Shown here: positions 1 through 64,000 of the stretch, piece by piece | How positions within the stretch are numbered: the first letter of the stretch is position 1 | Layout of the letters: each line of letters starts with the position of its first letter | Assembly: GCA_034190545.1 (NCBI GenBank) | Contig: JAXIOF010000036.1 | Coordinates: 1 to 64,000 of the forward strand | Length of the DNA: 64,000 nucleotides | Direction: 5' to 3' | Origin: Candidatus Afararchaeum irisae | GTDB lineage: Archaea; Halobacteriota; Halobacteria; Halobacteriales; Afararchaeaceae | Notes under the pieces: generated by a model | What the model saw: the letters and a program-made list of their open reading frames with translations, nothing else | What the model was told of the DNA's origin: nothing | Databases searched by the model: none | Translations under genes and position numbers: made by a program

Positions 1-190
1 TGTTTGGTGGTTCGAGAGACGTAGTCTCTCGTCATCACGAAAATCGGAGATTTTCGAACGACACAGCCATCGGTGCGCCTGTTCGATAAATCAACGGGCA
101 GACTACGCCCACAAGAACAGGTAGTGTCGTAAACCACAATATCCCAACGGCGGTCGGGAATCCTCGCCCTTCAGGGCGGGGAGGATGTCA
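1..190 (+). mobile_element. Right end of an IS200/IS605-type (TnpB) element, left part outside window
   Basis: No transposase gene lies in this part; the stretch is noncoding and full of helices. Seen: an 8-bp stem with loop GTA at 13-31, an 8-bp stem with loop GGA at 38-56, and a nested helix in which 59-64 pairs with 124-129, 78-84 pairs with 115-121 and a GGGC/GCCC stem sits inside. A terminal palindrome around loop TTCA lies at about 163-186, followed by GGATGTCAA. The palindrome resembles the one at 25540-25560 beside the complete TnpB gene, and such palindromes are usual at ends of TnpB-type elements. The TnpB reading frame would lie left of position 1 on the plus strand. The boundary at about 190 is inferred from where the htpX homology stops. 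Confidence 0.6.
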
Positions 191-612
191 AGTATATGTG
201 CGAGCTCGTGAGCGAGGACTCCCTCCACCTCGTCGGAGTTAAGCCTGTTGAGGAGTTCCTGTGACACGACGACAGTTCCGGCTCCCTTGCGTCCGACCGC
301 GAAGGCGTTCGGCACCCCCATCTTAGCCACCATCAGACGCGGCTTCTCTATTCCCATGTCGTTGGACAGCGACTCGACACGTCTGTGTATCTCGGGGGCT
401 CGGTTCTCGGCGAGATCCTCGGCTCCTACGCTTCTGAGAGCCGCCCACTTACCAACCTTGTACTGAAAACCGACCAGTCCTATGCTTCCCACGAGAACTA
501 ATGGGAGCGAGACTCCAAAGACAGCCATCGCCACAGCGGCTGCAACAGCATACAGTGCAAAAAGGACTGATCCGGCTATTAGCATCCGAATCTTGAGTCC
601 AAGATGTCGCAT
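191..612 (-). pseudogene. htpX: HtpX-type M48 metalloprotease, cut by an insertion element
   Basis: The frame starts at 612 and encodes two N-terminal membrane segments (about residues 8-55), then the M48 core with NAFAVGRKGAGTVVVSQELL and the zinc-binding motif HELAH at the very end. Right after HELAHIL the frame runs into the palindrome of the insertion element and continues with unrelated codons to 103. The downstream Glu zinc ligand and the C-terminal half are missing, so the product cannot be an active protease. HtpX proteases degrade misfolded membrane proteins. A second, intact M48 membrane protease lies at 36648-38312. The lost 3' part may lie left of the element, outside the window. 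Confidence 0.8.
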
Positions 613-713
613 ATCTGAGGCTTGTTACGTCACGCATAAATGAGTGGTGTGGGTACTGTTGTCACTCTCAGCTAACCAAAAGACTCGTGTCCCCACGGGT
701 GAAACCGACTGTA

Positions 714-1367
714 ATGCCTTCTCAGAGAGAGTTCGACACGAAGCTCCGAGAGCTGTCTAACTACGTCGAACGTATAGGCGACGAGGTAACAGGAGAGGTT
801 GAGGGAGAGGCTGACGGGTCGCCTCTCCATGGCTACGAATGTGACCACGGAGGTCACAAGTACCGGATAATCGGGACTCAGGACTGGGAGTACTTTATAC
901 TGAGGTACTCTTACCAGATATACGGTGACTACGCCGTAGCCCAGAAGCTCCAGAGAGCGGAGGTACCTGAGGCGAGTGAAGACCAAGAGGTAAACATAAA
1001 CGTCGATCTGACCGACCAAGACCTCCAGAATGCGAAACAGGAACTATACCAACAGCTTTCTCAGGAGAGCCAGGAGGAGGTGGCTCAGGTTCGACAGAAG
1101 ATGATACAGATGCTCTCGACCCCCGAATCAGCGATTTCTTTCGTGCCTGATGACTCTCAGCAGATTCACGGGTTCAACATCGATAGAAAGATCTTCCCTT
1201 ACTCAGAGAGATTCTGTCTCTCGGAGTTCAACCGCAGTGTTCAGACTGTGGTGAGCCTGGGTTTTAAAGGGGTTGAGTACCTCAAAAACAGCTACGGCAT
1301 ACGAAGTATTACTATCTCTCAGTCGAGCACGAAGCAGGATCATCTTCGAGACCCCGGCTTTCGGTAG
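714..1367 (+). CDS. Hypothetical acidic protein
   Basis: A 217-residue protein of unknown function. An in-frame GTG at 687 is possible; ATG at 714 was chosen because the sequence before it looks unstructured. Residues about 35-75 contain Cys and His residues (YECDHGGHKY) and several aromatics (WEYFILRYSYQIYGDYAVAQ). About residues 85-150 are rich in Gln, Glu and Asp and probably form a coiled coil. The C-terminal third is more hydrophobic. No membrane segment or signal peptide is seen. It is a single gene between the broken htpX and the broken kinase gene, both of which are decayed, so the neighbourhood gives no hint of function. Confidence 0.55.
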   Translation: MPSQREFDTKLRELSNYVERIGDEVTGEVEGEADGSPLHGYECDHGGHKYRIIGTQDWEYFILRYSYQIYGDYAVAQKLQRAEVPEASEDQEVNINVDLTDQDLQNAKQELYQQLSQESQEEVAQVRQKMIQMLSTPESAISFVPDDSQQIHGFNIDRKIFPYSERFCLSEFNRSVQTVVSLGFKGVEYLKNSYGIRSITISQSSTKQDHLRDPGFR

Positions 1368-1429
1368 GATTCGGTCTTGGATATCATCGTGGGAGTTATA
1401 TATCGGAGCCAAGAAGGTTTAGAAGAGAG

Positions 1430-5750
<4,321 letters not shown>

Positions 5751-5799
5751 TTTGGCGGGGTCACGGCTGTCGGTTCGCGTGAGACTGGGGCTGAGAAGG

Positions 5800-6177
5800 T
5801 CAGTCCGTCTTCGTCCTTAGCCAGACTGTCGTAGACAGGCTGTAGACAAAGACGACTCCGAAGACAGCCTTTACGACGATCTCTCCACCGCTCGCAGTCG
5901 CTCCGACGAATCCTATCAGGCTTCCGACTGCCGCGAGTCCCGAGACGTATAAGGCGGTTGTGGACATTGCGTCTTTCTTCTGTCCCTCGTCGGCGCTTCT
6001 AAGGACTCCCGACTCGGTGAAGCCGCGTGATCTCAGACCTATCCCCATGTAGAAGAGTGAGACGACTCCGACGAATCCGGCTGCGATATATACGGGTGAC
6101 GAGATGCTCGGAACTACGCCGGCTAAGAGAACCCCGAGTAAGAGAAGAACCGTACCCATTACTTTGCTAGTGTTCAT
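5800..6177 (-). CDS. Small four-helix membrane protein, unknown function
   Basis: A 125-residue hydrophobic protein with four predicted membrane segments, at about residues 7-25, 29-48, 72-93 and 100-120. A polar loop containing SADEGQKKDAMS joins the second and third. No family motif is recognised. It lies between katG and the aEF-1 beta gene, with about 60 bases to the katG control region and 45 bases to the stop of aEF-1 beta. The arrangement could be a read-through transcript from aEF-1 beta, but nothing ties it functionally to either neighbour. Confidence 0.6.
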   Translation of the reverse strand: MNTSKVMGTVLLLLGVLLAGVVPSISSPVYIAAGFVGVVSLFYMGIGLRSRGFTESGVLRSADEGQKKDAMSTTALYVSGLAAVGSLIGFVGATASGGEIVVKAVFGVVFVYSLSTTVWLRTKTD

Positions 6178-6222
6178 CGGACTGTGCGTGGGAGACGGAG
6201 ACGTGGCTTTGATTAAGTTAAT

Positions 6223-6489
6223 CTAAAGCCTTCCGACGTCTTCGACACTCACACTCTCGACGTCGTCGACGTCTCCGAAAGCTTCCTCGACCGCCTCAGT
6301 ACCTCCCGCCTCGTCGGGGACGACGACGGTCACTATGAGTGCGGTAAGACCGAATGCGACGTCCTCGGTGTCGACGTTGCTTATCTTGGCGTTCTCGGGA
6401 AGAGTCCCTTCGAGTCTCTCTCTGAGACTGTCGAGGTCGACGTCGGGACTCGTTGGCATAACCTTGATCTGAGCAGCTACCTTAGCCAT
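6223..6489 (-). CDS. ef1b: Translation elongation factor aEF-1 beta
   Basis: Nucleotide exchange factor for aEF-1 alpha in protein synthesis. The 88-residue length and the pattern [16 protein letters not shown] near the start, [15 protein letters not shown] in the middle and [12 protein letters not shown] at the end match the archaeal family. It starts four bases after the stop of the upstream zinc protein gene, the same gene order as in well-studied haloarchaea, so the two are cotranscribed from the TATA box near 6708. Confidence 0.95.
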
Positions 6490-6493
6490 ATTA

Positions 6494-6673
6494 TCACGGT
6501 CCTACGAATCCGCAGTCGGGGCACTTGTACTTGTTACCCTGTTTTCTGCAGTTCGAACAACGGTAGATCTCGTGTCCGCATTCGGGACAGTTGAACTGAG
6601 CGTATCCCGTGCCGACTATAGTGATGCCACACGAGACACAGCTCTTGCGCTGATCCTGTTCTGCTTGGCTCAT
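6494..6673 (-). CDS. HVO_2753-type small zinc-finger protein
   Basis: A 59-residue protein with eight cysteines in four CxxC pairs: CVSC, CPEC, CSNC and CPDC. This matches in length and motif order the haloarchaeal HVO_2753 family, in which the four pairs form two zinc-binding pockets. Loss of that protein in Haloferax is known to affect swarming and biofilm formation, but its partner is not known. The stop is followed four bases later by the aEF-1 beta start, as in other haloarchaea. The start at 6673 is supported by the TATA-like box at 6704-6714. Confidence 0.92.
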
Positions 6674-6703
6674 AGAAGGAGATTCGTCGGCTCAGTTGAT
6701 AAG

Positions 6704-6714
6704 GTTTTATACCT
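6704..6714 (-). promoter_or_regulatory. TATA box of the zinc protein / aEF-1 beta operon
   Basis: On the minus strand the sequence reads GGTATAAAACC, a strong archaeal TATA match. It lies 31-41 bases upstream of the start at 6673, so the transcript would begin only a few bases before the start codon. Confidence 0.6.
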
Positions 6715-6718
6715 GACT

Positions 6719-7375
6719 TTACTTCATCGCGGGACTCTCGCGGTCTCCCCAGTCGTCGAGGAAGGCTTCGAGTCCCTCGTCGGTCTTGGGATGCTCGAAC
6801 ATGCCGTCGAGCACACTAGGCGGAAGTGTAGCGACGTCTGCGCCCATCTTAGCCGACTCCTTGACGTGTTTGGGATGTCTTATGCTTGCTACGAGTATCT
6901 GAGTCTCGAAGTCGTATGAGCCGTAGATCTGGGATATCTCGTCTATCAGACCCATTCCGTCGTGTCCTATGTCGTCTATCCTGCCGACGAAGGGCGAGAC
7001 AAATGTCGCGCCGTTCTTCGCGGCGAGGAGAGCCTGGTTGGGCGAGAAGACTAGTGTGACGTTGGTGTCTATGCCCTCTGCGGTGAGTGTCTTGAGTGCC
7101 TTCATTCCTTCACGTGTCATCGGGAGCTTGACTGCGATGTTGTCCCCCCACGTGTCGTACTCGCGCGCCTCTTCTATCATCCCCTCGGCGTCGGTCGCGA
7201 TGACCTCGACGCTTATGGGACCCTCGACGAAGTTGTCGAGTTCGCTTATTATCTCGTCGTACTCCCGTCCCGTGTCGGAGACGAGAGACGGGTTCGTCGT
7301 CACACCATCTACGAATCCGAGTTCGTGTGCCTCACGTACCTCTTCTACGTCTGCTGAGTCTATGAAGAACTTCAT
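6719..7375 (-). CDS. tal: Transaldolase (TalC / fructose-6-phosphate aldolase-like)
   Basis: Class I aldolase of the non-oxidative pentose phosphate pathway that moves a three-carbon unit between sugar phosphates. The protein is 218 residues from the ATG at 7375, typical of the short TalC family. It begins [13 protein letters not shown] and has GVTTNPSLV, the Schiff-base lysine in NIAVKLPMT, and [12 protein letters not shown] longer frame reaches 7534, but those extra residues overlap the transketolase gene and have no homology. It is the last gene of the rpe-tktN-tktC-tal run, 29 bases after the tktC stop. Confidence 0.95.
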
Positions 7376-7404
7376 TATGTATCGTACCTGTTTGGCTGTC
7401 TTAC

Positions 7405-8352
7405 TTAAAGTAACTCCTTTGCCGACTCGACTATGTCTTCTGCCGTGAGACCGTACGCCTCGTAGAGTTCGTCGGGAAGACCCGACTCCCCGAAGGTGTC
7501 GTCGACTCCGACACGTCTGATAGGAACGGGACATCTCTCTGTGACAGTCTCGGCGACCGCGCTTCCGAGTCCTCCTATCACAGAGTGATCCTCGGCGGTG
7601 ACTATGCCTTGCGTCTCCTCGGCGGCTTCTACCACCAGATCGTCGTCGAGGGGCTTTATCGACGGCATGTTGATGACACGAGCGTCTATACCCTCGTCGG
7701 CGAGCTTCTCTCCCGCCTCTATCGCCTCGTGGAGCATGGCTCCGTGTGCGATTACGGTCACGTCGTCTCCGTCTCTCATCACGGTACCCTCGCCTATCTC
7801 GGGGTCGTGGTCGTCGTCGAATACTACCGGAACGTCCTCACGTATCAGACGGAAGTAGACCGGACTGTCGTCGTCTGCGATCTTCTCGACGTACTTCTCA
7901 GCCTCGACTGCGTCGCCGGGCGAGATGACCTTCATGTTGGGGAGAGTCCTGTATATCGAGACGTCCTCTATCGCCTGGGCACTCTCTCCGTCCTGTCCCG
8001 TGATGAGACCCGCGTGGCTTCCCGCGACGGTCACGTTGAGGTCGTTCCTCGCTATCTGGTTCCTGACCTGTTCGAAGCCCCTCTCGGTGAATATAGCGAA
8101 TGTGCTCGCGAACGCGGTCTTTCCTGTCGATGCCATTCCCGCGGCGGTCACCATCATGTCCTGTTCTGCGATACCCATGTTGAACCAACGGTCGGGGTTC
8201 TCGTCCTTGAACCACGCGCCTCGTGTCGATCCCGCGAGGTCGGCGTCGAGAGCTACGACATCTTCTCTCTCTCTTCCAAGCTCTACGAGACCGTATCCGT
8301 ATCCGTTCCTCGTCGGCAGTTCGTCGTGTTCAGAAGGTGGTTTCGACATCAT
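7405..8352 (-). CDS. Transketolase, C-terminal subunit
   Basis: Carries the pyrimidine-binding and C-terminal domains of a split transketolase; thiamine diphosphate is bound together with the N-terminal subunit. The protein is 315 residues. Typical features are the catalytic Glu in [30 protein letters not shown], and a late [10 protein letters not shown] in the C-terminal domain. It starts directly after the stop of the N-terminal subunit with no gap, so the two chains are made together. Split transketolases of this form are common in archaea. Confidence 0.95.
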
Positions 8353-9207
8353 CTATATCTCCTCCGCTTCTTCCTCGAATCCGAGTTCCCTGAGTCCTTT
8401 CCTGAGCTGTTCGTCGTTCGGTGCCTTTCCGTGGAATCCCGAGAGCTCCTCCTCCATGAACGAGATTCCCTTGCCCTTCGTCGAGTGGGAGATTACCACG
8501 GCGGGCTCGTCGTCGCGGTTCTCGTCTATATCCTCGAACGCCTCACGTATCGAGTCGAAGTCGTGTCCGTCACAGTCGGTGACGTACCAGCCGAACGACT
8601 CGAACTTGTCGTCGAGAGGCTCTATCGTCTTCGACTCCTCGACGGGACGGTCGTTCTGTACTCCGTTGTTGTCGACGACTACGGTGAGGTTGTCTATCGA
8701 CTTGTCTCCCGCGGTCATAGCCGCCTCCCAGACGGCACCTTCCTGTACTTCTCCGTCTCCGAGCATCGCGTAGACGTGGTAGTCAGCACCGTCGAGCTTG
8801 CCCGCGAGCGCGATACCGTTGGCGAACGACAGACCCTGTCCGAGCGACCCCGACGAGAAGTCGACACCGGGTATCTTCATGCTAGAGTGCCCCTGGAGTA
8901 GCTCGTCGAAGCCGCGGAACTTCATTAGCTCGTCGTCGGAGAAGAAGCCCTGTCTCGCGAGGACGGAGTAGTAGGCTGGGCAGGCGTGTCCCTTGCTGTA
9001 GATTAGCCTGTCCCTGTCGCCTGCGTCGGGATTTTCGGGATCGACATCTAGCTCCTCGTTGTAGAGCCAGATCAGCATCTCGGTCGCCGAGAGCGACCCT
9101 CCGGGATGTCCCGACCCCGCTGCGTTCGTCATCTTGAGTATCTCCTTACGTGTCTGTCTAGCTCGCTCTTCGTAGTTCTCGTAAGCTGTTTTCTCTTTCT
9201 GTGTCAT
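8353..9207 (-). CDS. Transketolase, N-terminal subunit
   Basis: Diphosphate-binding half of a split transketolase that transfers two-carbon units between ketoses and aldoses. The protein is 284 residues. It has NAAGSGHPGGSLSATE, KGHACPAYYSVLA and the thiamine diphosphate motif GDGEVQEGAVWEAAM continuing to DNNGVQNDRP. It overlaps the rpe stop by four bases (ATGA) and abuts tktC, which implies translational coupling. Confidence 0.96.
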   Translation of the reverse strand: MTQKEKTAYENYEERARQTRKEILKMTNAAGSGHPGGSLSATEMLIWLYNEELDVDPENPDAGDRDRLIYSKGHACPAYYSVLARQGFFSDDELMKFRGFDELLQGHSSMKIPGVDFSSGSLGQGLSFANGIALAGKLDGADYHVYAMLGDGEVQEGAVWEAAMTAGDKSIDNLTVVVDNNGVQNDRPVEESKTIEPLDDKFESFGWYVTDCDGHDFDSIREAFEDIDENRDDEPAVVISHSTKGKGISFMEEELSGFHGKAPNDEQLRKGLRELGFEEEAEEI

Positions 9208-9845
9208 TGTTTCTCCTCGGCTGCGTTTCTTATGTCTCTCATGGCTTCTGCCGGGCTGTCAGAGCCGAATATAGAAGAGCCGGACACGAGTACGTCGACA
9301 CCAGCCTCGACGCAGTCGCGTGCGTTCCCGACTCCCACTCCGCCGTCGATCTCTATCTCGACGTCCGACTTCGAGTCTATCTCCTCGACCTTGTCGAGTA
9401 CACCCGGGAGGAACTCCTGTCCTCCGAAGCCGGGGTTGACCGACATCACGAGAACGCGGTCGAGGTCGCTCAGAACTTCGTCTAAGACGGTCGCAGGAGT
9501 CGCGGGGTTTATCGCCACACCCGCGTCCATGCCTTCGTCGTGTATCCTCTGTACAGTTCTGTGGAGATGGACACACGTTTCCTCATGGACTGTGAGAGTA
9601 TCGGCACCCGCGTCGGCGAACTCTGATATGTAGTCGTCGGGATTTTCTATCATCAGATGGGTGTCGAAAGACAGATCTGTGACCGGGTCGAGCGAGTCGA
9701 GAACGAGGGGACCGAACGTGATGTTGGGAACGAAATGACCGTCCATGACGTCGAGGTGTAACATGTCGGCTTCCTCGACTTTCTCGACCTCATCGGCGAG
9801 ATGTGAGAAGTCTGCTGAGAGTAACGATGGTGCTATCTTGACCAT
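9204..9845 (-). CDS. rpe: Ribulose-phosphate 3-epimerase
   Basis: Interconverts ribulose 5-phosphate and xylulose 5-phosphate. The protein is 213 residues and starts MVKIAPSLLSADFSHL. Metal and substrate residues are visible in MLHLDVMDGHFVPNITFGP, DTHLMIENPDDYI, VMSVNPGFGGQEFLP and EIDGGV. It is the first gene of a four-gene run that encodes the whole non-oxidative pentose phosphate branch except ribose-5-phosphate isomerase. A TATA-like box 31-38 bases upstream suggests a leaderless transcript. Confidence 0.96.
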   Translation of the reverse strand: MVKIAPSLLSADFSHLADEVEKVEEADMLHLDVMDGHFVPNITFGPLVLDSLDPVTDLSFDTHLMIENPDDYISEFADAGADTLTVHEETCVHLHRTVQRIHDEGMDAGVAINPATPATVLDEVLSDLDRVLVMSVNPGFGGQEFLPGVLDKVEEIDSKSDVEIEIDGGVGVGNARDCVEAGVDVLVSGSSIFGSDSPAEAMRDIRNAAEEKQ

Positions 9846-9875
9846 ATAGGTAGTTACTAATCCGTCTCAGCACCA

Positions 9876-9883
9876 CTTTAAAC
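9876..9883 (-). promoter_or_regulatory. TATA box of the rpe-tkt-tal operon
   Basis: The minus strand reads GTTTAAAG about 31-38 bases before the rpe start at 9845, the normal distance for a leaderless archaeal transcript. Confidence 0.5.
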
Positions 9884-9995
9884 AACCGTTTTGAGGGGTG
9901 TATGTCAAGCTCTGACCAACACCAATACACCATCAGTGTCTACCACTCCTGTCTACCACCACCAGTTTGATCTGTCTTCTCGTCGTACACCGGGT

Positions 9996-10352
9996 ATGCA
10001 GCCGAGCAAGTTCATTTGGTGGGCGTCCGAGGACAAGGATCAGCTACACAAGTTCGAGGACATATGCGATGAGAGAAACTGGGTCTCACGCCACGGAATA
10101 CAGGACTTCCTTCTATCCCAGCTTCCCGGTGAACCCGACAAGGTACGTATGGAGGTTCCGACCGACTACTGGAGCGACATAGAGAATCCTCACATCGACA
10201 CCGCGGGAGAGATCGACCTACTCGAACTCGAAGGCGTCGCGCATTACCCCGAGAAGAAGATAGAGTTCGAGACAGTTACTAAGATGGTGAAGGACGACGA
10301 AGACCCGTCGATAGACTGGAAGGTCTGGAAGATGCAGAAGAAGTATCCCTGA
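9996..10352 (+). CDS. Hypothetical acidic protein, cotranscribed with ribose bisphosphate isomerase gene
   Basis: A 118-residue protein from the ATG at 9996 (MQPSKFIWWASEDKDQLHKF). The open frame reaches back to 9891, but the extra codons are low in acidic residues and look noncoding. Seen: a Trp-rich start, the stretch DERNWVSRHGIQDFLLSQLP, and a Lys-rich end (WKVWKMQKKYP). No family is recognised and no membrane segment is present. It ends one base before the start of the next gene, so the two are almost certainly translated from the same message. A role connected with pentose bisphosphate or nucleotide breakdown is possible only by context. Confidence 0.6.
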   Translation: MQPSKFIWWASEDKDQLHKFEDICDERNWVSRHGIQDFLLSQLPGEPDKVRMEVPTDYWSDIENPHIDTAGEIDLLELEGVAHYPEKKIEFETVTKMVKDDEDPSIDWKVWKMQKKYP

Positions 10353-10353
10353 T

Positions 10354-11238
10354 ATGAACGGAGAAGATCCCGACGAGGTGATAAGAAAGATACGCGAGGT
10401 CGAGATACAGGGAGCGACCTCAGTCGCAAGAGAGGGAATCCGTCTTCTGCGACGTATGGAGGAAACAGGAAGGAGCCGCGACGAAGTCGAGGACGTAGCC
10501 GAGAGACTCCGGGAAGCACGTCCGACTGAGCCACTTCTGTTCAACTCGCTCGACATGGCTCTCGGTCGACAGGAGAGCTACGACGCCATACTCGGACACA
10601 TAGACGAGTCGCGTGACGAGATAGTATCTAACGCTAACGCTAACGCTAACGGAAGAGGGATTCTCGAGGACTCCGAGGTGGTCTACACACACTGTCACTC
10701 GTCTACAGTCACACGTGTTCTGAAGCAGACATACCGAGACACCGACTTCGAGGTACGTGCGACAGAGACACGTCCCCTATACCAGGGAAGAGAGACAGCC
10801 AGAGAGCTGTCGAACAGCAGTATTCCGACGAGTCTCTACGTCGACTCGGGGGCGCGTCTCGCACTCGAAGGCGTCGGAGAAGACCCAGCCGACGTGATGT
10901 TGATAGGTGCCGACGCTGTCGGATCGAGAGGCAACGTCATAAACAAGATAGGAAGCCGTGTCTTCGCAAACGTAGCCGACTCGCTCGACGTTCCTGTCTA
11001 CGTACTCGCCGACTCGTGGAAATACCTCCCCGATGTCGAGGAAGAAGTCGAGAGACGTCTTGAGAGACGTGACCCCGACGAAGTCTGGGAGGAGGCACCC
11101 GACGGGGTCGATGTCGTCAACTACGCCTTCGAGTTAGTGCCTAACGACGTCTTAGAAGGGATAGTCACTGAGATCGGAGTTATAGAGCCCGGTGAGTTCG
11201 GGGAAAGAGTAGAGTCGGAGTATCCCGAACTCGCTTAG
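10354..11238 (+). CDS. Ribose-1,5-bisphosphate isomerase / eIF-2B alpha-like protein
   Basis: Member of the eIF-2B alpha / ribose-1,5-bisphosphate isomerase family, 294 residues. In archaea this family converts ribose 1,5-bisphosphate to ribulose 1,5-bisphosphate in the AMP degradation pathway that feeds form III RuBisCO. The expected catalytic Cys is in YTHCHSSTV and the catalytic Asp in MLIGADAVGSRGNVINKIG. A short Asn-Ala repeat encoded by four exact CTAACG units (10628-10651) is inserted at about residue 95. The older annotation as translation factor subunit is possible. The RuBisCO gene is not in the window, so the pathway remains inferred. Confidence 0.85.
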   Translation: MNGEDPDEVIRKIREVEIQGATSVAREGIRLLRRMEETGRSRDEVEDVAERLREARPTEPLLFNSLDMALGRQESYDAILGHIDESRDEIVSNANANANGRGILEDSEVVYTHCHSSTVTRVLKQTYRDTDFEVRATETRPLYQGRETARELSNSSIPTSLYVDSGARLALEGVGEDPADVMLIGADAVGSRGNVINKIGSRVFANVADSLDVPVYVLADSWKYLPDVEEEVERRLERRDPDEVWEEAPDGVDVVNYAFELVPNDVLEGIVTEIGVIEPGEFGERVESEYPELA

Positions 11239-11240
11239 GC

Positions 11241-12467
11241 TTAAGCCATTATCGAGGCAAGGTCAACCTCCTCTTCGAGGAGCTCGTGCTCGTGTCCCTC
11301 GATGTCCATCTTGTCCTCTATTATCTTCGTGAGCTTTCCGACGGGACGTACGTTTCCTATGAGTATCGCACCGATGAGACGTCCGTCCTTGTAGCACAGT
11401 CTTCTGTACTCCTTCTCGCCGTACCTCCTCGACTCGTAGGTGTCAGCCATCGGCGGGCTTCCGAGCGATATGAACGGCATCGAGAAATGGGCGACCGAGT
11501 AGGTTGAGACGAACTCGAATGCCTCGGCGTCGTCGGGGTTGAGCATGTTCTTCGCGGCGCGCTCGCCCTGTGCCATCGCTGAGTCCCAGGAACCGTTCGT
11601 CTTGTACTCCTGTGTAATCGGATCGTAGAATTCGGCTATGTCTCCCGCGGCGTAGATGTCCTCGTCCTTCGTCTGGAGTGTCTCGTCGACGACTATGCCG
11701 TCGTTTGTCTCGACCTCGGTTCCCTCCATGAGATCGGTGTTGAGGTCGAGTCCTATACAGACGCCGGCTATGTCACAGTCGTAGACCTCTCCCGAGGTTC
11801 CGACACACTCCTCGACGCTTCCCATGCGGTCGACTCCGAACCTCTCGACGCCCTCCTGGAAGACGGGCTCGACTCCTATCGATCTTAGCTCGTCGTGGAT
11901 TATCTCAGCGCCGTCCTTGTCGATGCCGTACCTCCACCATCTGTCTCCTCTCATGAGATACTTCGCGTCGACGTCATTCTCCCCCATCGCGTACGCGAAG
12001 TCTATACCGAGGAGACCCGCTCCGACTATGACGCCCGAGTCGGCTTCCTCGGCGTCTCTCCTTATTCTGCGCGAGTCGACGAAGGTCCAGAAGTTGTGTA
12101 TTCCGTCGGCGTCTCCGTGTGGTACGGGAAGGTTCCACGGCTTACCTCCCGCTGCGACGAGGAGCTTGTCGTACTCGACTGTCTCCTCGTTGTGGAGTAT
12201 GACCTGGCTGTTGTCGTTGTCTATCCTGTTGACACGTGTGTTGAGCATCAGGTCGATGTCGTTCTCGTCGTACCACTCCTCGTCGTGCATCCTGATCTCT
12301 TCCTCGGGCATCTTGCCCTTGGCGTACTCCTTTATGTTTATACGGTTGTAGAGCGGCTCGGGCTCGTCGGTAATAACCGTGATCTCTGCGGAGTCAGACT
12401 CCTCCCTAAGCGTCTCTGCCGCGGTCGATCCCGCGATTCCGTCTCCGATAATTACGTATTCAGACAT
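11241..12467 (-). CDS. FAD-dependent pyridine nucleotide-disulfide oxidoreductase family protein
   Basis: A 408-residue flavoprotein. The N-terminal FAD-binding motif is VIIGDGIAGSTAAETL, the NAD(P)-binding motif is GVIVGAGLLGIDFAYAMG, and the second FAD contact is IYAAGDIAEF. The layout resembles ferredoxin or rubredoxin reductases and the FAD domain of nitrite reductase NirB. No redox-active CxxxxC pair is present, so it is not a disulfide reductase in the strict sense. The electron partner cannot be told from the sequence. The promoter is very AT-rich (alternating TA at 12491-12503), giving a clear TATA signal. Its stop lies two bases from the end of the converging isomerase gene. Confidence 0.88.
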   Translation of the reverse strand: MSEYVIIGDGIAGSTAAETLREESDSAEITVITDEPEPLYNRINIKEYAKGKMPEEEIRMHDEEWYDENDIDLMLNTRVNRIDNDNSQVILHNEETVEYDKLLVAAGGKPWNLPVPHGDADGIHNFWTFVDSRRIRRDAEEADSGVIVGAGLLGIDFAYAMGENDVDAKYLMRGDRWWRYGIDKDGAEIIHDELRSIGVEPVFQEGVERFGVDRMGSVEECVGTSGEVYDCDIAGVCIGLDLNTDLMEGTEVETNDGIVVDETLQTKDEDIYAAGDIAEFYDPITQEYKTNGSWDSAMAQGERAAKNMLNPDDAEAFEFVSTYSVAHFSMPFISLGSPPMADTYESRRYGEKEYRRLCYKDGRLIGAILIGNVRPVGKLTKIIEDKMDIEGHEHELLEEEVDLASIMA

Positions 12468-12546
12468 TCGTATTGTTCGGAAGTACCTTCATATATATAT
12501 ATTAATTGGTATGTTCCTGTGTGCCAGTGTGACTTACCACAGGCTG

Positions 12547-12942
12547 TCAGTCTATCGACTCGAAGAATCCCTCGGGCGGCTCAGTGGGTGTCCAGTCTCC
12601 TTCCTCGACGACTACGGGAGTGATCTCGCCCTCTACCGCAGGATCGTCGTCACCGTTCTTGTAGACCTCGAATCCGACAGTGAAAGAAGTCTCTCCTGTC
12701 TCTTCGACCCGAGCCACGACCTCGATCTCATCGTCGTATCCTAAGGCGTCGTTGTAGTTAGCCTCGGCGTTGGCTCTGGGTATGTCATAGCCCTCGTCAT
12801 GGAGTCGGTCGAGCGACCAGCCCGCCTCTCTCAGAAGCTCCATCTCTGCGTCCTCGAAGTACCTGAAGACGCTCGCGAAATGTATCTGTCCCGAGGCGTC
12901 GGTGTGTCTCCATCTCACTCGTGTCGAAAACGTGTGTTCCAT
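12547..12942 (-). CDS. Acyl-CoA thioesterase, 4-hydroxybenzoyl-CoA thioesterase type (hot-dog fold)
   Basis: Hydrolyses acyl-CoA thioesters. The protein is 131 residues, standard for single hot-dog proteins. The signature VRWRHTDASGQIHFASVFRYFEDAE holds the catalytic Asp and the helix of the fold (quoted here as two parts: VRWRHTDASGQIHF and ASVFRYFEDAE). The C-terminal strand region follows with FTVGFEVYKNG. It is a single gene with 64 bases to the toxin gene and about 80 bases to the flavoprotein gene. The substrate is unknown. Confidence 0.88.
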   Translation of the reverse strand: MEHTFSTRVRWRHTDASGQIHFASVFRYFEDAEMELLREAGWSLDRLHDEGYDIPRANAEANYNDALGYDDEIEVVARVEETGETSFTVGFEVYKNGDDDPAVEGEITPVVVEEGDWTPTEPPEGFFESID

Positions 12943-13005
12943 GTAGTCGGCTTTGGCGAGACACGACTTATCTACTTCGGAGAGTGTCCACCGTATAAGA
13001 TATAG

Positions 13006-13299
13006 TTAGAAACCGTACCGGTCGTGTGCTTCGTCTATTTGGAGTATTTCGAGGACACCCACCTCGCTGTTGTCTTCGTATATATCGTAGAACGCCGTCC
13101 AGGTACGACCAATATGCATCCGGTAGCGGTCATCACCGTCGATAGGAAGACGTTCTTTATCACCCAGTCCAGCCCCCGGATAAGGGTCATCGGCGAGATA
13201 TCCGAGGTTCTCACGTATTATCCGTTCAGTTTTCTCGTCGACAGCTTCGAGAACCTCCTCAACGTCCGGGTGGAGGAGTACTGTATAGTCGTCAGACAT
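13006..13299 (-). CDS. RelE/ParE-type toxin
   Basis: A 97-residue protein of the RelE superfamily, likely an mRNA-cleaving toxin. Typical segments are YTVLLHPDVEEVLEAVD at the start, a basic and aromatic core DDRYRMHIGRTWTAFYDIYED, and the final strand VGVLEILQIDEAHDRYGF. The start at 13299 lies inside the last codons of the antitoxin gene, an eight-base overlap that is usual for such pairs. The open frame extends to 13383, but those residues have no homology. Whether it is active cannot be judged. Confidence 0.88.
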   Translation of the reverse strand: MSDDYTVLLHPDVEEVLEAVDEKTERIIRENLGYLADDPYPGAGLGDKERLPIDGDDRYRMHIGRTWTAFYDIYEDNSEVGVLEILQIDEAHDRYGF

Positions 13300-13483
13300 C
13301 GTCAAGCCCAACAAACTCCTCACGGGACGCGTCCATCTCCTCGAAACGCTCGGCAAGCTCCTTCCGTCGGCGCTCTCTGGCAAGCGACTTCAGAAGATCA
13401 TCGTATGTCTCCCCCGGCTCCTTGAGTTCGTGAAGCTCCTTGCGTGTTTCCTCAGTCACCGGAATCCGCTTATCAGCCGACAT
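13292..13483 (-). CDS. Antitoxin of a RelE-type pair
   Basis: A 63-residue acidic protein with MSADKRIPVTEETRKELHEL at the start, then a segment GETYDDLLKSL and a charged helix ARERRRKELAERFEEM. The N-terminal strand plus two helices fit a ribbon-helix-helix-like DNA-binding domain found in small haloarchaeal antitoxins, and the C-terminal part would bind the toxin. Its stop overlaps the toxin start. Autoregulation of the pair is likely from the family, but no operator is obvious upstream. Confidence 0.85.
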   Translation of the reverse strand: MSADKRIPVTEETRKELHELKEPGETYDDLLKSLARERRRKELAERFEEMDASREEFVGLDDV

Positions 13484-13625
13484 CTCTGTCAGTACGTACA
13501 GGACTAACATGCTTAACAGTTGCGTTGAGAACCAGACATAGACTGATTACTTCCGACATGGAGAATAGTACTACATCCATCCTATTTCAAGGATCGAGTC
13601 CGTCCGTTTCTGGTTCTAAAGACGA

Positions 13626-13656
13626 CACAGATCCCTTCCATGGAGAAGGGTCTGTG
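13626..13656. other. 12-bp hairpin upstream of moaA
   Basis: 13626-13631 pairs with 13651-13656 and 13633-13638 pairs with 13645-13650, with one bulged T at 13632 and a six-base loop. It sits in the 252-base space between the antitoxin start and moaA, ahead of the TATA-like box (AGTCTTAAGCC, about 13701-13711) that would drive moaA. A smaller hairpin TTACC-ACTC-GGTAA follows near 13680. The rest of the space holds no reading frame I would support. It may be a terminator or regulator site. Confidence 0.35.
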
Positions 13657-13735
13657 AGTAAGATTACCCGACATCGTTATTACCACTCGGTAACATCCGA
13701 CAGTCTTAAGCCATCCTGGAGACATCTAAGACTGT

Positions 13736-14761
13736 ATGTCAAGTCTTCTCACAGACGACTTCGGTCGTGAGGTCACCGACATACGTATATCACTCACCGA
13801 CCGATGTAACTTCGACTGTTTCTACTGCCACAACGAGGGGTTGGGGGACACGAGGGGTCCTAGGGAGCCACAGGAAAACGAGATGTCGACCGCCGAGGTT
13901 CTACGTATAGCACGGATCGCACACGAGTTCGGGATACGTAACTTCAAGATAACTGGTGGGGAGCCGATGCTCAGAGATGACTTGGAGGAGATTGTCGGCG
14001 GTATAGCCGACCTTGAAGGAACCGAGGTCAGTATGACGACCAACGGGACTTACCTCGCGGGTCGCGCCGAGGCACTCGCCGAGAGGGGTCTCGAACGCAT
14101 AAACGTCTCTATGGACACCAACGACCCCGAGGAGTTCAGGGACGTCACCAAGGGAGGAATAGAGAGGGTCTACGACGGAATAGACGCCGCTCTCGACGCC
14201 GGACTCGCACCCGTGAAGCTCAACATGGTGATGGCGAAGCCGATGCGTCCGTACCTCGACGACATGATAGAGTACGTCACCGACAACGACGGTCTGCGTC
14301 TCCAGATAATCGAGTACATGCCCGAGATAGCCGGGATGCCCGAGTTCCACGTCGAGATAGACGAGGTCAAGTCTCTCCTCTCACGGAGAGCCGACGGAGT
14401 CACGACGAGAGAGATACACAACAGGTCGCGTTACGAGATAGACGGAACAGTCGTCGAGGTCGTCGATCCCGTCGAGAACCCCGAGTTCTGTGCCAACTGC
14501 CACCGTATACGTGTCACACATTCGGGCGGTCTCAAGGGCTGTCTCAACAGGAACGACGATGTTGTCTCGACCCTCGGAGCTACCGACGACGAGCTCAGAG
14601 ATAAGTTCAGAAAGGTCGTCGCTGACCGTGTTCCCTACTACGGAGAGTACATGGTAAAGGACGACGACGGAAACTGGGTCAGGAACCCCGAGTACGAGGA
14701 CGGTGACGCCGACGACGGGTCTGACACCGACGACATACTTAAGCTTCCGGTCATAAACTAA
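13736..14761 (+). CDS. moaA: GTP 3',8-cyclase MoaA
   Basis: Radical SAM enzyme for the first step of molybdopterin synthesis, making 3',8-cyclo-GTP. The 341-residue protein has the radical SAM motif CNFDCFYC (residues about 24-31) preceded by RISLTDR, the SAM-binding GGEP, and the second iron-sulfur cluster site as CANC plus the Cys of LKGCLNR near residue 265. The C-terminal 25 residues are an Asp-rich tail. It is followed by thpR after four bases. A leaderless start is supported by the upstream TATA-like box. Confidence 0.96.
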   Translation: MSSLLTDDFGREVTDIRISLTDRCNFDCFYCHNEGLGDTRGPREPQENEMSTAEVLRIARIAHEFGIRNFKITGGEPMLRDDLEEIVGGIADLEGTEVSMTTNGTYLAGRAEALAERGLERINVSMDTNDPEEFRDVTKGGIERVYDGIDAALDAGLAPVKLNMVMAKPMRPYLDDMIEYVTDNDGLRLQIIEYMPEIAGMPEFHVEIDEVKSLLSRRADGVTTREIHNRSRYEIDGTVVEVVDPVENPEFCANCHRIRVTHSGGLKGCLNRNDDVVSTLGATDDELRDKFRKVVADRVPYYGEYMVKDDDGNWVRNPEYEDGDADDGSDTDDILKLPVIN

Positions 14762-14765
14762 CTCT

Positions 14766-15320
14766 ATGCGACTCTTCGTATCGGTCGACCTACCCGAGAA
14801 GCTTGAAGATGCCTTCAGAGATCTTCAGTCTGACCTCAGAGAGACTGGTGCCGATCTCAGCCTAGTCGACCCCGAACAGGCACATATAACGATGAAGTTC
14901 CTCGGAGACACCGACCCAGACAGGCTCGACGAAATCGAACGGATTCTCGACGACGCGACCGAGGGATTCTCGTCCTTCGAGGCGACTGTCGAGGGCACCG
15001 GAGTCTTCCCGAGCCGTGACTTCATAAAGGTAGTCTGGGCTGGCGTGTCCAAGGGCTCCGAGAGTCTCTCAGAGATACACGACGGTCTCGAAACGAGGTT
15101 CGTAGAGTCGGGCTTCGAGCCCGAGAGCCACGACTTCACGCCACACATAACTCTAGCGAGGGTACAGACGGGGAAGGCGAAGAGTCAGATAAACAGCTTT
15201 CTCGACCGTACACGCCGCAGAAGCCTCGGAAGCTTCGAGGTCAGATCGGTACGTCTCAAGAAGAGCGATCTCGGTCCGAGAGGACCCGTCTACGAGACAG
15301 TCTACGAGTCGAACCTGTAG
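14766..15320 (+). CDS. thpR: RNA 2',3'-cyclic phosphodiesterase
   Basis: Member of the 2H phosphoesterase superfamily that opens 2',3'-cyclic phosphates on RNA and can act in 2'-5' RNA ligation. The 184-residue length is normal. The two HxTx motifs are visible as AHITMKFLG (about residue 39) and PHITLARV (about residue 127). It begins MRLFVSVDLPEKL and ends with a strand rich in Lys and Ser. It probably shares a transcript with moaA (four-base gap), although the two functions are unrelated. Confidence 0.93.
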   Translation: MRLFVSVDLPEKLEDAFRDLQSDLRETGADLSLVDPEQAHITMKFLGDTDPDRLDEIERILDDATEGFSSFEATVEGTGVFPSRDFIKVVWAGVSKGSESLSEIHDGLETRFVESGFEPESHDFTPHITLARVQTGKAKSQINSFLDRTRRRSLGSFEVRSVRLKKSDLGPRGPVYETVYESNL

Positions 15321-15382
15321 CTCTTCCAAGGTTCTGAGAACGAGTAGGAGGCTTTATATGACCATAGGAACAGTTGTAATAC

Positions 15383-15934
15383 ATGAGCAGTGAAACCAAA
15401 GCCCGGCAGGGGATATTACCCGGCTGGATCAGAGCGAGAGTCCCTTTCCGTTACTTCATGGGTGTCACACTCGTCGGAACGTATATACTCATGGTCTTAG
15501 GCTCCTACGTCAAAGCTATAGGAGCCGGACTCTCGTGTCCTGACTGGCCCACGTGTTACGGGACTTGGGTGCCTTTCCTCGACCCCAGCATAATAAGCAA
15601 CTCGCCCTACACGGCTCTACAGATATTCACCGAGTGGGCACACAGAGGGCTCGCTATGGTAATGGGGTTCATGATAATCGGCGCAGCCATCGCAGCGTGG
15701 AGGCTGGGACGTGAGCGCGCAGTCGTCTGGTCTTCGGCAGTCGCGGTTCTCCTTCTGCCGTTCCAGATAATACTTGGGGGACTCACAGTCACCGAGAATC
15801 TCAAGCCGATAATAGTCACGGCGCATCTCGGTACAGCTACTATAATACTCGTAAGTCTGACTGTGGCTACTGCACTGGTGTGGAAAAATGAGACTCAAAA
15901 ATCTACTGAGACACAAAGACGGACACAGACTTGA
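15383..15934 (+). CDS. ctaA: Compact four-helix heme A synthase (CtaA/COX15) half
   Basis: Converts heme O to heme A for cytochrome oxidase. The 183-residue protein has only four membrane segments and one copy of the family signature: GAGLSCPDWPTCYG with its Cys pair, a heme-ligand His in TEWAHRGLAM and another in VTAHLGTAT. Usual bacterial CtaA has eight segments in two such halves, and compact four-helix archaeal forms are known. The second half-like domain is encoded by the next gene, fused to ctaB. The last codons overlap the next gene by 47 bases. TATA-like CTTTATATG at about 15350 fits a leaderless start. Confidence 0.85.
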   Translation: MSSETKARQGILPGWIRARVPFRYFMGVTLVGTYILMVLGSYVKAIGAGLSCPDWPTCYGTWVPFLDPSIISNSPYTALQIFTEWAHRGLAMVMGFMIIGAAIAAWRLGRERAVVWSSAVAVLLLPFQIILGGLTVTENLKPIIVTAHLGTATIILVSLTVATALVWKNETQKSTETQRRTQT

Positions 15935-17342
15935 AAGCATAGACACAGCCGGGGAGAAGGGGCTGACGGATCTTCTAGCTCTCACGACAGTAGCGACTTA
16001 TGTAGTCATAATACTCGGTGCGACGCTCGCAATCACCGACATCGCTTCTGTGTGTCAGACCTGGCCCACGTGTAACGGAAGGCTCGTGGTCTTTCCGTGG
16101 GAGGGAAGCCTCTTCGTGGTCTGGGGGTACAGGCTGACAGTCCTCGTGACGGGTATCCTCGTGGGAGCCACAGCAGTAACTTCCTGGCTCGTCGACGCGA
16201 GACCTCGTGTCAGAGTCGCCCTTCTGTTCGCTCTGGTCGCGTATCCCGTTCAGTCTTCGATAGGTGGAGTCCTCGCGACCTCGGATATACCCAGGCTTCC
16301 CGCTATACATCTCGGGATCGCGATGTCGATATTCACCGCACTCCTTCTGAGTCTGACGTGGAGGCTCGACTCGAACGTAGATCCCGACGAGATAGACAGC
16401 GACACCGAGGATCTGTCGGAGGAGACAGCAGAAGAGGGCTGGGGTCATCCTTCGAGCCTCACGGAGAGGATAACGATGACTCTGAGAGCGTACTACAAGC
16501 TAACAAAGCCGCGCCTGATGTGGCTCCTGTGTCTCGTCGCGCTCGCGGGTATCGGCTTAGCTGTAGGAGGATCGGGCGAGTCGGTCAGCACCGTCACTGT
16601 CGCCGCGACCCTCGTCGGCGGAGTCCTGTCGATAGGATCGAGTGGTACCTTCAACCAAGTCCTCGAACGTGAGGTCGACCAGAAGATGGACAGAACATCG
16701 GGAAGACCCTTAGTTGACGGCGTAGTCCCCGTACGTAACGCCGTCGCCTTCGGTCTCGTCTTAGGAGTCGCGTCGCTCGGCGTCTTCGTCGTCTACGTCA
16801 ACGTCCTCGCCGCGGTTCTCGACTTCATAGCCATACTCTTCTACACATTTGTCTACACGGTGGTTCTCAAGCCCAACACGACACAGAACATAGTCATAGG
16901 CGGCGCGGTCGGAGCACTTCCCGCACTCATAGGCTGGTCGGCGGTCACCAACACCATAGGGGTTCCCGCAGTCGTACTCGGCGCGGTCATATTCCTATGG
17001 ACACCCGCCCACTTCTACAACCTCGCGCTCGCGTACAAGAAGGACTACGAGAGAGGCGACTTCCCGATGCTTCCCGTCGTCAGAGGCGAGAGAGTTACAC
17101 TCAGACACATACTCCTCTACCTCGGCGCGACTCTCCTCTCAGCGGGAGTTCTGGGTGCTGTAGCTCCCGTCGGATGGCTCTACGGAGCTACGACAGTCGT
17201 ACTCGGCTCCGTCTTCATCTGGACAGTACTCCGTCTCTACAGGGAACAGACGAAGAAAGCCGCCTTCCGGTCTTTCCACGCCTCTAACATCTACCTCGGA
17301 ACACTTCTGATATCCATAGTCGTCGAGACACTCGTGATATAA
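15888..17342 (+). CDS. ctaB: Protoheme IX farnesyltransferase (heme O synthase) with N-terminal CtaA-like domain
   Basis: UbiA-family membrane enzyme that adds a farnesyl group to heme B. The 484-residue protein has two parts. Residues about 25-165 resemble a CtaA half with VCQTWPTCNG and AIHLGIAMS, but the first His is replaced by Tyr (WGYRLTVLVTG). After an acidic linker, residues about 200-484 are CtaB, with LTKPRLMW, the first Asp-rich motif region EREVDQKMDRTSGRPLV and the second motif region YKKDYERGDFPMLPVV. Extended haloarchaeal CtaB proteins of similar length are known. The gene sits between ctaA and a conserved membrane protein gene. Confidence 0.9.
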   Translation: MRLKNLLRHKDGHRLESIDTAGEKGLTDLLALTTVATYVVIILGATLAITDIASVCQTWPTCNGRLVVFPWEGSLFVVWGYRLTVLVTGILVGATAVTSWLVDARPRVRVALLFALVAYPVQSSIGGVLATSDIPRLPAIHLGIAMSIFTALLLSLTWRLDSNVDPDEIDSDTEDLSEETAEEGWGHPSSLTERITMTLRAYYKLTKPRLMWLLCLVALAGIGLAVGGSGESVSTVTVAATLVGGVLSIGSSGTFNQVLEREVDQKMDRTSGRPLVDGVVPVRNAVAFGLVLGVASLGVFVVYVNVLAAVLDFIAILFYTFVYTVVLKPNTTQNIVIGGAVGALPALIGWSAVTNTIGVPAVVLGAVIFLWTPAHFYNLALAYKKDYERGDFPMLPVVRGERVTLRHILLYLGATLLSAGVLGAVAPVGWLYGATTVVLGSVFIWTVLRLYREQTKKAAFRSFHASNIYLGTLLISIVVETLVI

Positions 17343-17344
17343 AA

Positions 17345-18019
17345 ATGACATCCACAGACTCGAACAACGGCGTTGAGTGGCTCGATCTTTCGAGGATCAG
17401 ACCACGTAAGTCGACTCTCGTCTGGGGAGGGCTTATCACAGCCGCCGAGATACTCGTCTTAGGATTTTACTACAGTCTTCCGGGAACATCTATGACAACA
17501 ATACGTCATAACATCTACCCGTTCGTCTGGATAAACGTCGGACTCTGGGCTGTTGTACGTACGGAGCCCCGGACGTCAGCCGGAGGACGTTACAGATACC
17601 TAGCAGCCGGAGCCTCTTTGGTCTACTTCGTGCTTCTGATGTACTTCGGTGGTCTCTTCGACTTCAACCCAGTCGGCTACGGCTTCAGTATCAAGTGGCT
17701 GTCTCCGGGATGGGGACCCGCTGTCTACTACTCGGGCGAGACCTTCTGGATAAACCTAATACCGTTCAAGACGTTCGGATACGCAGTCCTGTCGTATCTC
17801 GTCTACTCGACGGTTCTCGACACCTCGAAGTCGGTCGTCTCGGGGGTCTTCGGTCTCTTCTCGTGTGTAAGCTGTACCTGGCCCATATTCACTGCAGCAC
17901 TCACGTCGGCTCTCGGAACCGGATCGGCTCTCACGACTACGATCTACTCGTGGTCGTACGGTCTGTCGACTCTCGTCTTTCTCACAGCCGTAGCCCTCCT
18001 CTACTGGAAACCCTACTAG
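17345..18019 (+). CDS. Haloarchaeal membrane protein (DUF7546-like), heme/oxidase locus
   Basis: A 224-residue protein with six predicted membrane segments (about residues 27-45, 58-74, 85-102, 124-150, 155-180, 190-218). A conserved-looking CVSCTWP motif lies near residue 176, inside or next to a membrane segment, and could bind a metal or heme. Its start is two bases after the ctaB stop, so it belongs to the same message. A role in oxidase or heme assembly is inferred from position only. The family name is given from memory of haloarchaeal gene order. Confidence 0.65.
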   Translation: MTSTDSNNGVEWLDLSRIRPRKSTLVWGGLITAAEILVLGFYYSLPGTSMTTIRHNIYPFVWINVGLWAVVRTEPRTSAGGRYRYLAAGASLVYFVLLMYFGGLFDFNPVGYGFSIKWLSPGWGPAVYYSGETFWINLIPFKTFGYAVLSYLVYSTVLDTSKSVVSGVFGLFSCVSCTWPIFTAALTSALGTGSALTTTIYSWSYGLSTLVFLTAVALLYWKPY

Positions 18020-18130
18020 ACAAGACAAGACTTACGTTAGTAGAAGTAAACAGTCAGACATGGAACAGACCGCCGAAACACAGACACAGACACAGACAGA
18101 GAGGGAGACTGAGACGGAGGTATACGCCGA

Positions 18131-19087
18131 ATGTCGAAGCCGATGTCGATAGAGGTCACAGACCTCCGGAAGTCTTACGGGGACAGGCTTGCTCTCGACG
18201 GAGTCTCATTCTCAGTCACAGAGGGCGAGGTCTTCACCCTTATAGGACCTAACGGAGCCGGAAAGACCACACTCGTGAGATGTCTCACCGGAAGCCTGAG
18301 ACCCTCGGGAGGCGAAGCCACTGTACTCGGAGAGCCGCCTTCCGACACCGACAAGACACGCATAGGTCTTCTGCCTCAGGACTTCAACCCGTCGGGTCTT
18401 CTGACGCCGCGTGAGATAGTCGAGTACTACGCGGGTCTTTATCCCGAGTCGGAGACTGCCGACGCCGAGGAGGTTCTCGAAAAGGTGGGTATACACGCTT
18501 CGGCGGATTCGAGGTACTCGAATCTCTCGGGAGGACAGAAGAGACGGACATGTGTGGCTTCGTCGCTCGTAAACGACCCCGATCTACTCTTCCTTGACGA
18601 GCCGACGACGGGAATCGACCCCGACGGACGGCGGTCTATGTGGGAGTTAATAGAAGACCTCGCCGAGTCGGGAACTACGGTCTTCCTCACGACACATTAC
18701 ATGGAAGAAGCCGAGTACCTCGCCGACACTGTGGCTCTCATAGACGACGGAGAGATAGTCGAGATAGACGATCCCGACGCCCTCATACGTGAGTACGGAG
18801 GAGAGAGTAGGCTCGAAGTCAGCCTAGGGACTCAGAGTCGAGACATCTCGGAGCTAGAGTCAGACGGTTTCTCCGTAGAGGTCGACCCTGACACCCAGAC
18901 AGTCAGGTTCGAGGAGATAGACCCGACTACGATAGGCGAGGCTGTCGAGCTACTTGAGTCGTCGGGGATAGAGTACGACGAGCTCGTCTGGAAACAGCCC
19001 GACTTAGAGGATGTCTATCTCAACCTCACGGGTTCGAGGTTCGGAAGTAAGATGGGTGACGGAGAAGAGGGAGGTGTCGAAGCGTGA
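18131..19087 (+). CDS. ABC transporter ATP-binding protein
   Basis: ATPase subunit of a two-component ABC-2 type exporter, 318 residues. Walker A is GPNGAGKTT, the Q-loop is LLPQDF, the signature is NLSGGQKRR, Walker B is LLFLDEP and the H-loop is TTHYMEEAEYLAD. The C-terminal 90 residues are an extra acidic domain, usual in drug- or copper-type exporters. A second in-frame ATG at 18143 is an equally good start. The permease starts inside the stop codon. The pair follows the heme genes, as in several oxidase or copper loci. Confidence 0.92.
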   Translation: MSKPMSIEVTDLRKSYGDRLALDGVSFSVTEGEVFTLIGPNGAGKTTLVRCLTGSLRPSGGEATVLGEPPSDTDKTRIGLLPQDFNPSGLLTPREIVEYYAGLYPESETADAEEVLEKVGIHASADSRYSNLSGGQKRRTCVASSLVNDPDLLFLDEPTTGIDPDGRRSMWELIEDLAESGTTVFLTTHYMEEAEYLADTVALIDDGEIVEIDDPDALIREYGGESRLEVSLGTQSRDISELESDGFSVEVDPDTQTVRFEEIDPTTIGEAVELLESSGIEYDELVWKQPDLEDVYLNLTGSRFGSKMGDGEEGGVEA

Positions 19088-19839
19088 TCTCGGCGCGACG
19101 TATCGCATCCGAGGCTAAGGCTTCTTGGAGAACCTTCATCCGGAAACGTGCCGCTGTCTTCTTTACATTCGTCTTCCCCATAATGCTCGTCGGGTTACTC
19201 GCCGCCGTGGTGAGCACACAGGTCGCCTCTGGGGCAGGGGGTCTCTTCTCAAAGCCCGTGGGGTACTACATACCCGGATACCTCGCTATAGTCGTCCTCT
19301 TCACGCCGATGGAGAGGATGGCGAGCACAGTCGCGATCTACGACGAGGAGAGGCAGTTCGAGAAGCTGTCGAGCACTCCTCTCTCGGCGTTCGAGTGGCT
19401 CTTAGCACACAGTCTCGTAGTAACGGCTCTTGTCTCGGGAGCGAGTCTCCTCATACTCGGCGTCCTCCTCGTCGTCACCTCGGCGGATATAGTAGTTTCG
19501 CCATCACTCATGGTATTCGTTCCTGCGGGAGTCTTCGTCTTTTCGGGGATCGGTGCTGTGATAGGAAGCTTAGCCGACTCACAGGACGGTGCTATCGCCG
19601 CCGGAAACGCACTCTCATTTCCGATGATAGTCCTCTCAGAGACCTTCGTGAGCCCCGACCTCGTTCCCGAACCCATACAGCCTCTGATAGACATACTGCC
19701 GCTCACCTACTTCTCACGCGGTGTGAGAGCCGCGACATACGAGGGAACGTCTTACGCGGTGAGTCTGGGTGTTCTCTTAGCCATCGCCGTCGTCGCCTTC
19801 GGTGCAGGCGTCCACCTACTCCCGTGGAGAGAGGACTGA
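19084..19839 (+). CDS. ABC-2 type transporter permease
   Basis: A 251-residue membrane protein with six predicted segments, starting with GTG at 19084 in a four-base overlap with the ATPase gene. It has the ABC-2 family features: N-terminal helix RIASEAKASWRTFIRKRAAV, the early segment FTFVFPIMLVGLLA, and the late LPLTYFSRGVRAATYEG loop. It forms the membrane channel with the preceding ATPase. The substrate is unknown. Confidence 0.9.
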   Translation: MISARRIASEAKASWRTFIRKRAAVFFTFVFPIMLVGLLAAVVSTQVASGAGGLFSKPVGYYIPGYLAIVVLFTPMERMASTVAIYDEERQFEKLSSTPLSAFEWLLAHSLVVTALVSGASLLILGVLLVVTSADIVVSPSLMVFVPAGVFVFSGIGAVIGSLADSQDGAIAAGNALSFPMIVLSETFVSPDLVPEPIQPLIDILPLTYFSRGVRAATYEGTSYAVSLGVLLAIAVVAFGAGVHLLPWRED

Positions 19840-19886
19840 GACCAAAGGGAATTTTTATGGTTCGGCTTCTGTTATCACAGCCCGTG

Positions 19887-19967
19887 ATGGAAAGATCGGA
19901 TAGCGCAAACGAGGCGGTATCTGTAACCGGAGACGGAGACGGAGACGGAGACGGGGGCAGGTGTTAA
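19887..19967 (+). CDS. Possible 26-residue leader peptide with Gly-Asp repeat
   Basis: ATG at 19887, 27 codons, stop at 19967, four bases before the kinase start. The peptide ends in Gly-Asp repeats from four exact GGAGAC units (19929-19952) followed by GGRC. A TATA-like box (TTTTTATGG, about 19853-19861) lies 26-34 bases upstream of this ATG, so the transcript would begin at or next to it and be leaderless. GGAG directly before the kinase ATG at 19972 could serve reinitiation. It might instead be an untranslated leader. Confidence 0.35.
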   Translation: MERSDSANEAVSVTGDGDGDGDGGRC

Positions 19968-19971
19968 GGAG

Positions 19972-21336
19972 ATGTCCCAGACCTCCCGTATCCGAACCCT
20001 CGTGGTCGACGACAGTTCTTTTTTCGCCAACATGCTCTCAGAGGAGCTTGAGGAGAAGTACGGAATGGAGACCTTCTGTGTCACAAGCGGGAGCGATGCC
20101 CTCGGAATGCTCTCTGAGACCGACATAGACTGTGTCGTGAGTGACTACGACATGCCGGGTATGGACGGACTCGAACTACTTCAACGTCTCCGCGAGAGAG
20201 GTATCGAGATACCGTTTCTCCTGCTTATGGGAAGAGGCGACGAGGAGGTCGCGAGTGAGGCGTTCAGCGGCGGCGCGACCGACTACCTCCTCAAGCTTGA
20301 GATAATGGAGGACAACGAGTACAGACGTCTCGCCAACACGATCGAGAACGCCGTCTCACAGCACCAGACACAGAAGAAGTACGAGCTACTTCTGAGTAAC
20401 ACTCCCGACTACATAGCCCAGATAAGCCGAGACGGTGAGCTTCTCGCCGTGAACCCGGCTATGACGGACGCATTCGGCGAGAAGGAGTCGGATCTCATCG
20501 GAGAGTCGGTATCTGACCTGATGCCCGAAGGAGTCGGAGAGATGAGGCTTGAGATGGGACGTGAGGTCATAGACGAGAAAGAGACGAAGACCTACGAGGA
20601 CAGCTACGAGGGAAGGTACTTCCACAATATATTCGTCCCCGTCGATCTCCACGGTGAGGAAGAGAGCTTCCAGATGATCTCACGTGACATAACACGCAGG
20701 AAGGAGCGTGAGAAGGAGCTAGAGCTTCAGAACGAACGCCTCGACGAGTTTGCGAGTGTGGTCTCACACGACCTCCTCAATCCCCTCAACGTCGCACAGG
20801 GACGTCTCGAGTTAGCGCGCGAGACGGGAGACGACGACGAGTTCGACGAGGTCGAGGAGGCTCTCGAGAGGGTCGAGAACATAGTCAGCGACGTCCTCGA
20901 CCTCGCACGTCAGGGTCAGACTGTCGGAGAGACCGACGAAGTAAGTCTCAAGGAGACTGTGAGGCAGGCATGGAGAAACGTACATACGAAGGACGCCTCA
21001 GTCGAGATAGACGACAGACTCGGAACCGTTTCAGCCGACGAGAGCCGTCTGCGTGAGGCACTCGAAAACCTCTTCAGGAACTCGGTCGAACACGGCGGCG
21101 ACGACGTCAGCATACACGTCGGAAGCATAGAGAACGGATTCTACGTCGAGGACGACGGTGAGGGAATATCGGACGAAGAGAGGGAGAACGTCTTCGACCA
21201 CGGCTACACGACTACCGACGAGGGCACCGGGTTCGGTCTGTCGATAGTCGAAAGTATCGTCGAGGCACACGGATGGGAGATCGAACTCGAAAGCTCGGAC
21301 CTCGGCGGTCCGCGGTTCGTCGTGAACACGAGGTAG
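19972..21336 (+). CDS. Receiver-PAS-histidine kinase
   Basis: A 454-residue soluble hybrid sensor. The receiver domain (about residues 8-130) has LVVDDSS and the phosphoacceptor Asp in VVSDYDMPGMDG. A PAS domain follows (about 135-250; LLSNTPDYIAQISRDGELLA to MISRDITRRKE). The kinase has the His box FASVVSHDLLNPLNV, the N box ENLFRNSVEHGG, and ATP-binding motifs EDDGEGI and GTGFGLSIVESI. Unlike its relative at 1430-3539 it is intact. No partner regulator is adjacent. Confidence 0.92.
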   Translation: MSQTSRIRTLVVDDSSFFANMLSEELEEKYGMETFCVTSGSDALGMLSETDIDCVVSDYDMPGMDGLELLQRLRERGIEIPFLLLMGRGDEEVASEAFSGGATDYLLKLEIMEDNEYRRLANTIENAVSQHQTQKKYELLLSNTPDYIAQISRDGELLAVNPAMTDAFGEKESDLIGESVSDLMPEGVGEMRLEMGREVIDEKETKTYEDSYEGRYFHNIFVPVDLHGEEESFQMISRDITRRKEREKELELQNERLDEFASVVSHDLLNPLNVAQGRLELARETGDDDEFDEVEEALERVENIVSDVLDLARQGQTVGETDEVSLKETVRQAWRNVHTKDASVEIDDRLGTVSADESRLREALENLFRNSVEHGGDDVSIHVGSIENGFYVEDDGEGISDEERENVFDHGYTTTDEGTGFGLSIVESIVEAHGWEIELESSDLGGPRFVVNTR

Positions 21337-21414
21337 AGAGAGACCACCACTTAGACGTTGTGTCAGTCCTTCCGCATTTCAACTCTGTACGCTTGTCGGG
21401 CTCCGGAAGCCAAG

Positions 21415-21540
21415 GGATTAAATATATTTTAGGTCATATGTCTTCCCTTGTTGTCCTTGAGACAAAATATTCGGTATAGAACTTGGTTTTGTGGATATTG
21501 CAAAATTTTCACTCGTCTCCGTATTTAAAATACCTCTATT
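21415..21540 (+). promoter_or_regulatory. AT-rich promoter region of the rhodanese-MBL gene
   Basis: The 247-base space after the kinase holds no gene I support. Its AT content is much higher than around it. The palindromic GTATTTAAAATAC at 21521-21533 is a strong TATA candidate and lies about 50 bases before the ATG at 21584, giving a leader of about 25 bases. A second TATA-like stretch (TTAAATATATTTTAGG) lies near 21418-21433. Confidence 0.45.
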
Positions 21541-21583
21541 AGGAGGCATTTCTTATTCTTCGTATCACCGTGTTGTAGTAGAC

Positions 21584-22768
21584 ATGGTAGAGACGATAAC
21601 AGCAGAAGAGCTGAGAGACCTCCAGGACAGCGACCAAGACTACGTCTTAGTCGACACGAGAAACCAGGAGGACTTCGAGAACTGGCACGTCGGCGGAGCC
21701 GTAAACGTCGAGTACTCGTACTCAGACAGTGAACTCAGAGGCGACTGGGACTCCGTCAAGGAAGAGTACGGCATAGACGAGGACACTCAGATAATCAGTA
21801 TCTGTGCGAAGGGGAAGGCGTCGGAGGCTTTCGCAGACTACCTCGAAGACAGAGGCTACGACAACGTTAAGAGCGTCGACGGCGGCATGGAAGCGTGGGG
21901 AGCCGTCTACGACAAGACGAAGATAGCCACCGACAGGGACGAGATGGAGATAATACAGGTACAGAGGAGGTCGAAAGGCTGTCTCGGATACATAGTCGGC
22001 TGTAAGGAGACGGGAGAGGCGGCGGCGATAGATGTCACACGCCACAAGAACGAGTATCTCGACGCCGCCTCCGAACACGGCTACAAGATATCGGCGATAT
22101 TCGAGACCCACATACACGCCGACCATCTCATGAAGGGCGCGCGAGAGCTACGTGACGAGCTCGACGTACCTTACTACCTCGGAAGCGAGGCGGAGACACG
22201 TAACCCGCAGTTCGAGTACGACCCCGTCGAGCCTAACGGCACCGTAGAGGTCGGCAACGTCAGTATAAAGGCGGTACACACCCCGGGACACACCACGGGA
22301 TCGACGTCGTGGCTCGTCGAGGACGTCGCACTCATGACAGGAGACACACTCTTCGTCGAGTCGGTCGGACGTACTGAGCTCCAGTTCGAGGGTGCCGACG
22401 CCGAGGACGCCTCGGGCGTTCTTTACGACACCCTCCAGAACATGATGTCACAGCCCGACACGGTCAAGGTACTCCCCGCCCATTTCTCGGTCACAGACGA
22501 CGGCGAGTTCATCGACGTTACTCCGGGACAGCCGATGACGGCGACAATCGGCTACATACGTCAGAACAACGAGATGATAAATATGGACAAGGACGAGTAC
22601 GTCGACGCTGCCTTCGAGAACATGCCGTCGAAGCCTCCCAACTACGAGAACGTCATCGCTACGAACGAGGGCAAACGCGAGCTTGAGAGCGAGGAGGAGG
22701 CTGAGGAGCTAGAGCTAGGACCCAACAGGTGTGCGGCGACCGAGGAGAGCGTAGTCGCAGACGACTAA
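21584..22768 (+). CDS. Rhodanese / metallo-beta-lactamase fusion (persulfide dioxygenase-like)
   Basis: A 394-residue protein with an N-terminal rhodanese domain (about 1-105; active Cys in ISICAKGKASEA) and a metallo-beta-lactamase domain (metal ligands THIHADHL, HTPGHT and the Asp of MTGDTLF). This combination belongs to the ETHE1-like persulfide dioxygenase group, which oxidises glutathione or other persulfides to sulfite. The start at 21584 (MVETITAEEL) was chosen over 21491 because the rhodanese fold begins there and the TATA box lies in the extension. The last 40 residues are an acidic tail. The converging mscS gene ends four bases away. Confidence 0.9.
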   Translation: MVETITAEELRDLQDSDQDYVLVDTRNQEDFENWHVGGAVNVEYSYSDSELRGDWDSVKEEYGIDEDTQIISICAKGKASEAFADYLEDRGYDNVKSVDGGMEAWGAVYDKTKIATDRDEMEIIQVQRRSKGCLGYIVGCKETGEAAAIDVTRHKNEYLDAASEHGYKISAIFETHIHADHLMKGARELRDELDVPYYLGSEAETRNPQFEYDPVEPNGTVEVGNVSIKAVHTPGHTTGSTSWLVEDVALMTGDTLFVESVGRTELQFEGADAEDASGVLYDTLQNMMSQPDTVKVLPAHFSVTDDGEFIDVTPGQPMTATIGYIRQNNEMINMDKDEYVDAAFENMPSKPPNYENVIATNEGKRELESEEEAEELELGPNRCAATEESVVADD

Positions 22769-22772
22769 CTAA

Positions 22773-23615
22773 CTAATCCTCTGTTCGCGGCTCTTTCCGG
22801 TTTATTTCTAGGCTTCCCGAGACCTTCTGAGGCGAGGGTGGCTGTATCTGTATCCCCACGTCCTCAAACCTCTCCTTGACGCGCTGTGAGTACTCCGAGC
22901 GCACCTCAACCACGTTCGAACGATCGGGGTCTTTGAGCCAGACACGTGACTCCAGAGCGACGTAAGATCCCGCAAACTCCCTCAGGTAGACTCCGGGTTC
23001 GGGGCTTTCGAGTATCTCGTCGTGTGCAAACGCCTCCTGTATGAGTATCTCCCTCGCGGTGTCTATGTCGTCGTCGTAGTCTATCCCGAACTCGATTTCG
23101 AGACGAAGGTTCTGGTTCACCGAGACATTGGTGACCTGGTTAGCCACGAGCTGTGAGTTCGGAACCGTGACCTTCTCGTTGTTGAACTTACGTATACGTG
23201 TCGCCCTGTAGCCTATGTCGGTTATCGTCCCTTCAACCTCGCCGAACTTTATCCAGTCTCCGTAGTTGAGCTCGGTGTCGGCAATTATCACGATGCCGCT
23301 TATGAAGTTCGAGGTAACCTCGCGTGCGGCGACACCCACCGCGACCGTCGTGGCGGCGAGAACCACAGCCGACGCCGCGAGTATCTCCCCGAAGTCGGAC
23401 GCGAGAGTCGACAGAATTAGAGCCACCACGAAGGCTAAGAAGTTGCCGAACCTCCTTACTGCGTACTTGAACCGTCTGTCGGCGTCTATGTAGACGAGGA
23501 GCTTCAGAAAAGCGGGCTTTCCGACGTGGACTCCGAGTGTATAGAGAACTACGAGTGTGAATATGAGAATCCCTATCTGTTGGATCAGACCCGTGTACTC
23601 CGATGCTATGCTCAC
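22773..23615 (-). CDS. mscS: MscS-type mechanosensitive channel
   Basis: Small-conductance channel that relieves osmotic downshock. The 280-residue protein has three membrane segments and a Gly/Ala-rich pore helix (LAASAVVLAATTVAVGVAAR), followed by the beta domain with GDWIKFGEVEGTITDIGYRA and the conserved VPNSQLVANQVTN. The start is GTG at 23615. Upstream the frame stays open through a run of Val-Asp codons made by a hexamer repeat, so the true N-terminus may be longer. No better start codon was found in frame. Gene spacing suggests a single transcript. Confidence 0.9.
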   Translation of the reverse strand: MSIASEYTGLIQQIGILIFTLVVLYTLGVHVGKPAFLKLLVYIDADRRFKYAVRRFGNFLAFVVALILSTLASDFGEILAASAVVLAATTVAVGVAAREVTSNFISGIVIIADTELNYGDWIKFGEVEGTITDIGYRATRIRKFNNEKVTVPNSQLVANQVTNVSVNQNLRLEIEFGIDYDDDIDTAREILIQEAFAHDEILESPEPGVYLREFAGSYVALESRVWLKDPDRSNVVEVRSEYSQRVKERFEDVGIQIQPPSPQKVSGSLEINRKEPRTED

Positions 23616-23618
23616 GGG

Positions 23619-23654
23619 GTCTACGTCTACGTCTACGTCTACGTCTACGTCTAT
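23619..23654 (-). repeat. Hexanucleotide tandem repeat at the mscS start
   Basis: Five exact GTCTAC units on the plus strand (23619-23648) plus one unit with a single change (GTCTAT). On the coding strand they read in frame as alternating Asp and Val directly before the mscS start. Changes in copy number would keep frame if the region is translated and would change leader length if it is not. Confidence 0.8.
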
Positions 23655-23755
23655 AGGGAGTATCTGGGTCTGGTCTGGGACGGTGTCGGAAACGCGGACT
23701 CTAACACACCGTCTTCCTACCGTCTCAAGGACGAAGAATCCATCGGCTGTAACTC

Positions 23756-25483
23756 TTAAGGTATCTCGACATCGTCTTCACACGACGGGACTTCGAGGAG
23801 TCCGCCGTTCGCCGCACTCGTCGCCATCGCTGCGTAACGTTCTAAGACGCCCGACGCGTCCTTCTCGACAGGTGACCAGTCCTCGGCGCGTTCTTCGAGG
23901 GTCTCGTCGTCGACTTCGAGCGAGAGGATGCCCTTGTCGACGTCTATCCTTATCTTGTCTCCCTCCTCGACGAGTCCTATCAGACCGCCCTCCGCCGCCT
24001 CAGGGCTGACGTGTCCTATCGCCGCGCCTCTCGTGCCTCCCGAGAAACGTCCGTCGGTGATCAGAGCGACCTCGCCCGAGAGTGTCGGCGAGCCGGATAT
24101 CTTCGAGGTGGGCTCAAGCATCTCGGGCATTCCGGGTCCTCCCTTTGGACCCTCATACCGTATGACTATGGCGTCGCCCTTCTCTATCTCTCCGCCGTCT
24201 ATGGCGTCGAGTGCCTCCTGCTGTGAGTCGTAGACACGTGCTCTCCCCGTGAACTGTCTCATCGAGTCGTCCATCGCCGCTGCCTTGACGACAGCACCCT
24301 CAGGTGCGAGGTTGCCCTTCAGGACGGCTAAGCCGCCACCGTCGTGTACGGGATCGTCGGCGGACTGGATCACCTTTCCGACCCTCTCCGCCTCGTCTAT
24401 CCTCTCTCCTACCGTCTTTCCGTCTACTGTCGGACGGTCGAGATGTAGCTGATCCTGAAGCTGGGTCATCACACCGGGGACACCGCCGTCGTCCCTGAGA
24501 TGCTCCATTCTCCACGTACCTGCGGGGCTCATATGTGCGAGATGTGGTGTCTTCTGGGCTATCTCGTCGAAGTCTGCAAGGCTTATGTCGACTCCCGCCT
24601 CCTGGGCTATAGCGGGGAGATGTAACATAGTGTTGGTACTTCCGCCTAAGGCGAGGTCGACAGCGAGTGCGTTCTCGAACGACTCATGTGTGAGGAACTC
24701 AGAGGGACGTATGTCCTCACGCACCAGACGGAGTATCTCCCTTCCGCTCTTCTGAGCTATGTCGTACTTACGTGTGTCGGTCGCTCCGTAGGTCGCACAT
24801 CCCGTCCACGACAGTCCGAGAGTCTCGGTGACACACGCCATCGTGTTCGCCGTAAACATCCCCGCACACGAGCCCTCGCTCGGACACGCGTTACATTCGA
24901 GGTTATATAACTCCTCCCCCGACATCTCGCCCTCGTTGTACTTGCTGACTCCCTCGAAGACGGAGACGAGGTCGGCGGGCTCCCCCTCGAACTCCCCCGC
25001 CTCCATCTGTCCTCCCGTCACCATTATCGCGGGTATGTCGAGACGTGCTATCGCCATCAGCATGCCCGGGACTATCTTGTCACACGACGCGAGTGCGACT
25101 ATTCCGTCGAACTTGTGAGCGTTAGCCATCAGCTCGACTGAGTCGGCAATTATCTCGCGCGACGGGAGGCTCGCCCTCATGCCGTCGTGTCCCATCGCTA
25201 TGCCGTCGTCGACGGCTATCGTGTTGAACTCTAGCGGCGTTCCTCCCGCCTCCTCGACACCTTTCTTGACCTCGTGTGCGAGCTTGTCGAGATGGACGTG
25301 TCCTGGGACTATCTCGTTCCACGAGTTGGCGATCCCTATCAGAGGCTTATGTATCTCCTCGTCGTCTAGACCCGCCGCGCGGAAGAGGGAACGGTGGGGG
25401 GCGCGGTCGGCTCCCTCAGTCACCTCCGCGCTCCTTAGCTGTGAGTCCTTTTCCGTGTTAGATTCGCCGTCAGAGGCTTCCAT
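23756..25483 (-). CDS. ilvD: Dihydroxy-acid dehydratase
   Basis: Iron-sulfur enzyme of branched-chain amino acid synthesis that dehydrates 2,3-dihydroxy acids to 2-oxo acids. From the ATG at 25483 it is 575 residues, normal for the family. Cluster and metal motifs are in [13 protein letters not shown] and [16 protein letters not shown], and the substrate loop is in [18 protein letters not shown]. The open frame extends to 25591, but that part crosses the palindromic left end of the neighbouring insertion element and is not coding. Minus-strand TTTTAAG about 30 bases upstream is a plausible TATA box. Confidence 0.97.
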
Positions 25484-25662
25484 ACGTGAATTTCGCCCGC
25501 CTTTCTTAAAAGTCCGACCATCTTCTGACAGCGAGGGAATCCCGGCGTTCACGCCGGGCGGGAATCGCGTAAGCTCTGTGTGACGAACCACTGGCTACCC
25601 CATTAATGACTCCCCAACGTTGACGCGGAATATAAATAACATTTATACTGTCTCAAATATAT

Positions 25663-26883
25663 ATGGCAATTGTGGAGCTTCGCCGTACCGCCGTCGTGAA
25701 ACTCGACGTTGACGACGATGCTTACCAACTCCTTCAACAGACGATAGACCGCTTCAAACAGGCCTCTCAGATGGTTGCAGACGACGGCTGGAACGGCACA
25801 GAAGACGGCTACATAGTCACGTCGAAAACTGAGTTACACGACCGGACATACGACGAAGTACGCGAAGCGACCGACAAACTCAACGCTGACCTTGTGTGCG
25901 CCGCTCGGAATCGAGCCGCTGACGCACTCGATTCTTGTGCCGAGAAACGCAAAAATGGTGATAATCCCTCGAAACCACAGTTCACGTCTGGTTCCGTCGT
26001 CTACAACCTCAACGCGATTACCTACTACGAGGAGTACGCCACGCTTGCCACTGTGGACGGCCGTATCGAAGCCGGATATATCCTACCTGACGAGGATGTA
26101 CCACCGACAACCTATTTCTCCGAAGAATGGGAGAAACGTGAGGCGACACTGCATCACCGTGATGGCGATTACTACCTCCACATCGCTGTCGTGAAAGAGA
26201 CTGAGGAAGAGCCGGAAGATGCCGAGAACGGAACGGTTCTCGGCGTAGACTTGAACGTGGATGGTTACCTTGCCGTCACTTCGACCGGCGCGTTCCTCGG
26301 CAACGCAGATTACCTCAACCACAAGCGGCGAGAATACGAAAAGCGGCGTGGACAGATGCAACAGGCTGGAACTCGGTCGGCCCACCTGACGATGAAATCA
26401 CTCGGTGGGCGATTTGCCAACTGGAGTGAAGACTACCTGCACCGTGTTTCGAAGGCACTAGTGCAAGAGGCTCTCGCTCACGACTGTACGCATATCGCAT
26501 TTGAGAAGCTGAAACATATCCGCCAACGCATCTCGAACGCGAGCAAGTTCCAACAGTGGGCGTTCCGTCGTATCCAAGAGTACACCGAGTATAAAGCCGC
26601 AGAGTATGGTATTGCGGTCGAGAAAGTTGCGCCTCGGTACACCAGTCAACGGTGTAGTCACGTTGACTGTAGCTTCACGCACGACGACAACAGAGACGGC
26701 GACGAGTTTTGCTGTCTGAAGTGCGACCGCGAGTACCACGCCGACTACAACGCCGCGAAGAACATCGCTCGGAAACTACTCCAGAACTGGCACAAGTCTG
26801 GTTCTGGAGGGGCAACCAGTCACCTTGCCCTGAAGTCGGGGACGTTGAACGTGAACGGCATTTTCACGCCGACCACTGTTTAG
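25663..26883 (+). CDS. tnpB: TnpB RNA-guided nuclease (IS1341 type)
   Basis: TnpB proteins are RNA-guided DNA nucleases that keep their element at its site. The 406-residue protein is complete. RuvC residues are Asp196 (LGVDLNVDGY), Glu281 (HIAFEKLK) and Asp361 (HADYNAAKNIA). The zinc ribbon has Cys331, Cys336, a Cys at 350-351 and Cys354. All key residues are present, so the enzyme is probably active. The TATA-like ATTTATACT about 18-26 bases upstream suggests a near-leaderless transcript. A 7-bp hairpin spans the stop codon, the start of a hairpin run that is likely the guide RNA scaffold. Confidence 0.95.
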   Translation: MAIVELRRTAVVKLDVDDDAYQLLQQTIDRFKQASQMVADDGWNGTEDGYIVTSKTELHDRTYDEVREATDKLNADLVCAARNRAADALDSCAEKRKNGDNPSKPQFTSGSVVYNLNAITYYEEYATLATVDGRIEAGYILPDEDVPPTTYFSEEWEKREATLHHRDGDYYLHIAVVKETEEEPEDAENGTVLGVDLNVDGYLAVTSTGAFLGNADYLNHKRREYEKRRGQMQQAGTRSAHLTMKSLGGRFANWSEDYLHRVSKALVQEALAHDCTHIAFEKLKHIRQRISNASKFQQWAFRRIQEYTEYKAAEYGIAVEKVAPRYTSQRCSHVDCSFTHDDNRDGDEFCCLKCDREYHADYNAAKNIARKLLQNWHKSGSGGATSHLALKSGTLNVNGIFTPTTV

Positions 26884-27080
26884 TGGTCAGAACGGGAGTT
26901 GTGAAATCAGAGATTTCACAATCCACAAGATCGAAGATCTTGTGAAGTCCACCGACAAGCCCCGTCCCGAATTCTCCGAATTCGCTGGCTCGGAAATCGA
27001 AGATTTCCGAACGTCCCGAGAACTTCGTTCTCGCGGGCACGTCAAACAAAGTTTGACGAACGCCGTTCACGGCGGGCGTA
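26871..27080 (+). ncRNA. Run of eight hairpins after tnpB; likely guide (omega/re) RNA scaffold
   Basis: Seen hairpins: 26871-26888 (7 bp), 26899-26921 (10 bp, loop AGA), 26924-26944 (9 bp, loop GAA), 26968-26984 (7 bp, loop TCC), 26990-27010 (9 bp, loop GAA), 27017-27033 (7 bp, loop TTC), 27040-27058 (8 bp, loop AAA) and 27061-27074 (5 bp, loop TTCA). Six have perfect stems with three-base loops. TnpB guide RNAs are known to come from the 3' end of tnpB through the right end of the element, which is this place; the guide would start just after about 27085. The number of hairpins is far higher than I know for such RNAs. Confidence 0.6.
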
Positions 27081-27160
27081 GGTGACGTCGGTCTGTACTG
27101 TCTTCACAAACCCAGTCTCAAGTAGAAGGTTTTTACGGGGGAAGTATCAAGCACGAACGC

Positions 27161-27330
27161 ATGATACGTACCACATCAAACAGCAGAACCGCACACAGAT
27201 ATAGCTCGTTCGCCGTCAAGGAAGGTGTCATCTAAATAGATGAGCCGAGAGATGTCTACTACCGGAGTCCGCGCCGAGAAGCCTATTCTACGAAACTACA
27301 GCTACGGAATCTAAAGGAGAGCAGCGAGAG
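27161..27330 (+). pseudogene. Possible decayed small gene with its own promoter
   Basis: ATG at 27161 opens a frame (MIRTTSNSRTAHRYSSFAVK) that hits a stop at 27233. Beyond the stop the same frame stays open with protein-like content (IDEPRDVYYRSPRREAYSTK) until the structured repeat at 27333. A TATA-like TTTTTACG lies at about 27130-27137, 24-31 bases before the ATG. The simplest reading is an old gene with one nonsense change and a 3' end replaced by the repeat. No family is recognised, and it may be chance. Confidence 0.25.
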
Positions 27331-27332
27331 TT

Positions 27333-27450
27333 CCACGGGTTTCCGAAAACCGTAGGTTTTCGGCTTCGTGAATCATTGATTCACGGGCTACAAAATCAGA
27401 GATTTTGTAACTTTAGCAAATCTTCGATTTGCGAAACACCTGACCCGTGT
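27333..27450 (+). ncRNA. Structured repeat module A: closing stem with four hairpins
   Basis: A 118-base module. 27334-27340 (CACGGGT) pairs with 27443-27449 (ACCCGTG). Inside are four perfect hairpins: 27343-27363 (9 bp, loop GTA), 27367-27385 (8 bp, loop ATT), 27389-27409 (9 bp, loop AGA) and 27416-27432 (7 bp, loop TTC). Module B at 27873-27990 has the same layout with nearly identical linkers, while stems 1, 3 and 4 differ by paired changes. It has no reading frame. It may act as RNA or as folded DNA; the strand shown is the one that reads toward tauE. Confidence 0.75.
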
Positions 27451-27872
27451 TTTGCTGAACGTAGTGAAGCAAAGCAAGGAACGTTCGTGAATCTATGATT
27501 CACGAGCCTGCAAATCTCTGATTTGCAGACGTTAGTGACTGTGGGTGAATCGCGTCGAAGTATTTAACTAACCCTACGTTGTATAATGGTTGGAGGGTAA
27601 TTATAGGCATCACAAAACCCTGAAGCATGGTGAGTCTTGTCTTGTCGTGCCGTGAGTGAAGTGGCATACGCCTACGGACAGTATGCAACTGCATACGCTC
27701 GCACGGACTGTGCGAGTGATAAACCTTCGGCGGTGATAGAAACCCTATCACGGAAGGTGAAGCCTGTTCGGGTGTTTGTTCCTCCACACGACCATTCAAC
27801 ATGGAAGTGCAGGCGGAATTAAATTCCGTTGCTCCGTTACGCTGGCATAGTGTCAGAGGATAGATACGGAAG
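27451..27872 (+). ncRNA. Structured noncoding core between the two repeat modules
   Basis: Seen: a stem with tandem G-A mismatches just after module A; a three-way junction in which 27480-27484 pairs with 27529-27533 around hairpins 27485-27505 (9 bp, loop TAT) and 27508-27528 (9 bp, loop TCT); a TATA-like GTATTTAAC at about 27560-27568; stem 27698-27716 (7 bp); and a two-part helix with 27723-27728/27753-27758 outside 27733-27739/27745-27751. GTATGC at 27681-27686 can pair with GCATAC on either side (27664-27669 or 27691-27696). The core resembles no RNA class I know; RNase P and SRP motifs were looked for and not seen. Confidence 0.5.
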
Positions 27873-27990
27873 CCACGGGTTTCCGAAATCTGTGATTTCG
27901 GCTTCGTGAATCAATGATTCACGGGCTGTGAAATCGTAGATTTCACAACTTTAGCAAATCCTTCGGATTTGCGAAACACCCGACCCGTGG
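27873..27990 (+). ncRNA. Structured repeat module B: closing stem with four hairpins
   Basis: A 118-base copy of module A. 27873-27880 (CCACGGGT) pairs with 27983-27990 (ACCCGTGG). Hairpins: 27883-27901 (8 bp, loop TGT), 27905-27923 (8 bp, loop AAT), 27927-27947 (9 bp, loop GTA) and 27954-27972 (8 bp, loop TTC). It ends 19 bases before the tauE-like start, and its last bases can also form a 6-bp stem (GTGGTA with TACCAC) that ends one base before the start codon. This position would allow control of the permease gene if transcribed with it. Confidence 0.75.
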
Positions 27991-28009
27991 TACTTCACTC
28001 ACTACCACG

Positions 28010-29098
28010 ATGTCATACTCGTACTCAGACATACAGAAGACGTTCCTGAGGAACCAGCATTTCTTCGTCTTCGCAGCACCCGTCGTGTTTATCGCGGCTG
28101 TCTACCTCTTCGCGCCGACATCGGTACCCGAGGGCACGACACAGGCGGAGTACTGGCTGAACTACTGGTGGCTCTTCCCGTTCTTCGTCCTCGGAGCCAC
28201 GACGGTCAACACGGTCGGTATAAGCGGATCGGCTCTCTTCGTGCCGTTCTTCATATTCATATTCCCGATTCTGTCGCATCCCTTGGAGCCCGAGACACTC
28301 GTCAAGGTCGGGCTGATAAGCGAGGCGTTCGGTCTGTCGAGTTCGTCGATTGCCTTCATACGTTACGGACTCGTTGACAGACGTGTCGCAGTCGCTCTCG
28401 TCGGAGGATCACTCCCCTTCGTCGTCGGAGGCGCGCTCCTGTCTTTCGTGATACCCGAGGTAGTCTTCCATTCGCTTCTCGGGATAGCCCTACTCGCTTC
28501 GGCTTACCTCCTGTCAAGAACCGACCTGAGCCACGGACACGGTGACTCCTCCGAGACGTCGTGTGCGACTACCGACGGCGGCACTGCTTCGAACCTCCCC
28601 GACGACCCCGGAATGGTGGGTGATGCGGGAGTCAGGACAGACGAGGACGGCACCGTGACACGTGTCGACTGTGAGGGCGACGACTACAAATACGACAGGT
28701 CGGGCTACCTCAGACGGTTCGCCAACTACAGCATAGGAGGTACCTTCCAGGGACTCGCCGGATTCGGTATAGGTGAACTCGGCATCATATCGATGCTCAA
28801 CACACGTGTCCCGATACGTGTAGCGATAGGTACCAACCACATAGTCGTGGCTCTTACCGCTATAATCGCCTCGGCGGTTCATATATTCGGCGGCGGCATA
28901 GTCGGAGGTCACTCGATGAACATAGCCTCGACGCCGTGGAACATGGTAGTCTTCACCGTCCCCGCGACCGTCTTAGGGGGACAGATAGCACCTTACGTCT
29001 CAAACGCCTTAGAGACCCAGACGATAAAGAAGTTCGTCTGTGGTCTCTTCTCGGTGATCGCAGTCGCTCTCTTCCTCATGGCGTCAGGAGGAATGTAG
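28010..29098 (+). CDS. TauE/SafE-family sulfite or anion exporter
   Basis: Membrane protein of 362 residues with about eight or nine membrane segments, of the TauE/SafE permease family that exports sulfite, sulfoacetate or similar anions. The two repeated halves are visible: GISGSALFVPFFIFIFPIL near residue 70 and the related GLAGFGIGELGIISMLNTRV near residue 250. Between them is a soluble acidic loop of about 75 residues (168-242) containing HGHGD and two Cys residues. The substrate cannot be told from sequence. No usual TATA box lies just before the start; the structured module B does. Confidence 0.85.
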   Translation: MSYSYSDIQKTFLRNQHFFVFAAPVVFIAAVYLFAPTSVPEGTTQAEYWLNYWWLFPFFVLGATTVNTVGISGSALFVPFFIFIFPILSHPLEPETLVKVGLISEAFGLSSSSIAFIRYGLVDRRVAVALVGGSLPFVVGGALLSFVIPEVVFHSLLGIALLASAYLLSRTDLSHGHGDSSETSCATTDGGTASNLPDDPGMVGDAGVRTDEDGTVTRVDCEGDDYKYDRSGYLRRFANYSIGGTFQGLAGFGIGELGIISMLNTRVPIRVAIGTNHIVVALTAIIASAVHIFGGGIVGGHSMNIASTPWNMVVFTVPATVLGGQIAPYVSNALETQTIKKFVCGLFSVIAVALFLMASGGM

Positions 29099-29141
29099 CA
29101 GTAAGCTGTCTTCTTCGTCTTCCTTTCCGTCTCTCTTCTCT

Positions 29142-31771
29142 TCAGTCCGGCTTCGGCAGAATGACTCTGACAGTGCTCCCCCGGGGCTGTCTCTCGGATA
29201 TGTCTATCTTGCCGCCTTCCATCTTCACGAGCCAGTAGACGAGCCAGAGACCGAGACCGCTTCCGTGTTTGAGTGGTGTCTCCTCACCGTTTCTGAGAAC
29301 CTCCTGTTCGTCGTCGGGTATTCCGGGACCGTTGTCGGATATGTCCACCTCTATCTCGTCGTCGCACTCGACTACGTCTATCTCGACTCTCGGATCACGT
29401 GTGTCGTTGTGTTCTACTGCGTTGTCGACTATCTCCTTTATACCCGTCTTGGTTCTCATCGAGACTGTGTATGGCTCCGACATGTCGGAGTCCCAGTATA
29501 CCTCGGCGTCTTCGTGACGCAGAGAAGCCTTCTGTGTGATGTCTGTGAGAACCTCGTCGAGTCCCGCCTTACTGTCCGAGTCATCAGAGACCTCAAGCAG
29601 GCTGTTTACCCGTTCGGCTTTCTCGCTCAGGCTCTCTAGCTCGGAGGCTTTCTTCCTTATCATCTCTCCTATGCCCCGGCTCTGGCTCTCGTCGTCTATC
29701 ATCTCGGAGTACCCGATTATGACGCTCAAGCCGTTTCTGAGGTTGTGGCGCAGAACCCTGTGCATCACCTGTAGTCTCTGCTGTCTGAGCATACGTGAGC
29801 TTATGTCGGTCTGTATAGCCACGAACTTGGTGGGGTCGCCGTCGGAGTCGGTGATGGGTGCTATAGTCTGGTGTGCGGTATAGAGCCTGCCGTCCTTACG
29901 TCTGTCGACGACCTCCTCCTCCCAGACATCTCCCGAGAGTATAGTCTCCCACAGGCTCTCGTAGTAGGAATCGTCCTGTTCGCCCGACTTGAGCTTTCTG
30001 GGAGTCTCTCCGATCATCTCGTCGGCTGAGTAGCCCGTGATTTCCTCGAACTCCGAGTTGACGTACTCTATAACCCCGTCGGTGTCGGTGATGTATATCG
30101 CATGTCCCGCGTGTTCGACAGCCTTCCTGAACATCTCAAGACGTCTCTGACGCTGTTTTCTCTCGGATATGTCCCTGAATGTGGCGTAGGCGAACTTCCT
30201 GCCGTCGACTTCGATGTTGGTCGATCTTATGCTCACGGGCTTCAGATCTCCTTCCTTCGTCTCTATACGGATAGGTGAGCCGTCTTCTCGCTCTGTTACT
30301 GTGACCGGATCCCCATCGGCTCTGTTACGTACAGAGTCGAACGCCTCGGCGTACTCCTGTCTCTTTTCGTCGGGATGTAGATCGGGCTGTCTCATACCCC
30401 TGAGTTGATCCTCGGAGTATCCGAAGAGGTCGGCAGTCTGTTGGTTGACCTCAAGTATGTCGCCCGTCTCGGCGTCCGCAAGCACGACTGCGTCGGGTGA
30501 GCCCTCGAATATCGACTCGTACTTCTTACGTGCCTTCTCGGCGTCTTCCCTAGCCTCCTCGGCTTCGTCGAGTGCCCTCAGGAGCCTCTGTTTCATGTTA
30601 CAAGCCGACTCCGACATCAGACGCATTTCGGAGGTCGGATACGATACCTTTATGCTGTGATCAAGGTCGCCGTCTGCTATCCTCTTGGCGTCCTCGGCGA
30701 AGTCACGTATGGGCTCTGTCATACGTCTTGACATGTAGAGACCCGCTACCACGACTACAGCCGCTGAGACGACGGCTATCATCTCGACGGCATCCCTTAT
30801 TCTTATTGCAGGGGCGAATATCTCCGAGGTCGGAACCGTGGCTACGGCGTAGTAGTCGCCTCCGCTCGGGAGATCGACCTGCTGGTACTCCGCGAACCAC
30901 TCCTCAGAGCCGCGTGAGTAAGTGAAGCTACCATTTTCACCATCGACCCTGTCGGAGCCGATTATCCTGTACTCGTCGACGGAGGTGTTGAACGAGAGAC
31001 TGGGGCTACGTCCGTTTGCGACGTATACGGGACCCAGTGACTCGCCCTCGGCGTTCGTGTAGTTGAGATCTATGAGAGCCGCGTATCCGGTGTCACGTAT
31101 CTGGAGTCTCGTGATGGGCTGTGTGATCTGTTTTGCCTCGTAGTTGATTACGACGAGTCCGACACGTTCGCCGTCGACCTCGACGGGAGTAGCATACCTT
31201 ATCGCGGGAGAGTCGGTCGCCCTAGCTATGTTTATTGACGAGACGAGACGTAGACGCCGTCGGACTCGACCTCGTCGGGATTCATCACTTTTTCGAACCA
31301 GATCTTGTCGCCCTTGTAGTCCTTAGTGTCCTCCTCGCCGAGTTTGTAGCCTGTGAGGACGTTACCGTCCTTCCAGAAGACACGTATCATGTCGATGTTG
31401 GGGTTGTCCTCACCGACGTCTTGGAAGAACTCCTGTGTCTCGTTGTACTCGGGTCTGCTGTCGAGGAGTCTCGGGTATGACGAGTTTCTCCCTTGTAGAG
31501 TCATGTTCGAGTACCTGTAACGTATCAGACTCCTGACAGACTCCTGTCTCTCGACCATCCTGACCTGTTTCTTGTAGAGTAGTGACCTCGTCTCTGCGTT
31601 CTCTGAGACCGACTCTATCTCAGTGCTCAGTCTCTCGACTGACTGATCCTTGAGTGCGTCCTGTGTCTGGTTGAGGCTGACGTAAGTGGTGAGAAACAGA
31701 GGTGTAAGTCCGATAAAGAGAACAGTAACCGCTATCCTGAACCCGAAGCTGTCTACTATGTCTTTTAACAT
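29142..31771 (-). pseudogene. Membrane sensor histidine kinase (Cache-HAMP-PAS-PAS-kinase), frameshifted
   Basis: The reading starts at 31771 with a membrane anchor (FRIAVTVLFIGLTPLFLTTY) and a large extracytoplasmic sensing domain. It breaks after GVYVSSRQ at about 31232. The other frame takes up at once (SPAIRYATPVEVDG), is open without a stop through a second membrane segment and HAMP domain, two PAS domains, the His box HRVLRHNLRNGLS and ATPase motifs DNGPGIP and GSGLGLWLVYWLV, and ends at 29142. The two frames join exactly if one 5-base unit of a GACGA repeat at 31237-31250 is removed. About 876 residues would result. Decay, phase variation or assembly error are all possible. Confidence 0.85.
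31237..31250 (-). repeat. 5-bp tandem repeat (GACGA) at the kinase frameshift
   Basis: Plus strand reads GACGAGACGAGACG, 2.8 units of GACGA. Gain or loss of one unit moves the kinase gene between open and closed frames, as in known slippage switches. Confidence 0.7.
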
Positions 31772-31917
31772 CTCTTTGTTGTTGGATGCCCCGTGTCACA
31801 GGGACATATAATCGGACTCCTCCCGTCTTATCCCGGCGGTTCCTTGTACTCGTACTCATACTAATACGGCTCGTTGTACGTATATGCTCTTCGTTATAAG
31901 TATAAGATATCCAACTG

Positions 31918-33237
31918 TTATACGTAGAAGAGTACCAGCGGTAACAGGAGACTTCCCATACAGTGTACACGTCTGACACGGCTGTGGTTGGGAACCATCC
32001 CTATAGCTGTCGCCGAGACGAGTATCGGAAGACCTCTGATGCCCGTGAGAGCCACAGTTAGTAAGACGAGGAGAACTGCTACACAGACTGTCACGAGACG
32101 GTAGCTCACCGACTCGGCGGCTCTGAAGACCAGGCGTCCTAGAACTACCGTCGCGCCGAATGCGACTGCGGAGACTCCGACGACGACTCCTATGTATACG
32201 ACAGTGAGGTCACGGCTTACAGTTACTACGTCCGAGAGTGCGACCATTGCTCCGCTCCTAGGCCTGTCTATGAAGTAGAGAGCGAGGAGAGCGAAGAGAG
32301 CATTAGAGGAGTTGACTCCCGAGACGGCGACTATGAACTCACGTGCGGATGAGTCGTGACTTTCTCCGCCTCCCATTCCGGGATCGGAGCCGGGTATGAA
32401 GCTCTGGACGAAGACTGTAGCTAGGGCGGGACTTATGCCGGGTATCCATCCGACGACTCCACCGGCTAAGCTTCCCGATGCGGCACTCGTGAGAGTACGT
32501 CTTCTGGGTATACGTGGAGACGCGTCGGCGTCCTGTTCGGGTATATCCGAGTCGGATAATGCACTCGTGGCGACGACGGGCATTCCGAAGAGTCCCGTGA
32601 AGAGAGGCATGAGGAGGTTCGACGTTTCGCCCGAGTTGAGGACGTAGTAGCCTAAGAGACCGCTGCTCACGAGAACGAAAGCCGCTGTGAGACTCCTCCT
32701 GATACCACCCTCGGTAAAGAGGAGAAAGCCGGCTGTGGCTCCGAGGACTAATGCCATCGAGTCCTCTAAGACTGGGTAAAGTCTCACCATTCCGAGAGTG
32801 AGAGGGAGGGATACGACGACACCGAAGCCCACGGCTACGAGACTCCCGAGGGCTGAGAGACGCAGAGCCTCGTGTCCCCTTCCGTCGAGTACCATACGGT
32901 GCCCGGGAAGTGCGGCGAGAGCCATTGAGTCGTCGGGTACTCCGACTACGAGGCTCGGAACTATGTCGAGGAACGTATGCGTGACAGCCGCGGCGACTAT
33001 CGCCACTCCGAGGAGTTCGGGCGAGATCTCGATCCCGAGACGTGAGACTGCTGCCGGAACGGCTCCTGCGAGAAGAAGAGCGAATGTGTTGACGTGTAGT
33101 CCCGGTGTGAGACCGCTTAGGGTTCCGAGAAGAAAGCCGACGCCTCCGAAGACTAAGACTGACGCCGGCGATAACTGTGAAAATGAAAACGAGACCAAGA
33201 CCAAGAACGAAGACGGAAACGAGAGTAAGAGTGTCAA
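31918..33237 (-). CDS. TctA-like membrane transporter (tripartite tricarboxylate transporter family)
   Basis: A 439-residue protein with about ten to twelve membrane segments. It has the TctA-family start GFLLGTLSGLTPGLHVNTFA and a second similar Gly/Pro-rich segment (GVVGWIPGISPALATVFVQS), the internal repeat of this family. A charged cytoplasmic loop with IPEQDADASPRIPRRR lies about halfway. No periplasmic binding protein or TctB gene is adjacent, so it may work alone, as is common in haloarchaea. The first 20 residues are odd (LVSFSFSQ), and the start may be further downstream. The substrate is unknown. Confidence 0.78.
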   Translation of the reverse strand: MTLLLSFPSSFLVLVSFSFSQLSPASVLVFGGVGFLLGTLSGLTPGLHVNTFALLLAGAVPAAVSRLGIEISPELLGVAIVAAAVTHTFLDIVPSLVVGVPDDSMALAALPGHRMVLDGRGHEALRLSALGSLVAVGFGVVVSLPLTLGMVRLYPVLEDSMALVLGATAGFLLFTEGGIRRSLTAAFVLVSSGLLGYYVLNSGETSNLLMPLFTGLFGMPVVATSALSDSDIPEQDADASPRIPRRRTLTSAASGSLAGGVVGWIPGISPALATVFVQSFIPGSDPGMGGGESHDSSAREFIVAVSGVNSSNALFALLALYFIDRPRSGAMVALSDVVTVSRDLTVVYIGVVVGVSAVAFGATVVLGRLVFRAAESVSYRLVTVCVAVLLVLLTVALTGIRGLPILVSATAIGMVPNHSRVRRVHCMGSLLLPLVLFYV

Positions 33238-33264
33238 TCTCAGGTTCAGACCCGGCTAAACGGT

Positions 33265-33699
33265 CTATTCTTCTCTGTCGAGAACTCTTATGTGGTCTCC
33301 CCTGACTGTCACGGGTATCGGAACCGTCGCCTCGTGTAGCTCTACGGTGACCTCGTCGCTCGAAGAGTCTATCCTCTTGACTCGTGCCTTCTCCCCCTTG
33401 AAGGGACCGCTTATGATCTCGACGACCGCGTCTTCCTCGACACCCGAGACAGACGGCTTCGGAGTCAGGAAATGCTCGACCTCCTCCATGCTGGTGGTTC
33501 CCTCGACCATCGTCCGAGCGTGAGGTATATCCTCTGCGACACGTTTGACCACATCGGGACTCTCCGCCTCGACTAGGACATACGCCTTGAGGTCACTCGG
33601 CGCGAGAATCGCATATATCTCATCGACATCACGCTCTGCTATCATGTCGGCGACTGTCCTCTCCTGGTTCGCGGTTGTCTTGACTGCGTATATTCCCAT
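33265..33699 (-). CDS. spt5: Transcription elongation factor Spt5
   Basis: Archaeal Spt5/NusG, 144 residues: an NGN domain ([20 protein letters not shown]) and a C-terminal KOW domain ([17 protein letters not shown]). It binds the RNA polymerase clamp with Spt4 and supports processivity. It follows secE after 15 bases in the order ftsZ-secE-spt5, which is conserved in archaea and supports both assignments. Confidence 0.96.
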
Positions 33700-33714
33700 G
33701 TTTGTCTCTTATTC

Positions 33715-33888
33715 TTATGTTGCGGGGGGAAGGAATCTCATGACCACGAATATCAGGAAGCCGACGAGCCCTATGAAGATTATTCCGCCTCCTGCTATGT
33801 ACGACGCCTGTTTGAACTCCTGCCAAGTCGGCGTCCGTGCTAGCTTCAGAACACGGATGTACTCGTTTAAGCTGAAATCAATATCCAT
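33715..33888 (-). CDS. secE: Protein translocase subunit SecE (Sec61 gamma)
   Basis: A 57-residue single-span membrane protein, MDIDFSLNEYIRVLKLARTP at the start, then WQEFKQAS and one membrane segment (IIFIGLVGFLIFVVM). Length, the amphipathic helix before the membrane segment and position between ftsZ and spt5 match archaeal SecE. It is an essential part of the SecYE channel. Confidence 0.95.
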   Translation of the reverse strand: MDIDFSLNEYIRVLKLARTPTWQEFKQASYIAGGGIIFIGLVGFLIFVVMRFLPPAT

Positions 33889-33934
33889 CAGAAGCGGTTT
33901 GTTCCTCAGTAAACTTGAGTCCTTCTAATCTTAT

Positions 33935-35107
33935 CTAATCTATGTAGTCTATGTCGCTCTCGGTGGTCTGGGTCTCGTTGGGGGTCTTGCCGTATATCTG
34001 GGGACTCTCGACACCCGTGACGACGACCATAGTCCTCATCGAGCCTTCAAGTTCCTCGTCGACCGAGGTTCCCCAGATTATCCTAGCGTTGGTGTCTATC
34101 TTGTCGTAGATCTGTTCGACGACCCCCTCAGCCTCGTCTATGCTCATGTCGTTTCCGCCCGTGACGTTGACGAGTGCGGAGGTCGCTCCCTCTATGTTGA
34201 CGTCGAGGAGGGGAGACCGCAGAGCGTGTCTCACACTGTCCTCTGCCTTGCTCTCTGAGTCGCTCTCTCCGAGACCTATCATCGCTACGCCTCCCTTCTC
34301 CATCACGGTACGTACATCGGCGAAGTCGAGGTTGACGAGACCGGGCTTCGTGATTAGCTCTGTGATCCCCTTCACCGAACGCATCAGGACTTCGTCGGCG
34401 ACCTTGAACGCCTTCTTGACGGGTAGACCTCCAACTGCGTCGAGAAGCCTGTCGTTCGGGACGACTATGACGGTGTCGGCGACGTCACGCAGACGTTCGA
34501 GACCCGCCTCGGCGTTAGTCCTCCTGACCTCGCCCTCCGCGGTGAAAGGCGTCGTGACGACTGCTATCGTGAGAGCACCCTCGTCCTGTGCCGCCTGTGC
34601 GACGACCGGGGCACTTCCCGTCCCCGTTCCTCCTCCGAGACCTGCTGTCACGAAGACCATGTCGGAACCCGAGACTGCGTTGGTTATCTCCTCCTGTGAC
34701 TCCAGAGCGGCTTCCTCGCCGACTTGCGGTACCGATCCGGCTCCTCGTCCTCCGGTCTTCTTCTTTCCTATCAGGAGCTTCTTGTCCGCCTCAGTCTCTA
34801 TGAGATGCTGTGCGTCGGTGTTGGCGGCTACTAAGTTGGCTCCGTGTATTCCCTCCTTCTCCATTCGGGAGATAGTGTTACAGCCCGCGCCCCCACATCC
34901 GACTACGGTAATGTCTGTTTCGAGCTCCTCAAGTACGTCGAGTAGCTCCTCGTCAGTAGTCTCGGCGTTACTCGCCGGGCCGTTGCCCCCTGTTTCTGTC
35001 CCCGCACCCGTGTCCGACGAGCCCGTGTTTATCTCGCCTCCTAGTTCGTCGTTCATGTTCTCCTCGTTCTCGGCTTCCTCAAGAGCGTCTTCTATTATCT
35101 TGTCCAT
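33935..35107 (-). CDS. ftsZ: Cell division protein FtsZ
   Basis: Tubulin-like GTPase that forms the division ring. The 390-residue protein has an acidic N-terminal extension of about 60 residues, then [15 protein letters not shown], the tubulin signature [18 protein letters not shown] and the catalytic loop region [14 protein letters not shown]. The position upstream of secE and spt5 fits the FtsZ1 type of haloarchaea. The C-terminus ends in a short acidic tail. A TATA-like stretch (GTATAGTATATC on the minus strand, about 35137-35148) lies about 30-41 bases upstream. Confidence 0.96.
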
Positions 35108-35204
35108 GCTATTACACCGTATGATGGAACTCAGTCTGATATACTATACGGTACCGTACGTAGACCTCTGAGTCGGTCTATGGACTTCGCGTATATATTA
35201 TTAA

Positions 35205-35222
35205 GTCAGACTTACGTCTGAC
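35205..35222 (-). terminator. Putative terminator hairpin of dtdA
   Basis: GTCAGAC at 35205-35211 pairs with GTCTGAC at 35216-35222 around a four-base loop. It starts eight bases after the dtdA stop and is followed, in the direction of transcription, by an AT-rich stretch (CTTAATAATATATAC). Archaeal terminators usually depend on T runs rather than hairpins, so this is tentative. Confidence 0.35.
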
Positions 35223-35229
35223 ATACGTC

Positions 35230-36567
35230 TCAGACCTCAAATACCTTGGTTTCTGTAACATGAACATCCTCCGGACATATAGTTCTGTCGTCGAGTTCGA
35301 CCTCCTCACCGCCGGACAGCTTCCCGAAGAGACGCCCCTCGGGAACACCCATCTCCTTAGCCTTCCCGGGGCTAAAGACCTGCCTCCGAACGGTTATCTC
35401 CCCCTCTGCCTCGTCGTAGACTACGTCGTCGTACTTGTCTCTGAGTATCCCGGCGATCCCACGTGTGAAGTCCTCAGTCTCGTCGGTCTCTAAGACTACG
35501 TCGGCGAGAGACGAGTCGTCGTTCTCGGAGTAGCCGAGACAGTGTTCTTCGATTAGATCCTCGAATCCGTCGGGGTCTGTCCTGCGTGCCTCACGTGCCG
35601 CCTCGGTACCGCCGTAGACAGCCGGGTCGACTTCATCTACTTCTTCGTCTACGTCTACGTCTTCGTGGTCGACTTCATCTACTTCTTCGTCTTCGTCTTC
35701 ATCTTTGTGTGCTGTGAGGAAGAGACGTTCACCCGACATGGCTGACTCTATCGCCTCTGCTACCTCGTCTTCGAGACCCGATCGGCGTCTCAGTACCGAC
35801 TCCGCCCTCGACGGATAGCCCCGCAGATCTTCCTCGGTACCGTCGCCGTCGAGTACGCCGAACCCTGCCGCCGATATCTCGAAGACATCGTCGATAAGCG
35901 TGTCGTCGAGGTCGTCGAGACAGTGGTCGGGGACGACGTGTCCGAAAGCGACGTCAGTTTCGAGGAGAATACGCGTGAACTTCGGCGCGTAATGTCCTCC
36001 TCCTAATCCGACGGCGACCTTGGGGTATGTCTCGGAGGTGTCGAGTCCGAGTAAGCCTCTCGCAACCGTCCTCGCGGCATCCTCACGTTCCCATTCGTCC
36101 TCGCCACTCCCTATCTCGGCGTATAAAGACGGTGTCTCGACAGCCGTGGGACCGTGGTGGGTCGCCTCGAACGAGACGTCGAAGCCGTCGGGAGACTCGT
36201 CCTCGAAGAATCTGAGAAGGGACTTCGCGGCGTGAGGCGCGGGCTTCGCTAACCCTCCTTCTTCGCCGCCGTACTCCGCCTCTCCGAAGTTACCCGTGAA
36301 ATGTGCCGTGAGAAGCTCCCCCGTGTCTCCCGAGTGACGCGACGCGAAGACGAGGAGGTCGGTGTCGTGTGTCTCGGAGAGACGTGAGTCGACGTCGTCG
36401 TAGTAGAGATGTAGACCCTCCTTCTCCACCATCACGTATCCGTCTCGTCTGTACTCTCGCTCCCAGTCTCCTTCGGGCTCCGTCTCTTCCCAGTCTGCCT
36501 CTTCGAGGAGTCTGTCACGTATGTTGAGACTCGCCTCGTCGTCACGTGAGACTACGATGCCTATCAT
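35230..36567 (-). CDS. dtdA: D-aminoacyl-tRNA deacylase (DTD2/GEK1 type)
   Basis: Removes D-amino acids from mischarged tRNA. The 445-residue protein starts MIGIVVSRDDEASLNI and has the family motifs FASRHSGDTGELLTAHFTGN, FEATHHGPTAVETPSLYAEIG and VGLGGGHYAPKFT. At about residues 288-315 there is an insertion made of Asp, Glu and Val only (EDEDEEVDEVDHEDVDVDEE), encoded by degenerate hexamer-like repeats, which separates the conserved core from the C-terminal domain. Length is therefore above the usual archaeal size. It is transcribed alone, divergent from the M48 protease gene. Confidence 0.93.
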   Translation of the reverse strand: MIGIVVSRDDEASLNIRDRLLEEADWEETEPEGDWEREYRRDGYVMVEKEGLHLYYDDVDSRLSETHDTDLLVFASRHSGDTGELLTAHFTGNFGEAEYGGEEGGLAKPAPHAAKSLLRFFEDESPDGFDVSFEATHHGPTAVETPSLYAEIGSGEDEWEREDAARTVARGLLGLDTSETYPKVAVGLGGGHYAPKFTRILLETDVAFGHVVPDHCLDDLDDTLIDDVFEISAAGFGVLDGDGTEEDLRGYPSRAESVLRRRSGLEDEVAEAIESAMSGERLFLTAHKDEDEDEEVDEVDHEDVDVDEEVDEVDPAVYGGTEAAREARRTDPDGFEDLIEEHCLGYSENDDSSLADVVLETDETEDFTRGIAGILRDKYDDVVYDEAEGEITVRRQVFSPGKAKEMGVPEGRLFGKLSGGEEVELDDRTICPEDVHVTETKVFEV

Positions 36568-36647
36568 ACCTTTACTTCGTCACGTACTTAGACAGTCTTT
36601 GGGATCTCCGACAGTCTTAATATATATGATACGGTGAAGTCTTTCAC

Positions 36648-38312
36648 ATGGGACAGGGAAGTCGTCGACCCATCCTACTATTAGCTTGGTCTTTCTTGGT
36701 CTTAGTCCTTGTAACTGCCTCTTCGGTGGCTACAGCCGAATCGGTTCACAATCCGGGAGACGTAGTCGTGACTGAGGAACCGGGAACAGACGACTCCGTC
36801 GAGATGTACTTCACCAAGTCAGACAGCTACTCAGTCAACTCCTCGAAAGTGGAGAGGGTTTTCAGAAGAAACGGCTTCAAGCCTTCGTCAGTCGAGACGA
36901 CAGAGGGGGAAAACTACACTCGGGTTAAAGTTGAGACCGATCTGGGTCACAAGACGAGCATCTGGAGTAGAAGGCTCGAACTCTCGGAGCTTTCGTTTCT
37001 GAGGACAGAGTTCGAGACCACAGATACCTTCTTCCTCACGCTGAGTTCGAAGACAGAAGTCGACGGTTCTACTGTGACGTTCAAGACCTCAGAAGACCAG
37101 GACGACAAATACGTCATACGGGAATTCTCGTCACCCGTCACGTATGGAGTGACTACGGACGCATTACTCAAACTCGTAGGAAGTCTGATCTCGTTGGTTC
37201 TCATACCCCTAGCCTTGTCACGTCTCTATGCCCGGAGAGTCTTCGACTCCAGGGTGTCTGACGAGGACAAAACCCACAGGATCAGGAGGAGCATCGCGGC
37301 ATTCATGGTTATCCTTCCGTTCTTAGCCGTAATACTCACCTTCGAGACTGGTCTGATGCCGATAGCCAAGTTCGGGGTGACGAGTTTCGCACCCGGTATA
37401 ATGGAGTCAGTAAACACGGCACTCGGTGTGATACTGGCTGTAGTAATTATTCCAATCTTAGCCTCGATGGCTTCAGTTGTCGTGGGCATACTACCTTACG
37501 ACAAGGAGATACGCAACACGTCGGTGAGTAAGAGATCCGCGGTGAAGAAGTTCGTAATCGGACTTTCGTTTGTACTGATTCCGGTTATGGTGTGGTTCTT
37601 CGTGATTGCGAACTTCTCGGATCTTCTGTCGAGCCTTCCGGCTATGATAATCTCCTTCGGTGTCTTCATCCTAGGAGTGATGGCACTGTCGCCGTACCTA
37701 GCACTAGTCCTCCAGGACACCCACGACTTCGACGATCACGACCTCCGAGAAAGACTCCATGGATTCTGCGAGACACAGGGATACAGCGTACGTGGTATAA
37801 AGCTGATCGAGGGTAAAAAACAGAAGACTGCAAATGCCTTGGTAGCCGGAACTGTACCCGGCTTCAGCTACGTCTTTCTGACCGACTATCTAGTGGAAGA
37901 GTTCGACGAGGCGGAGATGGAGTCAGTTTTGGCTCACGAGATCGGACATCTCAAGAAAAGGCATCTCTGGATAAAAGGCATCGCGGGGTTCGTCTTCTTT
38001 GCTGTCTGGATAACTCTGACTATGAAGACCGACGTAATGTCGTCGCTAGAGGAGACCTACGGCTTCTACGGAAGCTTCCTTCCCAACTTCGGTGTAATTA
38101 CGCTGTATATACTCTTCGTACAGGGCATCCTGAGCCAGAGGCTGGAGTACGCCGCCGACGAGTACGCCGCGGATGTGACGGGAACCGAGACCACCGTATC
38201 AGCACTTGAGAAGCTTGCCGAGGCGAACACACAGAAGAAGAAAACAGGCAAGCTGTATAATCTACTCTCACTCCATCCCTCGATAGATGAAAGGGTCGAA
38301 AACCTTAGATAA
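36648..38312 (+). CDS. Membrane M48 family metalloprotease with extracytoplasmic domain
   Basis: A 554-residue protein. An N-terminal signal segment (LLLAWSFLVLVLVTASSVATA) is followed by about 140 extracytoplasmic residues, five or so membrane segments, and a C-terminal M48 protease domain. The catalytic site is VLAHEIGHLKKRH with the third ligand in RLEYAADEYAADVTG. The protease part resembles HtpX/Ste24, but the extracytoplasmic domain is unusual. The TATA-like CTTAATATATAT at 36615-36626 lies 22-33 bases before the ATG. It may take over part of the role of the broken htpX at 191-612. Confidence 0.88.
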   Translation: MGQGSRRPILLLAWSFLVLVLVTASSVATAESVHNPGDVVVTEEPGTDDSVEMYFTKSDSYSVNSSKVERVFRRNGFKPSSVETTEGENYTRVKVETDLGHKTSIWSRRLELSELSFLRTEFETTDTFFLTLSSKTEVDGSTVTFKTSEDQDDKYVIREFSSPVTYGVTTDALLKLVGSLISLVLIPLALSRLYARRVFDSRVSDEDKTHRIRRSIAAFMVILPFLAVILTFETGLMPIAKFGVTSFAPGIMESVNTALGVILAVVIIPILASMASVVVGILPYDKEIRNTSVSKRSAVKKFVIGLSFVLIPVMVWFFVIANFSDLLSSLPAMIISFGVFILGVMALSPYLALVLQDTHDFDDHDLRERLHGFCETQGYSVRGIKLIEGKKQKTANALVAGTVPGFSYVFLTDYLVEEFDEAEMESVLAHEIGHLKKRHLWIKGIAGFVFFAVWITLTMKTDVMSSLEETYGFYGSFLPNFGVITLYILFVQGILSQRLEYAADEYAADVTGTETTVSALEKLAEANTQKKKTGKLYNLLSLHPSIDERVENLR

Positions 38313-38361
38313 GCCTGTTTCTCCGGCACGTTTAAGACTTCCAACTACATACGTAGTAGCA

Positions 38362-38544
38362 ATGAATCAGACACAGTTCGTCAGACGTATAGCAGGCGTC
38401 GTCATACTTGCGGGATTCCTACTCGGCTGGTTCGTGAACGACTACTTCTACCTCATAGATGCCTTCGCGGGTCTCAACCTTCTCCAGAGCTCTTTCACGG
38501 GTTTCTGTCCTCCTGAGAAGATATACGCAAGGCTGTTCGACTAA
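38362..38544 (+). CDS. Small membrane protein, DUF2892 (YgaP-like) type
   Basis: A 60-residue protein with two membrane segments. It starts MNQTQFVRRIAGVVILAGFL and has FCPPEKIYARLF at the C-terminus, a conserved ending of the DUF2892 inner membrane family that is often fused or adjacent to rhodanese domains. TATA-like GTTTAAG lies about 29 bases upstream, giving a leaderless start. Function is unknown. Confidence 0.82.
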   Translation: MNQTQFVRRIAGVVILAGFLLGWFVNDYFYLIDAFAGLNLLQSSFTGFCPPEKIYARLFD

Positions 38545-38573
38545 TTTTTGTGTCTCCGACGCGTCTCTCGGGC

Positions 38574-39392
38574 ATGGATATCTACGGAATAATAGGCAAT
38601 CCCGTAGAGCACTCGCTCTCACCCCCTATGCACGAGGCGGCTTACGACGAGATGGGATACGACGCGCGTTACTGTAAGTTCCCCGTCGAAGACGGAGACG
38701 TCGAGACCGCCGTCAAGGGAGCCGAGGCTCTCGGAATAAAGGGTCTCAACGTCACGATACCACACAAGCAGGCTGTCGCCGAACTCGACGCAGTCGAGAA
38801 CGATCCTACGGCGGAGAAGATGGCTGCGGTCAACACTCTCGACCTCGAAGAGATGAAGGGCTACAACACCGACGGCGTCGGCGCGATCAGAGCACTCGAA
38901 CACCATGGCGTCGAAGTAGACGGTGCCGAAGTCGTAGTTGTCGGAGCCGGGGGAGCGGCACGTGCTGTCTGTTTCGCGCTCTCGGAACGCAACAGTCGGA
39001 TAAGAATCGTCAACAGAACCCCGGAGAAGGCACGTGACCTCGCCGACGAACTCGGTGGATCAGGGTCAGCGGAGGGCTACTCGCTCGATGCCCTCAAGGA
39101 TACCGTCTCAGACGCCGACATACTTATAAACGCGACGAGCGTCGGAATGGAGGAGGACGAGACTCCCGTACCCGCGGAGTACCTCGACTCGGATCTCGTC
39201 GTCTTCGACGTCGTATACAGCCCTCTTGAGACACGTCTTCTGAGGGACGCGAAGGAGGTAGGAGCCAAGACAGTAGACGGAGCCTGGATGCTCGTCTTCC
39301 AGGGCGTCGAGGCGTTCGAGATCTGGACGGGGAAGAAGCCGCCCGTCGATGTCATGAACACAGCCGTGAGAAGGAGGCTGAAGGATGACTGA
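38574..39392 (+). CDS. aroE: Shikimate dehydrogenase
   Basis: Reduces 3-dehydroshikimate with NADPH in aromatic amino acid synthesis. The protein is 272 residues from the ATG at 38574. Substrate residues are in IGNPVEHSLSPPMHEAAY and NVTIPHKQAV, and the NADP-binding loop is VVGAGGAARAVCFALSE followed by NRTPEKA. The C-terminal end has GAWMLVFQGVEAFEIWTG. It overlaps the next gene by eight bases. Confidence 0.96.
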   Translation: MDIYGIIGNPVEHSLSPPMHEAAYDEMGYDARYCKFPVEDGDVETAVKGAEALGIKGLNVTIPHKQAVAELDAVENDPTAEKMAAVNTLDLEEMKGYNTDGVGAIRALEHHGVEVDGAEVVVVGAGGAARAVCFALSERNSRIRIVNRTPEKARDLADELGGSGSAEGYSLDALKDTVSDADILINATSVGMEEDETPVPAEYLDSDLVVFDVVYSPLETRLLRDAKEVGAKTVDGAWMLVFQGVEAFEIWTGKKPPVDVMNTAVRRRLKDD

Positions 39393-39783
39393 GACTGACG
39401 ACGAACGTCTCGAACTCTTCTCGGAGAAGAGCTTCCGTCTCATACTCCGTATACCCGAGGTCGACACAGACGCAGTCACGAACGCTGTACACGAGGCTGC
39501 GGAGGTCGACGAACACGACGACATCGACGTCTCGGAGTTCTCAGCTCACGCCACCCATTCTGAGTTCGAGGGAGAGTTCAGAGGCAACGCCATAGAAGGT
39601 GGTGTCTCACGCGATGTCAACGGAAACACGGTTCTGACTCTCCGCAGGATAGTATATGTCGACAACGCCGCCGACTTCATCGACGAGATAAACGACCTCC
39701 TCAGAATAGAGAAGCTCGAAGACGCGGCTGAGAGGCTGCGCGAGTACGACGCCGACGAGGTACCTCTTAAGAAGGTTCTGTAA
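39385..39783 (+). CDS. Conserved-looking protein of unknown function
   Basis: A 132-residue acidic protein with no recognised family. It has a strand-helix start (FRLILRIPEVDTDAVTNAVH), a middle part with several His, Ser and Glu residues (FSAHATHSEFEGEFRGN), a strong strand (NTVLTLRRIVYVD) and a helical end (LRIEKLEDAAERLREYD). It overlaps aroE by eight bases and is followed by the methyltransferase gene one base later, so it is translated with both. The strand-helix pattern would fit a small RNA- or protein-binding fold, but that is a guess. Confidence 0.65.
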   Translation: MTETDDERLELFSEKSFRLILRIPEVDTDAVTNAVHEAAEVDEHDDIDVSEFSAHATHSEFEGEFRGNAIEGGVSRDVNGNTVLTLRRIVYVDNAADFIDEINDLLRIEKLEDAAERLREYDADEVPLKKVL

Positions 39784-39784
39784 G

Positions 39785-40681
39785 ATGGCTATGGAACGTT
39801 ACTCCGAGATAATACCGGAGTTCGATGAGTTTCTCGATTACCTCGAAAAGCCACTTCCGAAGACAGCGAGGGTCAACACCGTCAAGTCAGACGTCGAAGA
39901 GACCCGAGAAGCTCTGGAGGAAGCAGGTGTCAGCACAGAGGTCTTCGACTGGTACTCGAAGGGACTACGTCTCGACATACCCGACGGCGTAAGCATAGGC
40001 AATACTCTCCCTCATTTCCTCGGCTGGATACACGTACACGAGGAGGTCAGCATGATCCCTTCGGCTGTTCTCGACCCCGACGAAGACGACCACGTCCTCG
40101 ATATCTGTGCCGCGCCGGGGAGTAAGACTACACAGATAGCCGCGGCTGTCGAAGAAGGCTCCGTTACGGCGAACGACGACAACATAGGCAGGATAGCCGC
40201 GCTGAGGAACAACACCGACAGGCTCGGTCTCACCAACGTCTCCGTGACCAACTACGACGGCAGGAGGATGCCGGGGAGAGACGTCTTCGACTCAGCCGTC
40301 GTGGACGTACCTTGCTCGTCGGAGGGAACCGCACGTAAGTATCCTCAGCACAGAGAGGGTGCGAGTCTCGACCGGATTAGGAGTCTGCAGGGCGTCCAAA
40401 AAGGGATTCTGTCACGCACCGTCGATCTCGTGAAGCCAGGGGGTACAGTCGTCTACTCAACGTGTACATTCGCTCCCGAGGAGAACGAGGCGGTTCTCGA
40501 CCACGTCCTCGGTCAGAAAGACGTCGAAGTCGTCGATTTCTCTTTGGGACTTAACTCCGAAAAGGGTCTGACCGAATGGAAAGGTGAGGGCTTCGATCCT
40601 TCTGTCGAGAGAGCGAGACGTTTCTACCCCCACGCCAACGACACAGGGGGCTTCTTCGTCTCAAAGCTCAAAGTGAAGTAG
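39785..40681 (+). CDS. RNA cytosine-5 methyltransferase (NOL1/NOP2/Sun family)
   Basis: S-adenosylmethionine-dependent enzyme that makes 5-methylcytosine in tRNA or rRNA, 298 residues. SAM-binding is in LDICAAPGSKTTQIAA, the two catalytic cysteines are in DVPCSSEGTARK and VVYSTCTFAPEENEAVL. The N-terminal part has the short RNA-binding extension PKTARVNTVKSDVEETREAL. It lacks a separate PUA domain, which fits the short archaeal Trm4-like group. The substrate cannot be told. Confidence 0.93.
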   Translation: MAMERYSEIIPEFDEFLDYLEKPLPKTARVNTVKSDVEETREALEEAGVSTEVFDWYSKGLRLDIPDGVSIGNTLPHFLGWIHVHEEVSMIPSAVLDPDEDDHVLDICAAPGSKTTQIAAAVEEGSVTANDDNIGRIAALRNNTDRLGLTNVSVTNYDGRRMPGRDVFDSAVVDVPCSSEGTARKYPQHREGASLDRIRSLQGVQKGILSRTVDLVKPGGTVVYSTCTFAPEENEAVLDHVLGQKDVEVVDFSLGLNSEKGLTEWKGEGFDPSVERARRFYPHANDTGGFFVSKLKVK

Positions 40682-40695
40682 CTATACGTCTCAGT

Positions 40696-41241
40696 TCAGT
40701 TCTTTTTCTTCTTCTCACCCTTGACTTCCTGTGTCGTCATCTTATCTATTTTACAGATGATTATGTTATTGGTCTCGTCCTTGCCGTCTACTACGCCGTC
40801 TATCACTAGCCCCGAGATGGGTGTGGGTCCTACCTCTATCTCGTCACCCTCATGGAAGTCGTGTACGCTTCCCTGTACGTGTATCTCGGCGCGGCAGAGC
40901 GAGGGATGGTGGACACTTGTGAGATCGATCTCAGCTACATTGGCGCTGTCTACGGGCTCCCCGTTCTTGAGAAGAGGTACAGCAGCCTCCTCCTCCATAA
41001 GCTCCATGTCGAGCGACTCGTAGGCGTTTGCAGTCGGCTTGTATCCTCCCTTGGGTCCCGGGATTCCCTCTACCAACTGAAGTGCCTTCAAAGACTGCAT
41101 CTGGTTACGTATCGTCCCGGGGTTTCTCCCGACCATCTCGGCAATCTCCTCTCCCTTGACTACGTCCTCTTTCTCCCGAAAGAGGTTGACTAGTGCCGAA
41201 AGTATCTGCTTCTGACTCGACGAAAGGTCTATTTCAGCCAT
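40696..41241 (-). CDS. Winged-helix transcriptional regulator with C-terminal sensing domain
   Basis: A 181-residue protein. Residues about 5-70 form a winged helix-turn-helix with ILSALVNLFREKEDVVKGEE and a recognition helix RNPGTIRNQMQSLKALQLV. After a linker, a beta-rich domain follows (residues about 95-170; IDLTSVHHPSLCRAEIHVQG and ISGLVIDGVVDG), which may bind a ligand. The protein ends in a Lys-rich tail. It resembles archaeal regulators annotated as Rrf2- or TrmB-like; I could not settle the family. It is convergent with the methyltransferase gene, 14 bases apart. Confidence 0.75.
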   Translation of the reverse strand: MAEIDLSSSQKQILSALVNLFREKEDVVKGEEIAEMVGRNPGTIRNQMQSLKALQLVEGIPGPKGGYKPTANAYESLDMELMEEEAAVPLLKNGEPVDSANVAEIDLTSVHHPSLCRAEIHVQGSVHDFHEGDEIEVGPTPISGLVIDGVVDGKDETNNIIICKIDKMTTQEVKGEKKKKN

Positions 41242-41299
41242 GACTATAATATTAGTTCCGTACAGGTATTAAACTTATCTTTAATCATGGTTCTGGTAT

Positions 41300-42091
41300 T
41301 CAGAACCATGTCATACGTTGTCGGTTTTCGTCACCACCTTGGACGAGACACGGGGCTGCGGCTAAGACGACTCCGACAGCTAAGACGGTGATGGGAGCGG
41401 CTTCGGGGACGACTCCGTAGACCGAAAGCGGCATAGACGCGAGAGACGCTCCGCTCGCGAGTCTGAGACCCCGCGCGTCGATGAGACGTAACCCGGCTTC
41501 GGAGTCCGATCCCCAAAAGCGGGAACGCGCAGCCACGACGCACAGACCGAAGACCGTAGCGACCCCGCCCGCCAAGACACCCTTGACGACGAGGGACGGA
41601 TCGTGGACGACGAGTTCGAAACCCGACGGGTCGAGGCTGACGACAAGTCCCGCGGCGACTACCGTACGTGGCTTCGGGAGTACGTCGTCGAGTACGTCCG
41701 TGGCTACCGAGACGGCGACCGTGAAAACCGTGGCGACGGCGAAGACATCGAAGATCTGTCTCGACACGAGGCTCTCGAACGTCGGGGCTAATGCAGCCTC
41801 TATCCCCGCGACGACAGAGACGCCGGCGCCGACGGCTAAGACCTCGCTAGCACCGATGTCGTCCGACGAGACGAGGACACTCGCAGTCGCGGCTCCGCCT
41901 AAGACGAGGAGACCTGTCTGTACGACCCCGAGCGGGCTACCGAGTCCCCCGGCTAAGACGACTGCGGGGAAGACCCCGTCTATGAGAGGGAGACCCATCA
42001 CCGTCGCGAGAAGACGGCTCCCGTCACCACGTCCGCGTCCGCCTACCAGCGACTCAGCTGCCCTCTTGACACCGTGGACGTGGATGGACAT
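41300..42091 (-). CDS. Haloarchaeal membrane protein (DUF5794-like)
   Basis: A 263-residue protein with seven or so membrane segments, rich in Val, Ala and Gly. The start SLVGGRGRGDGSRLLATVMG then LPLIDGVFPAVVLAGGLGSP resembles haloarchaeal proteins annotated DUF5794. No catalytic motif is seen. Gene order does not suggest a function. The 262 bases between it and the next gene hold TATA-like stretches near 42266 and 42290 and no reading frame I would support. Confidence 0.7.
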   Translation of the reverse strand: MSIHVHGVKRAAESLVGGRGRGDGSRLLATVMGLPLIDGVFPAVVLAGGLGSPLGVVQTGLLVLGGAATASVLVSSDDIGASEVLAVGAGVSVVAGIEAALAPTFESLVSRQIFDVFAVATVFTVAVSVATDVLDDVLPKPRTVVAAGLVVSLDPSGFELVVHDPSLVVKGVLAGGVATVFGLCVVAARSRFWGSDSEAGLRLIDARGLRLASGASLASMPLSVYGVVPEAAPITVLAVGVVLAAAPCLVQGGDENRQRMTWF

Positions 42092-42353
42092 AGCCCTCTT
42101 GACCGCCGTAACCTCCGGCGGATCGGTGGTGTAGGGGTCTGTACCCAGCGACGGAGACGAATGTCTTCGGGGTCTTGGTGGCGTTAATAATAGTATTAGT
42201 CCCGGTAAAGACGTCTCTGTTTACGCCACGCAGTCCGAACGTCTCCGTACTGGGCATCGAAGACATATATAACACGACGGCTCTGAGAGTATTAAGGCTT
42301 CCGCCGGGACCCGTATGACCTAAGAGGCGAAGGCACGTAGATCCCGATACCCG

Positions 42354-44768
42354 ATGAGTCAGACTGACCCCGACGGCGACACTGACACCGACGTGTACGG
42401 CTGGGAGAACTACTTCCCGTACGACGAGGCTTACGACGACCAGAAGGACGGAATAGAGTCAGCCGTCGATGTCGCACGTCGGAACGGCTTTCTCCTCTTA
42501 GAGGGAGCCTGCGGAACCGGAAAGACGCTCCTGTCTCTTGCCGCGGGTCTGAGTCTCGTGAGGAACCCGTCGTCGAGTTACAAACGTGTACTCGTACTCA
42601 CGAGCGTCAAACAGCAGACGAAGCAGTTCGAGACCGACCTCGCAGAGATAAACGCGTCTCTTCCCGACTCGGACGCCGTCGACTCGGTGACACTTGTCGG
42701 GAAGTCGGACGTCTGTCCCTACTCGCGCGAGGGAATCATCGAAGACGGTCTCTACTCAAAGTGTGAGGATCTGCGTGACGAGACGAGGAGGCGTATCTAC
42801 TCGTCGTCACGTGACTCCGAGACTGCGGGGGGTGACAACGTCTCGAAGGCTATCTCGAACGCGGGTCAGATAATGACTCAGCACGAGGCGAGGGTCGAGT
42901 CGGCGGGTGCTCCGACTCTCGAAACCGCGGGCGTCGAGTCGCCTTACTCGGAGGAAGTAGACGATGTCTGCCCCTTCTACGCTAGGTACGTCGCCGACAC
43001 GGTCGACGACGACGCCGAGGTACTCGACCACGACGGCGTCCTCACACCCAAGAGACTCGTAGCCGAGGGCGTCAAGAAAGGGACTTGTCCCCACTCGGCG
43101 ATGGGCGAGATTCTCGACGAAGCCGAGGTTGTCGTGGGTAACTACCAGCACGCCTTCGATCCGGTCACTGTGGAGGCGTTCACCCGAGATATAATCGACT
43201 CGTCGACTCTCGTCGTCTGTGACGAGGCTCACACCTTAGTCAACAAGGTACGTGAACAGCTTAGCTCTTCGGTGTCTTACACCCATATCGAGAGAGCCGA
43301 AAACGAGATCGACGACGTCATCTCTATGGTCTCAGACGAGAGCCCGAGACAAGACTCGGAGATACTACACGCAGACACCGACCTCGCGGGCACTATACTC
43401 GACGAGAACGACGTCTCTGTCTCAGACCTCAGGAAAGCGAGAACCTTCCTCAGAGACTTACGTGCCGAGATAGACTCGGTCGTCACGAGCCATCTCGACT
43501 CCGAGATAGGGGGCTGGAGAAACGTCATAAGCGATCTCACGGTCACAGGCGACGAGTATGAGTACGAGATCCCGCTGAGATCGCCCGAGAAGCCCGACGA
43601 GGTCGACGAGATAATCCGGTCACTCGACTCTTACGACGAAGCTGACTGGATGACGGTCGGACGTGTCGGCTGGGTCGTCGGTGGTGTCCTCGACAACGTC
43701 TACGAGTCACACGACTTCGACTCGGTGAGGGCGGCACCTGTCGTCGGAAACCTCGTCCAGTCGTGGTACGCCAACGGTACGGGAGAGTACTTCCGACAGC
43801 TCGAACTCTCGCCCAGAGACGACGTCTGGAGACAGCCGTCACAGGACTGGAGGCAGGTCTACAAGGGCAGCTTAGTTCTCAGAAACTGTATCCCGAGCGA
43901 GGAGATAAGAGACCGTCTCTCTGAGTTCGGGGGAGGCGTTCTGATGTCTGCGACACTCGAACCCATCGATGTCTTCCGTCACGAGATAGGCTTCGACTCC
44001 GAGGGCTTCGACCGCCACGTCGAGGAGAAGACCTACGGTCTCGACTTCCCCGAGGAGAACCGCGAGAGTCTCGCAGTCCGTACGCCCAAGTTCAAACACT
44101 CGAACCGAGGACCGCGTTTCGTCGACGGCGAGCCAAACACCCAGACAGACCCGAGACGCGCTTGTGTGAGGACGACGGTCGACGTAGTCTCGAACACTCC
44201 CGGAAACGTCATGGTCGGGATGCCGTCTTACGCTGAGGCGGACTGGATGGCGGAGGTTCTGAGAGACAGAGACGACATCGACGCCGAGGTACTCGTCGAC
44301 GAGAGCACCGACGACGAGACTACACAGCGTCTCAAGTCGAGATTCTTCAGAGGAGACGACAAGGTTCTCGTCACGAGCGTACTCGGGACACTCACAGAGG
44401 GCGTCGACTACGAGGGCGATAAACTCAGAGGCATCGTCGTCTGTGGCGTGCCCCTCGCAGACACGTCGGGCGACTACTCAGAGGCGGTCGAGACGGCATA
44501 CGGAAGAAGGTTCGGCGACGACAGAGCATACGACTACGCCTACACAGTCCCGGCTGTCAGAAAGGTGCGTCAGGCGGTCGGACGTGTCATAAGAGGCGAC
44601 GACGAGGTAGGTATACGTCTGATCTGTGACGAGAGATATACGGAGGAGCATCTCTGGGACTCGGTGCGTGAGTACTTCCCCGAGTACGAGAGGGACGAGT
44701 TCAAGCCTGTGAGTACCGACATGGTTGATCTCGGTGTTAAGAGGTTCTGGGACTCACATGAAACGTAA
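42354..44768 (+). CDS. DNA repair helicase XPD/Rad3
   Basis: Superfamily 2 5'-3' DNA helicase with an iron-sulfur cluster, 804 residues. Walker A is EGACGTGKTLLSL, the DEAH box is VVCDEAHTLVNK. The four cluster cysteines are in SDVCPYS, YSKCEDL, DDVCPFY and KGTCPHS, between motifs I and II as expected. Late motifs include VLVTSVLGTLTEGVDYEG and the final AVGRVIRGDDEVG. It unwinds DNA around damage. It stands alone and converges on queE. Confidence 0.94.
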   Translation: MSQTDPDGDTDTDVYGWENYFPYDEAYDDQKDGIESAVDVARRNGFLLLEGACGTGKTLLSLAAGLSLVRNPSSSYKRVLVLTSVKQQTKQFETDLAEINASLPDSDAVDSVTLVGKSDVCPYSREGIIEDGLYSKCEDLRDETRRRIYSSSRDSETAGGDNVSKAISNAGQIMTQHEARVESAGAPTLETAGVESPYSEEVDDVCPFYARYVADTVDDDAEVLDHDGVLTPKRLVAEGVKKGTCPHSAMGEILDEAEVVVGNYQHAFDPVTVEAFTRDIIDSSTLVVCDEAHTLVNKVREQLSSSVSYTHIERAENEIDDVISMVSDESPRQDSEILHADTDLAGTILDENDVSVSDLRKARTFLRDLRAEIDSVVTSHLDSEIGGWRNVISDLTVTGDEYEYEIPLRSPEKPDEVDEIIRSLDSYDEADWMTVGRVGWVVGGVLDNVYESHDFDSVRAAPVVGNLVQSWYANGTGEYFRQLELSPRDDVWRQPSQDWRQVYKGSLVLRNCIPSEEIRDRLSEFGGGVLMSATLEPIDVFRHEIGFDSEGFDRHVEEKTYGLDFPEENRESLAVRTPKFKHSNRGPRFVDGEPNTQTDPRRACVRTTVDVVSNTPGNVMVGMPSYAEADWMAEVLRDRDDIDAEVLVDESTDDETTQRLKSRFFRGDDKVLVTSVLGTLTEGVDYEGDKLRGIVVCGVPLADTSGDYSEAVETAYGRRFGDDRAYDYAYTVPAVRKVRQAVGRVIRGDDEVGIRLICDERYTEEHLWDSVREYFPEYERDEFKPVSTDMVDLGVKRFWDSHET

Positions 44769-44778
44769 CATGACATGA

Positions 44779-45453
44779 CTATCTACCTCTCTCGTCTCCG
44801 TATATGTCGACGTGGAGACGTGGCGAGAGACGGAATCCGCGTTCCTTACAGATCTCAGCTATCCATCTCGCTCTCTGTCTGACAGTCTCGGAGTCGGTTC
44901 CCTCTGGCATTAATACGACCTTCCCGTCGTCTGCTTCTACGTCTCCGAGTATCCCGTCGATCTCCTCTAAGTCGTCCTCGTCGGTCACCACGAACTTGAG
45001 CTGGTAGTCGTAGTTCGATATCCATCTCTGTATGACTTCGGTGTCGATACGTCTCTCGTCGTGTCTCTCGTCCCAGTCGCCTCCGGTATCAGGCGTCGAG
45101 TTCGAGAGCTTCGGAGACAGAGACATCAGGTCGGCGTCTATCTCGTTCTCGTCGTAGACTGTGGCGTTAGTCTCGACAGTCACGTGTCCGTCGAGTCTTT
45201 CGCAGAGTTCGCCTATCTCGTCGTGTATGAGGGGCTCGCCTCCCGTCACTACGTAATGTGACGCGCCGTAGCTCTCCGCCTCCTCGACGACCTCGTCGAC
45301 CGTCATCTCGTCGCCCTCGGGGTTCCACGACGTGTAGGCGGAGTCACACCAGCTACACCGGAGGTTACAGCCCGACGTACGTATGAAGACACTCGGAACT
45401 CCGACGAGACGTCCTTCCCCCTGTACCGAGTAGAATATCTCGCTTATGTACAT
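44779..45453 (-). CDS. queE: 7-carboxy-7-deazaguanine synthase
   Basis: Radical SAM enzyme of 7-deazaguanine synthesis, here on the route to archaeosine in tRNA. The 224-residue protein has the substrate-type start FYSVQGEGRLVGVPSVFIR, the cluster motif CNLRCSWC, and VVTGGEPLIH. It overlaps queC by ten bases, which makes an operon certain. The QueD and TgtA genes for the remaining steps are not in the window. Confidence 0.95.
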   Translation of the reverse strand: MYISEIFYSVQGEGRLVGVPSVFIRTSGCNLRCSWCDSAYTSWNPEGDEMTVDEVVEEAESYGASHYVVTGGEPLIHDEIGELCERLDGHVTVETNATVYDENEIDADLMSLSPKLSNSTPDTGGDWDERHDERRIDTEVIQRWISNYDYQLKFVVTDEDDLEEIDGILGDVEADDGKVVLMPEGTDSETVRQRARWIAEICKERGFRLSPRLHVDIYGDERGR

Positions 45454-46106
45454 GGGTCTTCGACACCCGCTTCCTCGAAGCCTCTCGCGCGTTCTTCACA
45501 CGACGCACAGACTCCACAGGGCTCGTCGCTCGCCTGGTAACACGACCACGTGTGCTCGAAAGGCACGCCGAGTTGGTCGCCTCTGCGTATTATCTCGGGC
45601 TTCTCGTACTCGACGACGGGACGTCTGACCTCGAAATCGGCTCTGTCAGTACCCTCTGAGAGCGCGGTCTCCATAGCGTCGGCGTACTCGTCTCGGCAGT
45701 CAGCGTATCCCTCGCGGTCGTCTAAGTTGGGACCGTACCAGATACTCGTCGCACCTTTCTTCTCTGCGACTCCAGCGGCTATAGACAGAAAGACCGTGTT
45801 TCTCATCGGGACATACGACGTCGCGACACCCTCGTTGTCTATGTGTTCGGAGAGGTCTGTCGAAGACTCTGTGAGCCCCTCTGAGAACTCTGAGAAGACG
45901 TCGGTGAGGTCGAACTCGATGAGGTCAACTTCGTAGTAGTCAGTCAGACGCCGTGCGCAGTCGATCTCCTTCTCCTCCGTAAGCTGTCCGTACGAGAAAT
46001 GGACTCCGACGGTCTCTCCGCCTCCGTCTTCCTCGACCGCGACCGCCTCGGCGAGAGTTACAGCACTGTCTATACCACCCGAGAGTAAGACGACGTTCTG
46101 AGCCAT
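45444..46106 (-). CDS. queC: 7-cyano-7-deazaguanine synthase
   Basis: ATP-dependent enzyme that turns the carboxylate made by QueE into the nitrile preQ0. The 220-residue protein has the PP-loop VVLLSGGIDSAVTLAEAVA, and zinc cysteines in HTWSCYQASDEPCGVCASC. It starts one base after the stop of the ribbon-helix-helix gene. Confidence 0.96.
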   Translation of the reverse strand: MAQNVVLLSGGIDSAVTLAEAVAVEEDGGGETVGVHFSYGQLTEEKEIDCARRLTDYYEVDLIEFDLTDVFSEFSEGLTESSTDLSEHIDNEGVATSYVPMRNTVFLSIAAGVAEKKGATSIWYGPNLDDREGYADCRDEYADAMETALSEGTDRADFEVRRPVVEYEKPEIIRRGDQLGVPFEHTWSCYQASDEPCGVCASCEERARGFEEAGVEDPCT

Positions 46107-46107
46107 C

Positions 46108-46293
46108 TCAGTCGCCCCCCTCGGTCTCGTCTATCCTTCCCCTTCTCCTGTCTATCTCGTCCATCTGATCGAGCATCTTCCTCAGGGAGCTCCTGACGGC
46201 GTCCGACATAGAGACGAACTTACGGTCGTCTCCGACGTGTTCCTCGACGTCCTCTAAGAGCTCACGCGGGACGTCGACGCTTATCTTGGGCAT
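46108..46293 (-). CDS. Ribbon-helix-helix (CopG-like) regulator upstream of queC
   Basis: A 61-residue protein with the strand PKISVDVPRELLEDVEEHV and helices FVSMSDAVRSSLRKMLDQM, the ribbon-helix-helix fold. It is the first gene of the queC-queE operon. Small regulators of this type precede queC in other haloarchaea, so it may control the operon itself. It could also be an antitoxin-like protein without a toxin. Confidence 0.85.
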   Translation of the reverse strand: MPKISVDVPRELLEDVEEHVGDDRKFVSMSDAVRSSLRKMLDQMDEIDRRRGRIDETEGGD

Positions 46294-46342
46294 ACTATTA
46301 CTAGACGAATACTATTTATAAGAGTATGGATATATGGACTGA

Positions 46343-47038
46343 TCAGTCCGCGACTGCTGTGATGATATGTACGACCAAGACAACACCGGTCGCAAGGGTA
46401 AGCCAGATATGAACTGTGTGCCACTTACTTAGGACGACTTTGTTCGATATATCACGTATTCGTCCCACGATCTCGGCGGTCTCGTCTCCTCTTCCGAGAC
46501 GCATTACGTCTCTGTGTATACGTCTTCCGTATACGCCGCTGATCACCTCTACTCCCAACAGAATACCTACTAGGAGACCTGTTCCCCCCCACTCCTCAAC
46601 GAAGACAAAATGCGGCACTGTCAGAGCCGTTCCAGCGAGCATTGTCCACTCGTGCGCCCGTAGGAGATTCCTCCTGTACTTCGACGGGACTACAGAGAGA
46701 CGTTTTCCCGCCGAGTATCCCAAGACGCCGACGACGAGCACTGTCACGCCAATCTCGACCAAGCCAATATACGGTGCTTCGTTAGCCTCACCGCCGAGCC
46801 CCCACCAGTCGGGGAGTAGACTCACTCCCTCCTCGCTTTCTTCCTCGGACTCCTCACCTTCTTCCTCTCCGAACCCCTGAAGCTGATACTCGTCTACGGA
46901 GTCCGAGTCTGTGAACTCCAGTACACTCAGACTGTTCGATCCGTCGGATGTATCGACATGACCAGAAACAGACAGTCCAACTGCCAACGCGCTAACGAGT
47001 AGACCTGCTACTGCGATCTTTTTTGGTGTAATCTTCAT
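46343..47038 (-). CDS. Predicted diheme b-type cytochrome membrane protein
   Basis: A 231-residue protein. An N-terminal signal or anchor segment (about 8-26) is followed by an exposed Glu-rich stretch (EEEGEESEEESEEG) and four membrane segments. Two histidine pairs are spaced H-x13-H: from AHEW to VPHF, and from VHIW to VVHI. Such pairs on two helices bind two b-type hemes in cytochrome b561 and ferric reductase-like proteins. It is divergent from the ApbE gene group at 47179-49294, whose last gene has a similar design. The electron donor and acceptor are unknown. Confidence 0.7.
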   Translation of the reverse strand: MKITPKKIAVAGLLVSALAVGLSVSGHVDTSDGSNSLSVLEFTDSDSVDEYQLQGFGEEEGEESEEESEEGVSLLPDWWGLGGEANEAPYIGLVEIGVTVLVVGVLGYSAGKRLSVVPSKYRRNLLRAHEWTMLAGTALTVPHFVFVEEWGGTGLLVGILLGVEVISGVYGRRIHRDVMRLGRGDETAEIVGRIRDISNKVVLSKWHTVHIWLTLATGVVLVVHIITAVAD

Positions 47039-47178
47039 GTTCTGAATATCGGTGTTGTTCGAGAAAAGGATTCACGTACAGAAGTCGAATCTTTCGAGAA
47101 AGCCTTTCGATGACTGTACGAAGTTTCGAGTGGTGTACGCGAAGCTGTATATTTAGGTACTCCTTCTCGAAGACTGTA
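47039..47178. promoter_or_regulatory. Divergent promoter region of the redox locus
   Basis: 140 bases between two start codons. TATA-like TGTATATTTAGG at 47146-47157 serves the plus strand, about 22-33 bases before ATG 47179. An imperfect inverted repeat, TACAGAAGTCGAA near 47077 and TTCGATGACTGTA near 47107, lies between the two genes and could bind one regulator for both directions. Confidence 0.4.
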
Positions 47179-47529
47179 ATGAGAGTTCCAGTACCCAAGA
47201 ACAGTCTGGTCGTGATGGCGCTGATAGGCGCAGTTCTGACGGGAGGGATAGCCTACGGTCTCGCTACTACTGACTCGGCGAACACAGGAGCCAATGCGGG
47301 TCAGACGGTGTCTCAAGATTCGGAGATCTCAAACGGTACAGTAACGAAGCTGTCGTCGAATGCTCCTACACCGAACCAGAACTTCACTCCCAACGTCAAA
47401 CAGCAGACGGGTTACTCTGAGGAGTATGAGGAAGAATACGATGAAAAGTACGAAGAGGAGGAGTATGAAGAGGAAGAGTACGAGGGAGAGCGCGGAGGAG
47501 AAAACAGAGAGGACGAAGAGGGAGACTGA
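47179..47529 (+). CDS. Membrane-anchored Tyr/Glu-rich acidic protein
   Basis: A 116-residue protein from ATG 47179. One membrane anchor (about 10-30; LVVMALIGAVLTGGIAYGLA) is followed by a Ser/Thr/Asn-rich stretch and a C-terminal tail of about 45 residues made almost only of Glu, Tyr, Asp and Lys (EEYDEKYEEEEYEEEEY). The tail lies outside the cell if the anchor is a signal anchor. No flavin-attachment motif was recognised with confidence. It is two bases from the apbE start, so a partner role in the same redox system is likely by context. Confidence 0.6.
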   Translation: MRVPVPKNSLVVMALIGAVLTGGIAYGLATTDSANTGANAGQTVSQDSEISNGTVTKLSSNAPTPNQNFTPNVKQQTGYSEEYEEEYDEKYEEEEYEEEEYEGERGGENREDEEGD

Positions 47530-47531
47530 CA

Positions 47532-48458
47532 ATGTCGATTTCAGCCACGTCCTTAGGTTTACGTTCTAAGCTCGGCAAGTCAGAGGAGGTCTTCGACTGC
47601 TGTGATACAGAGTTCCGCCTGAGGGCTAAGGGTCTACGTGCTTCGAGAGCCGTCTCCGATGCGCGAGGTAAGGCGGAGACACTCGAATCCGAACTCGATG
47701 CTTTCAACGAGACGAGTGCTGTCTCGCGTCTCAACTCCGACGGATGGGTAGAGAGCTACCACGTCCGTAGAGTAGTCGAACGTGGGATGGAGTATTACCG
47801 ACTCACGGACGGAGTACTCGACATACGTCACGGCGAGGTCGAGAGACAGATCAAGTCCTACATACGCGGTGAGAGATCTGAGGTGGATGTAGGAAGTCTC
47901 GACGGGGTCGAGGGGGATATAGAGGAGGACATACGCATCGAGGATGACGAAGTCAGAGTCTCGCGTGACATTAAACTCGATCTCAACTCTCTCGCAAAGG
48001 GATACATAGTCGACGCCGTACTCGAAGAACTCGACCGGCTCGGTGTCGAGGGATTCGTCGATGGAGGCGGGGACATAGCCACTACGTATCCGATTAGGGT
48101 AGGCATCGAGAGCCCGTACCCCTCCGAGAAGCCGTTGAAGAAAATCAAGACTGACTGGAGTATAGCCACGTCGGGAGGGTACAGACGCGAAAGATCCGAA
48201 ATCGATCATATCTACCGCCCTCTCAGTGACGGCGAAAGAACACATGACATAGAGGTAGGATCGAAGAACAGATCCGTAACAGTCGTCTCCGAGAGAGACT
48301 GTACCGAAGCCGATGCCCTAGCCACCGCAGTCTCGGTATTAGACCCCGACGAGGCTATCGAGTTGATCGAGGAACGTGAAGGAACCGAGGCACTCGTTGT
48401 CCACTCGGGCGTTCTCAAAAAGACATCCGGATTTGAGGAACATGAAGCAGAAACATAG
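47532..48458 (+). CDS. apbE: ApbE-family FAD:protein FMN transferase
   Basis: Attaches FMN covalently to Thr or Ser of target proteins using FAD. The 308-residue protein has the family landmarks LDLNSLAKGYIVDAVLEEL, FVDGGGDIATTY, ATSGGYRR and CTEADALATAV. It has no signal peptide or lipobox, unlike most exported ApbE proteins, so it probably acts in the cytoplasm or the target is modified before export. It is shorter than many family members. The adjacent genes encode a membrane-anchored acidic protein, a calcium-repeat protein and a b-type cytochrome-like protein. Confidence 0.87.
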   Translation: MSISATSLGLRSKLGKSEEVFDCCDTEFRLRAKGLRASRAVSDARGKAETLESELDAFNETSAVSRLNSDGWVESYHVRRVVERGMEYYRLTDGVLDIRHGEVERQIKSYIRGERSEVDVGSLDGVEGDIEEDIRIEDDEVRVSRDIKLDLNSLAKGYIVDAVLEELDRLGVEGFVDGGGDIATTYPIRVGIESPYPSEKPLKKIKTDWSIATSGGYRRERSEIDHIYRPLSDGERTHDIEVGSKNRSVTVVSERDCTEADALATAVSVLDPDEAIELIEEREGTEALVVHSGVLKKTSGFEEHEAET

Positions 48459-48729
48459 GAGAGCTGTGACTTTCGCCGCTGTATTTGTCCTAATCTTATC
48501 GATAGCAGTCACGTGGCAGGTGGGTGTCTACCGGGAGACACAGGCGAAGGAGTCGAAGACAGAGGATCTGGTCAACAGCCAAGTTCAGAAGCGTCACTCT
48601 ACCAACGACTACGACGGAGACGGAATCACTGATGCGTCTGACCGATGTCCGACACGTCCCGAGACGCAGAACGGCTTCGAGGACTCAGACGGCTGTCCCG
48701 ACATAGTCACGACCACGGGGGCGTCTTAA
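48442..48729 (+). CDS. Exported protein with thrombospondin type 3-like calcium repeats
   Basis: A 95-residue protein from ATG 48442, overlapping apbE by 17 bases. One N-terminal membrane anchor or signal (about 8-28) is followed by a helical linker and two calcium-binding motifs of the TSP3 type: DYDGDGITDASDRCP and FEDSDGCPD, with two cysteines that may form a disulfide. Such repeats are known from outer proteins of bacteria and archaea. The tight overlap places it in the same message as apbE. Confidence 0.7.
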   Translation: MKQKHRRAVTFAAVFVLILSIAVTWQVGVYRETQAKESKTEDLVNSQVQKRHSTNDYDGDGITDASDRCPTRPETQNGFEDSDGCPDIVTTTGAS

Positions 48730-48733
48730 TGGG

Positions 48734-49294
48734 GTGGGAGCCGTGACCTTCGAGACCCTCTGGTATATCGACAGGGCGGCGGGACTCGTCTCGTATGTCT
48801 CGCTATATCTCGCCGTACTCACTGGAGTCTTCTATAACACGAAGAGGTTTGGGGAGCTAAACAGAGCCGCCGACAGGGTACACGTCCCCATCTCAGTCTT
48901 TGCCACACTAACGGTGCTCGGACACGGAGTCGTGGGAGCCTTTGATACCTTAGCCATATTAGACGGCGCGGTTCCGTCCCCCAATTACCCTATAAACTTC
49001 TTCGTCAACGGAGTCTTAGTCGGAGTCGGGGGTCTCTTACTCCTCATGGTCGCAGTCATCGCCTTCCTCGACCCGAGACGTTTTGACAGACCCTACAGTC
49101 CTCGTGTCGTCCACGCCTTCGCGTACGGAGGATATGCTTTCGCAACGGTACACACCGTCGCAGTCGGGACTGATATCGGAAGACTCCTACGTGTTTCCAT
49201 ACTGAGTTCGGTGGCTTTCGTGGTCTACCTCTTGATCGTGAGGTCTCTGAGTGCTAAACTCGGAGAGACGGAGGTGGGGACAGATATGGCTTAA
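48734..49294 (+). CDS. Ferric reductase-like membrane protein with two heme-ligand His pairs
   Basis: A 186-residue protein starting with GTG at 48734, with five or so membrane segments. Two histidine pairs are seen: HVPISVFATLTVLGH (x13) and HAFAYGGYAFATVH (x12), the spacing of bis-heme b proteins such as the ferric reductase transmembrane domain. No FAD- or NAD-binding domain is attached. With ApbE upstream it may pass electrons across the membrane to a flavin-carrying partner. A competing ATG at 48730 is in another frame and gives five codons only. Confidence 0.7.
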   Translation: MGAVTFETLWYIDRAAGLVSYVSLYLAVLTGVFYNTKRFGELNRAADRVHVPISVFATLTVLGHGVVGAFDTLAILDGAVPSPNYPINFFVNGVLVGVGGLLLLMVAVIAFLDPRRFDRPYSPRVVHAFAYGGYAFATVHTVAVGTDIGRLLRVSILSSVAFVVYLLIVRSLSAKLGETEVGTDMA

Positions 49295-49300
49295 TAATAC

Positions 49301-49819
49301 CTAGTAGCCTTCCCAGAGACCCAGCATCTTATCGACGAGGCGGTCGGAGAAGCTCTTTCTGTGTACTGTGTAGAGACGTCTGATCTTGTCGGGCTCCTTG
49401 AGTGAGTAGAGTACGCTACGACCTTCCCTCTCCTTCTCGACGACGTCTTCTTCTTCAAGGCGTGAGAGGTGCCACGATATAGTCGAGCGTGACTTGTCTA
49501 TCCTCTCGCTGAGATCGGAGGTTGAGAGCGCGCCCTCGTCGGCGAGATGTCCTATTATGCGCCGCGAGTACTCACGTCTTAGAGCGTTCATAACTGCTTT
49601 GTCCTCCGACTTGAACGAACCCGACGCGTAGTAACGCGTGTAGTCGCCGTCGTCTGATACTTCTACGAGACCCTCGTCTTCGAGCTGTCTGAGCTGATAC
49701 TGGAGAGTACCCTGTGCGTAGTCGAGTTCCCGGAGTAGCTCGCGGAAGTGGATTCCCGGGTTCGAGTCAATCTCCCTGTATATATCGCGTCTCGACTGTA
49801 GTTCGGGCTCGTCATCCAT
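49301..49819 (-). CDS. Transcriptional regulator with two winged helix-turn-helix domains
   Basis: A 172-residue protein. The first domain (about 5-65) has RRDIYREIDSNPGIHFRELL and the wing DYTRYY. The second (about 75-150) has RRIIGHLADEGALSTSDLSE and a recognition helix SRSTISWHLSRLEEEDVVEK. Such double winged-helix proteins are frequent haloarchaeal membrane- or stress-related regulators. It follows a small membrane protein gene by four bases, a pair often seen in haloarchaea. It converges on the ferric reductase-like gene and might control it, but no evidence is visible. Confidence 0.85.
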   Translation of the reverse strand: MDDEPELQSRRDIYREIDSNPGIHFRELLRELDYAQGTLQYQLRQLEDEGLVEVSDDGDYTRYYASGSFKSEDKAVMNALRREYSRRIIGHLADEGALSTSDLSERIDKSRSTISWHLSRLEEEDVVEKEREGRSVLYSLKEPDKIRRLYTVHRKSFSDRLVDKMLGLWEGY

Positions 49820-49823
49820 TTTC

Positions 49824-50114
49824 TTACTCCTGAATTATAGCTATGAAGAAGAGGACTAATCCTAAGACTATGAAGAATGACGATAGATGCTCTACTGTTT
49901 CTAGAGCGAGTGTGGTTCTGAGTGTAGTCTCGACGAATACGATGAGACCACGGAGTCCGAACGCTAAGTACGCACCTGTGACGATGAGCATACTCTTGTC
50001 CCTTTCTCTTCTCCAAGTCAGGAAGCTCAGGACTCCGAGTGTCAGAGACAGGAGGAGTATGCCGAAGCTCAGAACCTGTTCTATCTGACCGGGTGTAATC
50101 TGAAGTACTATCAT
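49824..50114 (-). CDS. Small membrane protein (DUF7521-like) paired with winged-helix regulator
   Basis: A 96-residue protein with three membrane segments (about 13-32, 41-60, 73-94) and a charged loop TWRRERDKSML. It sits directly before the double winged-helix gene. Haloarchaea often carry this pair, which is the basis for the family name. It may be a membrane sensor for the regulator, which is inferred. The 183 bases upstream to the ATPase gene hold only promoter-like sequence. Confidence 0.65.
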   Translation of the reverse strand: MIVLQITPGQIEQVLSFGILLLSLTLGVLSFLTWRRERDKSMLIVTGAYLAFGLRGLIVFVETTLRTTLALETVEHLSSFFIVLGLVLFFIAIIQE

Positions 50115-50297
50115 CTTTTCGAGTATTTCTTAGGCAGTCTCAAAAGTATATGGTCGACGAGGACTGGTCTACTGATGCACAGAAGTACGAGTTCATCATG
50201 TTCTCAAAAGACACGCCTAAAGTTACGGCTTCGCGTACATACTTCGAATCCTCGTACAGGAGTCGAAACTACTCTTCATCCCGTATAATCATAAATC

Positions 50298-52979
50298 TTA
50301 GTCATCGGCTCCGTCACGTCTTCCGAAGATTCCTATGAACTGTCTCTGGAATCCTATCTCCAGGACTGTGAAGACTGCCGTCATCCCCATTATGTACATC
50401 CAGTGGCTGAGTCCTATTGGAACGACCTCGAATACCGACGCAAGTGGCGTGTAAAGGAGGAGTAGCTGAGCGACGAATGCCACTCCCACGGTAACCGAGA
50501 GCCAGATGTTAGAGAAGATACTGAGTCCATAGTCCCGCCTTACTATCTGGAACATAACTATCTCGAACATCGCGAGTGATGTGAAGAGAACCGTCTGTGC
50601 GAGACGGAAATCGTCTATATAGGCGAAGAAGAGCTGGAGAAACAGGATCGCGGCTAAGGGTCCTGTGAGGAGTACCATCGAGACGATCTTTCTGTTGATT
50701 ATTGATACGTTAGGGTCACGCGGGTCACGGTTCATAACATCCGGAACGCTCTCGTCGGCGGCGAGAGCCATAGCTGGAGGACCGTCGGTGGCGAAGTTGA
50801 CCCAGAGGATCATGACGGCTGTGAGGACTACGGTGTCTGACCCTCTGAAGTATTCGGGGAAGAAGAGACCTCCTATGATTGAACCCAGAAAGACGAACAT
50901 CACCTCGGCTGAGTTGGTTGAGAGGAGGTAGTTGGTGACCTTACGTATGTTGTCGAATATAGTCCTGCCTTCCCTTATGGCGTCACGTATAGTCACGAAG
51001 TTGTCGTCCAAGAGGACTATGTCGCTGCTCTTCTTCGCGACGTCAGTACCCTGCTGACCCATAGCCACACCCACGTCGGCGTTTTTGAGCGCGGGAGCGT
51101 CGTTGACACCGTCACCCGTCATAGCGACGTGGAGCCCGCTGTCCTGAAGAGCCTTGAGTATACGCACCTTATGGCTCGGCGAGACTCTTGCGAATATCTC
51201 TGTATCGGTGACGGCGTCACGTAGCTCGTCATCGTCCATCGACTCAATCTCGCGTCCCGTGACTGCCTTCTCGGGGTCGAAGCCTAGACTCTCTCCTATA
51301 GCCCTCGCAGTCTTTATGTCGTCACCCGTAGCCATTACGACATGTATACCCGCGGTTCGGCAGTCCTCGACCGCCTCCTTGACCTCCTCGCGCGGCGGGT
51401 CAATCATAGCCTGTAATCCGAGGAAGACCATCCCAGACTCTATCTCGTCGTCGTCGCCGTCGGTATCGCTAGGCTCTTTCATAGCGAATCCGAGGACACG
51501 GAGTGCGTCACCCGCGTACTCGGAGACCTTCTCCTCAATCTCGCCGCGTCTTTCGTCGTCGAGTTCGACGACTTCGTCGTCTACGAGCATACGGTCACAT
51601 CTGTCGAGTACCGTCTCGGGTGCGCCTTTCATGTAGGCATTCGCGCCGTCGGTGATAGCAGTCATCCGTTTACGGCTCGAGGAGAAGGGTATCGATCTCT
51701 CACGCTCCTCGGGCGCGTCTATGCCTGCCTTCCTCGCGGCTACGAGGAGTGCGGTCTCGGTGGGCCCTCCGTCGAAGCCGTCCTCAGTCTCGTCGGTGTT
51801 GTTCGAGTAGACTCCACACCGGAGTATCTCGCCTATCTCCTCGGGGTCTATCTCGTCGCCGTCGGAGCCGTAGAACTCTCCCTCAGTCTCGGTTCCGACT
51901 CCGGTTACTGAGACCTCACGTCCGTTCGAGTAGATTCTACGGACTGTCATGGTTCCCTGTGTCAGAGTCCCCGTCTTGTCGGAGACTATGTAGTTGACCG
52001 ATCCGAGTGACTCGACGACAGGGAGGCGTCGTACGAGTGCGTTTCTCTCGTACATCCTCCGGGAGCCGAGTGCGAGAGAGAAGGTGACTATAGCCGGAAG
52101 TGCCTCGGGAACTGCGGCGACGACGAGTCCGACCGAGAGGAGGAAGAGTGTTATCCAGTCAGTACCTGTTACGAGCCACTGTATTACGGCTATGACGGCG
52201 ATGAATCCCGATACGAGGTATCCGAGCCTCTTTCCCATCTCGTCGACTTCCTTCTGGAAGGGAGTCTTCTCGTCTGAGGCAAGCTGGAGCTCGTCAGCTA
52301 TCCCGCCTATTTCGGTGTCCATTCCCGTCCGTGTCACAACCGCAACGCCGCGACCACGTACGACGTCGGTTCCCCTGAAGACTGTGTTTTCGCGCTCGGC
52401 AACCGTCGCGTCTTCGTCGACGGGGTCGGTTGACTTAGTAACCTGTTCGCTCTCGCCCGTGAGAGCCGACTCGGTGGTTTCGAGCGACTCGACCTGTAGG
52501 AGACGTGCGTCGGCTGGAACAGAGTCGCCCTGTTCGAGTAGTATTATGTCGCCGGGGACTACCTTCTTCGAGTCTATCTCCTTCGTTTCCCCTCCACGTC
52601 TCACCTTCGCAGTCGGTGTCGCTATCTCCATGAGTGACGAGATAGCCCTCTCAGCACGGTAGTCTTGGTAGAATCCGAAGAGACCGTTCCCGAAGAGTAT
52701 GAGTGAGATTATAGCCGCCTCTCCCCATCTCGGGCTCTCGCCGGGGAAGACACCGACCCCTACCGAGAGTACCACTGCTATCACGAGTATGTAGACGAGG
52801 TAGTCACGGAACTGGTCGACGAGTATCTCGACTGCTGAGGGTCCTTCGTCCTCCTCTATCCTGTTTTCTCCCTCTTCTTCGAGACGTCTCTCCGCCTCGT
52901 CGTGTGTCAGACCGTCGCTCTGACTCGCGGTCTCCGACAGAACCTCGTCCCGGGTACAGGCGTGTCCTTCGACCTTCAT
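50298..52979 (-). CDS. P-type cation ATPase, Ca2+/P2 type
   Basis: An 893-residue transport ATPase with an N-terminal cation-ATPase domain (LTHDEAERRLEEEGENRIEE), ten membrane segments, the TGES loop (ALTGESEQVTK), the phosphorylation motif DKTGTLTQGTM, and the hinge TGDGVNDAPALKNADVG. The membrane helix PEALPAIVTFSLALG is the P2-type cation site and the C-terminal helices complete a Ca2+-pump layout. It may export Ca2+ or import/export another cation; specificity cannot be proved from sequence. No sign of truncation. Confidence 0.93.
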   Translation of the reverse strand: MKVEGHACTRDEVLSETASQSDGLTHDEAERRLEEEGENRIEEDEGPSAVEILVDQFRDYLVYILVIAVVLSVGVGVFPGESPRWGEAAIISLILFGNGLFGFYQDYRAERAISSLMEIATPTAKVRRGGETKEIDSKKVVPGDIILLEQGDSVPADARLLQVESLETTESALTGESEQVTKSTDPVDEDATVAERENTVFRGTDVVRGRGVAVVTRTGMDTEIGGIADELQLASDEKTPFQKEVDEMGKRLGYLVSGFIAVIAVIQWLVTGTDWITLFLLSVGLVVAAVPEALPAIVTFSLALGSRRMYERNALVRRLPVVESLGSVNYIVSDKTGTLTQGTMTVRRIYSNGREVSVTGVGTETEGEFYGSDGDEIDPEEIGEILRCGVYSNNTDETEDGFDGGPTETALLVAARKAGIDAPEERERSIPFSSSRKRMTAITDGANAYMKGAPETVLDRCDRMLVDDEVVELDDERRGEIEEKVSEYAGDALRVLGFAMKEPSDTDGDDDEIESGMVFLGLQAMIDPPREEVKEAVEDCRTAGIHVVMATGDDIKTARAIGESLGFDPEKAVTGREIESMDDDELRDAVTDTEIFARVSPSHKVRILKALQDSGLHVAMTGDGVNDAPALKNADVGVAMGQQGTDVAKKSSDIVLLDDNFVTIRDAIREGRTIFDNIRKVTNYLLSTNSAEVMFVFLGSIIGGLFFPEYFRGSDTVVLTAVMILWVNFATDGPPAMALAADESVPDVMNRDPRDPNVSIINRKIVSMVLLTGPLAAILFLQLFFAYIDDFRLAQTVLFTSLAMFEIVMFQIVRRDYGLSIFSNIWLSVTVGVAFVAQLLLLYTPLASVFEVVPIGLSHWMYIMGMTAVFTVLEIGFQRQFIGIFGRRDGADD

Positions 52980-53127
52980 TTCCCGGAGTATCTCGGAGTA
53001 TTACGGCTTCGGCTTCGGATTCGGATCTTATCAACAAACAGCAAACCCTGATGTATAGCCTTAATACACGGGCGATAATACGTGGACTGGATCGAAAGGT
53101 CCGAAGGTAAGCCAAATTCCCCGTATG

Positions 53128-53305
53128 GGGAGGATGGTCTAGTGGCAAAGTGGACTTGTCTCTAAGCAAAGCTTAGAGGCTAACGAAGCTCCGCTTCGTG
53201 ATGCCGTAGAGAATAAGACCCACCCATAGTAGGTGTCTGAGGTAGACTTCTCTAGAAGCCTCGGAGCTTGACTCCGAGGTAGTTCACACCTTATCTATCC
53301 TCTCA
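53128..53305 (+). ncRNA. Structured noncoding locus with tRNA-like ends
   Basis: The 364-base space between the ATPase and HalX genes contains several helices. GGGAGGA at 53128-53134 pairs with TCCTCTC at 53298-53304 (7 bp, one G-T), like an acceptor stem. TG and a D-arm-like GTCT-loop-GGAC (53137-53155, loop containing TGG) follow. Then come hairpins 53159-53179 (9 bp with one G-T, loop AAA), 53183-53199 (7 bp, loop TCC) and 53259-53279 (8 bp, five-base loop). A weak T-arm-like AGGT/ACCT lies at 53277-53291, but the TTCRA consensus and a normal anticodon arm are missing. It may be a decayed or intron-loaded tRNA, or another structured RNA. Confidence 0.45.
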
Positions 53306-53343
53306 CAGTGACACAGACCTGTCGCCTGTCGCCTGTCACGCTT

Positions 53344-53916
53344 CTATACCGTATTCGGTCTCTTCTGTCCCTTAGCTTTAGTATCTGTCTCGAAGACTTC
53401 GTCGGCTTTCTCACGTGCTCTGTCGAGTTCGTCCTGTAGCCTGGAGTACTCCCGGCTGTTGTATAGCTCCGTAGACGACAACGAGCTCTCAAGTGCTTCC
53501 TTTATCTCCGAGAGGCTGTAGCTTTTCCTCGTAGCCTCGTCGTACTCTTTGAGCGACAGGACGTTTTCGACTGACTCGGTAAGCTCGTCCCTCTCGACGG
53601 GTTTGACGACGTAGTCGTCAATCTCCATGTTGAGTACGTCTATGCTCGGACTCACAGCTGTGACTACGACCACCCTCGTGCCGAGGCAGTTGTCACGTAT
53701 CTCCTCGAGTATCTCGTCGCCCGAGATGTCGGGCATAAGTCTGTCGAGAACAACGAGGTCGACGTCTTCGTCGATCCTTTCGAGGGCTTCAGTTCCGGTG
53801 TACGCGACCCTGACGTCGTAGGAGTCAAGCCAGACGGAGTAGAGATCGACTATCTCCTCCTCGTCGTCGACTATGAGTACGGTAGGCTTGTCACCTCTCT
53901 CGCCGTCGGTGCCCAT
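53344..53916 (-). CDS. HalX-domain response regulator
   Basis: A 190-residue protein. The receiver (about 10-125) has VLIVDDEEEIVDLY, phosphoacceptor Asp in DLVVLDRLMPDISGDE and Lys in VVKPVERDEL. The C-terminal part is a coiled coil rich in Glu and Lys, the HalX domain, which is specific to haloarchaeal regulators and lacks a DNA-binding motif. No kinase is adjacent. Confidence 0.92.
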   Translation of the reverse strand: MGTDGERGDKPTVLIVDDEEEIVDLYSVWLDSYDVRVAYTGTEALERIDEDVDLVVLDRLMPDISGDEILEEIRDNCLGTRVVVVTAVSPSIDVLNMEIDDYVVKPVERDELTESVENVLSLKEYDEATRKSYSLSEIKEALESSLSSTELYNSREYSRLQDELDRAREKADEVFETDTKAKGQKRPNTV

Positions 53917-53956
53917 GCACGAAAATACTTGGTGTCTCCGAAAATACCTTTCGTTT

Positions 53957-55342
53957 CTACCCGTGTCTCTCGAATAACTCGACCGATCTCTTCCTCTCCT
54001 CGTCGTGGTCGAGTATCGGGGACGGATAATCGATCTCGTCGAACTTTGGAGACTCGTAGGGACGGTGTATGTAGCTGTCGTCTACCTCACGTAGCTCGGG
54101 AATCCACCGTCTTATGTACTCGCCGTCGGGATCGTACTTCTCGCCCTGTGTCCACGGGTTGAAGACCCTGAAGTAGGGCTGGGCGTCTGTTCCTACCGAG
54201 TACGCCCACTGTATACCGCCGACCATCGCGGGAGTGTCGGCGTCGACCAGATGCTTCTTGAGGTGGTCGTGGAGACGTCTCCAGTCGGCACGCAGATCCT
54301 TCGCCGCGAAGCTCGCTGTCACCATACGTGGACGGTTGTGCATCCATCCCGTCTGCTTAAGCTGACGCATTCCGGCGTCGACGAAGGGGAAACCCGTCTC
54401 TCCCTCGATAAAAGCCCTCCAGTCGGAGTCTTCACAGCCCCAGTCTATCGAGCGGTACTTCTCTATGAAAGCCTTCTCGGTCGTCTCGGGGTGGTTCCAG
54501 AGCATCTGGAAGTAGAAGTCCCTCCAAGCGAGCTCCTCCTGCCAGACTCTCGCGCCGTCGTCGTCCTTGTCCTCATCCTCCGTTTTTTCCCTAACCCTCT
54601 CCGACGCCCAGAAAGCCTCACGCACCGAGACTGTCCCGAACTTGAGATGGGGCGACAGCTTCGAGGTAGAGTCGAGTGCGGGGTAGTCCCTCTCGTCGTC
54701 GTACCTGTCGATTCGGTCTACGAAGCCTTCGAGCCTCTCTGTGCCCGCCTCTCTTCCTCCCACGAACTCCGACTCGACGTCACTGATCCCGAAGTCTTCT
54801 CGGCTCGGAAGTTCCGACGACTCGACCTCAGGAGTCACGAAGCCCTCGGGCGACTCGGGCTCGGGCTTCTCGACGTCGAACCACTTGTCTCTGTAATACG
54901 AGTAGACCTGGTAGGGATCACCTTTCTGTGTCGTGATCTCCCTCTTCTCCGAGATTACGACGTCCTTGAGTCCCTCCGAACTGACCCCGAGATCTCGAAG
55001 ACTCTCCTCGTTACATCTCGCGTACGGTGTGTAGCTGTTGTTGTAGTAGATCCTCTCGGCGTCGACCTCCTCACAGACGGCTCTAACCTCCTCGACCGGG
55101 TCGCCGCGTCTCACGACGAGTCTCTCACCGTCCCTCGACCCGAAGCTTTCCTCGAGAGATCTGAGGGAGTCGTGCCAGAACTTGAGCCTCTTTCCGCCGA
55201 TACTCTCCGAGTTCAGGAGCGCGTCGTCGACGACGTAGACCGGGACGACCTCGTCGTGTCTCTCGGCAGCCTCGACGAGTGCAGTGTTGTCGTACCTCCT
55301 CAGAGACCTCCTTATCCAGACGACGCCTGCGGATCTGTCCAT
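53957..55342 (-). CDS. phr: Deoxyribodipyrimidine photolyase (class I)
   Basis: Light-driven repair enzyme for cyclobutane pyrimidine dimers, 461 residues. The N-terminal antenna domain starts VVWIRRSLRRYDNTALVEA. The C-terminal FAD domain has WQEELAWRDFYFQMLWN, the characteristic GFPFVDAGMRQLKQTGWMHN and RPRMVTASFAAKDLRADW. Length and motifs indicate a complete protein. It is divergent from the broken membrane gene at 55452. Photoprotection fits a sunlit brine habitat. Confidence 0.96.
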   Translation of the reverse strand: MDRSAGVVWIRRSLRRYDNTALVEAAERHDEVVPVYVVDDALLNSESIGGKRLKFWHDSLRSLEESFGSRDGERLVVRRGDPVEEVRAVCEEVDAERIYYNNSYTPYARCNEESLRDLGVSSEGLKDVVISEKREITTQKGDPYQVYSYYRDKWFDVEKPEPESPEGFVTPEVESSELPSREDFGISDVESEFVGGREAGTERLEGFVDRIDRYDDERDYPALDSTSKLSPHLKFGTVSVREAFWASERVREKTEDEDKDDDGARVWQEELAWRDFYFQMLWNHPETTEKAFIEKYRSIDWGCEDSDWRAFIEGETGFPFVDAGMRQLKQTGWMHNRPRMVTASFAAKDLRADWRRLHDHLKKHLVDADTPAMVGGIQWAYSVGTDAQPYFRVFNPWTQGEKYDPDGEYIRRWIPELREVDDSYIHRPYESPKFDEIDYPSPILDHDEERKRSVELFERHG

Positions 55343-55451
55343 GTCCCAGAGTCGGAGCCTCGGAAGTTAGGGCTTTGGGGAAAATGTCAGAACAGCCGAA
55401 ATAAGTTTTACAAGGGTCTATAATGAAGTATCGGCTTGGTGGTGTGAAAAT

Positions 55452-55831
55452 ATGAAATCCGGCAGATGGAACCGAGGGCTTGGCTGGCTCTGGCTGATAG
55501 TGACGTTCGGGTGGGGGCTCTACGTAGCCGCGAACATAGAAACGTGGATGGCGAACGACATGGGGATGGTGAGGACGATGCACAGACACGCACATACTAT
55601 GGGAAGTCTGGGAGCCTACTTCAACATCATGTACGGAAACAGGGTCTCGAAGGGGACGGAGCCAAGAAAGGCGGTGCTGTACTCGCGCTGGTAGGCATGT
55701 TCGCTGTCACACTCGTCTGGCCTCTCCAGCTGAGTGTCCCCGGTAACGTGGGTCAGATCCTCGTGGTTCTGACCTTCGTAGTCCTCGCCGCCGCGGCGGC
55801 TATCCTCGGATACGGCGAGCTCAAGTCGTAA
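55452..55831 (+). pseudogene. Membrane protein gene with a one-base frameshift
   Basis: Frame one starts MKSGRWNRGLGWLWLIVTFG and ends at 55694; the continuing frame (GAKKGGAVLALVGMFAVTLV) ends at 55831. Adding one G to the GGGG run at 55652-55655 joins them into a protein of about 126 residues with four membrane segments, reading SKGDGAKKGG across the join. No family is recognised. His residues lie in the loop MHRHAHTMG. The lesion is a single base in a base run, so a sequencing or assembly error is a real possibility. Confidence 0.6.
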
Positions 55832-55874
55832 TGTAACGAAGTCCCTTTTTTGTATGAGGACGACCAAGAGACAG

Positions 55875-56519
55875 ATGCACGTCTTCATCAACTCGGCGAT
55901 GAGTGCCGACGGCAAGATATCCAACGTGAGACGCGAACAGGTACGTATCTCGGGCGCGGGCGACTTCGAGAGGGTTGACAGTCTCAGGGCAGAGTCGGAC
56001 GCTATAGGAGTCGGCGTCGGAACCGTCTTAGCCGACGACCCATCTCTCACGGTGAAGGACGAGGGCGAGAATCCTCTCCGTGTCGTCTTCGACTCGGGAG
56101 CGAGGACGCCCGAGGACTCGGAGGTGTTCGAGGGTGAATCCGATACTGTCGTCTTCGTGGGCAGAAGAGCCGACGACGAGGACGTAGACAGGCTGAGACG
56201 AAGAGCCGACGTAGTACGGACATACGGCGATAGCGATAGGGTCGACCTCGGAGAAGCCGTCGAGACACTTGAGGAAAGAGGTGTAGAGAGCCTCATGGTC
56301 GAGGGCGGCGGCGGTATCAACTACTCTTTCCTGAGTGAGAAGCTCGTCGACGAGATCCTCGTATACGTCGGTGCGTCGGTCATAGGCGGGACAGACGCGC
56401 CGACAGTCGTCGACGGCGACGGCTTCGTCGATAAGTATCCACGTCTCGAACTCGGATCTGTCGAACGCATCGACGAGGGCGTCCTACTGAGATGGACTGT
56501 CGACAAGGAAAGTTATTAA
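55875..56519 (+). CDS. 2,5-diamino-6-ribosylamino-pyrimidinone phosphate reductase (ArfC/Rib7 type)
   Basis: RibD C-terminal domain reductase of archaeal riboflavin and F420 synthesis, 214 residues from ATG 55875. It starts HVFINSAMSADGKIS, has AIGVGVGTVLADDPSLTV and VEGGGGINYSFLSEKLVDE, all typical. An in-frame ATG at 55854 would add seven residues; the T run at 55845-55850 lies 25-30 bases before 55875 and fits a TATA-like element for the shorter form. Confidence 0.92.
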   Translation: MHVFINSAMSADGKISNVRREQVRISGAGDFERVDSLRAESDAIGVGVGTVLADDPSLTVKDEGENPLRVVFDSGARTPEDSEVFEGESDTVVFVGRRADDEDVDRLRRRADVVRTYGDSDRVDLGEAVETLEERGVESLMVEGGGGINYSFLSEKLVDEILVYVGASVIGGTDAPTVVDGDGFVDKYPRLELGSVERIDEGVLLRWTVDKESY

Positions 56520-56607
56520 ATCTACACGGCTGCCTCACAGGAGTTGTGAACTTTACATCTTGGATTAACAATAAACTTAATAACATTCCGGAGCTTACTC
56601 AGACCTG

Positions 56608-58809
56608 ATGTCTTCGGAGGCTGAAAGAGAAGAGGAGTCAGGGGCTGAAGACGTGAGACAGATGGAGATATCTGTTCCCGAGATGGACTGTCCCTCTTGT
56701 GTCGGAAAGGTCGAGAGCTCTCTCGACTCGGTCGAGGGTATACGTGACAGGGATCCACGTCCAGCCACGGGAAAGCTCAAGCTCAGCTACGACCCCGGCT
56801 CGACGACACCCGACGACGCCGTAGAGGCTGTCGAGGCTGCGGGCTACGAGGTGGCTTCAGTCTCCGAGGGTTCAGGCGTCGAGATGTCCTCACGTCCTGA
56901 CATCTGGTGGTCTTCGCGTGCCAAGAAGACGTGGCTGAGCGGGATTCTCCTCTTAGCGGCTCTCGTGGGCGAGTTCGTCGTGGGTCTCGAAGCCGTCGTC
57001 GTTGACAGCTTCGTCGTCTTAGGCGTCACTGACCTCCTTCTCCTCGGAGCCGTCGGAGTAAGCGGAGGCGTGGTTCTCCGGAACGGCTACTACTCGCTCC
57101 GGAGTCTGAGCCTCGACATCGATCTGTTGATGTCACTCGCTGTAGTCGGAGCCACGGGTATAGGTCTCTTCGTCGAGGCGGCTTCACTCGCCTTCCTCTT
57201 CAACGTAGCCGAGATACTTGAGGAGTACTCTATGGAGAAGGCACGTGACTCACTCAGACGTCTCGTGTCTCTCTCGCCCGAGAAAGCAAGACTCAGAAGA
57301 GACGGGGAGATAGTCGAGGTCGAAGTCGAGGAGGTCGAGGTCGGAGACACCGTCGTCGTCCGTCCCGGCGAGAAGATCCCCGTCGACGGAAAGGTGGTGA
57401 AAGGAACCAGCGCAGTAAACCAGTCGGCTGTCACGGGCGAGAGTGTACCCGTCGGAAAGGAGGTCGGCGACGAGGTTTTCGCTGGGACAGTCAACGAGGA
57501 GGGCTACTTAGAGGTCGACGCCGAGTCCGACTCGACCCACAGCACCCTCTCACGTATAATAAAGCTCGTCGAGGATGCCGAGTCGGAGAAGACCCAACGC
57601 GAGAAGTTCGTCGACAGGTTCTCTAAGTACTACACTCCCGGAGTCGTCGGCTTAGCCGTCGCGGTCTTCGTTGTTCCCACCGCAGCAGGCATGAACCCTA
57701 AGACGTGGTTCGTGAGAAGCCTAACTCTCCTCGTCATATCGTGTCCGTGTGCCATCGTCATAAGCACCCCCGTTACGGTCGTCTCGGGGATAACCAGCGC
57801 GGCGAGGAACGGCGTCTTAATAAAGGGAGGACGTTACCTCGAAGCCGTCAGCGAGTCGGAGGTCGTCGCTTTCGACAAGACGGGGACACTCACACGCGGA
57901 GAGCTAGAGGTCACAGACGTGGTTCCTCTCGGAGACAGACAGTCCGACGATGTCCTCAGCTGTGCGGCTGCGGTTGAGGGGAGGAGCCAGCATCCCATAG
58001 GGGTCGCAGTCGCGGAGTCTGTCGAAGTTCACAGGAAAGTCACAGGCTTCGAAAGCCTGACAGGAGAGGGTGTCAGGGCTGAGATAGACGGCGTGACCCA
58101 TTACGTCGGAAAGCCCGAGATCTTCGACGGAGTCGGAGCCGAGGGTCTCGAAGATGCCATAGACGCCGTCGACTCTCTGAGTGACGAGGGCAAGACAGCA
58201 GTCGTCGTCGGAACCTCGGAGGAGATAGAGGGGGTCATAGGCGTCGCCGACGAACTGCGTCCCGAGGCTCGTCGGACTGTCGAAGGGCTCAGGTCGTTCG
58301 GCGTAGAAAAAGTCGTGATGCTCACGGGCGACAACCCGAAGACTGCACGTGCAGTGGCTGACGAGACGGGGATCGACTCGTACCACGCCGGACTTCTTCC
58401 GGACGACAAGATCGAGCTTCTCGAAGACCTGCGTGAGGAGTACGGAGACGTCGTCATGGTCGGCGACGGTGTCAACGACGCTCCCGCACTCGCGGCGGCT
58501 GACGTGGGTGTAGCTATGGGAGCCGCTGGAACAGACACCGCGATAGAGACCGCCGACGTAGCCCTCATGGGGGACGACATCTCCAAGCTACCCTACCTCT
58601 ACCGTCTCTCGTCGAAGTCAAACTCGGTGATACGTGGAAACATAGGCGGGAGCCTGGGTATCAAGTTCCTCCTCGCAGCCGGAGCCGTCCTCGGCTATGT
58701 CAACGTCATAGCCGCCGTACTCGTCGGAGACATGGGGATGACACTCGGCGTCACCGGAAACGCGATGCGTCTTTCGAGGATAGGGTCAGAGTCCGAAGAC
58801 TCAGGCTAG
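56608..58809 (+). CDS. zntA: P1B-type heavy-metal ATPase, Zn/Cd type
   Basis: Exports soft metal ions, 733 residues. An N-terminal metal-binding domain has CPSC (VPEMDCPSCVGKVESSLD). The membrane core has the CPC motif in ISCPCAIVISTP, DKTGTLTRGEL, the HP motif SQHPIG and TGDGVNDAPAL-type hinge (GDGVNDAPALAAADVG). The last membrane helix DMGMTLGVTGNAMRL, with Asp and Gly near its start, belongs to the P1B-2 (Zn2+, Cd2+, Pb2+) group, unlike copper pumps. TATA-like AAACTTAATA lies at 56571-56580, about 28-37 bases upstream. Confidence 0.93.
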   Translation: MSSEAEREEESGAEDVRQMEISVPEMDCPSCVGKVESSLDSVEGIRDRDPRPATGKLKLSYDPGSTTPDDAVEAVEAAGYEVASVSEGSGVEMSSRPDIWWSSRAKKTWLSGILLLAALVGEFVVGLEAVVVDSFVVLGVTDLLLLGAVGVSGGVVLRNGYYSLRSLSLDIDLLMSLAVVGATGIGLFVEAASLAFLFNVAEILEEYSMEKARDSLRRLVSLSPEKARLRRDGEIVEVEVEEVEVGDTVVVRPGEKIPVDGKVVKGTSAVNQSAVTGESVPVGKEVGDEVFAGTVNEEGYLEVDAESDSTHSTLSRIIKLVEDAESEKTQREKFVDRFSKYYTPGVVGLAVAVFVVPTAAGMNPKTWFVRSLTLLVISCPCAIVISTPVTVVSGITSAARNGVLIKGGRYLEAVSESEVVAFDKTGTLTRGELEVTDVVPLGDRQSDDVLSCAAAVEGRSQHPIGVAVAESVEVHRKVTGFESLTGEGVRAEIDGVTHYVGKPEIFDGVGAEGLEDAIDAVDSLSDEGKTAVVVGTSEEIEGVIGVADELRPEARRTVEGLRSFGVEKVVMLTGDNPKTARAVADETGIDSYHAGLLPDDKIELLEDLREEYGDVVMVGDGVNDAPALAAADVGVAMGAAGTDTAIETADVALMGDDISKLPYLYRLSSKSNSVIRGNIGGSLGIKFLLAAGAVLGYVNVIAAVLVGDMGMTLGVTGNAMRLSRIGSESEDSG

Positions 58810-58862
58810 GGTTTGAGACTGAACCGCACTCTTCAACTTGTCGGAGATGGAACTCGGGAGTA

Positions 58863-60908
58863 ATGACCATATCCTCACAGTCTGACTCTACTGAGACGGA
58901 TTACTCGAAAGTCGGCGTAGGGGTCGATGTCGGCGGAACCTTCACCGACACTGTACTCGTGTTCCCCGACGGTGTCGTGACCACGAAGGTTCCCACGACG
59001 GAGGATCAGAGCCGGGGAGTCGTAGAAGGAATACGTAAGGCGTGTGAGAAAGCCGGAGTCGACGCCGAGGAGATAGACAGATTCAGTCATGCGATGACTG
59101 TCTCGGTGAACGCAGTACTCGAAAGGGACGGAGCCGAGACGGCTCTCGTGACCACAGAGGGATTCAGGGACGTCCTCGGAATAGGGCGTCAGGATCGACC
59201 CGACCTCTACGACCTCGAAGCAGAGAAGACACCGCCTCTCGTGCCACGAGAAAGGAGGTACGAGATAGACGAGAGAGCCACACCCGAGGGAACCGAGAAA
59301 GGGGTCGATCCCGACGAGGTCAGATCGGTCACGTCGGAGATAGAGGACGACGTCGAGGCGGTAGCTGTCTGTCTCCTCCACTCGTACGCACATCCCGAGA
59401 ACGAGACTCGGGTCGCCGAAATAATAAAGGACGAGACCGGTTCGGTACGTGTCTCGTCTTCACACGAGGTTCTCGCCGAGTTCCGTGAGTACGAGAGAGC
59501 CTCGACGACAGCCCTCGACGCCTACGTCTCTCCCGTAATCGACAGCTACCTCACACGTCTCTCGGAGAGAACGTCGGAGATCGGCATACCCGATCCTGAG
59601 GTGATGCAGTCGAACGGGGGTGTTTCGAGCCTCGAAGCCGTCAGACACAAGCCCGTGACAACACTGTTCTCGGGTCCCGCTGCGGGGGTCGTCGGTGCGA
59701 AGACTGTCTCACGTGGCGTCGATGTTGAGGGGATAGTTACCTTCGACATGGGAGGCACCTCTACCGACGTCAGCCTCGTGCGCGGCGGCGAGATAGAGAG
59801 ATCGACGCGTAACGAGGTCGGCGGACATCCCGTCGGCGTACCCATGGTAGACGTAGAGACGGTCGGCGCAGGTGGAGGAAGTATAGCCTGGATCGACGAC
59901 GGGGGTGCTCTACGTGTGGGTCCCGAGTCGGCGGGTGCTGATCCGGGACCTGCGTGTTACGGACGCGGCGGCGAGAAGCCGACGGTAACCGACGCCGACG
60001 CAGTCCTCGGCTACATACGCGGGAGCCTCGGAGGAGAGGTGAATCTGAGAGCCGACAAGGCACGTGAAGCCGTCGAGAGACTCGCCGATCAGACTCAGAT
60101 GGACGTCACAGAGACGGCAGCGGGCATCCACAGGGTGGCTAACTCGAACACAGCGAGGGCTGTGAGATCGGCTACCGTCGAGAGGGGACACGACCCGAGA
60201 GGGTTCGGCATAGTAGCATACGGAGGCGCGGGACCCATGCACGCAGTCGCGGTCGCCGACGAACTCGGCATCGAGACAGTCGTAGTTCCGAGAGCCGCAG
60301 GGGTTCTGTCGGCTTACGGACTCCTCGCGGCTGACGAGAGACACGACGCTGTGAGGAGCCACCTAGTCGGACTCGGCGATGTCGACGTCTCGGAGGTCGA
60401 GGCAGTCTACGCCGAGATAGTCGATGACCTCTTAGAAGAGACATCGGGTGACAGAGACGAGGTGCGTATTCAGAGACACGCCGACCTGAGATACGAGGGG
60501 CAGAGCTTCGAACTCACTGTCGAGGTCGACGACCCCTTCGACCCCGAGTTAGTGAGACGCAGTTTCGAGGACGAACACGAGAAGAGCTACGGTTACTCTC
60601 TCGGAGACGGAGAGGCTGTCGAGGTGGTCAGCCTCAGAGCCGAGTCGGTCGCCAAGAGACGCCGTCCCGATATGGGGGTAGAGGAAGCTGAGGGAGACCC
60701 CGTCAAGGACGTCCGTGAGACGTACTTCCCGGGGGACGGATTCGAGGAGACACGTGTATACGACAGAAGCCTTCTGAGTACTCAGGACGAAGTCACGGGA
60801 AGAGCCGTCATCGAGGACGACGAGACCACAGTCGTTGTCCCGCCGTCTTGGAAAGCGACTCTCTCGGAGAACGGTAACATAGCCGTCGAGAAGAAGGAGG
60901 TGAGTTAG
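58863..60908 (+). CDS. hyuA: Hydantoinase/oxoprolinase family protein, A subunit
   Basis: ATP-dependent amidohydrolase subunit of the N-methylhydantoinase / 5-oxoprolinase / acetone carboxylase family, 681 residues. The actin-like ATP-binding fold starts VGVDVGGTFTDTVLV, with FDMGGTSTDVSL and YGGAGPMHAVAVADELG further in. It abuts hyuB with no gap. The true substrate of haloarchaeal pairs is not established; a hydantoin or 5-oxoproline is likely. Confidence 0.94.
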   Translation: MTISSQSDSTETDYSKVGVGVDVGGTFTDTVLVFPDGVVTTKVPTTEDQSRGVVEGIRKACEKAGVDAEEIDRFSHAMTVSVNAVLERDGAETALVTTEGFRDVLGIGRQDRPDLYDLEAEKTPPLVPRERRYEIDERATPEGTEKGVDPDEVRSVTSEIEDDVEAVAVCLLHSYAHPENETRVAEIIKDETGSVRVSSSHEVLAEFREYERASTTALDAYVSPVIDSYLTRLSERTSEIGIPDPEVMQSNGGVSSLEAVRHKPVTTLFSGPAAGVVGAKTVSRGVDVEGIVTFDMGGTSTDVSLVRGGEIERSTRNEVGGHPVGVPMVDVETVGAGGGSIAWIDDGGALRVGPESAGADPGPACYGRGGEKPTVTDADAVLGYIRGSLGGEVNLRADKAREAVERLADQTQMDVTETAAGIHRVANSNTARAVRSATVERGHDPRGFGIVAYGGAGPMHAVAVADELGIETVVVPRAAGVLSAYGLLAADERHDAVRSHLVGLGDVDVSEVEAVYAEIVDDLLEETSGDRDEVRIQRHADLRYEGQSFELTVEVDDPFDPELVRRSFEDEHEKSYGYSLGDGEAVEVVSLRAESVAKRRRPDMGVEEAEGDPVKDVRETYFPGDGFEETRVYDRSLLSTQDEVTGRAVIEDDETTVVVPPSWKATLSENGNIAVEKKEVS

Positions 60909-62465
60909 ATGCTCGATCCTGTCGAGACCGAGATACTCCGGAACCGTCTCGAAGCCGTAGCCGACGAGATGGGCGACGTCCTCATAAGGTCGTCCTACTC
61001 CCCCAACATAAAGGAGCGACACGACTGTTCGACTGCGGTCTTCGACACCGACGGACGTATGGTCGCACAGGCGGAGCACATACCCGTCCATCTCGGAGCG
61101 ATGCCCGAAGCGGTCGACGCTGTTCTGGAGATGAAACCGTCGCCGGGAGATGTCTTCGCTCTCAACGACCCCTACGCCGGAGGCACACATCTACCCGACA
61201 TCACCCTCGTATCGCCCGTGACCGTGACCTCAGACGACGAAGACGAGATAATCGGATACGCAGTCTCACGTGCCCACCACGCTGACGTAGGGGGATCGAC
61301 CCCCGGAAGCATGCCAGCGGGTGCGACCGAGATATACGAGGAGGGACTCCGTATACCTCCCGTACGTCTAGTCTCCGAGGGAGAGACCAACACCGACGTA
61401 CTCGACCTCATACTCTCGAACGTCCGTAACCCCGACGAGAGGGAGTCCGACCTGAGGGCACAGATCGGAGCCAACAGACGTGCCGAGGAGAGAGTACGTG
61501 AGGTGGTAGAAGGACTCGACGTCTCCGTAGACGAGGCGTTCGACGCCGTGATCGAGTACTCGCGCCGCAGGACGGTATCGGAGATAGAGTCGATAGACGA
61601 CGGCGACTACGTCGCCGAGGACGTCTTGGAAGGCGACGGTGTCACCGACGACGACATACGTATACGTGCGACGGTCACAGTAGACGGAGACAGGATCGAG
61701 GTCGACTTCTCAGGGACAGATCCACAGACACGTGGAAACGTCAACGCGCCTCTGTCAGTGGCGAAAAGTGCGGTCTACTACGTCGTGAGATCTGTCACAG
61801 ACCCCGACATACCCCCGAACCACGGCTGTTACGAGCCCGTCAGAGTCGAGGCTCCGAAAGGCTGTCTCCTTAATCCCGAGCCTCCCGCAGGAGTAGTCGG
61901 AGGCAACGTCGAGACTAGCCAGCGTATCACAGACGTCGTATTCGACGCTTTCGGAGACGTGGTCGACGTCCCCGCACAGGGTCAGGGAAGTATGAACAGC
62001 CTTATAATAGGGTCGTCGTCCCCCGATTCGGAGTTCACCTACTACGAGACTATCGCGGGAGGATCGGGTGGACGTCCCGAGACCGACGGCATGGACGGTG
62101 TCCACGTCGGGATGACGAACACACTCAACACTCCGGTCGAGTCGCTCGAAAACGAGTATCCCCTGCGTGTCGAGGAGTACTCGCTCAGGGACGGAAGCGG
62201 CGGAGAGGGAAGACACAGGGGAGGACTGGGTATCGTGAGATCACTACGTCTCGAAGCCGACTCGACTGTCTCGGTGATAACTGACAGACGACGACACGCT
62301 CCGAGAGGTAGGAACGGCGGAGGGGACGGTGCTCTTGGCAGGAACCTCATTGACGGGGAGGAGGTCGGAGCGAAGACGACAGTCGAAGCCGAAGAAGGAA
62401 CCGTCGTGACTGTCAAGACCCCGGGAGGCGGTGGCTACGGAGACCCGGACGACGCCTCTGAGTAG
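60909..62465 (+). CDS. hyuB: Hydantoinase/oxoprolinase family protein, B subunit
   Basis: Second subunit of the hydantoinase / oxoprolinase complex, 518 residues, starting right after the hyuA stop. It has SSYSPNIKERHDCSTAVFD, HLPDITLVSPV, NDPYAGGTHLPD and a Gly-rich C-terminus (TPGGGGYGDP). It forms a complex with the A subunit. The two genes form a closed unit between the metal pump and the trp operon. Confidence 0.95.
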   Translation: MLDPVETEILRNRLEAVADEMGDVLIRSSYSPNIKERHDCSTAVFDTDGRMVAQAEHIPVHLGAMPEAVDAVLEMKPSPGDVFALNDPYAGGTHLPDITLVSPVTVTSDDEDEIIGYAVSRAHHADVGGSTPGSMPAGATEIYEEGLRIPPVRLVSEGETNTDVLDLILSNVRNPDERESDLRAQIGANRRAEERVREVVEGLDVSVDEAFDAVIEYSRRRTVSEIESIDDGDYVAEDVLEGDGVTDDDIRIRATVTVDGDRIEVDFSGTDPQTRGNVNAPLSVAKSAVYYVVRSVTDPDIPPNHGCYEPVRVEAPKGCLLNPEPPAGVVGGNVETSQRITDVVFDAFGDVVDVPAQGQGSMNSLIIGSSSPDSEFTYYETIAGGSGGRPETDGMDGVHVGMTNTLNTPVESLENEYPLRVEEYSLRDGSGGEGRHRGGLGIVRSLRLEADSTVSVITDRRRHAPRGRNGGGDGALGRNLIDGEEVGAKTTVEAEEGTVVTVKTPGGGGYGDPDDASE

Positions 62466-62493
62466 ACACTCCGTATCGCGTCGGCTGACGTAA

Positions 62494-62542
62494 GCCTTAT
62501 ACCTTCTGCACTACTCTGTACATTAGAAGACAAACTTGTACA
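62494..62542 (+). promoter_or_regulatory. Promoter and possible operator of the trpD operon
   Basis: TATA-like CCTTATACC at 62495-62503 predicts a start site near 62525-62530. Two TGTACA palindromes lie at 62517-62522 and 62537-62542, exactly 20 bases apart, around that start site. A protein bound to both would block transcription, so a repressor is the simplest model. The regulator is not identified. Confidence 0.45.
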
Positions 62543-62555
62543 CGAGGGAACATAC

Positions 62556-63554
62556 ATGGAGGAATACATAGAGAAGACGGTCGACGGCGAGGATCTGAGC
62601 TTAGAGGAGGCTAAGGAAGCCGCCGACGCAGTCTTCGAGGACGCGACCGACGCACAGATCGGAGCACTCTTAGCGGGACTCAGAGCGAAGGGCGAGACAG
62701 AGGAGGAGATAGCGGGCTTCGCGATGGGGATGAGGGACGCTGCCGAGACTATATCGCCCGACGCCGAGCCCCTGATAGACACGTGCGGAACCGGGGGCGA
62801 CGACTACGACACTATAAATGTCTCTACGGCGACGTCAGTAGTAGCGGCGTCGGCGGGTGTCGCAGTCGCCAAACACGGTAACTACTCTGTCTCGTCGAAC
62901 AGCGGAAGTGCGGATGTCTTCGACGAACTCGGTGTCGAGATAGAAGCCGATCCCGATGAGGTCGAGAGGTCGATAGAGGAGGTCGGCATAGGATTCATGC
63001 TCGCACCCGTCTTCCATCCCGCGATGGGACGTGTGATAGGACCCAGGAAGGAGCTCGGGATGAGGACGGTCTTCAACATACTCGGTCCTCTCACGAATCC
63101 TGCGGGGGCAGACGCACAGGTCGTGGGTGTCTACGACGAGGATCTCGTCGAGAAGATTGCGCGCGTCCTGAGCCTGATGGAGGTCGAGGACGCGGTAGTC
63201 GTCCATGGCTCGGGACTCGACGAGATCTGTCTCCACGGCGAGACGACCGTAGCAGAGACCCACGGCGACGACGTCGAGGAGTACACGCTCACCCCCGAGG
63301 ATATGGGACTCGAAAGGGCTCCGATAGACAAGGTCGCGGGAGGCGATCCAGAGGAGAACGCACGTGACCTAAGACGTATCTTCTCGGGAGAGGAGGACGG
63401 TGCGAAACGCGACATAGTCTTAGCCAACTCGGGTGCGGCACTCTATGTCGCTGGAGTCGCGGAATCGTTCGAGGAGGGTGTCGAGATAGCCGAGAATAGG
63501 GTCGACGAAGGAAAGCCCCTCGAAAAGCTCCACGACTTCTCGGAGATCCAGTAA
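62556..63554 (+). CDS. trpD: Anthranilate phosphoribosyltransferase
   Basis: Joins anthranilate to phosphoribosyl diphosphate in tryptophan synthesis, 332 residues. Substrate motifs are DTCGTGGDDYDTINVSTATS, KHGNYSVSSNSGSADVFDEL and FMLAPVFHPAMGRVIGPRKE. Its stop overlaps the trpF start by one base. The order trpD-trpF at the head of the operon matches haloarchaeal trpDFEG groups. Confidence 0.96.
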   Translation: MEEYIEKTVDGEDLSLEEAKEAADAVFEDATDAQIGALLAGLRAKGETEEEIAGFAMGMRDAAETISPDAEPLIDTCGTGGDDYDTINVSTATSVVAASAGVAVAKHGNYSVSSNSGSADVFDELGVEIEADPDEVERSIEEVGIGFMLAPVFHPAMGRVIGPRKELGMRTVFNILGPLTNPAGADAQVVGVYDEDLVEKIARVLSLMEVEDAVVVHGSGLDEICLHGETTVAETHGDDVEEYTLTPEDMGLERAPIDKVAGGDPEENARDLRRIFSGEEDGAKRDIVLANSGAALYVAGVAESFEEGVEIAENRVDEGKPLEKLHDFSEIQ

Positions 63555-64000
63555 TGGTACGTGTCAAGATCTGTGGAGTGACCGACTCCGACGGTCTCGG
63601 AAAGGTCGTAAGATCGGGAGCCGACGCAGTCGGATTTATCACTCAGGTTCCCGTCGATACGCCGCGTAACCTCTCTGTCGAGGAGGTCTCCCACCTCGTC
63701 TCAGAGACGCCGCCCTTCGTGACCACCGTCGCTGTCGTGATGCCTGACACCGCCGACGAAGCAGTCGAGTTAGCCGAGTCGTCGGGAGCCGACGTCCTAC
63801 AGGTACACAGCCACTTAGAGCCCGACGAAGTCGAGTACCTGAGCCGAGAGACAGACGCAGGTGTCGTCAAGAGGGTGGAGCCGAATCCCGACCACGCGAC
63901 GAAGTACTCCGAGACAGCCGACGCTCTGATAGTGGACTCGACAGACGAAGACGGCGCGGGGGGAACCGGAGAGACGCACGACTGGTCGAGAACCTCGGAG
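63554..64000 (+). CDS. trpF: Phosphoribosylanthranilate isomerase (cut by window end)
   Basis: Third enzyme of tryptophan synthesis, converting phosphoribosyl-anthranilate to the carboxyphenylamino-deoxyribulose phosphate. 149 codons are visible and the frame is open at position 64000. It starts MVRVKICGVTDSDGL and has GADAVGFITQVPVDTPRNLS and VLQVHSHLEPDEVEYL, the beta-barrel pattern of the family. The start overlaps the trpD stop (TAATG). trpE and trpG probably follow outside the window. Confidence 0.93.
   Translation, partial: MVRVKICGVTDSDGLGKVVRSGADAVGFITQVPVDTPRNLSVEEVSHLVSETPPFVTTVAVVMPDTADEAVELAESSGADVLQVHSHLEPDEVEYLSRETDAGVVKRVEPNPDHATKYSETADALIVDSTDEDGAGGTGETHDWSRTSE

Follow-up and report, generated by a model that had tools for sequence, protein, structure and literature searches.

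Two 118-nt segments within the 64,000-nucleotide stretch of DNA analysed here (the window) resemble each other so closely in their predicted folds that they raise the question of what kind of genetic element they represent. The original prediction had taken the fold, rather than the sequence, to be what is kept between them, knew of no repeat class with this layout, and offered a new structured RNA, a mobile structured repeat or a folded DNA target as possible identities. Re-examination bore out the basic description of the two modules, A and B: each opens with a closing stem, CCACGGGT/ACCCGTG(G), followed by hairpins hp1 to hp4 in the same order, with three-base loops and nearly identical linkers. 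The differences on both arms of hp1, hp3 and hp4 were likewise recovered from the comparison of A with B. The hp1 stem spans 9 bp in A and 8 bp in B, hp4 of B has one C-G pair more than that of A, and in hp3 three adjacent base pairs differ on both arms, which could reflect one event and not three; the stem of hp2 is identical in the two modules, the sole difference being its loop. In a shuffle test of the fold, A and B yielded z-scores of -7.3 and -7.5, with 0 of 200 shuffles equally stable.

Elsewhere in the genome, on contig C29, a search recovered both modules a second time with their spacing unchanged. The identity of the two copies runs exactly from 27310 to 27998, starting with TCTAA and ending with TTCAC, and thus delimits an element of 684 bp plus its TCTAA target (Table 1). 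The modules lie in direct orientation, the two ends of the element differ (TCTAA versus TTCAC), and the palindrome of the element ends takes the form CCACGGGT/ACCCGTGG. Comparison of ends and flanks in the two copies revealed neither inverted terminal repeats nor a target duplication, and the terminal inverted repeats of a canonical transposon that typify MITEs are absent from the 689-bp element. Its sole ORF of at least 80 aa encodes 100 aa on the opposite strand (27500-27802) and shows no sign of a transposase; searches of the genome for Y1 and TnpB domains gave no match inside the element, and BLAST of the region against plasmids gave none either. Near-terminal palindromes at both ends, the lack of a transposase gene and ends related to the IS605 type are the features of palindrome-associated transposable elements (PATEs), which were described in Haloquadratum walsbyi (Dyall-Smith et al. 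2011, PMC3119063). The window also holds a second non-coding repeat of 264 bp (53027-53290), 99.6% identical to C2:8388-8651, which has twin hairpins of its own, ends in GAAGCCTCGGAGCTTGACTCCGAGGTAGTTCAC, and is probably another PATE.

Table 1. Features of the 689-bp repeat, in window coordinates
Feature	Position	Strand	Evidence or comparison
Whole 689-bp repeat (PATE), including target TCTAA, without transposase gene	27310..27998	+	100% identical to G000:C29:36037-36725, where neither flank is related
Left cleavage/target sequence C_L, TCTAA	27310..27314	+	Same sequence at same distance in relatives; empty site of a related element indicates insertion 3' of TCTAA
Left guide G_L, GAGTT, at foot of palindrome	27328..27332	+	Covaries with C_L
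Module A, near-terminal palindrome of the left end, bearing four apical hairpins	27333..27450	+	Two-hairpin form, found with A+B model, marks the left end in complete tnpA+tnpB elements
hp1 of A, conserved CCGAAAACC stem	27343..27363	+	Hairpin shared with the 72-nt left-end modules found in relatives
Extra 47-nt twin-hairpin unit, hp2+hp3	27367..27413	+	CTT on each side; 72-nt modules of relatives are without the unit and read GGCTTTCGCAAATC
hp4 of A, conserved GCAAATC stem	27416..27432	+	Also in 72-nt left-end modules of relatives
Further twin-hairpin unit in element interior, ACGTT-hp-GC-hp-ACGTT	27481..27533	+	
Conserved structured right-hand region (model R2), running into right palindrome	27763..27880	+	Match in 104/394 Halobacteriales genomes; double changes at 11/25 pairs
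Candidate right guide G_R, GGAAG	27868..27872	+	Paired with C_R TTCAC; in SHRA6, AAAAG with TTTAC
Module B, right near-terminal palindrome	27873..27990	+	Relatives have simple palindrome GGAAGCCACGGGTCACCCGACCCGTGGTAATTCAC at same place
96-nt hairpin cluster in right palindrome, between CCACGGGT and CACCCGACCCGTGG	27881..27976	+	Seen by comparison with relatives, whose palindromes are simple
Right cleavage sequence C_R, TTCAC, end of element	27994..27998	+	Identity of second copy stops exactly here

A search with the right half in 59 relatives recovered almost nothing beyond the genome of origin, and a covariance model was therefore used. Built from A and B, as the original prediction had proposed, this model matched in 40 of 394 genomes, and the prediction thus escaped the outcome on which it would have fallen, namely that there were no other copies anywhere. 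Most matches were to a 72-nt form made up of the outer stem, hp1 and hp4, without hp2 and hp3. Among 40 module loci that we examined, 9 had tnpA and 20 a relative of tnpB; at three of them (L083, L086, L123) a Y1 TnpA frame directly adjoins the module, and one such TnpA scored 134 bits to PF01797. The two-hairpin version of module A is hence the left end of complete Y1-transposase elements in other haloarchaea. Given that the 72-nt modules of the relatives sit beside tnpA or tnpB, module A can be read as an IS605-type left end to which hp2 and hp3 were added in the host as a 47-nt unit. At the right end, other Halobacteriales display a plain palindrome, GGAAGCC-ACGGGT-CACCCG-ACCCGT-GGTAATTCAC, found at several loci 3' of an apparent tnpB gene end, and module B corresponds to this plain palindrome with 96 nt in its tip. 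Across 23 distinct 72-nt modules, 4 of the 8 pairs of the outer stem are changed on both sides, as expected if the fold is kept and not the sequence; hp1 and hp4 do not follow this rule, their stems being nearly invariant while the loops alone vary. A pattern search of contigs left room for just 3-4 bases from CCGAAAAC to GTTTTCGG; most two-hairpin modules were missed for this reason. Matches of the model at C23 and C70 in the host's own genome proved to be other hairpin arrays and were rejected as end modules.

In the host's own genome we found no tnpA element that shares this palindrome and guide; of its three Y1 genes, one has a stop, and all three go with ends of other types. Since Y1 TnpA is absent from the 689-bp element and present in relatives with the same ends, the element is non-autonomous. 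In its 1.9 Mb this genome has 34 matches to TnpB (TNB domain) and only 3 Y1 TnpA genes. The window itself contains an IS1341-type tnpB at 25663-26883 (PF07282, 71.7 bits), with six three-base-loop hairpins in its 3' region (26880-27080).

In IS608 the cleavage site is recognised by TnpA only indirectly, through pairing with a guide located at the hairpin foot (PMC5934647, PMC6006769), the combinations being C_L TTAC with G_L AAAG and C_R TCAA with G_R GAAT (PMC5934647). The modules exhibit a comparable code: TCTAA occurs with GAGTT in 16 cases (the window included), TTCAA with GGATT in 9 and TCTAT with GAGTA in 2, the one exception being TCTAA with GGATT. The host's own tnpA elements combine TCTAC with GAGTG, so that the fifth base varies as A/T, T/A and C/G, and the order of pairing agrees with that of IS608. 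These counts come from a few clades and so represent few independent guide/target changes. On the right side we noted GGAAG with TTCAC, a combination that follows partly from the construction of the search pattern, and AAAAG with TTTAC in SHRA6.

Evidence for precise insertion comes from Halalkalirubrum salinum, which carries two elements of this family, each 403 bp long; their ends are identical and their flanks differ. When the flanks of one were joined and compared with the sister genome SHRA6, 144 of 150 positions were identical, in a gapless match, and the empty site in SHRA6 is intact through TCTAA|AACC, placing the insertion 3' of TCTAA. In a second test of this kind (L134) the flanks matched, but in the sister genome the sequence at the junction had diverged too far for a clean match. 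Insertion 3' of a fixed target without duplication is thus documented for the 403-bp relative, and the window copies are consistent with it.

On account of the second copy, the IS605-type ends, the tnpA-linked relatives and the empty site of a relative, we interpret modules A and B as near-terminal palindromes of a PATE. Judged from anatomy and relatives, it is close to certain that they are IS605-type palindromes of this kind. The fuller reading, in which a non-autonomous IS200/IS605-type element has them as its left and right palindromes and would move as IS608 does, is very probable. Haloarchaea are known to have IS605-type elements and PATEs with near-terminal palindromes (PMC3119063), and the statement that no repeat class has this layout does not hold. 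Two of the options offered, a mobile structured repeat and a folded DNA target, were essentially right, in that the modules appear to be terminal palindromes of a transposase-dependent element.

By analogy with the rest of the family, the ends are most likely read as folded single-stranded DNA by TnpA. As in IS608, each palindrome would fold when the element becomes single-stranded, for example on the lagging-strand template, and a Y1 (HUH) TnpA supplied in trans would bind the basal stem. At the base of that stem, the guide (GAGTT on the left, GGAAG on the right) would interact in parallel order with TCTAA and TTCAC, respectively, an interaction that we propose sets the position of the cut. 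The resulting single-stranded circle would then insert 3' of another TCTAA. The apical parts would have no role in target choice, and insertions there could be tolerated; from the two identical copies we infer that TnpA accepts a palindrome with 96-nt apical insertions. As judged from the relatives, what is new here is the extra 47-nt twin-hairpin unit in A and the whole cluster in B, where the relatives have a simple loop. The two-hairpin cluster of hp1 and hp4 would be old in the family and the twin-hairpin unit a later addition in the host genome, and the cluster in the right palindrome was probably acquired via exchange between the two similar ends.

The hairpins themselves are not confined to this element. 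We surveyed 394 kb of stretches from the host genome, chosen partly around known matches, so that the densities are not those of an unbiased genome sample. Perfect hairpins with a stem of at least 8 and a loop of exactly three numbered 64, as against 6-19 for each other loop length from 0 to 10, and 59 of the 64 have a C-G closing pair. A similar excess was seen in 100 kb of another haloarchaeon (G009), and none or hardly any in three others. Many of the host's three-base-loop hairpins lie in IS605-type ends or omegaRNA regions, with clusters in the palindromes of several families (tnpA elements on C31, C5 and C106; a second PATE on C40) and also in regions 3' of tnpB genes. The tnpA+tnpB element on C106 (L026) has a twin-hairpin unit in its left (ACCCCCGT/ACGGGGGT) and right (CCCGCG/CGCGGG) palindromes. 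Twin hairpins were further observed in front of, and at the start of, the sole Rfam match in the window, sot0042 (RF02656) at 37-182. The loops are often of GNA or AAA types. Closed by a C-G pair, such loops give DNA mini-hairpins of very high stability, which we regard only as a lead.

A pattern in which two base pairs were left free, TTCGNNAATCNNNGATTNNCGNG, matched 46 times in the genome and 0 times as a reversed control. Both free pairs are Watson-Crick in 42 of the 46, with about 3 expected, and six combinations occur; the 46 include identical copies of repeats, and among the 29 distinct sequences 25 are paired at both. The notion of a fold kept through changing sequence thus gains support from these dispersed hairpins. 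Eighteen of the 46 matches lie at most 1.5 kb from a TnpB domain, an area that makes up about 5% of the genome.

Paired changes of this kind might arise from a mutation process in which one arm templates the other, by template switching at palindromes, instead of from selection on the fold. We hold this to be a serious possibility, falling a little short of even chances. It would explain changes in blocks, such as the three adjacent pairs of hp3, and the insertion of whole base pairs in hp1 and hp4, as well as the presence of loops in both orientations (GCA and TGC, TTC and GAA). Paralogous arrays on C39 and C16 also fit, in that they differ by paired blocks while their linkers are identical. 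However, these arrays show some single-arm changes too, and single-sided changes persist in L005, L060 and 4 of the 46 pattern copies, so that any arm-to-arm correction is incomplete; the uniform three-base loop and C-G closing pair further suggest a structural preference. At L005, L006 and L060, arrays of about 10 hairpins lie between CCCCTTCCTCAA and AGTAGGGAGGGG, and these paralogues differ by whole units and paired changes.

The clusters could be insertions of a separate mobile repeat that attacks and inactivates the element, in the manner of SMR-A. SMR-A repeats, about 110 bp long, do insert into PATEs within the near-terminal palindromes (PMC3119063), the host's other element families also have clusters in their palindromes, and the extra unit has CTT repeats on both sides. 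Yet both identical copies bear clusters at both ends, and an element so stuffed is therefore still copied. Moreover, SMR-A of the same type are commonly more than 95% identical and have prominent inverted terminal repeats (PMC3119063), whereas the stems here are variable and clear inverted ends are lacking. The insertion part of this proposal is compatible with the PATE reading and the inactivation part is not; as a whole we regard it as rather unlikely. A broader and equally tentative idea is that the twin three-base-loop hairpins constitute a nested repeat class that grows in IS605-type elements, within their folded ends and RNA parts, while the host element remains mobile, the linkers are constant and the arms are jointly rewritten by arm-to-arm copying or by selection on folded single-stranded DNA, the interior perhaps serving as a stand-alone omegaRNA for TnpB in trans.

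That the modules act as RNA, as domains of a new non-coding or regulatory structured RNA, is very unlikely, despite their strong fold. In its favor, the interior between them is a conserved covarying structure, and haloarchaeal IS605 elements express omegaRNAs along with circular omegaRNA forms (PMC12558985). Against it, the modules coincide with transposon ends, an Rfam scan of the window found nothing at A or B, with no family reaching threshold there, and module B takes the four-hairpin fold with DNA parameters, under which each module forms its four hairpins, but not with RNA parameters, under which a pairing of hp1 with hp3 is best in B (-53.9 versus -51.6 kcal/mol for the four-hairpin fold). 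The interior region was modeled from an alignment of nine sequences, the ninth being that of the window with its 96-nt cluster left out. It occurs in 52 of 95 genera, in some cases directly behind a left-end module (G332:C36, G269:C14), and 27763-27880 had no Rfam match at E-values up to 1. At 30 loci with this region tnpA is present in none and a tnpB relative in only two, for which reason we rejected the interior as the omegaRNA of an adjacent tnpB. An omegaRNA would be expected at the 3' end of a tnpB gene, and neither of the two tnpB relatives is seen directly in front of the region corresponding to 27763-27990. The wide spread of the interior, with tnpA absent and tnpB relatives in 2 of 30 loci, points to a PATE family that is widespread and whose interior is structured.

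Chance or an assembly artefact can be dismissed as extremely improbable since, although the genome is a draft of 117 contigs, the repeat lies on two contigs with continuous unrelated flanks, homologues exist in 40 genomes, and the folds have z below -7.

A known mechanism would thus account for a striking pair of folds. Haloarchaeal PATEs, whose mobilisation has been puzzling in Haloquadratum, acquire a testable tie to Y1 transposases with a readable guide/target code. The two copies suggest that transposon ends are copied despite large branched insertions, contrary to the idea of inactivation, and the hairpins with paired changes offer many natural replicates for separating selection from a mutation process.

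Several known systems bear comparison with this element. REP/REPIN sequences with their TnpA_REP (RAYT) likewise involve dispersed hairpins tied to Y1 transposases, but REPs are largely intergenic with a GTAG/GTGG guide (PMC6006769), whereas the hairpins here are often within IS605-type elements. The element shares with IS608 and the IS200/IS605 family (Y1 TnpA, peel-and-paste) the one-strand hairpins near both ends, the cleavage sequences matched by a guide at the hairpin foot in parallel order, and insertion 3' of a short target; it differs in that the window element encodes no Y1 TnpA, and that the end hairpins of about 20-25 nt in IS608 and ISDra2 (PMC6006769) are replaced by branched palindromes of 72-118 nt, with TCTAA as target. 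SMR-A of Haloquadratum, compared by its published description, is the nearest precedent for the palindrome insertions, sharing their location inside near-terminal palindromes of PATEs and IS605-type elements. Its length of about 110 bp, prominent inverted repeats and constancy of sequence do not fit: relative to the two-hairpin form, the insertion in A measures 47 nt, and relative to the simple palindrome that in B measures 96 nt, the units being of about 47 nt with two hairpins whose stems vary. The closest likeness is to the Haloquadratum PATEs, which also combine near-terminal palindromes and ends related to the IS605 type with the lack of inverted terminal repeats, target duplication and transposase gene; relative to their description, the present element is distinguished by apical three-base-loop hairpins at both ends and a conserved structured interior.
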